A stretch of 39,166 bases of DNA from a virus, in the IMG/VR virus record IMGVR_UViG_3300025574_000003, positions 1 to 39,166 of that record; one strand, given 5' to 3'. The stretch's first letter is position 1; each line of letters begins with the position of its first letter. Below, in pieces: positions 1 to 39,166 of the stretch. The position numbers were made by a program, and so were the translations under genes. Below the pieces are notes generated by a model. That model was not told the origin of the DNA and made no database searches. It worked only from the letters and a program-made list of their open reading frames with translations.

Positions 1-127
1 CATTCGATGCCACGGCTACCCGAATGGAGTTATTGTCGGACAAGGCCATGATATATCTCAAGGAGTTGGGACTGAGTAATCCGTTTAAATTTCCACCAAT
101 AAGCACCCAACCCGCTCCGCTGGATGA
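1..127. repeat. Terminal direct repeat, left copy
   Basis: Bases 1-127 are identical to 39040-39166. A single coding frame continues across the join, so the contig is a closed circle (or a circularly permuted genome) with a 127-base overlap left by assembly. 127 is also a common largest k-mer in de Bruijn assemblers, which favours an assembly overlap over a biological terminal repeat. The unit genome is then 39,039 bp. Confidence 0.95.
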
Positions 128-425
128 GGGGAAGTGGATTGACCCGCAACCGGAGCTAAGGCACAACGACCCGGGATGCGGAGCTTCTATTTGCGAGGGA
201 ACGCACACCTACCAATGCGACTGTAAATGTCACGGAGCGCCCCAACCAGAGACGCAGAGGGACAAGTGCCAAGGCGTTCACTGTTTCACGCCGAGCATGA
301 TTGTCCGAGATAAGGACGGTAAAATTATGGCGTATCAAGGTCAAGCCGCCGAAATAAAACACTGTCCTGGATGCCTAGAAGCGTTCAAAAAAGCTGGCGT
401 GGAGGTTCCGAATGGCGAAGCCTAA
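1..425 (+). CDS. C-terminal part of Lar-like zinc protein crossing the contig join
   Basis: This is the continuation of the gene that starts at 38709; in the circular genome the whole protein is 251 residues. The first full codon here begins at base 3, and the ATG at 24 is internal (residue 119), not a separate start. This half carries a second cysteine cluster (GCGASICEGTHTYQCDCKCH, about residues 170-190) and later CPGC and CxGVxC elements, so it probably binds more zinc. I do not recognise the family of this half. Its 3' end overlaps the next gene by 14 bp. Confidence 0.75.
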   Translation, partial: FDATATRMELLSDKAMIYLKELGLSNPFKFPPISTQPAPLDEGKWIDPQPELRHNDPGCGASICEGTHTYQCDCKCHGAPQPETQRDKCQGVHCFTPSMIVRDKDGKIMAYQGQAAEIKHCPGCLEAFKKAGVEVPNGEA

Positions 426-609
426 GTGTCCGTGGAAAATACCGTTTAAAGTAGTGGTCCCGAAGGATAAGTGGACTACTTGGAAAGTTGTGGATGCGAA
501 GGGAGAGGGAGTGAGTTGGCATGGAAAAAGCCGGAGGATGGCCGAAGCCGATTGCTACGCCTTGAACGCCGCCTATCCAGTGAAGCGCAAACGCAAAGGG
601 GGAAAGTGA
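412..609 (+). CDS. Small basic hypothetical protein (65 aa)
   Basis: The ATG at 412 lies inside the end of the preceding gene and has GGAGG just upstream (GTGGAGGTTCCGA). The protein is basic, with a KRKRKGGK tail and three tryptophans (WTTWK, SWHGK), which would suit nucleic acid binding. I do not recognise a family. Its TGA overlaps the next ATG (TGATG), so the genes are probably translationally coupled. Confidence 0.7.
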   Translation: MAKPKCPWKIPFKVVVPKDKWTTWKVVDAKGEGVSWHGKSRRMAEADCYALNAAYPVKRKRKGGK

Positions 610-899
610 TGAACGAAATGGACAGTCAGTGGCTTAGTCGCCAATTGGCCGAGGAGGGAGCGAACGCATCTCGTGCGATTCAGACGGCAGTTCAAAACGT
701 GGAGTTGGAGTACGTTCGCCCGGTAGTAGTGTTTAAACCTAAGCTGATAATTGACGGAAACGCCTATGGGTTCATTTTTGGCGAAACCCCGATCAGTGTT
801 GAGGGATGGGGAGCAACGGCCTACGAAGCGGCAAGAAACTTCGACGCTGAATGGTACGCCCGTAAAATCACATCCGGCGTCAAATTGGAGGGCAAGTAG
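609..899 (+). CDS. Hypothetical protein (96 aa)
   Basis: The frame is open from 471, but the start is best placed at the ATG at 609. That ATG overlaps the upstream stop (GTGATG) and follows AAGGGGGAAA. The product begins MNEMDSQWLSRQLAEEG and contains a mixed beta core (VVVFKPKLIIDGNAYGFIFG) ending EWYARKITSGV. No family is recognised. The gene is tightly packed between coupled neighbours, which supports it being real. Confidence 0.7.
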   Translation: MNEMDSQWLSRQLAEEGANASRAIQTAVQNVELEYVRPVVVFKPKLIIDGNAYGFIFGETPISVEGWGATAYEAARNFDAEWYARKITSGVKLEGK

Positions 900-995
900 A
901 TGAGGTCTTTTATAGCTGGATGGTGGGCTTGTCAATGTGGCAGGCTAAATCCGCCAACCACTATTTTATGTCCCGGATGTTTTAGACACAAATAG
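900..995 (+). CDS. Tiny zinc-ribbon-like protein (31 aa)
   Basis: The ATG at 900 abuts the preceding TAG, with GGAGGGC as ribosome site. The 31-residue product has CQC and CPGC pairs separated by 13 residues, a minimal four-cysteine zinc knuckle or ribbon. The pattern matches many neighbouring early genes. Function is unknown. Confidence 0.5.
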   Translation: MRSFIAGWWACQCGRLNPPTTILCPGCFRHK

Positions 996-1004
996 GTTAT
1001 ACAT

Positions 1005-1027
1005 GCATTCTTGAAGCACCGGTTTGA
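1005..1027 (+). promoter_or_regulatory. Recurrent early-gene leader, copy A
   Basis: This 23-base element begins GCATTCTTG, continues GCACC, and ends GTTTGA. It matches the element at 1604-1626 at 20 of 23 positions. It sits between a stop codon and the next start in both places. The first part (CATTCTTG) recurs again at 1303. See the finding on recurrent leaders. Confidence 0.7.
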
Positions 1028-1040
1028 TCGGATTGGAATT

Positions 1041-1298
1041 ATGACTAATAACAAAAAGTGCAAACACAATTATTTTAATATGACGGGACACTGTTTTCAT
1101 TGTGGAAAGCGGAAACCCAGCGCACAAATTTTTCAACTACGAGAGGAAGTCGTAAAGTTACTTAATAAGAAAGTTCACTATTCTCGACCTTCTTGGGGAG
1201 CAACTGCTTGCGGTTTTATAAAATTTGGAAAAAAGACAACGACCAGTACGGATAAGGTGAATTGCAAGCCGTGTTTAAAAGACTTGTCGAAGACGTAA
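1041..1298 (+). CDS. Zinc-finger-like hypothetical protein (85 aa)
   Basis: The frame is open further upstream from a TTG at 1011, but that TTG lies in the repeated leader. The ATG at 1041, after GGATTGGAATT, is the better start. The N-terminus has CKHNYFNMTGHCFHCGKR, a C-H-C-C-type metal-binding arrangement, and there is a CKPC near the C-terminus. The middle is lysine-rich. Function is unknown. Confidence 0.65.
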   Translation: MTNNKKCKHNYFNMTGHCFHCGKRKPSAQIFQLREEVVKLLNKKVHYSRPSWGATACGFIKFGKKTTTSTDKVNCKPCLKDLSKT

Positions 1299-1302
1299 AC
1301 AT

Positions 1303-1323
1303 CATTCTTGTGAGGGGGTTTTG
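1303..1323 (+). promoter_or_regulatory. Recurrent early-gene leader, copy B
   Basis: CATTCTTGTGAGGGGGTTTT precedes the ATG at 1324. It shares CATTCTTG(T)G with the elements at 1005 and 1604. Here it runs directly into a GAGGGGG ribosome site. Confidence 0.65.
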
Positions 1324-1593
1324 ATGAGCAAGACAAAGATAATGGTTTTGGAGGGTGACGATCGAGAATTTGTTCCTATGGCCTGCCCAACTTGCCATCA
1401 AAGCTCGTTCGTGACTGTGAGGGAAGCAACCGGGTTAGCCGAATGTCTGAACCCGCTTTGCGGCAAAAGGGCGCAGAAAAAGGATTGGGAAAAAGAGGGA
1501 AGACGGCTTTACAACCAGTATGACTTTTGTGGCGGATGCGGGGAAGCGAGAGCCGCTCACCCGACCATCAAGTGCAAGACTTATTGGGATTGA
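1324..1593 (+). CDS. Zinc-ribbon protein (89 aa)
   Basis: The start is the ATG at 1324 after GAGGGGG. Two zinc-ribbon-like groups are visible: CPTC (about residues 21-24) with CLNPLC (about 41-46), then CGGC with a later lone Cys near the C-terminus. The first group resembles transcription-factor-type zinc ribbons. The gene stands among other cysteine-rich early genes. Role unknown; DNA or RNA binding is plausible but not shown. Confidence 0.7.
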   Translation: MSKTKIMVLEGDDREFVPMACPTCHQSSFVTVREATGLAECLNPLCGKRAQKKDWEKEGRRLYNQYDFCGGCGEARAAHPTIKCKTYWD

Positions 1594-1603
1594 CGGATAA
1601 ACA

Positions 1604-1626
1604 GCATTCTTGTGGCACCAGTTTGA
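1604..1626 (+). promoter_or_regulatory. Recurrent early-gene leader, copy C
   Basis: This copy differs from 1005-1027 at only three positions (TG for AA and A for G). A ribosome site (AAAGGACG) follows, then the ATG at 1638. Non-coding similarity between unrelated genes suggests duplication or a functional mRNA element. Confidence 0.7.
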
Positions 1627-1637
1627 AAGGACGAAAG

Positions 1638-1832
1638 ATGCAAGGAATGGGACGGTATATGCCTATCGACATGGAGCAGATGGAAGTCCAGCACGTTAAA
1701 TGCGGCTCTAAGGTGAATTTTACCACCGCACCGGATGGCGGGGAAATTAAAGTTTTTATTTACTGTCCGAAGTGTTGCCGATACCTTCACCACGCAAAAG
1801 AGCAGGAATTCAAGTTTATTCCGATAGACTAA
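1638..1832 (+). CDS. Zinc-ribbon-like protein (64 aa)
   Basis: The start is the ATG at 1638 after GAAAGGACGAAAG. The same frame is open back to 1527, but that part overlaps the previous gene. The product begins MQGMGRYMPIDMEQ and has HVKCGSKV followed by a CPKCC motif and a short HH pair, consistent with a small zinc-binding fold. Function is not recognised. Confidence 0.65.
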   Translation: MQGMGRYMPIDMEQMEVQHVKCGSKVNFTTAPDGGEIKVFIYCPKCCRYLHHAKEQEFKFIPID

Positions 1833-1867
1833 AAAGGGATACACAACTTCTGTTGAGAGGGGACTAA

Positions 1868-2164
1868 ATGAAAATTGATAAAAACTGGCAGTTAGGCTCA
1901 TTAAGCAATTATGAACTTGAGTCGTGGATTGGTGCGCTTGGATCAATGCCTGTTAAGATTTTGAAAGAAGCTGATCATTCGGCATCTTACGAAACCAACG
2001 AAGCCCATGCGATTGAATTAGAAAACGGAAAATTTGCTTTGATCGTTGAATCGGGATGTTCTTGCTACGATTCAGCGGATGCGGATATTGAATTGTTCCC
2101 GGATGAAAAATCAGTTATGGCTAAGTTTGACGCCTGGGAAAAACAAATGACCACAAGTCGATAG
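1868..2164 (+). CDS. Hypothetical protein (98 aa)
   Basis: The ATG at 1868 follows GAGAGGGGACTAA, the strong form of the recurrent leader. The product is acidic and soluble, with an ESGCSCYDSADADIELF segment in the middle and a C-terminal amphipathic helix (EKSVMAKFDAWEKQM). No family recognised. Confidence 0.75.
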   Translation: MKIDKNWQLGSLSNYELESWIGALGSMPVKILKEADHSASYETNEAHAIELENGKFALIVESGCSCYDSADADIELFPDEKSVMAKFDAWEKQMTTSR

Positions 2165-2204
2165 GCTTAAGGCGGTGATTCAATAATGTTTTAGAGGGGA
2201 GCTT

Positions 2205-2351
2205 ATGAGCGGCGAGCCAACGAACGAAGTTAAGATTGGGCATAGATGGTTTAGATACCACGATGGCGGGACTACCACGGAAACGGTCTTGACTTACCAA
2301 CAAGCCAAGGCGTGGGGTGAGAGAGACGAAAGAATTACGACAAGTGAGTAG
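2205..2351 (+). CDS. Small hypothetical protein (48 aa)
   Basis: The ATG at 2205 follows TTTTAGAGGGGAGCTT, the recurrent leader type. The product starts MSGEPTNEVKIGHRWFRY and ends in TTSE. The clear ribosome site and close spacing to neighbours support it as real. Function unknown. Confidence 0.6.
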   Translation: MSGEPTNEVKIGHRWFRYHDGGTTTETVLTYQQAKAWGERDERITTSE

Positions 2352-2376
2352 CACATAATGTTTGAAGGGGGAGTTT

Positions 2377-2628
2377 GTGAAAACACATCAGTTGAAGTGC
2401 GACCCTATCTATTTTGATGCTTTGGAGCGTGGTGATAAAACGGCAGAAATTAGGTATAACGACCGTGATTTTCAAACTGGAGATGTTCTGGAAATTATGA
2501 GTTGGGATCGTATGTCCGGTAAATTTGAAGACGGAAAAGAAGCTCTTTTCTTTGACGTAACACATATTTTGATTGGCGAACCTTATTTGCCAAAAAATTA
2601 TGCCATGCTTTCAATTAAGCGCAGATAG
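2377..2628 (+). CDS. DUF3850 (ASCH/PUA-like) protein (83 aa)
   Basis: The GTG at 2377 follows GAAGGGGGAGTTT. The sequence has the DUF3850 signature: LKCDPIYFDALERGDKTAEI near the N-terminus, then NDRDFQTGD, then FFDVTHIL and the late YAMLSIK strand. DUF3850 belongs to the ASCH/PUA-like fold, usually linked to RNA binding. It is common in phages but its role there is not established. It probably acts in the cytoplasm early in infection. Confidence 0.85.
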   Translation: MKTHQLKCDPIYFDALERGDKTAEIRYNDRDFQTGDVLEIMSWDRMSGKFEDGKEALFFDVTHILIGEPYLPKNYAMLSIKRR

Positions 2629-2671
2629 CTAATACAAGGGTAAATGTATCAACGTTACGGAGGGGGTGGTT

Positions 2672-2848
2672 ATGAAATTTGAGTGGGGCGATAAGGTTTG
2701 GCATCCATCTTACGGGAACTGTATATTTTTTAGAGACAAGAAACAATATCGTATGTCGTGGCTTTTTACGAAATCAGGAGGAAATGTATATTTTGGAAAA
2801 GACAAAGCGGTTAAGCGTGGATGGAAGCGTGAGAAAAAGGTAGTCTAA
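2672..2848 (+). CDS. Small basic protein with FxxGDKV motif (58 aa)
   Basis: The start is the ATG at 2672 after GGAGGGGGTGGTT. The product begins MKFEWGDKVWHPSYGN and ends with KDKAVKRGWKREKK. It resembles the product of 6224-6394 (FEFGDKVQTP and SKDEVSKGW at matching positions), so the two are probably paralogues. The fold looks like a small SH3-like beta barrel, which is inference only. Confidence 0.65.
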   Translation: MKFEWGDKVWHPSYGNCIFFRDKKQYRMSWLFTKSGGNVYFGKDKAVKRGWKREKKVV

Positions 2849-2868
2849 AAAAGCCTTGAGAGGGGACT

Positions 2869-3012
2869 ATGACTTTTATTGCTCAATGTAAAATTTGTGG
2901 TTCAACTGATAGGCTTCAACCAGATTTGTTTGATTTCGGCTGGTTATGCCGTCCATGCGTAATGAAAAAACTAAGAACTCAATTTCCTGAACACGTCAAG
3001 GATTTACAGTGA
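2869..3012 (+). CDS. Four-cysteine zinc-finger protein (47 aa)
   Basis: The start is the ATG at 2869 after CCTTGAGAGGGGACT. The product has CKIC (residues 7-10) and CRPC (about 27-30) separated by 16 residues, a simple C4 zinc finger. Its stop overlaps the GTG of the recombinase gene (GTGA), so the two are probably translated together. Confidence 0.65.
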   Translation: MTFIAQCKICGSTDRLQPDLFDFGWLCRPCVMKKLRTQFPEHVKDLQ

Positions 3013-3941
3013 ACCCCCTTCGCAAGGTTGAGCCATTCAAGAGCTACTTGGAGTTGTTCAAGAGCGAAGCTACCCGTGAGGGCTATGCGAGCGACTTGGA
3101 CGTATTCCGCAAGTGGCTGGATGATCGAGGGAAGGGCATTTTGGATGCGACTCAGGACGATTGCCACGCCTGGGTAATTTGGTGCCAGGGTAGGGAGCTT
3201 AAAGATCGCACCATTACCAGGAAGATTGCGGCCATTCATGGATTCTATAAGCGACTATTGCGAAGGAAACAAATTACGAGTGATCCGACAATCGAGTTTG
3301 AAGAGTTCGATTTTGACGCCGCTAAACGCAATCCTAAGCCATTGACGGATGAACAGAGGGCCACTTTGTTGAGTAGCTTAAAGTGGACGCCCTTTAGGAA
3401 CTGGAAAATTTCAATGTTCGCCCTTATTGGTTATTACACAGGCATGAGGCGCAATGAGATTAGAAAAATAAAGTGGGCCGATATTAACTTTGAAACGATG
3501 AAAATTCAGACCATTGGGAAGGGAGCTAAGCCGCTAACCAAGCATTTCAACAAAGAGTTGGCCGACAAATTGAACCAGTACAAGCAAGTGATTATGAGCA
3601 GAGAGTTAAAACGGGACGGGGAAACAATTCAACCGTTCAAGGAACTGCCGCCCTACTTGTTTTTCAACCCGTTCAAGCCTTCGGTGCCAGTCGGCAATTG
3701 GAACGTGAGCAAATGGTCTTTCAAAATCAAGCAATGGTGTGGTTGGGATGAAAGCGTTCACTTCACTTGGCATAGACTTCGTCACACGTTTATAAATATC
3801 CTCATGGAAAATGACGTGCCAATAGAAGTGACTCAAGAGCTTGCTGGTCATTCCAATATTGCTACTACCACTATGTATTACAGGGCCAGGATGGAAAAGC
3901 AGGATCAGGCATATAAATCGGCAATGGAGCCGAAAAAATAA
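3009..3941 (+). CDS. int: Tyrosine recombinase / integrase (310 aa)
   Basis: The GTG at 3009 overlaps the upstream stop. An N-terminal SAM-like core-binding domain (about residues 10-90) precedes the catalytic domain. Visible catalytic residues are R147 (TGMRRNEI), K171 (IGKGAK), H255 and R258 (HRLRH), H281 (GHSNIATT) and Y290 (TMYYR). The set is complete, so it should be active. Size and motifs fit XerC/XerD-like phage integrases. It sits within the recombination operon rather than beside a repressor, and I see no attachment site, so lysogenic integration and genome-multimer resolution are both possible. Confidence 0.95.
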   Translation: MNPLRKVEPFKSYLELFKSEATREGYASDLDVFRKWLDDRGKGILDATQDDCHAWVIWCQGRELKDRTITRKIAAIHGFYKRLLRRKQITSDPTIEFEEFDFDAAKRNPKPLTDEQRATLLSSLKWTPFRNWKISMFALIGYYTGMRRNEIRKIKWADINFETMKIQTIGKGAKPLTKHFNKELADKLNQYKQVIMSRELKRDGETIQPFKELPPYLFFNPFKPSVPVGNWNVSKWSFKIKQWCGWDESVHFTWHRLRHTFINILMENDVPIEVTQELAGHSNIATTTMYYRARMEKQDQAYKSAMEPKK

Positions 3942-3952
3942 AAGGAGACGTT

Positions 3953-4864
3953 ATGAGTTTTTTGGATCGGGTAAAAGAAGGTAAGGTTGTTGAGCCAATT
4001 TTCGCATTGATTTATGGAGTGCCGGGTATTGGAAAATCTACCACGGCTTCGGAGGCTGATAGGCCCTTGTTCCTGGGGGATGAAAAGGAAAGCTCTCATT
4101 TGGACGTTGCCCGGTTGGAAGAACCTAAAAGTTTTAACGATGTGAAAGAACAAGTAAAGGAATTGATTGCCGCCAAGGGCCTTAAATTCAAAACTCTTGT
4201 CTTGGATAACCTGGGATGGCTTGAACCCGTCATTTGGAAAACGGTTTGTGATGAACATAACAAGCCTACCATTGAATCAATCGGTTATGGGAAGGGCTAT
4301 AAAGAAGCCGTCAACAAGCACATTGAACTGGTCGGCCTTCTTTCGGAGCTTCGCCAAAAGCAATCTATGGACATTGCCATTATCGGCCATTCCAAGGTTA
4401 AGACGTTTCAAGACCCGTTGACTACATCCGGGTATGACCGATACCAGCTTTCTATCAACGAGGAAGCGGCCAGCGTGTGGTATCGGTCCGTGGATGCGAT
4501 CCTGTTTATGAACTACGAAGTCTTGAAAGTCAGTGATGATGATAAACGGGCGCAAGGTAGCGGTGTGCGGGTTATGTACACGCAAGAGCGCCCTTCGTTT
4601 CAAGCCAAGAACCGTTACGGTCTTCCTTTCCGCATGGTCATGCCTCAAGGTGAGTCTTGGAAGACTTTGAAAGATGCGATCAGCAAAGGCCAACCGGAAG
4701 CTACTGAAAGCCTCTTGGCTGATATTGATGGGCTAAAGCAAAACATCAAAGACACTGTTTTGTTAGAGAAAGTAAACAAGTCAATTGCTGATGCCAAGAA
4801 GGACGCCGTGAAGTTGACGGCCATTAAGGACCGCTTGATTGCGGTTATCGGAGGCTTAAAGTGA
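3953..4864 (+). CDS. Sak4-like RecA-fold ATPase (303 aa)
   Basis: The ATG at 3953 follows AAAAGGAGACGTT. Walker A is GVPGIGKST (residues 22-30) and Walker B is TLVLDNL (about 81-87). A later IIGHSKVK strand fits the AAA_24/Sak4 group of phage RecA-like proteins, which promote single-strand annealing with a partner SSB. Its neighbours are exactly that partner set: an SSB (overlapping by 4 bp) and a YqaJ exonuclease. A C-terminal helical extension (about 235-303) is of unknown role. Confidence 0.88.
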   Translation: MSFLDRVKEGKVVEPIFALIYGVPGIGKSTTASEADRPLFLGDEKESSHLDVARLEEPKSFNDVKEQVKELIAAKGLKFKTLVLDNLGWLEPVIWKTVCDEHNKPTIESIGYGKGYKEAVNKHIELVGLLSELRQKQSMDIAIIGHSKVKTFQDPLTTSGYDRYQLSINEEAASVWYRSVDAILFMNYEVLKVSDDDKRAQGSGVRVMYTQERPSFQAKNRYGLPFRMVMPQGESWKTLKDAISKGQPEATESLLADIDGLKQNIKDTVLLEKVNKSIADAKKDAVKLTAIKDRLIAVIGGLK

Positions 4865-5367
4865 ACGAAGACAAGCGAGTTTTGATGGCCGGGAATTACA
4901 TTGGGACAATTGAAGACTATGGCATCTCCAAAAGCAGTAAGGACGAGCCACAAGCCTTTATCAAGTTTAAAGTTGAAAAAGCTCAAGGCGAAGGCTTTGC
5001 TGAATTGACTTGGTTTGGGGGATTGTCCGAAAAGGTGCGAGAAGGAAAGACAAACTCCCCGGCCCATTACACGATCAAGACTTTGCTTGATTGCGGATTC
5101 AAGGGCATGGAAGTGGAAGACTTGGCTAACGGTCCCGCTGGCGGGACTATTGAATTTGGGAAAGAAATGTCTTTGGTGGTCGAAGACAATCTTTACAAAG
5201 AGGTTCTTCGTAGTCAGATTAAGTGGGTTAACAAGCTTGGCGGCGGCATGAAATCGCTTTCCAAGGAAGAGCTTGTTGGAAAGACCAATACTTCGTCTTT
5301 AAGGGCCATGCTCTTAAAAGAAAAGGCTTCAAGGCCCGAAGAGTTAGAAGAGGAAATCCCGTTTTGA
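4861..5367 (+). CDS. Single-stranded DNA-binding protein with acidic tail (168 aa)
   Basis: The GTG at 4861 overlaps the upstream TGA. The N-terminal half looks like an OB-fold (GNYIGTIEDYGIS, FIKFKVEKA, FAELTWFGG). The protein ends EELEEEIPF, close to the DDDIPF tip by which bacterial SSBs recruit partner proteins. Phage proteins in this position next to Sak4 are often annotated DUF669 or SSB. It likely coats single strands for annealing by the upstream ATPase. Confidence 0.75.
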   Translation: MNEDKRVLMAGNYIGTIEDYGISKSSKDEPQAFIKFKVEKAQGEGFAELTWFGGLSEKVREGKTNSPAHYTIKTLLDCGFKGMEVEDLANGPAGGTIEFGKEMSLVVEDNLYKEVLRSQIKWVNKLGGGMKSLSKEELVGKTNTSSLRAMLLKEKASRPEELEEEIPF

Positions 5368-5981
5368 AGATCGTTACCTTAGAACAGGGAACGCCTGAAT
5401 GGCACGCTTGGCGTCTTGAGGGCATAGGGGCCAGTGAGGCCCCTATGGTTCTTGGAATCAGCAAGTACAAGACCGCTCATAAGCTTTGGCAGGAGAAGAC
5501 CGGGGCCATTGAGATCAAGGACGATTTTAACTTTATCTTTGAGAAGGGTAAAACAATCGAGGCGAAGGCTAGGGCCTACTTTGAGCTTATGAATGACAAG
5601 GAATGCCCTCCAATTTGCCTGGAACACTCGGTTTATCCATTTATTAGGGCTTCCTTGGATGGATATAACGAGGCAGAGAACTTTGCCTTAGAGATCAAAT
5701 ATGTGGGCAAAGACGCTATGGAGGATGAAATTCCGCCTCACCACTATGCCCAGCTTCAACATCAGATGATGGTTTCGGGCGCTATGGACATAACCTATAT
5801 TCGGTCTAATGACGGGGTTGTATTTAAGGCCGATGTGGTAAAGCGGGATAACGCCTACATTGATAATCTCTTGAGCAAAGAGCTTACTTTTTGGGATATG
5901 GTTCAACGCAAGATCGAACCGCCCATACCCGAAAAGAAGCCAAGAAAGAAGAAGACCGTTGACGCAATGCCAAAGGCTTGA
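5364..5981 (+). CDS. YqaJ/lambda-type exonuclease (205 aa)
   Basis: The TTG at 5364 overlaps the preceding TGA (TTGA), with GAGG upstream. The PD-(D/E)XK motifs are visible: IGASEAPMVLG (about residues 21-31), D99 in ASLDG, E110 and K112 in ALEIKY, and QLQHQM (131-136). This family resects double-strand ends 5' to 3', giving the single strands used by the Sak4/SSB pair encoded just upstream. The C-terminus is a lysine-rich tail (KKPRKKK). Confidence 0.92.
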   Translation: MKIVTLEQGTPEWHAWRLEGIGASEAPMVLGISKYKTAHKLWQEKTGAIEIKDDFNFIFEKGKTIEAKARAYFELMNDKECPPICLEHSVYPFIRASLDGYNEAENFALEIKYVGKDAMEDEIPPHHYAQLQHQMMVSGAMDITYIRSNDGVVFKADVVKRDNAYIDNLLSKELTFWDMVQRKIEPPIPEKKPRKKKTVDAMPKA

Positions 5982-6192
5982 AGCTGAATTGTTAAAAGGC
6001 CGTAGGTTAACCCCTATGGACATAATCAACGAGTTGGGGATATGCAAATACACCAATCGCATATCGGAGTTAAGAGCGGAAGGTTTACCCATTGAGATAG
6101 ATGAGTCAAGGGGTTATGGGGTGTACTATCTCAAGGGTGACCCAAATAGGCCGGAGAATGTTCCGGGCAAAGGTGATGCTTACGAGGAATAG
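5959..6192 (+). CDS. Helix-turn-helix protein (77 aa)
   Basis: The best start is the TTG at 5959, overlapping the exonuclease gene by 23 bp; a TTG at 5989 is possible. The core LTPMDIINELGICKYTNRIS followed by ELRAEGLPI matches the HTH_39 type of small phage winged-helix domain (a helix, then NRISELR, then a beta hairpin with YYL). It could be a DNA-binding regulator of the early region, but its target is unknown. Confidence 0.75.
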   Translation: MTQCQRLEAELLKGRRLTPMDIINELGICKYTNRISELRAEGLPIEIDESRGYGVYYLKGDPNRPENVPGKGDAYEE

Positions 6193-6223
6193 GATACTAA
6201 ATCTATCTTGTGGAGGGGTTTTT

Positions 6224-6394
6224 GTGAAAAAAGAGATACGTTTTGAATTTGGAGATAAAGTTCAAACTCCAAAAATTTCTCATGCGATAGTAGTTTTTAG
6301 TCTGCAAGACGGGGATTACGGGATTATTCAAAGAGCGCACGACCACACTATAATAGTGTCTAAAGATGAAGTGAGTAAAGGCTGGGCCAAGTGA
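6224..6394 (+). CDS. FxxGDKV small protein, second copy (56 aa)
   Basis: The GTG at 6224 follows CTTGTGGAGGGGTTTTT, again the recurrent leader. The product FEFGDKVQTP plus a late SKDEVSKGWAK matches the layout of 2672-2848, suggesting an old duplication that also carried the leader. The frame is open upstream to 6101, but that part is a shadow of the HTH gene. Confidence 0.65.
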   Translation: MKKEIRFEFGDKVQTPKISHAIVVFSLQDGDYGIIQRAHDHTIIVSKDEVSKGWAK

Positions 6395-6696
6395 TAAAAA
6401 TAGTAACCATTATTTTCTTAACTGTAATAGTTTGGCAAAATTTTGATGCAGTTTGGTTTTGGAATGCGACTAAAGTTGAATATACGCATCAAGGAAAAAA
6501 TGTTGATGGATTTTTTGTGGAGCGGTCAAATGGGAAAAAATACGAATGGTTTCCTTGGGACTTTGATAGTTATTTCAAGCCTGAGTTTTATACAGTGACT
6601 AAATGCGAAAATGCTTTTGATTTATGGAAAAAAAGTCATAAAGATGTTTCGGACGAAGATTTAAAAGATTTTAAACCATGCAATTGTGATAAATAG
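6391..6696 (+). CDS. Membrane-anchored or exported hypothetical protein (101 aa)
   Basis: The GTG at 6391 overlaps the upstream TGA. Residues 2-16 are hydrophobic (IKIVTIIFLTVIVW), giving an N-terminal membrane anchor or signal. The rest is polar, aromatic and ends in CNCDK. It is the only clearly membrane-directed protein in this part of the early operon. Function unknown. Confidence 0.65.
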   Translation: MIKIVTIIFLTVIVWQNFDAVWFWNATKVEYTHQGKNVDGFFVERSNGKKYEWFPWDFDSYFKPEFYTVTKCENAFDLWKKSHKDVSDEDLKDFKPCNCDK

Positions 6697-6724
6697 CTAA
6701 CTAAACTATCCTTGAGAGGTTAGT

Positions 6725-6973
6725 TTGAATTTATATGAGTGGGTTAAGCGTCAAGAGCTAGGACCAAGAAATGGGAGGGCGTACATGGGAATGCAGACTT
6801 GTAGCCAAGGACATACGATCAAATTGCCTTATCGAGGGTTTAATAGTTGCCACGATTGCCGGGACATGATTATGGATTATGCCGGTCTGAGTGATGGCGA
6901 GGACCGGGAAACGGAGAATGATATTGTCACCGATCCCCAAGGCGAAGAAGAAGACGTACAAGCCGAACGCTAG
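6725..6973 (+). CDS. Zinc-finger protein with acidic tail (82 aa)
   Basis: The TTG at 6725 follows CCTTGAGAGGTTAGT, the recurrent leader. CSQGHTIKL and CHDCRD provide a C-H-C-C metal site in the middle. The last 25 residues are very acidic (GEDRETEND, QGEEEDVQ). The 3' end overlaps the nuclease gene in another frame. Function unknown. Confidence 0.6.
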   Translation: MNLYEWVKRQELGPRNGRAYMGMQTCSQGHTIKLPYRGFNSCHDCRDMIMDYAGLSDGEDRETENDIVTDPQGEEEDVQAER

Positions 6974-7340
6974 GTCAATAATCATTGCAGAAGAACGGGC
7001 CAACAAGACGCTTAAATGGGAAAGACTCTTAGAATACCAGTTAAAATGCCTTGGCCTAAAAGACGTATATTTGGGCGTTTCGCAATTCAAATTTCATCCT
7101 ACCCGCCAATGGGCCTATGACCGTGGATGGCCTGAATTGATGTTCGTGATTGACATTGACGGTGGGGAGTGGATGAAACGTAGTGGGCACAACACAGGTA
7201 ATGGAATGCGCCGGGATCGAGAAAAGGATTGCGAGGCCCTATTAGCCGGGTATAAAATAATGCGTTTTACCGGCGATATGGTCGATGAGGGAGTGGCGGC
7301 GGCTTATATTGAAAAGCTCTTTAAAGGATTCAAAACATGA
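6918..7340 (+). CDS. Probable PD-(D/E)XK-type endonuclease (140 aa)
   Basis: The start is uncertain: ATG at 6918 or 6894, both inside the previous gene. The conserved block FKFHPTRQWAYDRGW, then FVIDIDGGEW, then NGMRRDREKDCEALLAGYKI and MRFTGDMV matches small phage and Vsr/DUF559-like nucleases, whose usual form is FDFAWP...EIDGG. D replaces the usual first E of E-I-D here. It could be a nicking enzyme or junction resolvase acting on recombination or packaging intermediates. Confidence 0.7.
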   Translation: MILSPIPKAKKKTYKPNARSIIIAEERANKTLKWERLLEYQLKCLGLKDVYLGVSQFKFHPTRQWAYDRGWPELMFVIDIDGGEWMKRSGHNTGNGMRRDREKDCEALLAGYKIMRFTGDMVDEGVAAAYIEKLFKGFKT

Positions 7341-7615
7341 ACTTTAAAACTTGCCAGGATTGCGGGAAGCGATCAATTGATGATAGGTGTAGGCGTTGCC
7401 GTTTAAAGGACGTTGAGCTTTGCACCAAATGCCAAAGGCCATTGAGCATCAAAAACAAAGAACTGCATCAAACTGAGCATCCTGGCGCTTGCCCTAATGC
7501 CAATGGACATTTCCCACGCAAGCGACCCAATGCTCCCAGGAAGCCTGAATATGCGTTCCATGCGGCAACGCCTTACAGTTGGAATAAGAAAGCCCTTGGA
7601 GGACGTTTCAAATGA
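7337..7615 (+). CDS. Double zinc-ribbon protein (92 aa)
   Basis: The ATG at 7337 overlaps the upstream stop (ATGA). Cysteine pairs CQDC, CRRC and CTKC with a later H-C group form at least two zinc knuckles in the first 60 residues. The C-terminal part is basic and proline-rich. The position next to a nuclease is reminiscent of recombination or late-control accessory zinc proteins, but no family match is claimed. Confidence 0.65.
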   Translation: MNFKTCQDCGKRSIDDRCRRCRLKDVELCTKCQRPLSIKNKELHQTEHPGACPNANGHFPRKRPNAPRKPEYAFHAATPYSWNKKALGGRFK

Positions 7616-7794
7616 AGCCAGTTGAATTCAAACAAGTGCCATACTTTGCCAAGGATGTTATTTGTCCTAAAGACGATTGTATGCTCCCTGCCGCCGAATC
7701 TCATCTTGATGATACCGGACTTGTCCATGAAATGATTAACATTTGCCCGATGGGCCACCATTGGAGGGTACAGTTACTTGAAGGTTCCCGCTAA
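7612..7794 (+). CDS. Zinc-ribbon-like protein (60 aa)
   Basis: The ATG at 7612 overlaps the preceding TGA. ICPKDDCML and ICPMGHHW are arranged as two halves of a metal site with histidines. It belongs to the same run of coupled cysteine-rich genes. Function unknown. Confidence 0.6.
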   Translation: MKPVEFKQVPYFAKDVICPKDDCMLPAAESHLDDTGLVHEMINICPMGHHWRVQLLEGSR

Positions 7795-7969
7795 AAAGAA
7801 CCCGCTAGGGCTTAACCAAAAACGCACACTCACATTCAGGGACTTGCTTGAAGAACTGGATGAGTACATCGAAGAACGCCACTATGACAAGATCAAAGAA
7901 ATCGAAGAGGCGCATAAAAAAAGGACGATGGCTGATGGGGCCACCGTCCAGGTCAAGCAGGAGGTTTAG
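7778..7969 (+). CDS. Small charged helical protein, last gene of early operon (63 aa)
   Basis: The TTG at 7778 lies within the end of the previous gene. The product is highly charged and helical (LLEELDEYIEERHYDKIKEI) with a basic N-terminus. It ends 6 bp before the converging papain-like gene, with no hairpin terminator visible between them. Function unknown. Confidence 0.5.
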   Translation: MKVPAKKNPLGLNQKRTLTFRDLLEELDEYIEERHYDKIKEIEEAHKKRTMADGATVQVKQEV

Positions 7970-7975
7970 AGATGT

Positions 7976-8731
7976 TTAATTCACTGACCTTATCGTCCAG
8001 AAGTCCGAAGATAATCCTGAATTAGCAACGTACAAATAAGGCAGATAAAAGTAGCCTTCTAACCCCCAGCCACTACCCCACGAATTGCGAATCAAGAAGG
8101 CCGATTTAGAATCATCGTATCCAACGGCCATAACCGCATGACCGCCAATACATTGCTCACTAGGATCGGGCATTGGCACAATTCCGGTTTGAGCTACTTC
8201 GGCAGACTCAAATGACTCATAAACCGAAATGCCAAGCACGAATGGAAAGCCATCAGCCAAACACGCCTTCAAATGGTTTAAGTCTTGTTGAAGGGATAGG
8301 TACTGAATGGCCTTATTGTTCATAGCGTCTTCGTAACATTCAGCTATTGGTTTTGTTGCGAAAGCGGATATGTCATAAGGCCATTCTTTTTCAGAGCAAA
8401 CGCCTAGTTTTGCAATTGAAGACATTCCATCACGGATTTGAGCCCCGTTATCTTGGCTCACATCTCCCTCAATAACACGCTCGTTGTAATAGATAAATAA
8501 TCGGCTAGGGGCAACGTCCGGCAACTGTTGACGAATCAATTCAAACTCGAAAGCGCCACCAATGGCGTTAGCGGTACATGAACCAAGTTCTCCTTGATCG
8601 TAAACAGTAGGACACCCAGGACGCAAATCAATGACCGATGGAAGAGGTATAGCAACGGGAGGCGCAAGCTTTAAATCCCGGAAGTCAGGAATGTCTCGTT
8701 TCCACCCGTACCGCTTTATCTTTCGTGACAC
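7976..8731 (-). CDS. Papain-like (C1) cysteine protease (251 aa)
   Basis: The core of a C1A peptidase is complete. It has oxyanion Q46 (YDQGELG), catalytic C52 (GSCTANA), H198 (IGGHAVMAVGYDD) and N216 (IRNSWGSGWG), with the usual GxGYF after it. The N-terminal stretch RYGWKRDIPDFRDL resembles the short leader of bacterial C1 proteases. No signal peptide is seen. It is the last gene of the late leftward operon, after a block of exported and lysis proteins. It could help lysis, process virion proteins, or attack host proteins; the sequence does not decide. Confidence 0.9.
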   Translation of the reverse strand: MSRKIKRYGWKRDIPDFRDLKLAPPVAIPLPSVIDLRPGCPTVYDQGELGSCTANAIGGAFEFELIRQQLPDVAPSRLFIYYNERVIEGDVSQDNGAQIRDGMSSIAKLGVCSEKEWPYDISAFATKPIAECYEDAMNNKAIQYLSLQQDLNHLKACLADGFPFVLGISVYESFESAEVAQTGIVPMPDPSEQCIGGHAVMAVGYDDSKSAFLIRNSWGSGWGLEGYFYLPYLYVANSGLSSDFWTIRSVN

Positions 8732-8733
8732 GA

Positions 8734-9240
8734 TTAAAACTTAGCCAATTGAGCAATAGCCCCCGAAAACAGGCCAAGCGGGATAGAGGCGTCCACTAGA
8801 GTTTGGCGGCTACCATCCTGAAAGTTGAAGGTTTCAAAAATTCCACCAACAACGCCTTGGAATTCAGGAAGAACTAATCCAACCGAGCCTTTGACGATAA
8901 TGGACTTATTCAAATTTGAGTTAATCCAATCGCCAGCATCCAAATAAAGACCGGCACTCAAACCACCGTAGGGCGTCACATTCACGGTCCCATCAGTGGC
9001 TTGAACAATGCTGTCCAGAAAGATGCCATAGGAGAAATCAAATCCATAGCTAGGAGCATTGATTCCAGACCCAAAAGCAACGCTAGTTGTCGGGATCAAG
9101 TCCATGGACAAATAGCTAGGAGCCGTAGCGCCAAAAGTAACTTTCGGAGCTTCCGTAATCCCAAAAGGCGCACCAGGCAAGTCCCAAGCGAATGAACTAG
9201 AGGCGATTAGTAAAAACGCTAAAGCGTATAGTGTTTTCAT
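8734..9240 (-). CDS. Exported beta-rich protein (168 aa)
   Basis: It has a clear signal peptide (MKTLYALAFLLIASSSFA, cleavage about residue 18). The mature part is glycine-rich with alternating hydrophobic stretches (GLSAGLYLDAG, KGSVGLVLPEF, VVGGIFETFNF) and ends in F. This resembles a small outer-membrane beta barrel and would imply a host with an outer membrane. The start overlaps the stop of the holin-like gene by one base. Function unknown. Confidence 0.7.
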   Translation of the reverse strand: MKTLYALAFLLIASSSFAWDLPGAPFGITEAPKVTFGATAPSYLSMDLIPTTSVAFGSGINAPSYGFDFSYGIFLDSIVQATDGTVNVTPYGGLSAGLYLDAGDWINSNLNKSIIVKGSVGLVLPEFQGVVGGIFETFNFQDGSRQTLVDASIPLGLFSGAIAQLAKF

Positions 9241-9455
9241 TATTTGCCGTCCAAGTGCAGAACGCCAGCAACCAACGTCAATTCACCGCTTAAAAGTTGA
9301 AGAACTAACGTCAAATGCGGATCGGTAGTAAACGTGCTAGAAACCAAGGAAACGGTCCCAAGCGCCAAGGCCATAATCACATCAGGATTAAACAACGGAG
9401 GTTTCGGGTCCGCAACGGGAGCCGGTACAACAGCAACTTGAATCGGATCAGGCAT
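9240..9455 (-). CDS. Holin-like small membrane protein (71 aa)
   Basis: The frame is open from 9491, but the ATG at 9455 follows AAAGGAGATTAAG and is the better start. After a proline-rich N-terminus come two hydrophobic segments (VIMALALGTVSLVSS and LTLVLQLLSGELTLVAGVL). Size, two membrane spans and position next to the endolysin suggest a holin, but holins lack conserved motifs so this is context-based. Confidence 0.55.
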   Translation of the reverse strand: MPDPIQVAVVPAPVADPKPPLFNPDVIMALALGTVSLVSSTFTTDPHLTLVLQLLSGELTLVAGVLHLDGK

Positions 9456-9530
9456 CTTAATCTCCTTTATTTTGAAAGAATCTATCGCCAAAAAGTATTA
9501 TACACACCCAAAAGAACAAGACAACCCATT

Positions 9531-10043
9531 TCACCGCTTATCTCCTTCATAAATGCTAGTGAATTGCTCAACCCCGGCATAATACTGAGTGGCGTTTCGC
9601 CAATCCATGCCCTTATTCCATTCTTTTATGGCGTGTTCTTCGCCATGCAGTTGATAAAGCACCAGAAACCGCCTGGAAGCGGCCCTTATCTTGTAAGGGA
9701 GTGTCATTTGTCCATAGTGAAGACGATCCCCTAGTTCTTTAGACCCTTTTTCCATCGTTCTGTGGTGACAGCCCAAAAACCCCCATTTGTGGTTTAGCCT
9801 TTCCCCCCCACCGCATTCCATGATTGAAATGCCAGCGAGACAAGCCATGACACGCTCATTGCCATTAGCGCCAATATATGTTTCCCTGGCGAAGTCAGCC
9901 ACTTCGTCAGGAGGGATGTCGGGCATCTTCATGGCCCAAAAAGACTTGACCTGTTTATAATGGTCTATCATCGGCGAAGAGTGGATCGCCGGATCGCAGA
10001 AGTTAGGAAGTAGGAGAAGACTAAAAACTATTGATAATTTCAA
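9531..10043 (-). CDS. Lytic transglycosylase/lysozyme-like endolysin (170 aa)
   Basis: The TTG at 10043 gives an N-terminal hydrophobic segment (LSIVFSLLLLPNF), probably a signal or release-type anchor; no good ribosome site is seen. SIMECGGGERLNHKWGFLG (about residues 73-91) puts E76 at the position of the catalytic glutamate of the lysozyme/SLT fold. The later HAIKEWNKG and YYAGVEQFTSIY resemble the substrate-groove helices. It probably degrades peptidoglycan at lysis. It overlaps the DUF5675 gene by 23 bp. Confidence 0.7.
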   Translation of the reverse strand: MKLSIVFSLLLLPNFCDPAIHSSPMIDHYKQVKSFWAMKMPDIPPDEVADFARETYIGANGNERVMACLAGISIMECGGGERLNHKWGFLGCHHRTMEKGSKELGDRLHYGQMTLPYKIRAASRRFLVLYQLHGEEHAIKEWNKGMDWRNATQYYAGVEQFTSIYEGDKR

Positions 10044-10413
10044 GCTTGAAGGGTTGCCGATTTGTTAGTGAAGCAAACTCATCAAAAGCGATTCCGCTAT
10101 TTTCGATGCCCAATTTAGCCTCAACCAAGTTTATGTCTTTGCCTAACCCAATGCACCCTAAAAGGTCCGAAGGCCAGTTTGCTTTATGCATCTCAATGAA
10201 AGTGCGTCCATTAACATCTTGCAATTGAGGAACCAAAAATCCGAAGTCCGGAGACATGACCCAAATGACATTATAAATTCCAGCGGGGATGCACGAAAGA
10301 TCGGGATGATTGTCGCCGTTATTGTAAGGCAATTCAATGGTATAGAGGTTAAGCAAACGGCCAATAAGCATACCAGCAATAGAGATGATTCGATATAAAG
10401 TGTAGGTTTCCAT
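10021..10413 (-). CDS. DUF5675 protein (130 aa)
   Basis: It carries the DUF5675 pattern: TIELPYNNGDNHPDLSCIP followed by AGIYNV, then FIEMHKANWPSDLLGCIGLG, then NSGIAFDEF. The conserved H and the GC pair resemble an active site related to the L,D-transpeptidase-like or lysis-associated folds, but no activity is proven for the family. It lies in the lysis block and its start overlaps the upstream stop. The N-terminal IISIAGMLIGRLL could be membrane-associated. Confidence 0.82.
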   Translation of the reverse strand: METYTLYRIISIAGMLIGRLLNLYTIELPYNNGDNHPDLSCIPAGIYNVIWVMSPDFGFLVPQLQDVNGRTFIEMHKANWPSDLLGCIGLGKDINLVEAKLGIENSGIAFDEFASLTNRQPFKLEIINSF

Positions 10414-10779
10414 CTAAACTCTTTTTCTTTCCAACGCACTTACCCGCATTACCAAGTTTCTCATGTCGACCCTGCATTCGGTTCTTTCGCTTTCGCATTT
10501 ATTCAAAAGAACCTTAGCGGCCCTAAATTCTTTCTTTATTCCAGAAAAATTTAAGTTTATGTTTTTAATCTTTTGCTCTAATCGAGCTATTTGGATCATA
10601 GGATGCGCTACCTTTTTTCTAAACTTGCCCTTCATCCTGAAAGGCCAATTGAGCTTTATCCATCCCCAAAGCCATCCACCAACACCCTCAAAGAAGCCCA
10701 TCTTTGATGCAACGCCGATAGTACCACCCAAAAAGATCGTCAAAGCGTGAGGCCAATAGTGTTGAATTAAGGAAACCAC
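10414..10779 (-). CDS. Membrane-anchored coiled-coil protein, spanin- or holin-like (121 aa)
   Basis: The GTG at 10779 follows CCTTGAGAGGGGAGTTTG, the same leader type as the early genes on the other strand. One transmembrane segment (HALTIFLGGTIGVASKMGFF) is followed by a basic stretch and a long charged helix (about residues 60-118, IARLEQKIKNINLNF). This layout and the lysis context fit an inner-membrane spanin (Rz type) or another accessory lysis protein. No outer-membrane lipoprotein partner is obvious. Confidence 0.6.
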   Translation of the reverse strand: MVSLIQHYWPHALTIFLGGTIGVASKMGFFEGVGGWLWGWIKLNWPFRMKGKFRKKVAHPMIQIARLEQKIKNINLNFSGIKKEFRAAKVLLNKCESERTECRVDMRNLVMRVSALERKRV

Positions 10780-10791
10780 CAAACTCCCCTC

Positions 10792-10869
10792 TCAAGGCCA
10801 ATTGAATGTGGTACTCATCACTACCAATATCCCTATGATTATCGCCACGCCAACTATGCGATTAACCAC
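10792..10869 (-). CDS. Possible membrane micropeptide (25 aa)
   Basis: The GTG at 10869 follows TAGGGGGATGGG. The 25-residue product is almost entirely one hydrophobic span (VGVAIIIGILVVMS) ending FNWP, and its stop lies inside the leader of the spanin-like gene. A lysis-block micropeptide is plausible, but a frame this short could occur by chance. Confidence 0.4.
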   Translation of the reverse strand: MVNRIVGVAIIIGILVVMSTTFNWP

Positions 10870-10878
10870 CCCATCCCC

Positions 10879-11202
10879 CTAGAGTTTGATCGAGCCTTCA
10901 AGTAATCCGTTGAGCAGGATGCCGCCGAATTCAAAGCCGAGGTCTTTTAGGAAACGAACGTCTTGTCCGGGGCCATCGTGGTTCACCGCTTCATAAGCGA
11001 AGCATGTCGAAAGCGTGATACACGCCGGGGCCAAGAAGTCCTTGCCCGTCACCACCTTCACCGCATCCACGCCCACATACGCTCCCGTCGCACACCCCAA
11101 GTAATGCTCCGCATCCGTGTAGCTATCCGCATGGCTCACTTGAGCGCAGATCAAAGACACTACGAATAAGACGCCTAGGAATATCCAATAGTTGGATTTC
11201 AA
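10879..11202 (-). CDS. Exported hypothetical protein (107 aa)
   Basis: The TTG at 11202 overlaps the upstream stop (TTGA). A signal peptide or anchor is clear (YWIFLGVLFVVSLICAQVSHA). The mature part, TDAEHYLGCATGAYVGVDAV with FAYEAVNHDGPGQD, resembles small periplasmic or membrane proteins with buried helices. No confident family. It belongs to the late secreted block. Confidence 0.6.
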   Translation of the reverse strand: MKSNYWIFLGVLFVVSLICAQVSHADSYTDAEHYLGCATGAYVGVDAVKVVTGKDFLAPACITLSTCFAYEAVNHDGPGQDVRFLKDLGFEFGGILLNGLLEGSIKL

Positions 11203-12344
11203 GGCTTTGTCGCATCAATCATCAACACAACAGGCGTTTCGGTCGTAGTTGGAGTTGCGCCAGTGAATGAATAAAACAAGTATTTAACATTAGCAACGTT
11301 GGCGTTGGCTCCGTTAGTGGCCCCCTGAGAAACGTTCCCAAAGGAAGTTGTAAACGTACCCGATAATCCGTAATAACCGTAAGCCATTAATTGTGGGGAA
11401 GTATTATTAACTGTCCCGTCATAAGATTTTCTTAACTGGATACCAGGAGTGGACTGAGCGGTAAACGGAGCGGCACGATCATACTGAACAAATCCATCAA
11501 AATAAGGGTAGTAACCATTCAAGGTGACAACTCCGCTAGTTGTAAGTGATGGCAAAGTTACCGAAACTGCATAAACTTGTTCACTAATCGGCGTCGCAGT
11601 AGCAACGGGGGTGAGCGTACCCGTGGGGGTGGCAGTTGGATTCCCGGCTTGCTGTGTAGCAATAGATTGGGCCAAAGCAATTTGAGTCAATTGCAAAGAA
11701 GCCAATGATACCCCAGGAGCCGGAAGTTGAGTTTGGGTGGGCGTCACAGTAACGGTTGGTGTAAGAGTCGGAGTTGTAGTAAGAGTCGGGGTTTTAGTTA
11801 ATGTTAAAGTAGTAGACGGAGTTGGAGTAATAGTCAGGGTTGGAGTAGTAGTTCTAGTAAGTGTTATTGTAGGAGTGGTTGTCTGCGTTCTGGTTTGAGT
11901 CGGAGTAGTTGTTAGACATGGATATACAAACGAAATGTTTCCAGAAGGATCAAGGCAATTTAAACTTAAAACGTTGTCGCCAGCAATGACAACGATGTTT
12001 CCAGAGTACCCAGTAGACGGAACTTGAACTGTTTGAATTACAGTTAAAACTGTGACTCCGGTATTAAAAGTTGTATAACCGCTATCCCCGCCAGCGCAAC
12101 TTATATTTTTTCCCTGAAAAGATGAATACGCCGCCGATGATGCTGTTGTGGCCGCCGAAAATAAAATATCATAGCTGATTGGGTTAAAATCAGCCGAAGT
12201 TGTTATTTTGAAAGTGACGGGAATCGTATTCCCCGGATTGGCACATGAAGCGACGCCGGTAATACTAACGGCAGAAACCTGGGCCTTAGATGTTAATGGG
12301 ATTCCAATCATTAACAGGAATAAAGCCAAAATCATTTTTTTCAT
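11199..12344 (-). CDS. Exported protein with Thr/Pro-rich linker (381 aa)
   Basis: The protein has a signal peptide (MKKMILALFLLMIGIPLTSKA), then a beta-sandwich-like domain (about residues 23-143) with a cohesin-like opening (NPGNTIPVTFKI, YDILFSA) and paired cysteines. A threonine/proline linker follows (about 144-210, units such as TPTLT). A second beta-rich domain (about 255-381) is last. Such linkers are typical of secreted multidomain bacterial surface proteins, not of virion proteins. It may be host-derived cargo or a surface or adhesion factor. It has its own promoter candidate. Confidence 0.7.
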   Translation of the reverse strand: MKKMILALFLLMIGIPLTSKAQVSAVSITGVASCANPGNTIPVTFKITTSADFNPISYDILFSAATTASSAAYSSFQGKNISCAGGDSGYTTFNTGVTVLTVIQTVQVPSTGYSGNIVVIAGDNVLSLNCLDPSGNISFVYPCLTTTPTQTRTQTTTPTITLTRTTTPTLTITPTPSTTLTLTKTPTLTTTPTLTPTVTVTPTQTQLPAPGVSLASLQLTQIALAQSIATQQAGNPTATPTGTLTPVATATPISEQVYAVSVTLPSLTTSGVVTLNGYYPYFDGFVQYDRAAPFTAQSTPGIQLRKSYDGTVNNTSPQLMAYGYYGLSGTFTTSFGNVSQGATNGANANVANVKYLFYSFTGATPTTTETPVVLMIDATKP

Positions 12345-12377
12345 TGAAATTCTCCTAAATTCGTTAATGGCCCCTTA

Positions 12378-12406
12378 ATTATAAATTAATTGGCGAATTT
12401 AAACAA
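12378..12406 (-). promoter_or_regulatory. Sigma70-like promoter for secreted/lysis block
   Basis: On the minus strand, TTGTTT (12401-12406) and TATAAT (12378-12383) are separated by 17 bp. They lie in an AT-rich gap just upstream of the secreted Thr/Pro protein, with a ribosome site (TAGGAGAATTTCA) before its ATG. It could give the secreted and lysis genes expression independent of the virion genes. Confidence 0.6.
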
Positions 12407-12430
12407 CAAGATTAAAGTTGGCCAAAATGG

Positions 12431-13279
12431 CTAAACGAGCCCATAAATTAATACATGTAACCAGCCATCTAAAGCATTTCCGGTAGATGATGTGACGAGA
12501 GCCATTTCGCAAGACGTTGTGGTTCTTCCTAGAACCATTCCAAAAACCTGTGCGCTACTAGTCGCCGTTCCATCCCCGGTGACTACACAAATATAATTTG
12601 CGCTTGATTGCGTATTCAAAAAATTAATAGTAGGTTTGCCAGCGGCGGTTCTGAAAATTCCCATTCCGCTTGCGCCAGCCCCAGCAGTTAAAAGAGAAAC
12701 CCCAAATTGGTTCTCACTAGTTAAACGAATATCAACGTGAGAAGTTCCAGTGGAGGGAGTTGTCGGCGAACCGGCGACCTTATAAGTAAACGCATTTGCT
12801 CCCGTTACCGTTATTTTAAACCATCCATTATATTGCGCCTGAGTAGCTCCTTGAATCTGAACCCAATCATTTGAAGAAAATCCATGTGCGGTTAATGTAT
12901 ATGTTGCAGTAGTCCCTGATCTAGTAATTGCAGAACTTTGATTTTGGAGTGTAGTATTAAAAAGAAATCCTGCCGTAGATATATTAATTAAATTAATAGA
13001 CAAAACTCCTGCATCGGTAATCGTTCCGGCTCCCGAAAGACTAACGGGATTATATTTGCCCGTCCCGGAGTTAAAAACTAGAAATTGAGCATCGGTTGGA
13101 GCCGTTGAATTAACAGGAATAGTTTGAATTCCGATCACTGTTCCAGTATTTACGGAATTATAAAGATCATTAACCAGTTTAAGAATTCTAAATCGATCAA
13201 TGTTTGGAGTTCCGGGGCCATCATTTTTATTAGGGACGAATTCATTAACGTTTTTTTTAACTTGAAAATCACCGGCCAT
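12431..13279 (-). CDS. Tail-fibre-like virion protein (282 aa)
   Basis: The N-terminal 60 residues (FQVKKNVNEFVPN) could be an attachment region. Residues about 117-180 form a beta-domain with AHGFSSNDWVQIQGA, YNGWFKITVTG and FTYKV, a module seen repeatedly in phage tail proteins. The C-terminal part (about 185-282) is a compact beta-rich domain. It lies directly downstream of the ejection protein and a small conserved protein. It is likely a short fibre or an adaptor for receptor binding. Confidence 0.6.
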   Translation of the reverse strand: MAGDFQVKKNVNEFVPNKNDGPGTPNIDRFRILKLVNDLYNSVNTGTVIGIQTIPVNSTAPTDAQFLVFNSGTGKYNPVSLSGAGTITDAGVLSINLINISTAGFLFNTTLQNQSSAITRSGTTATYTLTAHGFSSNDWVQIQGATQAQYNGWFKITVTGANAFTYKVAGSPTTPSTGTSHVDIRLTSENQFGVSLLTAGAGASGMGIFRTAAGKPTINFLNTQSSANYICVVTGDGTATSSAQVFGMVLGRTTTSCEMALVTSSTGNALDGWLHVLIYGLV

Positions 13280-13394
13280 ATTTAGTCCTGGATTCGGCGA
13301 TTTTCTTTTGGTCGAACTCCTTAGTTTGGAATCCAGACTTTTTAGCCGCTTCTGTATGTGCCCATCGTTCTTGCTTGGCAGATAAATATGGCAT
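13269..13394 (-). CDS. Conserved small phage protein of SxxQERWAHxxAxK type (41 aa)
   Basis: The ATG at 13394 overlaps the stop of the 966-residue gene (TAATG), and its own end overlaps the fibre gene. MPYLSAKQERWAHTEAAKK followed by G and EFDQ matches a short helical protein very common in phage virion regions, whose function is unestablished. The coupled start and the recognisable motif make it a real gene despite its size. Confidence 0.75.
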   Translation of the reverse strand: MPYLSAKQERWAHTEAAKKSGFQTKEFDQKKIAESRTKYGR

Positions 13395-16294
13395 TATTGC
13401 TTCCTAAATTGTTTAGCATCGTCCAGTAATTGTTGATACGAGATTTTCTCATTATCATAGGCCGCTTTGGCCGCTTTTAAATTACCAGCCTTTTGGTATC
13501 GCTCTTGAGCCTTGGCAAAGAATCTAGGCAGATTCTTTTCTCCATCAATATGAGAGCCTTTTAATCCAAGCAATTGCTCTATATCCGAAAAGTTCTTTTC
13601 TTGAACCGGATCAGCGTTCTTAAAGCTCAATCCGGTGGCAAGTCTAGTAGCAATTTGCCACGGCTTATCACTGGATGAAGTAAATGGCAAAGATGGATCA
13701 TTAACCGCTCTAATTTGAGATAAAGGGTATTGAGCATACCTTTTATTCATTTCAATGCCAAACGGCCCTACTGCTTGTTGCCCTGGCATCTTTTCAATTG
13801 GAGTTCCGGCGTTTAAATTATAATTAGTGGCAACCTCTCCTGGCACTCTGAAAATAGGGTTAATCATTCCAGCAACCGTTTTCATAATGCTTTTTGGCAT
13901 ATTTCCGAATATTTCGCCAAATGTTTTTCCTGATCCCGTATATCGGTTAACATCATTGGCGGGCCAAACGCTATTTAATCCAAGCGTAATATTATCGGGA
14001 CCGCCTAAATTGAGCGGAGTACCTTCGGCCTTAGAATTAGAAAAGTATTGACGCTCATCTTGCTTATCTTGGCCCTCTTCGTTTTGAAATTTTAATGGCA
14101 ACCCGGCACGCCCAGGATTCTGAATCCATTTCTTAGCCATATTTTCTAAATTTTTTCGTTGAAATGTATAAAACGGAGCCAAGTTTTTCATCTTCTTGTC
14201 AGCTTCGCCCAAATCGGAATAATCATAAAGTGCTTTACGGGCCGCTTTACCAGCGGCAAAAGGATTGTATCCTTGGCGCAAAGCTTCAATAGCCGTTCCC
14301 ATGCGAGTAGCATCTTCAGCGAAGTTATGAGCTTGCCACATTTTATCAACGTACTTTTGAGCGGTTTTACTACCTAGATAAGTGTCCATTTGAGCTTTAG
14401 GGACTTCCATTTTAAATAAGCCCATTCCATAGGCCCTGTTAGCCTTGAGCAAGTTATAAACATCTTTTTCGGACAATGGGCCAAGAGTTGAATGATTGAG
14501 GATAATTTTATCGGATAACTTACCAGTACGCAGATTCATTGCCATCCGAAGTCCTTGTGCCTGGGCGACAGGACTCCAAAGACCGCTGATATAAGCTAAC
14601 GCTTGATTGCCTAAATAAATCTTCCCAACAGACGCTGGGAAAATACCAAAATAAGACTTCTTAGTAAAGTCATTGAGTTTGGCCCATGATCCCTTCATCT
14701 CTTTTTCCCACGGGCTATCAGCACCCATGTTTTTCATTTTTTCCAGAGATTTAGCGATTTCGGGAGGAAATGATAACGTTCCATCAGGGTTGTCTTTATT
14801 TACCCAATGTTTATCTTGAACTTCAACTAAATCACCAGCCTTAATGCTTCCATTGCGGTACTTCTGCAAGAGAGCATCTTTGGGAACGCCATAAGTTTTA
14901 GCCAAGTGATTCATAAAATCAGCCTGATTTAAAACCTTAGCGTTTTCGAGATAACGAGAGGCTTGAACTCTAGCCGTATTATCATCAAATACTTTTCCCT
15001 TGAATTCGTCTAGTTGAGGGATATTTCCGAGGCCCGGAACACTTCCGAGATTACCGGCTTGAGCAATATTATTAATTTCATTAATTGTATATTTTCCAAG
15101 AACACCACGGCCTTTCGCAGAATCATTTTTAACTGAATCCAAGGCTTTTTTGGCTGGATCGTATATTTTAGGATAAACCTTAGAAACTAAGTCATTCCAC
15201 TCTGGCGTTGAATTATGCTCAACGTAATTCTGGCGAGTCTTTCCGCCTTCGCTCAAATTAAAGGCGTTATAACCACCAATATGATTGTCAGCCAAAGCTT
15301 TGATTTCTGGCGGAAGAGCCTTACCAGCCTCTTCTTTGGCCGCATTAATTTTTTGTTGCCAAATGCTTTTAGAAACTTGGCCTTTTGGAGGGTTTTGTGA
15401 ACCCAAAGGCTCCATATAATTAAGCATCTTTTGATGCAATTCTTCAGGTGTAACGCCCATCTCTTTTGCGGTGTTATTAATGACCTTTTCATCATCAGCC
15501 CGCATTTTAATGGCATCAACCGTAGAGGCGTTATTAGGATTGGTAAGTTTTTGAAGTTTAGCGTTATCATAGCCAACGTTGCCGGTTTGAGTTTGAAGGC
15601 CAGCCTTAACTCCCCCTAAACCAGGAACTTTGTCAATTAACTGATTGGCTTTAGTCAGACCACCAAGAGCCACTTTGCTCACCACTTTAGGGACCAACGG
15701 AACCGTTCCCAGCGTAGCCAAAGAACGCTCACCTTTGGCCGCACCAGCGCCTAAAGTAGAGGCCTCTGTTCCCGCTTTGGTAGCCGTTTGACCCGCTTTA
15801 GTTAATCCACCAAGATGAAAGTGCATTAACGGATCAAGAAATAAATTAGCGGCCATTCCTGCATCATTGTTTAAAATTCCAGATGCTTTTGGCATTGCCT
15901 CGCCAGCCCCAGGCTCTCCTGTTAAAACGTCCATCAAATAGCCCTTTGGCAAAGCGTTAATTACGTCATGGAATGAAGAGCTATTAGGGACTTTTGAAAC
16001 TTGACCAGCATTTTCCAATGGAGGTTTAGAATTAAGAAGATTGGCGATCATGTTAGTGCCTTCACGTAAAGGCCATTCACCAATCTGATTAAATACCTTA
16101 GATGCCAATGGCTCAACGGCGTTATAAGTGCCCTTTAAAGCGGGAGTGGTGACATTCTGAATAGATTGAGGAAGTTTAGAATAACCCTTCAGCGCCAAGG
16201 CTTTAGCGGCATTGGCCGTAGCGCCAATAGCTTTTTGGGCGTCCATTCCCGGATCACTATAAGCTCCTGCATTTAAATCATCTATGAAGGCCAT
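13394..16294 (-). CDS. Large ejection-type / internal virion protein (966 aa)
   Basis: This is the longest gene of the genome. It is mostly helical and alanine/lysine-rich, with an N-terminus of short amphipathic segments (AIGATANAAKALALKG, GLTKAGQTATKAG). The second half contains SVGKIYLGNQALAYISGL and YTFQRKNLENMAKKW. Size, composition and position after the tail genes in a short-tailed phage suggest a protein carried in the head and ejected with DNA, or a large polyvalent-type protein. I see no lysozyme or protease motif. Assignment rests mainly on context. Confidence 0.6.
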   Translation of the reverse strand: MAFIDDLNAGAYSDPGMDAQKAIGATANAAKALALKGYSKLPQSIQNVTTPALKGTYNAVEPLASKVFNQIGEWPLREGTNMIANLLNSKPPLENAGQVSKVPNSSSFHDVINALPKGYLMDVLTGEPGAGEAMPKASGILNNDAGMAANLFLDPLMHFHLGGLTKAGQTATKAGTEASTLGAGAAKGERSLATLGTVPLVPKVVSKVALGGLTKANQLIDKVPGLGGVKAGLQTQTGNVGYDNAKLQKLTNPNNASTVDAIKMRADDEKVINNTAKEMGVTPEELHQKMLNYMEPLGSQNPPKGQVSKSIWQQKINAAKEEAGKALPPEIKALADNHIGGYNAFNLSEGGKTRQNYVEHNSTPEWNDLVSKVYPKIYDPAKKALDSVKNDSAKGRGVLGKYTINEINNIAQAGNLGSVPGLGNIPQLDEFKGKVFDDNTARVQASRYLENAKVLNQADFMNHLAKTYGVPKDALLQKYRNGSIKAGDLVEVQDKHWVNKDNPDGTLSFPPEIAKSLEKMKNMGADSPWEKEMKGSWAKLNDFTKKSYFGIFPASVGKIYLGNQALAYISGLWSPVAQAQGLRMAMNLRTGKLSDKIILNHSTLGPLSEKDVYNLLKANRAYGMGLFKMEVPKAQMDTYLGSKTAQKYVDKMWQAHNFAEDATRMGTAIEALRQGYNPFAAGKAARKALYDYSDLGEADKKMKNLAPFYTFQRKNLENMAKKWIQNPGRAGLPLKFQNEEGQDKQDERQYFSNSKAEGTPLNLGGPDNITLGLNSVWPANDVNRYTGSGKTFGEIFGNMPKSIMKTVAGMINPIFRVPGEVATNYNLNAGTPIEKMPGQQAVGPFGIEMNKRYAQYPLSQIRAVNDPSLPFTSSSDKPWQIATRLATGLSFKNADPVQEKNFSDIEQLLGLKGSHIDGEKNLPRFFAKAQERYQKAGNLKAAKAAYDNEKISYQQLLDDAKQFRKQ

Positions 16295-16771
16295 TTATTG
16301 CCCCATGAATAGGCTTGAGCCGCTTGAAGGTAATTTAGCCGAAGGCGTTACCGGCGTGCCCGTAGGCGTAGAAACCGGAGTCGATTGAGGTTTAGGCATA
16401 AGCGTGGGATTCATCTGGGTAATTCCCTTTATGACCGCTCCATTGACTTCCTGCATCTCACCAGCTTCGGGAGTATTTTGCCACATTTGTTCAGCTTGAT
16501 CCGGACTAATTGTTGGGACGCCCGTAACATCCTTAGAACCTTCAACCGTATTATGAATAAATTGTTGATGAACGCCGGTTAACCGCATGGCCTCTTTTTG
16601 AAGGTATGCAAAAGGCTTATTGTCATAAGCCCCGCTACCGTGTCCCATGTTTTCATAATGAGTATTTTGGTTTTTGAGCATCTGTTGTTTCAGCGCCTCT
16701 TGGCGAAATTGATCGCCCAAGTGCATCAAAACTTCATCTAAATGATTAAATCCCTGTACGTCATCAGCCAT
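16295..16771 (-). CDS. Hypothetical virion-region protein (158 aa)
   Basis: The N-terminus is helical (LDEVLMHLGDQFRQEALKQQ). The C-terminal 45 residues are rich in P, T and S (STPVSTPTGTPVTPSAKLP), suggesting disorder. It is packed one base from its neighbours, between the Q-rich proteins and the large ejection protein. It could be an internal virion or assembly protein. No family recognised. Confidence 0.6.
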   Translation of the reverse strand: MADDVQGFNHLDEVLMHLGDQFRQEALKQQMLKNQNTHYENMGHGSGAYDNKPFAYLQKEAMRLTGVHQQFIHNTVEGSKDVTGVPTISPDQAEQMWQNTPEAGEMQEVNGAVIKGITQMNPTLMPKPQSTPVSTPTGTPVTPSAKLPSSGSSLFMGQ

Positions 16772-16772
16772 T

Positions 16773-17207
16773 TTAGCCCCCGAAATATTGAGTCATGGGA
16801 TTATTAAGCATCGTGTCTTGCATTTGTTGAAATTGTTGAGGCGACATTCCGGAAGTTAGTTGTTTTAATTGATCGGCAGAATCAATTCCTTTAATGGCCC
16901 CAATTCCAGACCCCAATAATCCAAGAATATCAGTTAATCCTGGTTGTTGCTGATCTTGTTTATATTGTTCTTCTTGTTGTTGAAGTGCCTGTTCTTTTCC
17001 TTGCAAATCGATATTTTGCATACGGCTATTGGCGATTGAATTTTGAAGGCCTAGCTTGGATTGATTCCCGGCTTGTAAAACCGCATCCATCGGATTAATG
17101 GATTTATTTCCAAGCATTCCAGGATTCAAGGTATTTGACAAATTTGATTGCATGGCCCCCAAATTCAACTGAAACGGCCCCGGCGCTTGTCCTGGTGTAA
17201 TAGCCAT
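16773..17207 (-). CDS. Glutamine-rich virion-region protein (144 aa)
   Basis: The protein has a strongly Q-rich middle (QALQQQEEQYKQDQQQPG, about residues 74-92) and then a glycine/leucine stretch (LTDILGLLGSGIGAIKGI) that recurs nearly unchanged at the C-terminus of the next protein downstream in these coordinates (GLTDILGTGLSALPLIAGL). The shared hydrophobic tail suggests both proteins insert into membrane or into a common virion site, as ejection proteins do. Confidence 0.6.
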   Translation of the reverse strand: MAITPGQAPGPFQLNLGAMQSNLSNTLNPGMLGNKSINPMDAVLQAGNQSKLGLQNSIANSRMQNIDLQGKEQALQQQEEQYKQDQQQPGLTDILGLLGSGIGAIKGIDSADQLKQLTSGMSPQQFQQMQDTMLNNPMTQYFGG

Positions 17208-17216
17208 TTTATGCTC

Positions 17217-18080
17217 CTATAGTCCCGCAATTAAAGGAAGGGCCGATAACCCTGTCCCAAGAATGTCCGTAAGTCCCGGAATGTTATTTTGCTGTTGTTG
17301 GGTAAAACTTCCAACTTGGTTATTGTAATTTTGTAAAGCCAACTGATACATAGCGTCATTTTGAGACAACCCACTCAATTCATTTTGAAGCCCAAGTCCT
17401 TGATCCGCCGAAGCGCTACTTAATGAATTTTTAAGCTGTTGCATATCAGCGGTTCCCATTCCGCCATTTTCAAAAGATTGTAAAAGACCTCTTGAATTCA
17501 AATTTCCAAGCAATTTATTTTGAGCGATAGCGGCTTGCTGTAAATAGCCTTGATTATCAGCGTTTGCTGAATTCACTGCATTATAATTTCCTAAATTATT
17601 ATTAATCGCAGTTTGCGCCGAAGTTAATATTCCATTGGACTGAGAACCGCCAAGGCCAATTTCGGTTAAATCTTTTTGAAGTTGTGGGTTAGAAAATTGA
17701 GTTCCATTATCTTGAAAATCAGTTAAATTCAAATCATAAGCACCCGTATTGGTATCATAATGACCATAATTTTTATTAAAATCATTAAGCGCTTGCGTAT
17801 ACGATGCCGGTTGTAAGGCCATTAGCCCCATGGGCTTAAAATCTTGCATTTGTCCAGATATTGTAGTTGTCGGGTCTGGCAACGTTTGTTGTTGATACCC
17901 ACTTGGATCCAATTGAGCCGGACCCAATCCGCTAAACAATTGAGAAGGATCAACAGTTGGTGTTTGAGCAGGAGGCATACTCCCGTAATAAGCCATCATT
18001 TGCTGTTGAGTCAGTGCAGGAGAAGCGCTACCGGCAGTTGGTGCGCCAGGAACTGTGGGTGCTATAGGTGCGCCAGCCAT
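17217..18080 (-). CDS. N/Q-rich virion-region protein (287 aa)
   Basis: The N-terminus is proline/alanine-rich (APIAPTVPGAPTAG). The middle is asparagine/glutamine-rich and helical, and the C-terminus is glycine/leucine-rich (IPGLTDILGTGLSALPLIAG). The tail matches a segment of the adjacent 144-residue protein. With the 158- and 966-residue proteins it forms a four-gene set between the nozzle and fibre, the place where ejection proteins lie in short-tailed phages. Confidence 0.6.
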   Translation of the reverse strand: MAGAPIAPTVPGAPTAGSASPALTQQQMMAYYGSMPPAQTPTVDPSQLFSGLGPAQLDPSGYQQQTLPDPTTTISGQMQDFKPMGLMALQPASYTQALNDFNKNYGHYDTNTGAYDLNLTDFQDNGTQFSNPQLQKDLTEIGLGGSQSNGILTSAQTAINNNLGNYNAVNSANADNQGYLQQAAIAQNKLLGNLNSRGLLQSFENGGMGTADMQQLKNSLSSASADQGLGLQNELSGLSQNDAMYQLALQNYNNQVGSFTQQQQNNIPGLTDILGTGLSALPLIAGL

Positions 18081-18081
18081 T

Positions 18082-20328
18082 TTAAATTACCTCCGCTAAG
18101 GTCCAAGTTATGCCATACCCAGAATACACGATATTGCCCGATGGTGTCGAGTTACTATTAGGAACTTGTACTTCTACTGAAAACGCATGTCCCTGACAAC
18201 CGGGTCCTATCGTCAAATCAACAAAGCCGCTAGAAACACTAGCTTGTGGCAATATAAAGGTGGTCGTATAAGCCACTGTATTTGAGTTGAAGTCGGTATA
18301 AAAGTTAAGGGTTCCCGTTATAGAAGCATTGGCCGCAGTGATAAATAGACGTATCTGATCTGGGTCTTTTTGGACAAACGGAGAACCCAGGTTATTCCAA
18401 GATGCTTGAACATCAAAAGCTTGGTTCCACGTTGTCAGATTTACTTGTGTATTAAAAGAAACGTTTCTCGATGCAATATTTTGCCCATAAGTATAAAAAT
18501 AACTATTTCCGTTTATAAACGAAGTAAATGAAAACCCCCCTATGTTCATTGAAGTAATATCCGCCACTCCACCAATCATAAAAAAGTTTTTAAGAATCGT
18601 ATTATAAATCAAAACCCCGCATGAAGAATATAACGTTGAACTCAACGGATTAGTAAAACTAAAAAGTCCGTCCCAGGCGTTCGGGTCTTGTGGTATCATA
18701 AATATCCAAACGGATTGTTCCGTGGGATTATAAACCAGAGAAACGCCACAAGTGATTACGGGATTCGACGCAATTACTTTAGATAAATTTATTTTTTCTG
18801 AAATAATGGTAGATTGAGAACCATCGAAAATATACAGATCATTACCATTGAAAAAATAACAATATTGTCCGGCCCTGCAAACGCTTATTTGTAAAAGAGC
18901 GCCCACGGTGCTTTGGGATTTTTGAATAGAAATATCGCCATCCACGCCAGTTGTAGAACCCAACAATATCCAAATATCAATATTTCTGAAAATAATTAAA
19001 TAGTTGTCCATTGAAACAAGTGCGGTTATTTTCGCTTGGCCACTAGAATTATCTAGTGTAATGGCATTGGCCGCATCCAACGTACCCGGAGTAGAAATAA
19101 TACTTGGCGTTATTGTGTTTGGATTATTTGGATCGCCCGCATACCACATATAGTTTTTATGAGAAACTAAAGTACTGTAAGCAGTGGTCGAAATTTGAGC
19201 GTGTCTAGTCCCGGCGGCGGCACTGGCATCATAGCTAAAAACCCCATCATTGCCATTAGCATAATACATGATATTTTCATTGTTGGTTCCAGTTTTTGGA
19301 AATGACGTAAAATTAAATCCATTTTGATATAAATTTGTTGTATTCGGGGTAAACCCAGTTTTCAAAGGAAATAAATATTCATTAGAATCTAACGATCCGC
19401 CTAAATCTCCAATAGCTTGCTGTATATATAAAACATTTCTGCATTGCGCCACTAACTGCCTAAACATTGAAGCCGAATTAGAAACATAAGGAAAGCATTT
19501 ACTAATATTTGCGGCATATTGTAAATAATTAAAATTAGCTTGCGACGTGGATGAAAAAGCACTTATTCTTAAATTGGAACACTGAACTGTTAGAGAACCT
19601 CCGCCACTAGCAACAAAATTAATAACAACGTAAGTTATATTTCCGAGAATCGGCGTTCCGGTCGTAGATGTGGGGGAAGCCCAATTTAATTTTAAAATTT
19701 CAGTCGTAACTGCGCCAGGTGACGGGATTGTCCATTGATAATAATTGGATGAGTCGCTCCCAACTCTGATGAATCCAGATGCAAAATTAGAAGGATTTGT
19801 CCAATTAGTATCTAATGCCAAAACTGAATTCGAGGCAGGAACTATAGTAGTTGTTAATGTTTTAGCAGGAACCGTGACTGTGGCGGTCGCTGTTTGACTA
19901 GCAGTCAATGCCAGTTGAATACATTTGTCCCCAACAGAGAAAGAATTAACAGTTGAACCTGAACCCGTACCAGAGTAAACAACCGATTCCACTGGAAAAG
20001 AAACTCCAATTTCCAGAGAAGCCACACAAAATTCACTGGGAACACATTGATAAGCCAAACCACTATAACCGTTATTGGAACCTGAAAAAAAAGTCTGCTG
20101 ATTATCGTTGGAATTGACTATACCGCCCACATGGGAAGTAACGGGACCATTTGACGCAAGCATTTTGGCATTAGTAGCTTTTAACCACTCATCAGGGTTT
20201 TGGGCCGAAATGTTTGTATTGTTAGCCAATCCGCCACGCAAATTAAACTGTTGCGCCATAGTGCGCCCAATAGTTTGAGCGCCGGGAAGACTATTTCCGA
20301 AGCTTGCGCCCTTAATCTTTTTGGCCAC
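18082..20328 (-). CDS. Tail hub/nozzle-like beta protein (748 aa)
   Basis: The N-terminal part (about residues 1-270) includes a jelly-roll-like insertion. From about 275 on, regular repeats suggest a beta propeller (FRQLVAQCRNVLYIQQAIGD, KITALVSMDNYLIIFRNIDI, GNDLYIFDGS, SVWIFMIP). This is the layout of P22 gp10 / T7 gp12-type tail nozzle or DNA-stabilisation proteins. It directly follows the adaptor gene, as expected. It likely closes the short tail. Confidence 0.72.
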   Translation of the reverse strand: MAKKIKGASFGNSLPGAQTIGRTMAQQFNLRGGLANNTNISAQNPDEWLKATNAKMLASNGPVTSHVGGIVNSNDNQQTFFSGSNNGYSGLAYQCVPSEFCVASLEIGVSFPVESVVYSGTGSGSTVNSFSVGDKCIQLALTASQTATATVTVPAKTLTTTIVPASNSVLALDTNWTNPSNFASGFIRVGSDSSNYYQWTIPSPGAVTTEILKLNWASPTSTTGTPILGNITYVVINFVASGGGSLTVQCSNLRISAFSSTSQANFNYLQYAANISKCFPYVSNSASMFRQLVAQCRNVLYIQQAIGDLGGSLDSNEYLFPLKTGFTPNTTNLYQNGFNFTSFPKTGTNNENIMYYANGNDGVFSYDASAAAGTRHAQISTTAYSTLVSHKNYMWYAGDPNNPNTITPSIISTPGTLDAANAITLDNSSGQAKITALVSMDNYLIIFRNIDIWILLGSTTGVDGDISIQKSQSTVGALLQISVCRAGQYCYFFNGNDLYIFDGSQSTIISEKINLSKVIASNPVITCGVSLVYNPTEQSVWIFMIPQDPNAWDGLFSFTNPLSSTLYSSCGVLIYNTILKNFFMIGGVADITSMNIGGFSFTSFINGNSYFYTYGQNIASRNVSFNTQVNLTTWNQAFDVQASWNNLGSPFVQKDPDQIRLFITAANASITGTLNFYTDFNSNTVAYTTTFILPQASVSSGFVDLTIGPGCQGHAFSVEVQVPNSNSTPSGNIVYSGYGITWTLAEVI

Positions 20329-20330
20329 AA

Positions 20331-21254
20331 TTAATCTCCAATGAAATAAGACAGGTCAGAACGATTATTGTTCAATGCGGGTAGCGGCTCACGACTCTTG
20401 CGTCCAGAATCATTATATTTGGCAATATATTCGGCCCTCTTTCCATCATAAACAGCAGAAAAAGCCGTATCACGCTTATCGTGCATGATTCGAGCGGCAA
20501 TTGCATAGATCAAAGCGTTATCTAATCTTTCGTCCATTTGGGGTGTAGTAGTGGGCTGAACAACTGGCGTCCCAGTCCCAGGGCTAACAGTTCCAGAATT
20601 CACGGCATATTGAAATTGAGTGGCCGTTGGATTTAAAACTTTAGCGTAAATATTATATCCTGACTGATTCGCTCCCGAAATCGTAACATATTGTCCTTGA
20701 TAAAAATTGTTGGTGCAAACTGCCGTAGCCGTTCCAGTCAATTGAGTAAGTGAAGAAATAGTAATTGAAGCCGTTACAAAAGGATTTGGCCGTTGAATAT
20801 AAAACATGGTAATTAACTGATTTGATACAGACGGCACCATAGCAAACGCCACAGAGAATCTATTTGTTTGATTGTCCCAATCAATGTAATAATAAAAAGG
20901 TTGCCCCTGACGATTCATAAATCCTGGGCCAAAATTGGAATAAAGATATTCAGTGCTGGCTTGTTGCATCCGAATTTGAGCGTTAGCCGGTCCTAAATAA
21001 ACATCAACCAATTCAAGACAATCGTTGGGCAAATCATAAGTTCGTTGCCCTTGAACCGTTAATGGTTCACTCCCGGTATTGGACACTTTGATTGATCGGC
21101 ACTCAGATGCCAATAGTTGCATTTCCTCATTGGCATAAGCACAAATTATATTATCGGAAGTATACGCATCTGGCGAAGTGGGCAAAACTTTGCACTTGCG
21201 CCGTACCATGGCAAGCACACTAGCCTCCGATGTAGCGGGTCCAAAAGTTATCAC
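20331..21254 (-). CDS. Head-tail adaptor protein (307 aa)
   Basis: The GTG at 21254 follows GAAAGGTTATTAA. The N-terminal helices (VLAMVRRKCKVLPTSPDAYT, then ICAYANEEMQLLA) and RTYDLPNDCLELVDVYL match phage adaptor / P22 gp4-like tail accessory proteins. Residues about 163-232 are an inserted beta-domain similar to one in the fibre-like protein (YQGQYVTISGANQSGYN, FQYAV). The C-terminal helices (ERLDNALIYAIAARIMHDKR) resume the adaptor fold. Confidence 0.72.
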   Translation of the reverse strand: MITFGPATSEASVLAMVRRKCKVLPTSPDAYTSDNIICAYANEEMQLLASECRSIKVSNTGSEPLTVQGQRTYDLPNDCLELVDVYLGPANAQIRMQQASTEYLYSNFGPGFMNRQGQPFYYYIDWDNQTNRFSVAFAMVPSVSNQLITMFYIQRPNPFVTASITISSLTQLTGTATAVCTNNFYQGQYVTISGANQSGYNIYAKVLNPTATQFQYAVNSGTVSPGTGTPVVQPTTTPQMDERLDNALIYAIAARIMHDKRDTAFSAVYDGKRAEYIAKYNDSGRKSREPLPALNNNRSDLSYFIGD

Positions 21255-21434
21255 TTAATAACCTTTCATTGATCCCATAGCACGAACAGACGCAATTCTT
21301 TCCATGTGATCTTTCCCAACGCCACTCATGCCCATATCAGGGCCTTCCATCTTTGGCCCCTTGACTTTAGGCATAGCCATTTTAGGTTTAGCTATTTTCA
21401 TCTTAGACTTCATTCCCATTTCTTTTATTTTCAT
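21255..21434 (-). CDS. Met/Lys-rich small protein (59 aa)
   Basis: The ATG at 21434 overlaps the upstream TGA (ATGA), with GGAGG nine bases before it. Fourteen of the 59 residues are methionine, mixed with lysine (MKIKEMGMKSKMKIAKPKMA). The next gene follows directly after its TAA. It lies between head and tail genes beside a second methionine-rich protein. Function unknown. Confidence 0.65.
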   Translation of the reverse strand: MKIKEMGMKSKMKIAKPKMAMPKVKGPKMEGPDMGMSGVGKDHMERIASVRAMGSMKGY

Positions 21435-21718
21435 TGCGGCATACCTCCGCCATTCATGGAAGGAGCGCCACCACCCATCATTGGAGGCTGACCCATAGGC
21501 ATAGGGCCACCCGTGCCACCAGGAGCGCCGCCACCTTGAGCCGCACGCATCAAAGCAAGAATCATCATTTGCTTTTTCTTGTTTTGATCATCGGCACCAG
21601 GGGATACAACGTGCTTCATTCCGCCACCTTTAGCACCATTTAAATCATTGGCCGGATTATCCTGCTTATCCCCTTCTGGTCCCATAGAGCCAAAAGGCAT
21701 TCCATCTTGCTGTTTCAT
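21431..21718 (-). CDS. Gly/Met/Pro-rich protein (95 aa)
   Basis: The C-terminal third is made of short G, M and P repeats (GGTGGPMPMGQPPMMGGG) and is probably disordered. A central helix (NKKKQMMILALMRAAQ) precedes it. It is coupled to the Met/Lys-rich gene by ATGA. It could be a virion linker or assembly factor. No family recognised. Confidence 0.65.
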   Translation of the reverse strand: MKQQDGMPFGSMGPEGDKQDNPANDLNGAKGGGMKHVVSPGADDQNKKKQMMILALMRAAQGGGAPGGTGGPMPMGQPPMMGGGAPSMNGGGMPQ

Positions 21719-21727
21719 AAATTCTCC

Positions 21728-22099
21728 TTACGTAGTCGTATAAGTAATGCGAACCCAAACATTTGCGGCACTCCCAGCAACTAAGGCAGAAATCGGCAAG
21801 TTCTTTCCAGCCCACCAACCATTAGGATAAACCGTAGTAAAATGTCCATTGTTGGAGGTATAAAAGACAATATTATCCGTTGTTCCGGGAATGGCCGCAT
21901 CATCTCCAATTGAAATGGTAGAATTCAATCCACTAACATCAACGTCAATTTGATAAATCATATAACGAAGTCCGGGACCAAGCGCCGGAAGCAATGAAGT
22001 TGTTCCAGCCACAACGATTAAAGCTTGGTTCGTGCTTTGACAGCCAACCTTACCTATTTCGTTAAAAGCGTAATCCCGCATTCCATTTGCCGCACCCAT
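21728..22099 (-). CDS. Beta-rich head protein (123 aa)
   Basis: The protein is mainly beta with repeated hydrophobic strands (TNQALIVVAGTTSLLPAL, YMIYQIDVDVSGL) and ends in VWVRITYTTT. The C-terminal half, SALVAGSAANVWVRITY, is typical of small capsid decoration or spike-like phage proteins. It is one of three such genes after the capsid gene. Confidence 0.6.
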   Translation of the reverse strand: MGAANGMRDYAFNEIGKVGCQSTNQALIVVAGTTSLLPALGPGLRYMIYQIDVDVSGLNSTISIGDDAAIPGTTDNIVFYTSNNGHFTTVYPNGWWAGKNLPISALVAGSAANVWVRITYTTT

Positions 22100-22108
22100 A
22101 ATTACTCC

Positions 22109-22438
22109 TTAAATGTTTTGGCCATCCACAATAAAGGCCGCATCACCAGTTACCGTAGAAGCATTAGCTGTTCCAATTGTAATAGCCCCATGATTCTCGC
22201 CATGAGTCCTAGACGCCGAAATTTCAATCAATCCAGCAGACGAAACACCACCCTCGGCCATTTGAACATGAATTTGAGTTTGATCGTCCAATTGTGGAAT
22301 TCCGCTAATCGTGCAACTAGATTGACCGCTAGGAAGAACAGCGGTACACCTCCAACGCCGTCTACCAGAAAGACCTAAAGGAATTTTCTGATATGTTGCA
22401 CCAAACTCTATTTCAACAATACTATGTGCCGCCGCCAT
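22109..22438 (-). CDS. Hypothetical beta-rich head-region protein (109 aa)
   Basis: A soluble protein with an Ig-like look: GRRRWRCTAVLPSGQ, SCTISGIPQLDDQ, GLIEISASRTHG. Two cysteines may pair. It sits in the run of three small genes after the major capsid protein. A head decoration or head-completion role is inferred only from position. Confidence 0.55.
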   Translation of the reverse strand: MAAAHSIVEIEFGATYQKIPLGLSGRRRWRCTAVLPSGQSSCTISGIPQLDDQTQIHVQMAEGGVSSAGLIEISASRTHGENHGAITIGTANASTVTGDAAFIVDGQNI

Positions 22439-22446
22439 ATTTTACC

Positions 22447-22767
22447 TCACAGACTTTGAATTTTTAAAGTATACGCCACAGTTCCAGTTGGCGCTGTAGC
22501 AATAGGCACAATTCCAACAGTACCAGAATTTCCACTATAAACAGTAGTAGCGGAATCCCAGGTCAACCCTGCATATCCAGAAGTAGCGTTAGTCTGAGTC
22601 GCAAGAATAGTAATAAAGTCACCATTCTTTAAAGGCCCGACTCCCGGAAAAGTATCCGCCGAAGAACCGGATGTATAAACGGCAGTAAAAATCCTAGTAT
22701 TTCCAAAACCAGTAGGCGAATTTGGATTACCAGTTACAACAGCAACACGACTTGCAGAAGCTCCCAT
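22447..22767 (-). CDS. Hypothetical head-region protein (106 aa)
   Basis: The frame is open to 22779, but the ATG at 22767 has GGAGG in the right place (TTGGAGGATAAA) and is preferred. The product is rich in G, S, T and V, with strands such as VAVVTGNPNSPTGFGN and IFTAVYTSGS. It is the first gene after the capsid gene in transcription order, where decoration proteins are usual. Confidence 0.6.
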   Translation of the reverse strand: MGASASRVAVVTGNPNSPTGFGNTRIFTAVYTSGSSADTFPGVGPLKNGDFITILATQTNATSGYAGLTWDSATTVYSGNSGTVGIVPIATAPTGTVAYTLKIQSL

Positions 22768-22826
22768 TTTATCCTCCAAAAATAAGTATTGAGCCCCCGG
22801 TTAAGAGGGCTCCGTACTTTAAAATT

Positions 22827-23825
22827 TTACAACGTTAAGGGGTAAGTGCCAGCGTTGTACGGAATAACATATCCACCCATGCGCCGACGTTGAGTGGTCG
22901 CCAAGAACATTACGCTACGGATATAACCCGTATTGTAAGAAGCGGCCACAGGTTCAGTGAATCCCGAAGACCAGAAATCAAAGGAATTGGAAAACCAGAA
23001 TTCCAAATATTTCGTGGTCAAAATGTAGCAGTTACCAGTGGAGCTAGCATCATCAGTAGCGCCCTTATCTTTGATAAACTTCACATCTTGAACCGAAATA
23101 TCTCCGGTGCGCCAAACGGTTTCTTTATTGTCAATTTTGATGTTGACGTTCCCGCCGCCCATAATCTGGATCAAGCGAGGATAAAGAACCTGTCCCAAAA
23201 TTCCCATGTCCGGTTTGTCGCCACCATCCGTCATAACCGAGATGCGGGTAATGAGCGGCGCAAGCGAGTTAAACACAGTCGTGGTCGTAATGGTAGAAGG
23301 AGCCCACCAAGTATCAGCCGATTGGTCAATCTGACCAACAAACGGCGTAGCATCCACCAAGCCGCAAATCTGGTCAAGACCCCAGAATTGAAGCGAATTG
23401 CTATTGGTGTTGCCCTGATACATATTCATTGAAATCAATTCAACGTGACGGTTGGTCGCCTGAATGATTTTAGATTCCTGCAAAGTGATACGAGCATATT
23501 CCGAATCACCAGCACGTTCTTTTTCATCCAAAGTAATCGAATACGGATTCTGCACAGCAGAAATCTTATAAACGATACCTTCCGTTTTCTGAGTCTGCGT
23601 AGTACCTAAAGAGGCCGAAGTGGAAGTTGGGTCAATAAACGCACCTTCCGTATCAGACGCATTAAGAACCACTGGTTGGTACTGCGTACCACCCTTCCAA
23701 GGCTTCTTACAATTTTCATACAAATTGAAGAAGACCGGATGAGCGATAGAAATGTTATCAATAATCTCTTCGGGTATAAGAGGCCATACTTGTGCCGCAA
23801 CTCCCGTAATTGGTGAAGAAGCCAT
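22827..23825 (-). CDS. Major capsid protein (332 aa)
   Basis: Length, place after a scaffold-like gene, and composition fit an HK97-fold major capsid protein. Visible features are an N-terminal helix region (WPLIPEEIIDNISIAHPVFF), an extended loop region with paired strands, and a P-domain-like stretch (VVLNASDTEGAFIDP). It ends YVIPYNAGTYPLTL. It would form the icosahedral shell after expansion. The exact capsid family is not identified. Confidence 0.8.
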   Translation of the reverse strand: MASSPITGVAAQVWPLIPEEIIDNISIAHPVFFNLYENCKKPWKGGTQYQPVVLNASDTEGAFIDPTSTSASLGTTQTQKTEGIVYKISAVQNPYSITLDEKERAGDSEYARITLQESKIIQATNRHVELISMNMYQGNTNSNSLQFWGLDQICGLVDATPFVGQIDQSADTWWAPSTITTTTVFNSLAPLITRISVMTDGGDKPDMGILGQVLYPRLIQIMGGGNVNIKIDNKETVWRTGDISVQDVKFIKDKGATDDASSTGNCYILTTKYLEFWFSNSFDFWSSGFTEPVAASYNTGYIRSVMFLATTQRRRMGGYVIPYNAGTYPLTL

Positions 23826-23829
23826 TTAA

Positions 23830-24687
23830 TTAACCACCTGAACTCCTGAAGATATTATCAACCGAGATACCAGATTGTTCGGAGAACGCCTTGATCATCT
23901 CGGCTCGTCTTTCAGGATTCCTTTCTTTTTTCATTGCGCTAAAAAAGCGCTCTTTTAAATCGGGCAAAACACCGGCACCAGCTTTACCGGCCTTTTCAGC
24001 AGGAGAACCGATACCCTTTAACGGGTTTGTTCTCTCCTTGATTTTATCGCCATAAAAACCCATCAAGTGGTCTTCCATGAGAAGGGCGAATTCACCGGCC
24101 AAATTTTTATCATGCCTTGAATAAGCTTGTTGCATAGCCACGTTAGGGGCAATGCCAGGATTATTCTGCATAGTATTAAACGTTTCAGTGCGAATCATAT
24201 CCCCGTACCGCTTCCAAAATTCATTCATAACTGGCTCGGATGCGTTGTAACGTTTCGCAACATCAGCCGTCTCACTCTGAACTTCAGAAAACTTTTCACG
24301 GCGTAAAGATTCTTGCTGTTGAACCATTTGGGCTTGCTCAAATCTAGTTAACCGTTCATTAAGTTGCTGTAATTCAGCGTTTGTCTTTGGCTTCTCCGCT
24401 CCCTGAGGTTTTGGTTGTTCTTGTACTTTGGCTACCTGTGCGGGCAACCCTTTCCAAGCCCTTTCCAATTCCTTTCTAAAGACAGGATCGGCATTAGCGA
24501 GCTGTTCAATCTTCGACCAATTGGTAGAAAGTTGCCCATGCTCTGCCGTTAATTTCTCATAGACCGCCGGATCGATTTGAGGCGCACCCGCACCCGCTTC
24601 TTCTTGGCCAGAAGTCGCTCCTTCACTCGCAACACTTTCTACACCTGTTTCTGCCGGTAATTCCTGTTCAACGGTTCCGTTTTCCAC
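23830..24687 (-). CDS. Scaffold-like protein (285 aa)
   Basis: The GTG at 24687 starts an acidic, disordered N-terminus (EQELPAETGVESVASEGATS). A long helical middle (about residues 95-160, KTNAELQQLNERLTRFEQ) and a basic C-terminal segment (LPDLKERFFSAMKKERNPE) follow. Acidic, coiled-coil proteins with a basic tail between portal and capsid genes are typically scaffolds whose tail binds the coat. No protease motif is seen. Confidence 0.7.
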   Translation of the reverse strand: MENGTVEQELPAETGVESVASEGATSGQEEAGAGAPQIDPAVYEKLTAEHGQLSTNWSKIEQLANADPVFRKELERAWKGLPAQVAKVQEQPKPQGAEKPKTNAELQQLNERLTRFEQAQMVQQQESLRREKFSEVQSETADVAKRYNASEPVMNEFWKRYGDMIRTETFNTMQNNPGIAPNVAMQQAYSRHDKNLAGEFALLMEDHLMGFYGDKIKERTNPLKGIGSPAEKAGKAGAGVLPDLKERFFSAMKKERNPERRAEMIKAFSEQSGISVDNIFRSSGG

Positions 24688-24716
24688 GAAACACTCTCTT
24701 TCTGCGCCCTAGCGCC

Positions 24717-25046
24717 TCACTGCGGATTATATGCTGTATCAACGGCCTGTCTTAGGTTCGTGTCCGCCCCCGGAAACGAAGATTGCCCCATTCCTCTCGA
24801 CATGAGGGCTTGAAGAGCGGTCAAGGCCTCAGGAGTCATACCCTTAAATCCAGGTTGCATTTGTTTCAAAGTGTCCTGCTGATTCATGTTTCTGGATTGC
24901 ATTAACGCCCTGGCATTAGCTATGTTTTTCATAAGCTCTTGAGGCATTTGAGTTTTGCCGGACGAAAAATTATTAACCGCTTGATAACCCGGTTGTCCAA
25001 CTGAAGTGCTTTGAAGTCTGTTTTGTAAAGGCGAAGCGAAATCCAT
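24717..25046 (-). CDS. Hypothetical protein between portal and scaffold (109 aa)
   Basis: The ATG overlaps the portal stop (TAATG), implying coupling. The product is polar, with NFSSGKTQMPQELMKNIANA and MNQQDTLKQMQPGFKGMTPE. It looks helical and partly disordered, and is rich in Q and M. A head assembly role is inferred from place only. Confidence 0.6.
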   Translation of the reverse strand: MDFASPLQNRLQSTSVGQPGYQAVNNFSSGKTQMPQELMKNIANARALMQSRNMNQQDTLKQMQPGFKGMTPEALTALQALMSRGMGQSSFPGADTNLRQAVDTAYNPQ

Positions 25047-27211
25047 TAACCCATACCTCCATGTTCTTCTAATGGCGTAGGCTGAGGCATTTTCATGCCA
25101 CCCGGCAATTGGCCAATGTCAGGGAATGACGGAGGCGGAGGCGGTTCAGCCACATTAGGCGTAGGGGCCATTGGCGTTTGTTCCTGTTGCATGATCTGTT
25201 GAGCATCGGCTTCCGCACCAGTTGCCAAAGCATCGGCAATATCTTTGATACCCCTAGATTCAAGACCTTTAACATACGCCCCAGCCTTAACTTCCATAGC
25301 CTCGGCCTTACGAGCATCAGATTGAGCCTTATTGATTTCGGTAAATTCTTTGAGTTGGCGATCACGTTCGGCATTAGTAATCCCGATTTCCAACTGCATC
25401 TGGTAACGCTTGTCAATAATATCGAGATACTTAGAACGACCCGGAAGATTGGATGCTTCAACCATAAGCTTTGCCGATTCAGCAGGAGCAATTTTTTCCA
25501 TAGCTTGAGCAACTGCTTCCATTTGTTGAAAACGAGCCGCTTGACTAAATGGACGCCCTTCCGATTCATCAACGTAGTATTCCCAATCACCCGACATAAC
25601 ATCATTGATAAATGAATTGTTTGGGCCACCTGGTTGATTAATCTGAACAGGCTGAGATTGCGGAGGATTTTCCGACTTGTTAATAAACAACATTTTTCTA
25701 GGTTCTGTCATAAAGTTTTGAATCATCCAAAATATAAAAGACCCTAATTGTTTACGAGAATTTCTAAACCGCTTTGTCATTGGCAAGATAGCGCCTAAAC
25801 CAGCGTCCTGAAGCTTATCCATCTGCACGCCAGAGGGAGCGCCTGATTGCGGCATAGACCCAAACATGATACGCTTTACGCCGGTCACATTTTCAATCTC
25901 GTTAATACGCCATTGCATCAAATCCATTTGGCCTTTACCAGCCATAGCCGGAATAACCAACGGTTGAATAGTCGAACCTTGTTCCAAAGGAACAATCTGA
26001 TTAGGGTCCAAACCAAAAGATTGGTTATTATCCCAGCGCTTAGAAGTAGTCCAAAACGGAGGGCGATTAACAAAGTCAGCATTAGCGGCCAATCCAGAAG
26101 AAATTAAATGAATGTTTCGGACCTGTTCACGAATTAGCGAAATAGTCCCCTCGGCCCAAAATTCATCAGGATCGGGGTAAGCAGAAAAATCAATGAACGG
26201 GAAAATAGGATAAGGGTTAGGATCATCCTCAAGAACAAAATCATTGCACTTTTGAATCTTGCGCCCAAACGGATATAACTTAACCGTCATTGGTAATTGA
26301 GTTTTCAGTTTATCAAACATAACCTTCTGATTTTTTGAACTTCCAAATCCGGGGTTATTATCAATCCACTCTTGCAAATCATTCTCATCAGCTAAATCAA
26401 TTTTTTCTGGATCACGATAATAAAATGTAGTCAACCAAGTTTGATTCTTGCCCTTTTTATCACCAGATAACTTAGTCCCGCCGGTAGTAAACCCCATAAA
26501 AGCAGAATTGTTAGGATCGGTCAAAAAGAATTTAAATTTACCTGATTCCTTGGCGTTCATCAAAGACGCACCTGAAATATCACCATCGGGCTTAATATCT
26601 AAATCGGGATAAGCTTGTCTTAAAGAAGCGGTAGAAACAGGGCGCTTATAAAAAGCCCAAACGGCATCATCAAAATCTTTGGCACCCGGAGAAATTCCAA
26701 TATATTTTGGATTGATAGGCTCATAAGAAGGAAGGCCCTGAAAGTTATCGGCTTCAGGATTATAAAAACAGTGCATAATCCCATTGCCATACTTCCCGGC
26801 ATGGATGCACCAATCATATTCTTTTATCTCTCGATCATTCTTGTAATGGACATATTCAATTATGCGTGTGAACACATCGGCGGCAATTGAAACGTCCGGC
26901 TCTTGATCTCTACGAAGAACAGTATCTTGCAACGGCTCACGGGTAAGAATATTAGCAGTACCGTCTACCCACTCACGGTAATAATTAGCCCTTGATTCAA
27001 AATATAAATGACCTTGATCAGCGCCATCGTAAAGTTTATTTCGATAAAGCTGATCATATTTTTCCATACGGCTTGAATAGCCGAATTTTACTTTGTGGGA
27101 ATCGGATTCTCGAATGCAATCGTTAATAAGCTTCACTAACCGAAGAGGGTCTTGGGTCGTGCTGATTCCAGCTACTGCATCCTGTTTTTCAATCAATGGT
27201 GAATCTGGCAA
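25046..27211 (-). CDS. Portal protein (721 aa)
   Basis: The TTG at 27211 follows AAAGGCCCTTAG. Size and sequence fit the large portal proteins of short-tailed phages: an N-terminal helical wing (RLVKLINDCIRESDSHKVKF, YREWVDGTANILTREPLQD), a stem region, and a crown segment (IENVTGVKRIMFGSMPQSGA). The C-terminus has long helices and a proline-rich end (PPPPPSFPDIGQLPGG). It forms the dodecameric DNA entry ring and docks the terminase encoded upstream. Confidence 0.88.
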   Translation of the reverse strand: MPDSPLIEKQDAVAGISTTQDPLRLVKLINDCIRESDSHKVKFGYSSRMEKYDQLYRNKLYDGADQGHLYFESRANYYREWVDGTANILTREPLQDTVLRRDQEPDVSIAADVFTRIIEYVHYKNDREIKEYDWCIHAGKYGNGIMHCFYNPEADNFQGLPSYEPINPKYIGISPGAKDFDDAVWAFYKRPVSTASLRQAYPDLDIKPDGDISGASLMNAKESGKFKFFLTDPNNSAFMGFTTGGTKLSGDKKGKNQTWLTTFYYRDPEKIDLADENDLQEWIDNNPGFGSSKNQKVMFDKLKTQLPMTVKLYPFGRKIQKCNDFVLEDDPNPYPIFPFIDFSAYPDPDEFWAEGTISLIREQVRNIHLISSGLAANADFVNRPPFWTTSKRWDNNQSFGLDPNQIVPLEQGSTIQPLVIPAMAGKGQMDLMQWRINEIENVTGVKRIMFGSMPQSGAPSGVQMDKLQDAGLGAILPMTKRFRNSRKQLGSFIFWMIQNFMTEPRKMLFINKSENPPQSQPVQINQPGGPNNSFINDVMSGDWEYYVDESEGRPFSQAARFQQMEAVAQAMEKIAPAESAKLMVEASNLPGRSKYLDIIDKRYQMQLEIGITNAERDRQLKEFTEINKAQSDARKAEAMEVKAGAYVKGLESRGIKDIADALATGAEADAQQIMQQEQTPMAPTPNVAEPPPPPSFPDIGQLPGGMKMPQPTPLEEHGGMG

Positions 27212-27230
27212 CTAAGGGCCTTTGGCGACC

Positions 27231-27533
27231 CTACGAGGTTGGAATATAATCGCCGTAATTGTCTACGGAGAGAATTTCTGTCCCGTGGGTTCTGGTTTTA
27301 TAAAAACCATGCGCAAAGAGCATTTGCCTCTCCCTGCCTGACCGAAGTATTAATTCGGTCCCCACATCGTAGTAAGCAGTTCCACGAAGTTTATCTTCCT
27401 CACTCGGAAGCCAACCCCTGCAACCACTCCCACATCTCGGACAAATTTCATCAAACAAACACGGCATCCAACCATGCCCCAAAAACTTCATGGAACAATT
27501 CCAGCACTTGTAAAAAGCATCATGTGCTGGCAT
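27231..27533 (-). CDS. Zinc-ribbon protein upstream of portal (100 aa)
   Basis: The ATG overlaps the previous stop (TAATG). CWNC (about residues 10-13) and CPRCGSGC (about 31-38) form a zinc ribbon. The C-terminal half is a beta-rich domain with ELILRSGRERQMLFAHGFY. It lies between the TerL nuclease gene and the portal. Function is not recognised. Confidence 0.65.
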   Translation of the reverse strand: MPAHDAFYKCWNCSMKFLGHGWMPCLFDEICPRCGSGCRGWLPSEEDKLRGTAYYDVGTELILRSGRERQMLFAHGFYKTRTHGTEILSVDNYGDYIPTS

Positions 27534-27799
27534 TAATTAGTCTTTTCCCAAGATTCTATCATTGAGGATAAAGGAACCCATTCTGGTTCGTCAACTTGTT
27601 TTTTGCTCATCTTCTTTTTTTCAAAATAAAACGTGCTAATTTGCCCGCAAGAATCACATTTTAAACGAACCCGATCAGGAAATATTTGGCAAAGAATACG
27701 TCTTTTTTCACCACGTTTTCTTATAAAATAGTGACAATCTCCGTGTTTGCACAGAGCCCAATCGCCATCCTCGGACCAATTTTCGGATTCCTTTTTCAT
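27533..27799 (-). CDS. Cysteine-rich hypothetical protein (88 aa)
   Basis: The ATG overlaps the stop of the TerL nuclease gene (ATGA). Four cysteines occur as CKHGDCHYF and LKCDSCGQI, with one more at residue 37, suggesting a zinc-stabilised beta fold. The lysine-rich C-terminus leads into PEWVPLSSMIESWEK. No family recognised. Confidence 0.65.
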   Translation of the reverse strand: MKKESENWSEDGDWALCKHGDCHYFIRKRGEKRRILCQIFPDRVRLKCDSCGQISTFYFEKKKMSKKQVDEPEWVPLSSMIESWEKTN

Positions 27800-28542
27800 A
27801 CCACTAACTTTCTAGGCCCAAAGCCTTTTCCGTTCGCTTCGCCTTCTCGTTTCATGTACTCCATTTCCTGAACAATGCTCATTGGCTTTGGAGTGTTATC
27901 CTGTTCTTTAAACTCAAATCGTATTTGCATTTCATGCCACATGAAATCAGCTATCCAAAGAGCCGCAAGTCGATCATCCTTCTTGCCCTTCTGCGCCGCC
28001 TCTTTACCCGTCTCCCTGTCTTTAATAAAAAACGCCATCTCTTCGTAAGTCTGAGAATCAAATATTTTTATAGCTGACTTTTTTTCCGCTTCATTTTCTG
28101 ATCCATTTGCGGAAAAATCCATTTTGAGATAGTCAATTGCAACTTGGCGGTTAGGGCTCGTAGGTTTCCATCCATACTCTTTCGAGATAGCCGTTCCATA
28201 CGAAGTTGGTGATTGAATATGGAAATAGAGGTATGGATATATATCCTTGAGAATGTTGATGGTAAGAAATCCGTATTTGTCGAGTTCGACTCCGACCGTT
28301 GCATTGTAAAAATAGGTTCCAACTTTTCTGAGTTCTTCTGCGAAATGATTAGGGGCACATTCTTCAGCAAAGCAAGCGACCTGTTCGTGCGTCTCAAGGC
28401 ACAAAACTTGATAGGCTGATTTATCACGGTTCGGCAATCCTGAAGCACTATCGGCCCCAATAACATAATGAAGTCTTTTATCGGGGTGTCTGTCAGTTTG
28501 GTATTTGAAAACTCTTCCATAGGGATAGTTATGAAACTTCAC
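27796..28542 (-). CDS. terL-C: Terminase large subunit, nuclease part (248 aa)
   Basis: The GTG at 28542 is the earliest possible start, because the codon just before it in frame is TGA. YVIGADSASG (first catalytic Asp), VGVELDKYG (acidic position 2) and KKDDRLAALWIADFMW (final Asp pair) give the RNase H-like nuclease of TerL. The opening FHNYPYGRVFKYQ looks like the linker that normally follows the ATPase. The ATPase part is a separate gene at 29211-30095, so the enzyme is encoded in two pieces. It should cut the packaged genome. Confidence 0.85.
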   Translation of the reverse strand: MKFHNYPYGRVFKYQTDRHPDKRLHYVIGADSASGLPNRDKSAYQVLCLETHEQVACFAEECAPNHFAEELRKVGTYFYNATVGVELDKYGFLTINILKDIYPYLYFHIQSPTSYGTAISKEYGWKPTSPNRQVAIDYLKMDFSANGSENEAEKKSAIKIFDSQTYEEMAFFIKDRETGKEAAQKGKKDDRLAALWIADFMWHEMQIRFEFKEQDNTPKPMSIVQEMEYMKREGEANGKGFGPRKLVV

Positions 28543-28840
28543 TCATGTATCCCATCACATCACGCTCATGGATCACATGATATTCAACTTCGTTTTCAAT
28601 TATTTTATTAGCCGAGAAGGGATAATAAATAATTATTTTCCCGACCTGTAAATGCGGAGCTTGGCAAGATGTTTCTTGTATAGCGCCTTTATGGACCGCC
28701 TTTACCTTTTCATCCTTGGAACGATCGCCCATGAAAATTTCTTTTTTGGTTCCGTCAGCCATTTCGACAACTTTTGCTGTGTTTGAAATGGCTTCCGGCA
28801 ACACCCTGATATGCCCGGACACTGGATTAAATTTCATCAT
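28529..28840 (-). CDS. GroES-like co-chaperonin (103 aa)
   Basis: The start is the ATG at 28840 (or 28837), overlapping the upstream TGA. The protein follows the Cpn10 plan: SGHIRVLPEAI strand, a central segment, then HLQVGKIIIYYPFSANKI, YHVIHERDVMGYM at the end. Known co-chaperonins have VGDxVLF and Y.ILREEDILA in these places. It is GroES length (about 97 residues). Phage co-chaperonins such as T4 gp31 replace host GroES for capsid folding. Its location inside the split terminase genes is unusual. Confidence 0.65.
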   Translation of the reverse strand: MMKFNPVSGHIRVLPEAISNTAKVVEMADGTKKEIFMGDRSKDEKVKAVHKGAIQETSCQAPHLQVGKIIIYYPFSANKIIENEVEYHVIHERDVMGYMSEVS

Positions 28841-29025
28841 CAGTTAATCACCAACTTAACAGGCTCTGGCAACTTAGCTTCCACAAATGCAATGGCGTTA
28901 GGATTAATCAAAAACTTCACATTACCTTGCTCATCCAAAATCGACATATATTCTTTTGGGGGAATAAGCGAACCACCCTCAAGCGTTCTGCGTTGCCCCT
29001 GCACATTCGTAAATTCAAATTCCAT
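28840..29025 (-). CDS. Hypothetical protein inside split terminase region (61 aa)
   Basis: The frame is open from 29052, but the ATG at 29025 follows TAAGGAGGATGTG and is preferred. The product begins MEFEFTNVQGQRRTLEGG and ends PEPVKLVIN, mostly beta. It is coupled to the co-chaperonin gene by TGATG. Function unknown. Confidence 0.6.
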   Translation of the reverse strand: MEFEFTNVQGQRRTLEGGSLIPPKEYMSILDEQGNVKFLINPNAIAFVEAKLPEPVKLVIN

Positions 29026-29035
29026 CACATCCTCC

Positions 29036-29209
29036 TTAGATAATTCCGGCACGTTTCTTTTTAGCGGTCAAAATGTCCCTGGCTTTAATAAAATCTTTAT
29101 CAATCGCACCATAATTTTCATGGGTGATTTCAACATCTTTAGCCAAGTCTTCAAACGAAATAAACTCAGGCTTTTCAACCGGAACTTCATGATTCAAAAT
29201 TTCGTCCAT
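29036..29209 (-). CDS. Small hypothetical protein after TerL ATPase (57 aa)
   Basis: The ATG at 29209 follows GGAGGCTTGAG, just after the TerL ATPase stop (29211). The product is acidic then basic (PEFISFEDLAKDVEI, KARDILTAKKKRAG). It is the first of three small genes separating the two terminase parts. Function unknown. Confidence 0.6.
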   Translation of the reverse strand: MDEILNHEVPVEKPEFISFEDLAKDVEITHENYGAIDKDFIKARDILTAKKKRAGII

Positions 29210-29210
29210 C

Positions 29211-30095
29211 TCAAGCCTCCATTAACTCGCCCCTTACGGGTTGCGGTAAATTTTGTCTAAGCTCATAAAGCAACTTAGATTCAAACACTGTTTCTCCCGA
29301 CATATCCAAAAACTCGCCCATGATCGTAATGCGGGCTCGTATCGGGTCCGTCTTGCACAACCGATCAAACTCAGCTTGAACTTCTTTCTTATTCAACATC
29401 GGATTATCAAACTGATTACAAACAATCAGTTCAACATCCTTGCGCTCATCCTTCTGCGTTGGCAAAATAAACTCGTCATACGTCCAAGTTATTCCACCAA
29501 CCAACGTCATAGCCATTACAATCTTTGCCCTGCGTCCGGTAGTACGCATAACCGCCGCATTGAACGTAGGCTTATTATGCTCTTCATCCAACCCCAACAA
29601 ATCAACGTCAGCACCTTCATAAGACAGCGGCCCAGATTGCTCGGACTTAAAAAACAACTTGCATCCGTTTTTCATTTCAATCAACGACTTCTGAGCGTTA
29701 TATTCAAAGCTCTTGGGCGGCAACATCCTCACGAACTTTGGATACAACACCTGCTCGATCTTAGAAAAATCCGTCACCGATAACCAAGCCACTCCATTCC
29801 TCGGAGTCTTTATCGTTGGATGTCTGCCCAATAACCACAAAGAAAAATAAGCGGCCAAGAAGTCAGACTTTCCGGTCCTGTTCGCCCCGGTGTAAAGGAT
29901 GAACCTCTTGAGACTCGCCAGCCCCAGGGTCTGTTTGAAGAACGGAATCCACAGGGCTATCGGGTCCTTTTGGGCTATATTCTTGAGCAGAACCACTAGG
30001 CTGTGCAAGCGTAAAAGTTTCTTTTTTACTTCTGGATTTAAAGGACGCACCAACAAGTGCCGGGATGATTTTTTGCGAGACGAGCCCCTCTTCAT
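29211..30095 (-). CDS. terL-N: Terminase large subunit, ATPase part (294 aa)
   Basis: Walker A is GANRTGKS (residues 70-77) and Walker B is VDLLGLDEE (about 166-174), ending in the catalytic Glu. A coupling-motif-like AMTLVGG follows. The protein stops at about the point where a full TerL would pass into the nuclease (GEFLDMSGETVF then 20 residues). It lacks the RNase H domain, which is encoded separately at 27796-28542. The start at 30095 has GAAGGCGG upstream but lies inside the TerS gene. It would drive ATP-dependent DNA packaging. Confidence 0.88.
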   Translation of the reverse strand: MKRGSSRKKSSRHLLVRPLNPEVKKKLLRLHSLVVLLKNIAQKDPIALWIPFFKQTLGLASLKRFILYTGANRTGKSDFLAAYFSLWLLGRHPTIKTPRNGVAWLSVTDFSKIEQVLYPKFVRMLPPKSFEYNAQKSLIEMKNGCKLFFKSEQSGPLSYEGADVDLLGLDEEHNKPTFNAAVMRTTGRRAKIVMAMTLVGGITWTYDEFILPTQKDERKDVELIVCNQFDNPMLNKKEVQAEFDRLCKTDPIRARITIMGEFLDMSGETVFESKLLYELRQNLPQPVRGELMEA

Positions 30096-30594
30096 TAGTA
30101 ATTGCCGCCTTCACCGCTTCGTCTTTTAAGATAATCATAATTTCTTCAATTGTTTCATCAGCGTTGCGAACTTCGGTTTCTTCCATACCCTCAAGGGAAA
30201 ACTCTTTAAATTTCAACATCTCGGCCAAATTCATCGTGGCCTGTAAATAACTTTTGTCTTCTCCTGCCAAATAAAGTCTTTGCGCCGACTTTTGCATATT
30301 TTCAAGTTCATCCCGAAACCACATAACAGATCGGCCCTTGGCAATCGACAGGGCCACATCTACATATTCCTTATGCGACTCGGCGCTAGATAAATCCTCC
30401 TTGGAAATTCCCGTCCACTTCAAAAACGCCTTATCTTTTAGAAGGTCAAACCCCTTGCGCTCCCTCTCGGAGTTAATCGCATGATACTTGGCAATCGCCG
30501 CCCACTTGCGTTTAGGAGTGGCAATCGGGCCTTCCGGTATAGCCTTCATCGTTAAATTATCGGGCGGACGCCCCTGAGTTCCCCTCGTAGTCAT
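29863..30594 (-). CDS. terS: Probable terminase small subunit (243 aa)
   Basis: The ATG at 30594 overlaps the preceding stop. Position directly upstream of TerL and a helical build (AIAKYHAINSERERKGFDLL, AQRLYLAGEDKSYLQATMN) fit a small terminase that recognises DNA ends. No clear helix-turn-helix is visible. The last 77 codons overlap the TerL ATPase frame, and its TGA lies on the final codon of the Walker A motif. The C-terminus encoded there is polar and proline-rich (PKGPDSPVDSVLQTDPGAG). Confidence 0.62.
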   Translation of the reverse strand: MTTRGTQGRPPDNLTMKAIPEGPIATPKRKWAAIAKYHAINSERERKGFDLLKDKAFLKWTGISKEDLSSAESHKEYVDVALSIAKGRSVMWFRDELENMQKSAQRLYLAGEDKSYLQATMNLAEMLKFKEFSLEGMEETEVRNADETIEEIMIILKDEAVKAAITNEEGLVSQKIIPALVGASFKSRSKKETFTLAQPSGSAQEYSPKGPDSPVDSVLQTDPGAGESQEVHPLHRGEQDRKV

Positions 30595-30950
30595 TATTCA
30601 TCTCCAAGATTAAAGTCACCTTCTGTTTCCCGCAATGCCTGATGAAGCCTGGAAAATAATTCGCCATAAGTAGTTTGGAAGTTCCCCATGCGAAGAGGCT
30701 CGTTCATAAATGTGAATGGAGATAGACCCATTTGAATAAACGGTTCTTTTTTATCAAGCATATCTTGTTTCTGCAACTTCTCATAAACCTTGAAATAAAA
30801 TTCTTTTTTCTTTTTCTCAGGCAACTTATCTAAAAAGTTTTTTTGTGTTCTCAAGATCGTAGATTTAATTTGGGCCTTGAGAATGGCGGAACGAAACTCA
30901 CGGCCATCTTTCGTAGTTAGAATGTCTCCGTCTTGAATCGGTTGGTTCAT
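30594..30950 (-). CDS. Hypothetical protein (118 aa)
   Basis: The start and stop overlap both neighbours (ATGA and TAATG), so the gene is firmly embedded. The N-terminal strand pair (DGDILTTKDGREFRSAIL) is followed by long basic helices (FLDKLPEKKKKEFYFKVYEK). A DNA-binding or assembly function is possible but not recognised. Confidence 0.6.
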   Translation of the reverse strand: MNQPIQDGDILTTKDGREFRSAILKAQIKSTILRTQKNFLDKLPEKKKKEFYFKVYEKLQKQDMLDKKEPFIQMGLSPFTFMNEPLRMGNFQTTYGELFSRLHQALRETEGDFNLGDE

Positions 30951-31186
30951 AACTCACGCCCCTTATGAAATTCAATCATGCCAGGATCGGTAGTCTCATC
31001 CACCCACCCTACAGGCTTGGTTTCGGAATCAGGTTCTTTAGAAGTTTCGATTTTAGGAATGGCAATAGGCGCAGGAGGCGGAATAATGTTTTTATCTTGA
31101 TAAGAAGTGTTTCTTCCAATCAAGTACCAAACATACGCCATAGCGGAACTTGTAGCCATACCAGCAAAAAAATAAATTACATCCAT
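30947..31186 (-). CDS. Membrane protein with proline-rich tail (79 aa)
   Basis: One transmembrane segment (VIYFFAGMATSSAMAYVWYLI, about residues 3-23) is followed by a polar, proline-rich tail (IPPPAPIAIPKIET). The gene is coupled at both ends. Its place before the terminase genes is unusual for a membrane protein. A holin-like or superinfection role is possible. Confidence 0.62.
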   Translation of the reverse strand: MDVIYFFAGMATSSAMAYVWYLIGRNTSYQDKNIIPPPAPIAIPKIETSKEPDSETKPVGWVDETTDPGMIEFHKGREL

Positions 31187-31749
31187 TATTTTTTACTCTT
31201 GGCTAGTTCACTTTTTAGAAGTTCTTCATTTTTTGTTTTAGCTTCAAGTTGCCTGCGAAGGTTTTCAATCTCTTGATCCTTGGATCGCTTTTCATTTTCC
31301 AATTGAGCTTCCTTGGAAAAAGAGCGGGTAAGTTTCAAAGCGTCAAACTCGCCATTCTGATAAGCGTTCTTGCGCCACACTTCCATGTACAGGCGGGTAT
31401 AATCACCTTCGTAAAATTTTTCAGCCCTTGGGTCTTTATCGTTCGGATGTGGTTTTTTCCACTCGCCACCCGGCTCTTCTTGTTCGTACATCAAACCAAA
31501 AGATACAGACACAATCTTTTGCGGTTTGATCATCCGTTTTTCAATGACAAGAATTTCGTGTTCAGGAATTTCGGAAACGGCGTCAGCAATTTCGCCCTTC
31601 CAAAAGTCGTGACGAATTTCGCCGATGGAGTTTAAATAATTAATTTTCCAAACGTGAGTGGCGGGTTTCGGCTTATCGTAAACTTTTCCCTGCGGCGATC
31701 TCGTAGCCTTAACCGGGTACGAGGACAAATCCATATCTTCGGCGTGCAT
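31186..31749 (-). CDS. Hypothetical protein with C-terminal coiled coil (187 aa)
   Basis: Residues about 30-110 form a mixed domain with IVSVSFGLMYEQEEPGG. A charged coiled coil follows at about 135-187 (EIENLRRQLEAKTKNEELLK). It is an early gene of the long late operon. Function unknown. Confidence 0.6.
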   Translation of the reverse strand: MHAEDMDLSSYPVKATRSPQGKVYDKPKPATHVWKINYLNSIGEIRHDFWKGEIADAVSEIPEHEILVIEKRMIKPQKIVSVSFGLMYEQEEPGGEWKKPHPNDKDPRAEKFYEGDYTRLYMEVWRKNAYQNGEFDALKLTRSFSKEAQLENEKRSKDQEIENLRRQLEAKTKNEELLKSELAKSKK

Positions 31750-31798
31750 TATTTTCTCCTAGAAACTTTTTTAACCGACCACTACCCATCAACAGCTT

Positions 31799-32173
31799 TT
31801 AATAATCTTTGCCCAACGCCAATCGTTGTTCATCGTTAGAGCCGTTGTCCATAGCCCGACCTTCACGGGAATATTTAAACGCACGAAACGGCTTGTTCAA
31901 CTTTTCTTCTTTGGCCACATCACCTTCAGCCCCGCCAATTTGCGGCTGATGAATTCCAGAAAGTTTCAAATGCTCCGCCGGTTGTTTCCCGTGGACAGTG
32001 TGATTGTTTTTATCAGACCCAGTTTCACGGCTAGGCATGGCCGCATCACCAGCATAATTTTCGTTGTTCACAGTTTCGATTTTCGCACTCTTGGTAGCTT
32101 TGAACGGAACATCTCCGCCATCTTTTTTCATTCCCACAAAAGAACCGTTCGGACCCTTAAATTCAACCGTCAT
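31799..32173 (-). CDS. Polar hypothetical protein, first gene of late operon (124 aa)
   Basis: The frame is open to 32224, but the ATG at 32173 with AGCGGGGGGATAAAAAC before it is the better start. The product is polar and glycine/lysine-rich (FKGPNGSFVGMKKDGGD), probably partly disordered. It is the first gene after the leftward promoter at 32216-32244. Function unknown. Confidence 0.6.
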   Translation of the reverse strand: MTVEFKGPNGSFVGMKKDGGDVPFKATKSAKIETVNNENYAGDAAMPSRETGSDKNNHTVHGKQPAEHLKLSGIHQPQIGGAEGDVAKEEKLNKPFRAFKYSREGRAMDNGSNDEQRLALGKDY

Positions 32174-32215
32174 GTTTTTATCCCCCCGCTGTCTAAATCT
32201 TGAAGCCTCGAAAGT

Positions 32216-32244
32216 ATTTTCCACAACCTACGGTAGTCTGTCAA
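32216..32244 (-). promoter_or_regulatory. Leftward promoter of the late operon
   Basis: On the minus strand TTGACA (32239-32244) is a perfect -35 element. The -10 GAAAAT (32216-32221) follows after 17 bp and matches four of six consensus bases. It precedes the first late gene and could drive about 24 kb of virion and lysis genes. The weak -10 suggests an activator. Confidence 0.55.
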
Positions 32245-32262
32245 CAAAAGAATTCTTAGTTC

Positions 32263-32291
32263 TTGAACAGGTCTATAAACCATTGTAAAAT
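32263..32291 (+). promoter_or_regulatory. Rightward promoter of small membrane protein
   Basis: TTGAAC (32263-32268) and TAAAAT (32286-32291) are separated by 17 bp, a good sigma70 form. It stands back to back with the leftward late promoter. A ten-base palindrome, AAGAATTCTT (32248-32257), lies between them and could be an operator. Confidence 0.65.
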
Positions 32292-32330
32292 AGCCTTGAA
32301 GTTAGCCGTTCGGAACCAGGAGGTTCTCAG

Positions 32331-32504
32331 ATGAAAAAGAAAATAGCCGTAACCGCCGTTGTCTCTCTCGCCATCATCTACGTCGCTCTTTATCCGCTCT
32401 ATCTCGGATGGATGCTCAACTCACCCATCACTTCTTGGAAGTACCAGTTTTTTTATACCCTGCTCTGTCCCATTGACGCTCTTAAAATTTGGCTCGGTTT
32501 TTAA
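32331..32504 (+). CDS. Small membrane protein on opposite strand (57 aa)
   Basis: The ATG at 32331 follows CCAGGAGGTTCTCAG, an excellent ribosome site, and the gene has its own promoter. The product has a basic start (MKKKIAVT) and a transmembrane segment (AVVSLAIIYVALYPLYLGW), then a second hydrophobic part (YQFFYTLLCPIDALKI). It is a rightward gene in an otherwise leftward region, like a moron. Its stop overlaps the convergent secreted gene. Superinfection exclusion is a possibility, not shown. Confidence 0.75.
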   Translation: MKKKIAVTAVVSLAIIYVALYPLYLGWMLNSPITSWKYQFFYTLLCPIDALKIWLGF

Positions 32505-32944
32505 AACTTCAAATTCAAAATACTTGAAGTAATTAAAAACTCAGCCTCACTCACCATTACCTCTCCCATCACATCATCCTTCTCGTATTGCCACGATTTA
32601 ATAGCGTGCCACTCCATTGCATAAAGCCCCAGCGTAAACAAGTCTTTAGTTCCAAAATCTAGGAGTCCCAAACTTTTATCCACTAATTTCAATTGGTCCC
32701 GAATTGCAATACAAACACCTATCGCCCCCACATCGTAAACATAATGGCTCTCATCGTGCATAAACGGTACGGCTATAAAATTCTGCTCATGGCTATGCAA
32801 CGGATCATGAATCAAATTCCAACTCGTCATATTCCCATCAGCATTCACAAGGCCCAAGGCACCCACGAAGGCGGTCGATGAGAAGTCCTCAGCCATCAAA
32901 GGTGAAGCTAAAAAAGCCATGCACAAAACAAGCCCTAATTTCAT
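32501..32944 (-). CDS. Exported hypothetical protein (147 aa)
   Basis: A signal peptide (MKLGLVLCMAFLASPLMA) is followed by a mature domain rich in aromatic and histidine residues (HDPLHSHEQNFIAVPFMHDE) and a final ITSSILNLKF. AAAGGAGTATCAA precedes the ATG. Its end overlaps the convergent small membrane gene by four bases. A TATAAT-like -10 (32983-32988, minus strand) lies about 40 bp upstream. Function unknown; a periplasmic role is inferred. Confidence 0.7.
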   Translation of the reverse strand: MKLGLVLCMAFLASPLMAEDFSSTAFVGALGLVNADGNMTSWNLIHDPLHSHEQNFIAVPFMHDESHYVYDVGAIGVCIAIRDQLKLVDKSLGLLDFGTKDLFTLGLYAMEWHAIKSWQYEKDDVMGEVMVSEAEFLITSSILNLKF

Positions 32945-33032
32945 TTGATACTCCTTTAGCGTAGGGGTATAGCCACCAGCACATTATAATTCACGCAAGC
33001 GCATAAACGTAAAAATTTATTTAAGCAACCCC

Positions 33033-33194
33033 TTATTTTTCGATAGTCAAAAGTTCTTTCAAATTGATTGGCTCCCCTCCACTACCCCAATCTAACACTT
33101 GATACATTCCAATCGCTGGGTGCCTATTACCACATTCAGGCCAATCCCCAGCTTTAACCACCGCTCCACACTCTGGGCACTCATAAACTTTCAT
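33033..33194 (-). CDS. Zinc-knuckle micropeptide (53 aa)
   Basis: The ATG at 33194 has only a weak ribosome site (GAGCCGTT). The product begins MKVYECPECGAVVKAGDWP and has another CGNRH group, so C-x2-C plus C/H forms a zinc ribbon. It resembles the many cysteine-rich early proteins. Function unknown. Confidence 0.55.
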   Translation of the reverse strand: MKVYECPECGAVVKAGDWPECGNRHPAIGMYQVLDWGSGGEPINLKELLTIEK

Positions 33195-33513
33195 AACGGC
33201 TCATTATCAAGTTGTTTATGCTAAATCTGAAAATCAACGTGTCTAAGATTAGGTCAAATTGAATTAACCCGCTCACGCCCGCATGGAACCAAAAGAGCTA
33301 CAATGCGACCCCCGCCCCACCCCCAAGGCACTACTTTTATATAGGTTTTACAATAGTTTCTAGTGTAAATGGTAGACACAACGACGATTGTGTATCCACT
33401 GTACAGTTGCGCTTAATGCAAAAGTGTAAAGAAACTTAACACTAACCAATAGTAAGCGAGACCTAATTGTGTAAAGTTTTTTAACAGTTGTTTATTTTTA
33501 CTAAGTTAACTCG
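33195..33513. other. Non-coding region with inverted repeats (origin or operator candidate)
   Basis: About 320 bp with no convincing gene. A perfect inverted repeat, ACACAA-N6-TTGTGT, lies at 33376-33393. CTGTACAG is at 33399-33406. An imperfect palindrome, GTGTAAAG-N3-CTTAACAC, is at 33424-33442, and GTGTAAAG occurs again at 33469-33476. The 3' half is AT-rich. It lies next to the DUF4373-like replication gene, so a replication origin or control region is a reasonable guess. Confidence 0.45.
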
Positions 33514-33687
33514 TTATGTATCAGGTGTTTTTAGGTGGATGATGAGAGCGGTTAGCTCGATTGCAATGAATGCAAGGGTTAAGATTAACTGGATTAGACG
33601 CCAAAGTGTGAGTTTAGGCTTATTTTTTGCATTTATAGCGTTTTTAAGGTGCTGATTAGTTTTGGGCTTTGTCATTGGACGTTTCAT
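33514..33687 (-). CDS. Small membrane protein (57 aa)
   Basis: The ATG at 33687 is two bases past the stop of the replication gene; GGAG lies 11 bases before it. A basic first half (MKRPMTKPKTNQHLKNAI) is followed by one membrane span (LIQLILTLAFIAIELTALII). Function unknown; it would be expressed with the replication gene. Confidence 0.55.
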   Translation of the reverse strand: MKRPMTKPKTNQHLKNAINAKNKPKLTLWRLIQLILTLAFIAIELTALIIHLKTPDT

Positions 33688-33688
33688 T

Positions 33689-34300
33689 TCACCAATTCTC
33701 CAAGAGTTTATTAGTCTCTAAAATTTTTTGTTCTAAGTGATTGGCTTGCTTTTTGAAGATAATACGCAATGAATCAGGGGTAGATTGATCTTCTATTTTG
33801 GCGAGTATTTGATTTAAAAGTTGTTCGTCTGATGTTTCAGGTGGTGTCGGGACATTGTCGGGATGTTCAAGAGCGTTTTTTAAAACGCCATTTTCTTTCT
33901 TTTCTTTTAATTTACTTTCCTTTACTTTACTTATACCCGACACTGTCGGGATAGTATCGGGAGACTGTCGGGACATGGCTTGAATCTTCTTGGATGTATA
34001 CTCGTCTTTTCGCTTTAAAACCTTGATGTTTTGGTATTTATCGCCTGATTTAGTCATTAGGCCGATCTCTACGCAATAGTCTAAAACCTTTTGAATGGTT
34101 TCGGGCGCTTCATTGGCATCATCTGAGAAGTCTTCAAAGGTTTGTTCTAATTCACACATGATTTTAGGTGGATCAAGCTTTTCACCTATCATCTCGTTTG
34201 CCATAAAGTAAATGCCGTATCCCATGGCCGAAAACTTGCGGATTAGCTTCCTGACTCTTGGATCGTGACGAGCGTTGCAATCGTGGCCGATATATTTCAT
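33689..34300 (-). CDS. Lin1244/DUF4373-like replication protein (203 aa)
   Basis: The start MKYIGHDCNARHDPRVRKLI with GYGIYFMANEMI matches the Lin1244/Lin1753-like (DUF4373) N-terminal domain. Phage and prophage replication initiators of this type carry it, often as a winged helix. A lysine-rich linker (about residues 115-145) and a helical C-terminus (EQLLNQILAKIEDQS) follow. It is the only replication-type gene I recognise apart from the recombination set. It may open the origin and recruit the host replisome. Confidence 0.72.
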   Translation of the reverse strand: MKYIGHDCNARHDPRVRKLIRKFSAMGYGIYFMANEMIGEKLDPPKIMCELEQTFEDFSDDANEAPETIQKVLDYCVEIGLMTKSGDKYQNIKVLKRKDEYTSKKIQAMSRQSPDTIPTVSGISKVKESKLKEKKENGVLKNALEHPDNVPTPPETSDEQLLNQILAKIEDQSTPDSLRIIFKKQANHLEQKILETNKLLENW

Positions 34301-34494
34301 TGCAGGCCTTCTTTGTCCGAAGACACATATCTGGGTTGTTCTGGTAAATCTAAAACAATGCGCAAAGCTTCGCCCAATCCTTTAAGGTAACCAGTATAAG
34401 GGTGATCTATATTTTCTTTATTTGCTTCTTGCGCCCGAACAATAGCCCTATATCTAAATTTCACTTCTTTTTCGCTTAGCATGATTTTCCTCAC
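34297..34494 (-). CDS. Hypothetical protein (65 aa)
   Basis: The ATG at 34494 follows GTGAGGAAAATC. The product is helical (SEKEVKFRYRAIVRAQEANK, GLGEALRIVLDLPEQ). It overlaps the replication gene by ATGA and is first in the leftward early operon, a usual place for a regulator. No helix-turn-helix is evident. Confidence 0.6.
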   Translation of the reverse strand: MRKIMLSEKEVKFRYRAIVRAQEANKENIDHPYTGYLKGLGEALRIVLDLPEQPRYVSSDKEGLQ

Positions 34495-34563
34495 GAAGAA
34501 AAATAGGGACTCGTGAGGTTAAGCGTGATCTATCTACCTGGCGGCGATAGCAGGCCCTCACGA
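34489..34563. promoter_or_regulatory. Three CCTCACGA repeats in divergent control region
   Basis: CCTCACGA occurs at 34489-34496 and 34556-34563 and in inverse form (TCGTGAGG) at 34511-34518. The flanks extend the match (TCGTGAGGTT and AACCTCGTGAGG). The first copy includes the ribosome site of the 34494 gene. They lie between divergent early transcripts, so repressor or RNA-binding sites are possible. Confidence 0.5.
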
Positions 34564-34775
34564 GGTTCCTAGGCTTTTCAGCCCAAAGTCTTTTACCATT
34601 TTGCCCTGGATATTGTCAAACGCTATTTTAGGGGCATTGTATGATTATTTTTTGCATTCTTTAGGCCTTCATTTGGACGATCTCGCCTTGGGTGGTATGA
34701 GTGCATGGGGTGATTTAGCGCCTCAATTAAATGCAAAGAATGAAATAATAAATAAAATAATGTTTGAAATAGTTA

Positions 34776-34804
34776 TTGACATAATCCGATTGTTATATTA
34801 TGAT
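34776..34804 (+). promoter_or_regulatory. Near-consensus rightward early promoter
   Basis: TTGACA (34776-34781) and TATGAT (34799-34804) are separated by exactly 17 bp: six of six and five of six consensus bases. Transcription should start near 34811, about 55 bases before the first gene. It would drive the rightward early operon, including the hammerhead ribozyme. It lies inside an apparent open frame, which argues that frame is not a gene. Confidence 0.85.
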
Positions 34805-34866
34805 TGTGTTCGTAGGGCAGTTCACTTAGCGAGTCTGGCGCTTAATCCAGCAGAAGGGCAGAACTA

Positions 34867-35031
34867 ATGAAAAAGATTCTATTAAAGAAAAACTCTCAAG
34901 GGTGGATGGCTTTCATCCCTGAATTTGGCGAATGGCTTCCTTGCCCGTTTACAACTCTTGCCCCTGTTGAAATGGTTATCGATAAAATGGCCCCGCTGAA
35001 TCCTGGTTATGAATTCGAGGTGATTTCATGA
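34867..35031 (+). CDS. First early gene, hypothetical (54 aa)
   Basis: The ATG at 34867 follows AGAAGGGCAGAACTA. The product is MKKILLKKNSQGWMAFIPEF followed by GEWLPCPFTTLAP, a small alpha/beta protein. Its TGA overlaps the next ATG (ATGA). As the first gene behind the strong promoter it is probably highly expressed. Function unknown. Confidence 0.7.
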   Translation: MKKILLKKNSQGWMAFIPEFGEWLPCPFTTLAPVEMVIDKMAPLNPGYEFEVIS

Positions 35032-35264
35032 AAGCAATCACCGTGAAGTACATTCCGCAAACCGCCACTAAACCGGCTCGCTTAAAAGCCTTTGATAACG
35101 CTGGAAATCAACAAACCTATAGCCGTGACACTTGGATGAATTTGGACGGTCAAGAGCTTCACCAAAAAGCCGCTGAGAGCTTGCGTGATTTGATGAATTG
35201 GAAAGGTGAGTTGGTTGGCGGTGGAATCAAGAACGGATATGTTTTTTGCTTTAAGCATCAATAA
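35028..35264 (+). CDS. Hypothetical protein upstream of ribozyme (78 aa)
   Basis: The ATG overlaps the previous stop. The product has a beta N-terminus (ITVKYIPQTATKPARLKAFD) and a helical middle (LHQKAAESLRDLMNW), ending GYVFCFKHQ. Similar small proteins occur in other phages. The TAA (35262-35264) is directly followed by the hammerhead ribozyme, so self-cleavage would leave this gene with the first one on a short two-gene mRNA. Confidence 0.7.
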   Translation: MKAITVKYIPQTATKPARLKAFDNAGNQQTYSRDTWMNLDGQELHQKAAESLRDLMNWKGELVGGGIKNGYVFCFKHQ

Positions 35265-35314
35265 GATCGAAACGCCTTAGGGCGTCTTGGCGTAATGCGC
35301 CAACTGACGAGATC
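35265..35314 (+). ncRNA. Type II hammerhead self-cleaving ribozyme
   Basis: All hammerhead elements are present in order. Stem II 5' strand GATC (35265-35268) is followed by GAAA (35269-35272) and stem III CGCC-TTAG-GGCG (35273-35284). U16.1 and C17 of the GTC triplet are at 35285-35286. Stem I TTGGCG-TAATG-CGCCAA spans 35287-35303, core CTGACGA is at 35304-35310, and stem II 3' strand GATC at 35311-35314. G10.1-C11.1 and A15.1-U16.1 pairs are correct. Stem II is the open helix, so it is type II. Cleavage should occur between 35286 and 35287. It starts immediately after a stop codon and lies behind a strong early promoter. Confidence 0.92.
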
Positions 35315-35340
35315 AGAAAATTTAAACATGGGGGGAAGCC

Positions 35341-35457
35341 ATGAGAGAGTTAGAAACGATTTTCAATCCGTATGACGGTCAAGATTGGGAAGATTTTCAA
35401 GCGCATGAAATTGCGACCGACAAAGCAATGGAGTACGTTTTAGCCTATCGCCTGTAG
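35341..35457 (+). CDS. Small acidic protein after ribozyme (38 aa)
   Basis: The ATG at 35341 follows ATGGGGGGAAGCC, a strong ribosome site, 27 bases after the ribozyme. The product is MRELETIFNPYDGQDWEDFQ and 18 more residues. After self-cleavage it would be the first gene of the downstream mRNA, whose 5' end is capped by the stem I hairpin. Function unknown. Confidence 0.6.
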   Translation: MRELETIFNPYDGQDWEDFQAHEIATDKAMEYVLAYRL

Positions 35458-35471
35458 TAGTTGACGCTCTG

Positions 35472-35529
35472 CCGAAGAGGGATACCCCTACCTGGTTTCA
35501 ATACCAAGGGACTCCCCTCTCGGTAGGGG
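35472..35529 (+). ncRNA. Structured RNA candidate with competing stems
   Basis: CCCCTACC (35485-35492) pairs perfectly with GGTAGGGG (35522-35529), enclosing the hairpin TGGT-TTCAAT-ACCA. AGAGGG (35476-35481) pairs with CCCTCT (35515-35520), and CCG (35472-35474) extends this to CGG (35521-35523) with one bulged A. The two stems cross, so they form either a pseudoknot or a two-state switch. It lies in a 128-base gap with no gene. I cannot match it to a known riboswitch or ribozyme. Confidence 0.55.
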
Positions 35530-35585
35530 ATAAAATAACCAGATACTTAATGGTAGTTTAGACAACGTTACGAAAGAGGAAACTA

Positions 35586-35768
35586 ATGGAACTCGAAATG
35601 GAAATGGAACAAAAGATTTCGGACGATATGCCGACAATGACGGACAAGCAGATTTGTAAGATTCACAATAAGACTTCTTGGAGAAGCGATCTTTGGAATC
35701 AAGCGGTAGGCGAAATGCGGAAGCGCGGTATCCGCCCGGGAGATGTTCAAGGGATTCTAGAAGCCTAA
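35586..35768 (+). CDS. Hypothetical protein (60 aa)
   Basis: The ATG at 35586 follows AAAGAGGAAACTA. A possible stem, TAGTTT (35554-35559) with AAACTA next to the start, could sequester this ribosome site. The product has an acidic M/E-rich start and helical rest (DKQICKIHNKTSWRSDLWNQ). Function unknown. Confidence 0.6.
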   Translation: MELEMEMEQKISDDMPTMTDKQICKIHNKTSWRSDLWNQAVGEMRKRGIRPGDVQGILEA

Positions 35769-35802
35769 CCAAGTAGTTTAATCACCACTACGGAGGCTTT
35801 AA

Positions 35803-36072
35803 GTGGAAACACTAAACAACGCTTGGAAAGTACACACGCCAAACCTACTGAAAGAAATTGCGCAAAATACAAACCAACCAATTCTTTCAAAACCGATAAA
35901 TATTTTTGGTAGGTTGTTGGCCGAAGTGGGAAAAGAGGCGATTCGGATAAATGATGCGAAGCTCAATGCCTTGATGTGCCGATTGACGATTTATAGCATG
36001 GCCGACCCGGAAAGCCCGGACTACGACAAAAAGGCGCTAGATCAAGTTTATAAGTTGGCTCAAAAAGGTTGA
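35803..36072 (+). CDS. Hypothetical helical protein (89 aa)
   Basis: The GTG at 35803 follows TACGGAGGCTTTAA. The product is all-helical in appearance (NNAWKVHTPNLLKEIAQNTN, LLAEVGKEAIRINDAKLNAL) and ends LDQVYKLAQKG. No family recognised. Confidence 0.65.
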   Translation: METLNNAWKVHTPNLLKEIAQNTNQPILSKPINIFGRLLAEVGKEAIRINDAKLNALMCRLTIYSMADPESPDYDKKALDQVYKLAQKG

Positions 36073-36102
36073 TACAACACGCATCATTAAAAAGGAACTG
36101 TT

Positions 36103-36612
36103 ATGAAATTTAAAGATCAACTGGAAAAGTTAGACGCTTGCGGAACTGCTATTGATTGGGTTGGTAAACGTGACGCTAAAGCCGCTTGGGCTAAATGTAA
36201 AAATGGAAATTGGATGCTATGGTTGATAAATAAAACCACCAAGAAAGTCACTTTGGCTCAGCGCAAAAAGTTAGTGTTGTGCGCCTGTGAGATCGCCGAA
36301 ATGGTTTTGAAATACGTCCCGAAAAGCGAAATGCAACCAGCGGAAGCCATCCGGTTAGCCCAGGCATGGGCCAACGGCGAAATGGTCACCTTGAAACAGG
36401 TTGACGATGCCGCCAATGCCGCCTATGCCGCCTATGCCGCCAATGCCGCCTATACCGCCTATGCCGCCTATGCCGCCGCCTATGCCGCCTATGCCGCCTA
36501 TGCCGCCGCCAATGCCGCCAATGCCGCCGCCAATGCCGCCAATGCCGCCTATGCCGCCTATGCCGATATAGTCAGAAAGTATTTTCCGAAGCCGCCGAAG
36601 ATTGGCAAATAG
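36103..36612 (+). CDS. Imm5-like family protein with Ala/Tyr/Asn repeats (169 aa)
   Basis: The N-terminal 95 residues (CGTAIDWVGKRDAKAAWAKC, GNWMLWLI, ACEIAEMVLKYVPKSEMQP, AIRLAQAWANGE) match the family often annotated putative immunity protein (Imm5-like) in phages and bacteria. It is followed by 52 codons of GCC-rich repeats encoding units such as AAYAAYAANA, then a basic tail. The family typically has such alanine repeats. Biological role in phages is not established. Confidence 0.7.
   Translation: MKFKDQLEKLDACGTAIDWVGKRDAKAAWAKCKNGNWMLWLINKTTKKVTLAQRKKLVLCACEIAEMVLKYVPKSEMQPAEAIRLAQAWANGEMVTLKQVDDAANAAYAAYAANAAYTAYAAYAAAYAAYAAYAAANAANAAANAANAAYAAYADIVRKYFPKPPKIGK
36409..36564 (+). repeat. 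GCCTAT/GCCAAT hexamer repeat tract in coding frame
   Basis: 156 bp made of GCC GCC TAT and GCC GCC AAT units, coding for Ala with Tyr or Asn every third residue. It is a slippage-prone tract, and length changes of 3n would keep the frame. The opposite strand reads as a run of GI/GGI codons, which is a shadow. Confidence 0.95.
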
Positions 36613-36651
36613 GATACTAAACACGCATTTAATCAACGATAGGAGGATGAA

Positions 36652-36810
36652 ATGGAAGTTCAATCCTGGGTTATCAGGGACAAGACGACAAAACAAGGCG
36701 TCTTTGAAACATTCAACCCCGAGTTGGTGGCTAAAGTTAATACGGCAAAATATGAAGCCGTCCCGATTTTAGAATACTTGCAGGAACTAAACTTAAAGAT
36801 TAAACAATAA
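36652..36810 (+). CDS. Hypothetical protein (52 aa)
   Basis: The ATG at 36652 follows GATAGGAGGATGAA, a perfect ribosome site in the recurrent leader. The product is MEVQSWVIRDKTTKQGVFET and 32 more residues ending KIKQ. Function unknown. Confidence 0.6.
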   Translation: MEVQSWVIRDKTTKQGVFETFNPELVAKVNTAKYEAVPILEYLQELNLKIKQ

Positions 36811-36834
36811 TCTAAACACCACTAGGGGAATGAA

Positions 36835-37014
36835 ATGAGTTGGTCTATCCATTTTGCCGGGAAGCAAATGCTTGGTGACGGAACTATATTGCCGAGGGTT
36901 TGGCATTTAGCTCTATGCGGGCAGTATTTTTACTTAAATCCGGTGACTACCTCAAAAAAGTGGAAAGACGTCAATTGCAAACGCCGTTTGGTGTTAAGGC
37001 CTAAAAAAGGTTGA
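36835..37014 (+). CDS. Hypothetical protein (59 aa)
   Basis: The ATG at 36835 follows CACCACTAGGGGAATGAA. The product is aromatic-rich and basic at the end (YFYLNPVTTSKKWKDVNCKR). Function unknown. Confidence 0.6.
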   Translation: MSWSIHFAGKQMLGDGTILPRVWHLALCGQYFYLNPVTTSKKWKDVNCKRRLVLRPKKG

Positions 37015-37040
37015 CACAAGACATATTAAAGGGGGATTAA

Positions 37041-37208
37041 ATGCGGATTACTGAAAAAGATTTAAAGGGATTGGTGCATAAGGACATGGCTGAGATTCGT
37101 GATTTGATGTTTGAAGCCAGCCAGCAAAGGTATCAAAAAGGTTGTTGCCCTAAGGAGGGCGATCAATGCGAATGGCACCAAAGGCTTTGGGATATTACGC
37201 ACGAATAG
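37041..37208 (+). CDS. Hypothetical protein with CC/C cluster (55 aa)
   Basis: The ATG at 37041 follows CATATTAAAGGGGGATTAA, the recurrent leader type. The product is helical then has KGCCPKEGDQCEWHQRLW, a possible metal site. Function unknown. Confidence 0.6.
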   Translation: MRITEKDLKGLVHKDMAEIRDLMFEASQQRYQKGCCPKEGDQCEWHQRLWDITHE

Positions 37209-37239
37209 CACACACAAGGACATTTAAGAGGGGAGATTT

Positions 37240-37422
37240 ATGAGAGAACAATGGGAGCGTTTGAACGATACCGCTGAACGCTTAAAGGTTCCTGGCGGTT
37301 GGCTTTATAAGACTTGGCGTTGGAATAAAGGCAAAAGAGAAGGTTTTTTCAGCGTTCAAGAATGGTGTTTAAAAGCGGATATTCAAACAGTATTTGTTCC
37401 AGGGGGGAGTGAACCAAAATGA
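37240..37422 (+). CDS. Hypothetical protein (60 aa)
   Basis: The ATG at 37240 follows CATTTAAGAGGGGAGATTT. The product is MREQWERLNDTAERLKVPGG then WLYKTWRWNKGKREGFF, tryptophan-rich and basic. It overlaps the next gene by ATGA. Function unknown. Confidence 0.65.
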   Translation: MREQWERLNDTAERLKVPGGWLYKTWRWNKGKREGFFSVQEWCLKADIQTVFVPGGSEPK

Positions 37423-37589
37423 CAGTAGACCAAACGCAAGCCAATATCAAACTGTTAAGGCGTGGCTGGATTTACGATCAGGGGCTTTACATATCGCCAA
37501 ATGATAAAACGAGATCGCACAGGTTCACTTTTGAGCAAGCGTGTGAGGCAGAAGATTTGGAAGTGAAAGAAGAAAATCTTAAAAATTAG
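37419..37589 (+). CDS. Hypothetical protein (56 aa)
   Basis: The ATG at 37419 overlaps the preceding TGA and follows GGGGGGAGTGAACC. The product has a short beta part (LLRRGWIYDQGLYISPN) and an acidic helical tail (EQACEAEDLEVKEENLKN). Function unknown. Confidence 0.6.
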   Translation: MTVDQTQANIKLLRRGWIYDQGLYISPNDKTRSHRFTFEQACEAEDLEVKEENLKN

Positions 37590-37590
37590 C

Positions 37591-37619
37591 TTGCAAATTA
37601 AATTAGTTTTAATTATACT
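37591..37619 (+). promoter_or_regulatory. Internal early promoter
   Basis: TTGCAA (37591-37596) and TATACT (37614-37619) are 17 bp apart in an AT-rich gap between genes. It would add transcription for the genes from 37641 onward, including the zinc protein at the join and the recombination module. Confidence 0.65.
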
Positions 37620-37640
37620 TTTGGCGAAAGTGAGGTTTAA

Positions 37641-37832
37641 ATGTCCGACAATATGACTTACGAGGAATGGCTTGCCCATGCGAAAGCAACGGTCAAAAAG
37701 AACAAGGGCAACATTCAAAAATCAGCAATGGAGTTTGGGATCGCTCCGGCCAGCTTTCGGGCGGTAGTTAAGGGCGAAGTGCCGGGATACACCACGTTCC
37801 ACAAGTGGCTGGATGCAAACAAAACGAAGTAA
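37641..37832 (+). CDS. Possible DNA-binding protein (63 aa)
   Basis: The ATG at 37641 follows AAGTGAGGTTTAA. The product contains IQKSAMEFGIAPASFRAVVK, which resembles a helix-turn-helix. It ends TTFHKWLDANKTK. It is the first gene after the promoter at 37591, a common place for a regulator. Not confirmed. Confidence 0.6.
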   Translation: MSDNMTYEEWLAHAKATVKKNKGNIQKSAMEFGIAPASFRAVVKGEVPGYTTFHKWLDANKTK

Positions 37833-37866
37833 CGTAGCTTCAACAATCATTTAGAGGGAGGGTTGA

Positions 37867-38334
37867 ATGTACAGACGATACGCCTCAAAGACTTCGGTGA
37901 GTGTGGAGCGGTCAATTGGTGAAATCCAAAAGACGCTAAACCGTCATGGATGTGCGGAGTTCATGTCCGGCACCAAGGACGATAAGTCAATTATTCAGTT
38001 TCAAATGAACGAGCGCCGGATTCGGTTTGTTCTCCCACTCCCGCCGAAAGCCGATTACTCAACCAACAAACGAGGCCGAGAAAAACCGGTTGATAAAATT
38101 TTAAAGGATTGGGAGCAAGCTTGCCGTCAACGCTTCCGGGCTTTGGCGCTGGCAGTTAAGGCAAAGCTTGAGGCGGTGGAAGCTGGGATCACAACCTTTG
38201 AAGAGGAATTCATGGCCCACATCGTTCTTCCGTCCGGCCACACGGTAGGGGCTTGGATGAGCCCACAGATCGAACAAGCTTACCAAAGCAAAAAAATGCC
38301 GCCGATGTTGCCGGGTGCAGTCGAAAAAGGTTGA
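37867..38334 (+). CDS. Widespread phage hypothetical protein (155 aa)
   Basis: The ATG at 37867 follows TTTAGAGGGAGGGTTGA. The N-terminus TSVSVERSIGEIQKTLNRHG, then IRFVLPLPPK, then QRFRALALAVKAKLEAVEAG, matches a family seen in very many phages, usually 140-160 residues and of unknown function. Its place in early operons near recombination genes is typical. An adjacent short gene starts 5 bp after it ends. Confidence 0.75.
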   Translation: MYRRYASKTSVSVERSIGEIQKTLNRHGCAEFMSGTKDDKSIIQFQMNERRIRFVLPLPPKADYSTNKRGREKPVDKILKDWEQACRQRFRALALAVKAKLEAVEAGITTFEEEFMAHIVLPSGHTVGAWMSPQIEQAYQSKKMPPMLPGAVEKG

Positions 38335-38338
38335 TGAA

Positions 38339-38431
38339 ATGGAGGTTGTGGCACCTGTAGTTGCTAATCGGTCTGGATGGACTTGGACATACTCTAATCG
38401 GCCAAAAACCAAGGTGACACGAAACGAGTAA
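38339..38431 (+). CDS. Possible micropeptide (30 aa)
   Basis: The ATG at 38339 comes directly after the previous stop, with the ribosome site hidden in that gene end (AAAAAGG). The product MEVVAPVVANRSGWTWTYSN plus ten residues is basic at the end. It is too short to be sure. Confidence 0.35.
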   Translation: MEVVAPVVANRSGWTWTYSNRPKTKVTRNE

Positions 38432-38499
38432 GGGATTGGGCAACGGCTCAATTGATTCCCCTTCCGGCCCGGTGAGCAACTACTTTAGGTGACACGAAA
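38412..38499 (+). repeat. 13-bp direct repeat AGGTGACACGAAA
   Basis: Identical copies lie at 38412-38424 and 38487-38499, 75 bp apart. The second is just before the ATG at 38509 and the first is within the end of the micropeptide frame. It may be a duplicated ribosome-site or protein-binding element. Confidence 0.6.
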
Positions 38500-38508
38500 G
38501 GCGGATTT

Positions 38509-38712
38509 ATGAGTGAGATTAACAAGAAGGTTCTCAAGCTGATTGGCGAGATGGAGCGTGAGGCTTACTACGAAGGCCGCTCTGAGGGATTGTACACGCA
38601 TCACACTACCTTCCACACCGCAGACACTCGGCGGGAGATGTTGAACCACAAGCAGATAAAAGAGCAGATTCTGGGTGAGATTGCCCACTTGTTAGAGGAA
38701 CCAAAGCCATGA
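38509..38712 (+). CDS. Hypothetical helical protein (67 aa)
   Basis: The ATG at 38509 follows CACGAAAGGCGGATTT. The product is helical and charged (EINKKVLKLIGEMEREAYYE, then HHTTFHTADTRREM). It overlaps the zinc protein gene by ATGA. Function unknown. Confidence 0.65.
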   Translation: MSEINKKVLKLIGEMEREAYYEGRSEGLYTHHTTFHTADTRREMLNHKQIKEQILGEIAHLLEEPKP

Positions 38713-39166
38713 GCGATCCAGAGAGCAAGATAGGGGCGGTTGAACTTTTACCTTGTCCGTTTTGCGGGTTGCAACCAACCGAAGAACACATATCTGAGGG
38801 CATGGGAGAGTTTTGGGTTCTTTGCCCAGATCACATTAATTGCGCCGGGTCGCCCGGAACGTCTGGAACGAAAGAAAGGGCTATTAAAAAATGGAACCGG
38901 CGAGCCCCGCTCACACTAGGCCAGGGGGATGCGCCGAAGGAACTAAACCGTGATGAAGTTGTCCAAAACTTGGCGAAGCATATTTTTTTTATTGTCCACG
39001 CTCTCAGACACGGAACAATGCTAATGGGAACAGTCCCGTCATTCGATGCCACGGCTACCCGAATGGAGTTATTGTCGGACAAGGCCATGATATATCTCAA
39101 GGAGTTGGGACTGAGTAATCCGTTTAAATTTCCACCAATAAGCACCCAACCCGCTCCGCTGGATGA
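38709..39166 (+). CDS. Lar-like zinc protein, N-terminal part (251 aa whole)
   Basis: The ATG at 38709 overlaps the previous stop. VELLPCPFCGLQPTEEH, WVLCPDHINCAG and GTKERAIKKWNRRA match the Lar (restriction alleviation) zinc-ribbon family, normally about 60-80 residues. The frame then runs on through the contig end and continues at bases 1-425, adding about 170 residues with more cysteines. Lar-type proteins are linked to relief of host type I restriction, though many family members are untested. Confidence 0.78.
   Translation, partial: MSDPESKIGAVELLPCPFCGLQPTEEHISEGMGEFWVLCPDHINCAGSPGTSGTKERAIKKWNRRAPLTLGQGDAPKELNRDEVVQNLAKHIFFIVHALRHGTMLMGTVPSFDATATRMELLSDKAMIYLKELGLSNPFKFPPISTQPAPLD
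39040..39166. repeat. Terminal direct repeat, right copy
   Basis: Identical to bases 1-127. Treating the sequence as circular removes this copy and restores one 251-residue gene across the join. Confidence 0.95.

What the first reader, a model, noticed from the sequence alone, without database searches (positions are those of the whole stretch)
35265..35314. Complete type II hammerhead ribozyme right after an early-gene stop codon
Seen directly: GATC, GAAA, a CGCC/GGCG stem, GTC, a six-pair TTGGCG/CGCCAA stem, CTGACGA, GATC, in the order of a hammerhead with open stem II, and every invariant core base is present. Known: hammerheads occur in bacteria and phages, where type II forms are one of the architectures. 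Inferred: cleavage at 35286/35287 would separate the first two early genes from the rest of the early mRNA. That would leave a stem III hairpin at the 3' end of one piece and a stem I hairpin at the 5' end of the other, which could set stability or stoichiometry of early expression.
Basis: partly seen in the sequence, partly recalled or inferred. Interest (0 to 1): 0.92.

Follow-up and report, generated by a model that had tools for sequence, protein, structure and literature searches.

The report
Phage gene-boundary hammerhead with anti-core hairpin
Right after a phage gene's stop codon lies a small RNA that very probably cuts its own messenger RNA between two genes; it belongs to a compact hammerhead form, common in environmental phages but missed by the standard RNA library, that often carries a conserved hairpin able to lock up its catalytic strand, as would happen once the cut is made.

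Summary
Window 35265-35314 (+) is a complete type II hammerhead ribozyme with an intact core, directly after the TAA of a 78-aa gene. Rfam misses it: no hit at gathering, none at E up to 10. The reason is that Rfam's Hammerhead_II model describes the pseudoknotted type II form. The window belongs to a compact form: 6-bp stem I with a 5-nt loop, 4-bp open stem II, no pseudoknot. Pattern scans of IMG/VR returned hundreds of relatives, with compensatory changes in all three stems. Two unconstrained bases are near-invariant: U at loop I position 1, and A just 5' of stem II (526 of 527 each in five stem II classes). These match the A-U Hoogsteen contact of the sTRSV hammerhead crystal, circularly permuted. 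About 85% of elements abut the upstream stop codon (control 5%); in about 40% the stop codon itself supplies the conserved A, as in the window. New here: about a third of compact elements carry a tail that pairs with the catalytic strand (CUGAN with N'UCAG, 123 of 123 paired, T-A or C-G switching), near-isoenergetic with the ribozyme fold. The likely role is gene-boundary cleavage followed by refolding that traps the 3' product. No cleavage was tested.

The parts
34776..34804 (+). sigma70-like promoter TTGACA-17-TATGAT (11 of 12), likely start of the transcript that carries the ribozyme
   Evidence: the only promoter-like site found in 34200-36200; shuffles give 3.5 such sites on average, so a consensus match only
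34867..35031 (+). 54-aa ORF, first gene of the transcript
   Evidence: no PHROG or Pfam match
35028..35264 (+). 78-aa ORF (weak match to phrog_3199, unknown function); its TAA stop is 35262-35264
35264..35264 (+). A just 5' of stem II, equivalent to the last base of the stem II tetraloop in sTRSV-type hammerheads; also the last base of the stop codon
   Evidence: 526 of 527 relatives in five stem II classes have A here although no pattern required it; A-U Hoogsteen contact described in PMC2553840
35265..35268 (+). stem II, 5' strand (GATC)
   Evidence: covarying pairs
35269..35272 (+). GAAA: G12 A13 A14 A15.1
   Evidence: invariant in alignment A1
35273..35285 (+). stem III hairpin CGCC-TTAG-GGCG plus U16.1 (pairs with A15.1 at 35272)
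   Evidence: stem III varies compensatorily in scans that left it free
35286..35286 (+). C17; predicted self-cleavage between 35286 and 35287
   Evidence: position in the hammerhead consensus
35287..35303 (+). stem I, 6 bp TTGGCG/CGCCAA, loop UAAUG whose first U (35293) is the tertiary-contact U
   Evidence: all 6 pairs show double-sided changes; U1 in 526 of 527
35304..35310 (+). CUGACGA core strand (C3 U4 G5 A6 N7 G8 A9)
   Evidence: invariant except N7
35311..35314 (+). stem II, 3' strand (GATC)
35304..35316 (+). alternative anti-core hairpin CUGA 35304-35307 / UCAG 35313-35316, exclusive with the catalytic core and stem II
   Evidence: window P about 0.9 in the 3' product and 0.33 intact; HHR fold -17.0 against alternative -16.7 kcal/mol; family-level covariation
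35341..35457 (+). 38-aa ORF, first gene of the 3' product; SD-like GGGGGGAAG just upstream

Best explanation
It is a self-cleaving type II hammerhead ribozyme of a compact, pseudoknot-free form used as intercistronic punctuation in a phage operon. The transcript starts upstream of the 54-aa and 78-aa genes. The ribozyme folds as soon as the 3' GAUC strand is out, held by the contact between U35293 in loop I and A35264 of the stop codon. It cleaves at 35286/35287. The upstream mRNA then ends in the stem III hairpin with a 2',3'-cyclic phosphate; the downstream mRNA starts with a 5'-OH stem I hairpin. Once cleavage frees the core strand, CUGA pairs with the UCAG tail, which traps the product, disfavours re-ligation and leaves two tandem hairpins ahead of the next ribosome-binding site. 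Shown by sequence comparison: the architecture, family, stem covariation, stop-codon placement, and the anti-core hairpin as a selected feature of part of the family (at its weak, 4-bp end in this window). Inferred: activity in the phage, product trapping, and an effect on mRNA stability or gene dosage.
For: Complete core and stems. 69 relatives: 100% of cells paired, 11 of 15 pairs changed on both sides, 267 double-changed cells, no shuffle reaches this, slid controls collapse. Loci from genome contigs that were not in the model score 50-73 bits. Contact bases U1 and A(-1) near-invariant without being required by the pattern, matching the crystal contact. About 85% within -4..+10 nt of an upstream stop against 5% at random positions; next start codon median 25 nt downstream. 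Anti-core hairpin: N'UCAG directly after stem II in 39 of 374 elements against about 0.5 per other offset; N7-N' is T-A 73, C-G 49, T-G 1, nothing else (Fisher 8e-34; nonredundant 3e-8); in GGUC-ended stems the tail AG occurs in 72% against 10% in CC-ended stems, with N7=C when AG is present and T when absent (p 1.7e-4); absent from the pseudoknot class (1%). HHR and alternative folds near-isoenergetic before cleavage; the alternative dominates in the 3' product. Precedent: phage type II hammerheads flanking genes, cleaving in vitro and in E. coli, and a halovirus variant 13 nt upstream of an early helicase gene (PMC3088659).
Against: No cleavage assay and no RNA-end data. The window's anti-core hairpin is only 4 bp with a C-A mismatch at N7, so at this locus it could be incidental. 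Within the GATC class N7 does not track the AG tail (p = 1). For longer versions the nearest-neighbour model favours the hairpin even before cleavage, which would suit an off-switch as well as a product trap. The sTRSV hammerhead already favours the cleaved state (PMC2553840), so a trap may not be needed. No close relative of this phage covering the site was found to show conservation at this locus.
Confidence: 0.68

Rival explanations
1. The anti-core hairpin is an off-switch or timer: it competes with ribozyme folding before cleavage, so only part of the transcripts is cut, and the share depends on transcription speed or on ribosomes (a terminating ribosome covers stem II and III; an initiating 30S covers the tail).
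For: For the 6-bp versions the hairpin is 1.6-2.5 kcal/mol more stable than the secondary structure of the ribozyme and dominates the intact ensemble. The stop codon abuts the ribozyme and even supplies its contact A. Start codons lie about 25 nt downstream.
Against: The energy model ignores the tertiary contact that favours the ribozyme; in GAUC and GGUC classes the two folds are balanced to within about 0.5 kcal/mol. No ligand-binding domain is present.
Confidence: 0.33
2. An ordinary type II hammerhead, fully explained by the known phage family; the CUGA/UCAG hairpin in this window is a by-product of GAUC followed by AG and does nothing here.
For: GAUC already contains UC, so AG completes UCAG; the window lacks the N7 pair; type II hammerheads at phage gene boundaries are known (PMC3088659).
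Against: AG after UC-ended stems is 43-72% against 10% after CC-ended stems, so UCAG is favoured as such in the family.
Confidence: 0.3
3. The palindrome formed by core strand and tail is a DNA operator for a phage regulator, and its symmetry has nothing to do with RNA folding.
For: CTGAN-n3/4-N'TCAG is an inverted repeat, as operators are.
Against: It occurs only fused to the hammerhead core, in unrelated phages, with two different registers and spacers (GAG or ANNC); the other class of type II hammerheads lacks it.
Confidence: 0.04
4. A chance look-alike or dead ribozyme.
For: No Rfam match.
Against: Zero in shuffles, 76.8 bits against the family model (the window was in the training set), family covariation, conserved contact bases.
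Confidence: 0.03

Closest known systems
Rfam RF02276 Hammerhead_II / type II hammerheads of Perreault et al. 2011 (PMC3088659)
   Same: Order GAAA - stem III - UH - stem I - CUGANGA with stem II open; phage gene boundaries; several per genome
   Different: That consensus has a pseudoknot of loop I with the 3' tail; here loop I is 5 nt, there is no pseudoknot, and the tail is free to pair with the core strand. The window is not matched by the model; relatives mostly score below its cut-off
sTRSV hammerhead (type III, crystal structure PMC2553840)
   Same: 6-bp stem I followed by U, 4-bp stem II with an A as last base of its loop, A-U Hoogsteen contact
   Different: In sTRSV stem II is closed by a tetraloop; here stem II is the open end, so the A lies upstream of the ribozyme, often inside the stop codon
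HHphage of haloviruses HF1/HF2 (PMC3088659)
   Same: Hammerhead in the 5' leader of an early phage gene; a mapped 5' RNA end within three nt of the cleavage site
   Different: Different core variant and host; no anti-core hairpin reported in the text read

Membership tests
Hammerhead ribozyme | Core C3 U4 G5 A6 N7 G8 A9, G12 A13 A14, A15.1-U16.1 and H17 | tested here: met
Hammerhead ribozyme | Three stems round the core, supported by covariation | tested here: met
   stem III also
Hammerhead ribozyme | Self-cleavage 3' of position 17 | not testable with these tools
   needs an RNA assay
Type II architecture | Stems I and III closed, stem II open | tested here: met
Rfam RF02276 Hammerhead_II | Score at or above 37 bits | tested here: not met
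   no match in the window; 0 of 19 records of compact elements over the cut-off; one compact element elsewhere (L055) scored 38.6
Rfam RF02276 Hammerhead_II | Pseudoknot of loop I with the tail | tested here: not met
   5-nt loop; compact class allows at most about 3 pairs in nearly all cases against 4 or more in most of the other class
sTRSV-type tertiary contact | U next to residue 1.6 and A as last base before the stem II strand | tested here: met
   both bases present and near-invariant; the contact itself not tested

The most novel reading that the evidence does not exclude
A widespread, unlisted subclass of phage hammerheads carries a selected anti-core hairpin, so that each element is a bistable RNA: cleavage (or a ribosome on the flanking genes) flips it from ribozyme to a double-hairpin 5' cap, with the stop codon of the upstream gene serving as part of the ribozyme's tertiary contact.
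Probability: 0.45. Interest if true: 0.8.

Novelty: new variant of a known kind. Interest (0 to 1): 0.62.

Why it matters
What phage hammerheads do has been open since 2011. A conserved hairpin that competes with the catalytic strand, and a stop codon that doubles as a tertiary-contact base, give two concrete tests of function: product trapping or re-ligation, and coupling of cleavage to translation. A compact covariance model would also recover many hammerheads that Rfam-based annotation misses.

Tried and rejected
Rfam at gathering and at E up to 10 for the window: no hammerhead. Relatives through the 78-aa gene: none. Relatives through the 155-aa gene 37867-38334: 23 loci, none with a hammerhead, but the near-identical one (L392) starts downstream of the site and the rest are distant phages, so this says nothing on conservation at the locus. 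Whole-region megablast to named phages: none. Minus-strand terminator-like hits at 35270-35343 are the ribozyme hairpins read backwards. An HDV-like ribozyme in the structured gap 35465-35530 was considered: no Rfam match, and the strand before P2' is too short; rejected. Function through one particular downstream gene: 20 downstream proteins are diverse or unknown.

Full report
Observation. The sequence is as described, base for base. All core bases are there, stem I is 6 bp with loop UAAUG, stem II is 4 bp and open, stem III is closed, and cleavage would fall at 35286/35287. A stem-constrained pattern occurs once in the window and never in shuffles; a structural scanner finds no second type II hammerhead in the window and none in 100 shuffles. 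The fold is the three-way junction.

Why Rfam is silent. cmscan gives nothing at gathering or at E up to 10. They fall in two classes by length of the stem I segment. One (20-24 nt) has a loop that can pair with the tail in four or more pairs; Rfam Hammerhead_II hits loci of this class, and it is the form described by Perreault et al. 2011. The other has exactly 17 nt (6 bp and a 5-nt loop), 4-bp stem II and no pseudoknot. The window is of this compact class. In 19 records with compact elements RF02276 never passes its cut-off, whereas a model of the compact class (R1) scores them strongly. R1 was trained with the window in it; loci from genome contigs that were not in the training set score 50-73 bits.

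Evidence that it is a selected RNA. In 69 diverse compact elements all 15 pairs are 100% paired; 11 change on both sides, 267 cells do so, no shuffle of 500 reaches these values and slid structures collapse. Stem III was fixed by that pattern, but scans with stem III free show the same: pair types GC, CG, AT, TA with almost no mismatches. Two bases not demanded by any of the free scans are near-invariant: loop I position 1 is U and the base before stem II is A, 526 of 527 each over five stem II classes. In the sTRSV crystal a conserved A-U Hoogsteen pair joins the last A of the stem II tetraloop to the U next to residue 1.6. With stem II opened instead of stem III, that A becomes the base just before the ribozyme. 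So the compact class looks like the sTRSV contact in circular permutation. That is an inference from position and conservation, not a structure.

Placement. Of 97 compact elements 87% start within -4..+10 nt of the stop codon of an ORF of at least 40 codons, against 5% of random positions, and the next start codon lies a median 25 nt downstream. In a larger set of 432 nonredundant elements it is 85%, and in 170 (about 40%) the stop codon itself supplies the conserved A (TAG overlapping stem II by one base, or TAA abutting it). In the window TAA 35262-35264 abuts GATC and its last A is that base. Downstream genes are diverse, so the element seems to mark boundaries and not one gene. Copies per genome reach five in the records searched.

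The anti-core hairpin. In many compact elements the bases right after stem II complement the catalytic strand CUGAN. In 374 elements found without regard to the tail, N'UCAG sits directly after stem II in 39, against about 0.5 at other offsets. A scan that fixed UCAG but left N7 and N' free gave 123 unique elements: T-A 73, C-G 49, T-G 1, nothing else (Fisher 8e-34; 3e-8 after removing similar ones), and both pair types occur within several stem II types. A second register uses UC of stem II itself: after GGUC strands the tail is AG in 72% and after GAUC in 43%, against 10% after CC-ended strands, and in the GGUC class N7 is C when AG is present and T when it is not. The pseudoknot class has no such helix. 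The nearest-neighbour energy of the ribozyme fold and of the alternative is about equal in GAUC and GGUC classes (window -17.0 against -16.7 kcal/mol), and favours the hairpin by 1.6-2.5 in others. In the 3' cleavage product the hairpin forms with probability 0.9 or more in hairpin-bearing elements.

Mechanism. Best supported: boundary cleavage of a polycistronic phage mRNA, giving a 3' end closed by stem III and a 5'-OH end closed by stem I. Where the anti-core hairpin exists, cleavage should flip the core strand into it, so the product is trapped. The main rival is that the hairpin lowers or times cleavage before it happens. The window holds the weak form (4 bp, C-A at N7), so here the trap is only plausible.

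Known and new. Phage type II hammerheads at gene boundaries, with cleavage in vitro and in E. coli, are known. In the papers found here I saw no account of the compact permuted contact as a class, of the stop-codon overlap, or of the anti-core hairpin. The library searched is partial and the alignments of the 2011 paper could not be read, so some compact elements may already be listed there.

Noticed in passing
L168, L605, L607 (Streptomyces phages R4, Paedore, Puginator): Eight to twelve Rfam Hammerhead_II ribozymes each in the early operon region fetched, many of them in gaps between neighbouring genes; cultured test systems for ribozyme-punctuated operons.
   Followed up: partly
L171, L604 (Streptomyces phages Yara, Wentworth): Type II hammerheads with an 18-19 nt stem I segment; R1 scores them, Rfam does not report them.
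   Followed up: partly
window 35465-35530: Strongly structured gap (long hairpin) in the same transcript about 150 nt downstream of the ribozyme, no Rfam match.
   Followed up: partly
window 36103-36612: 169-aa ORF with an Ala-Ala-Tyr/Asn repeat from a GCC-GCC-TAT/AAT DNA repeat; sub-threshold Pfam match to Imm5_like.
   Followed up: no
L024 1673-1725 (-): Glutamine riboswitch aptamer on a viral contig that also carries a compact hammerhead.
   Followed up: no
L119 5868 and 7243: Two hammerhead-like motifs with very short stem I in a 158-kb contig, preceded by the same 28-nt sequence; looks like a repeated element.
   Followed up: no
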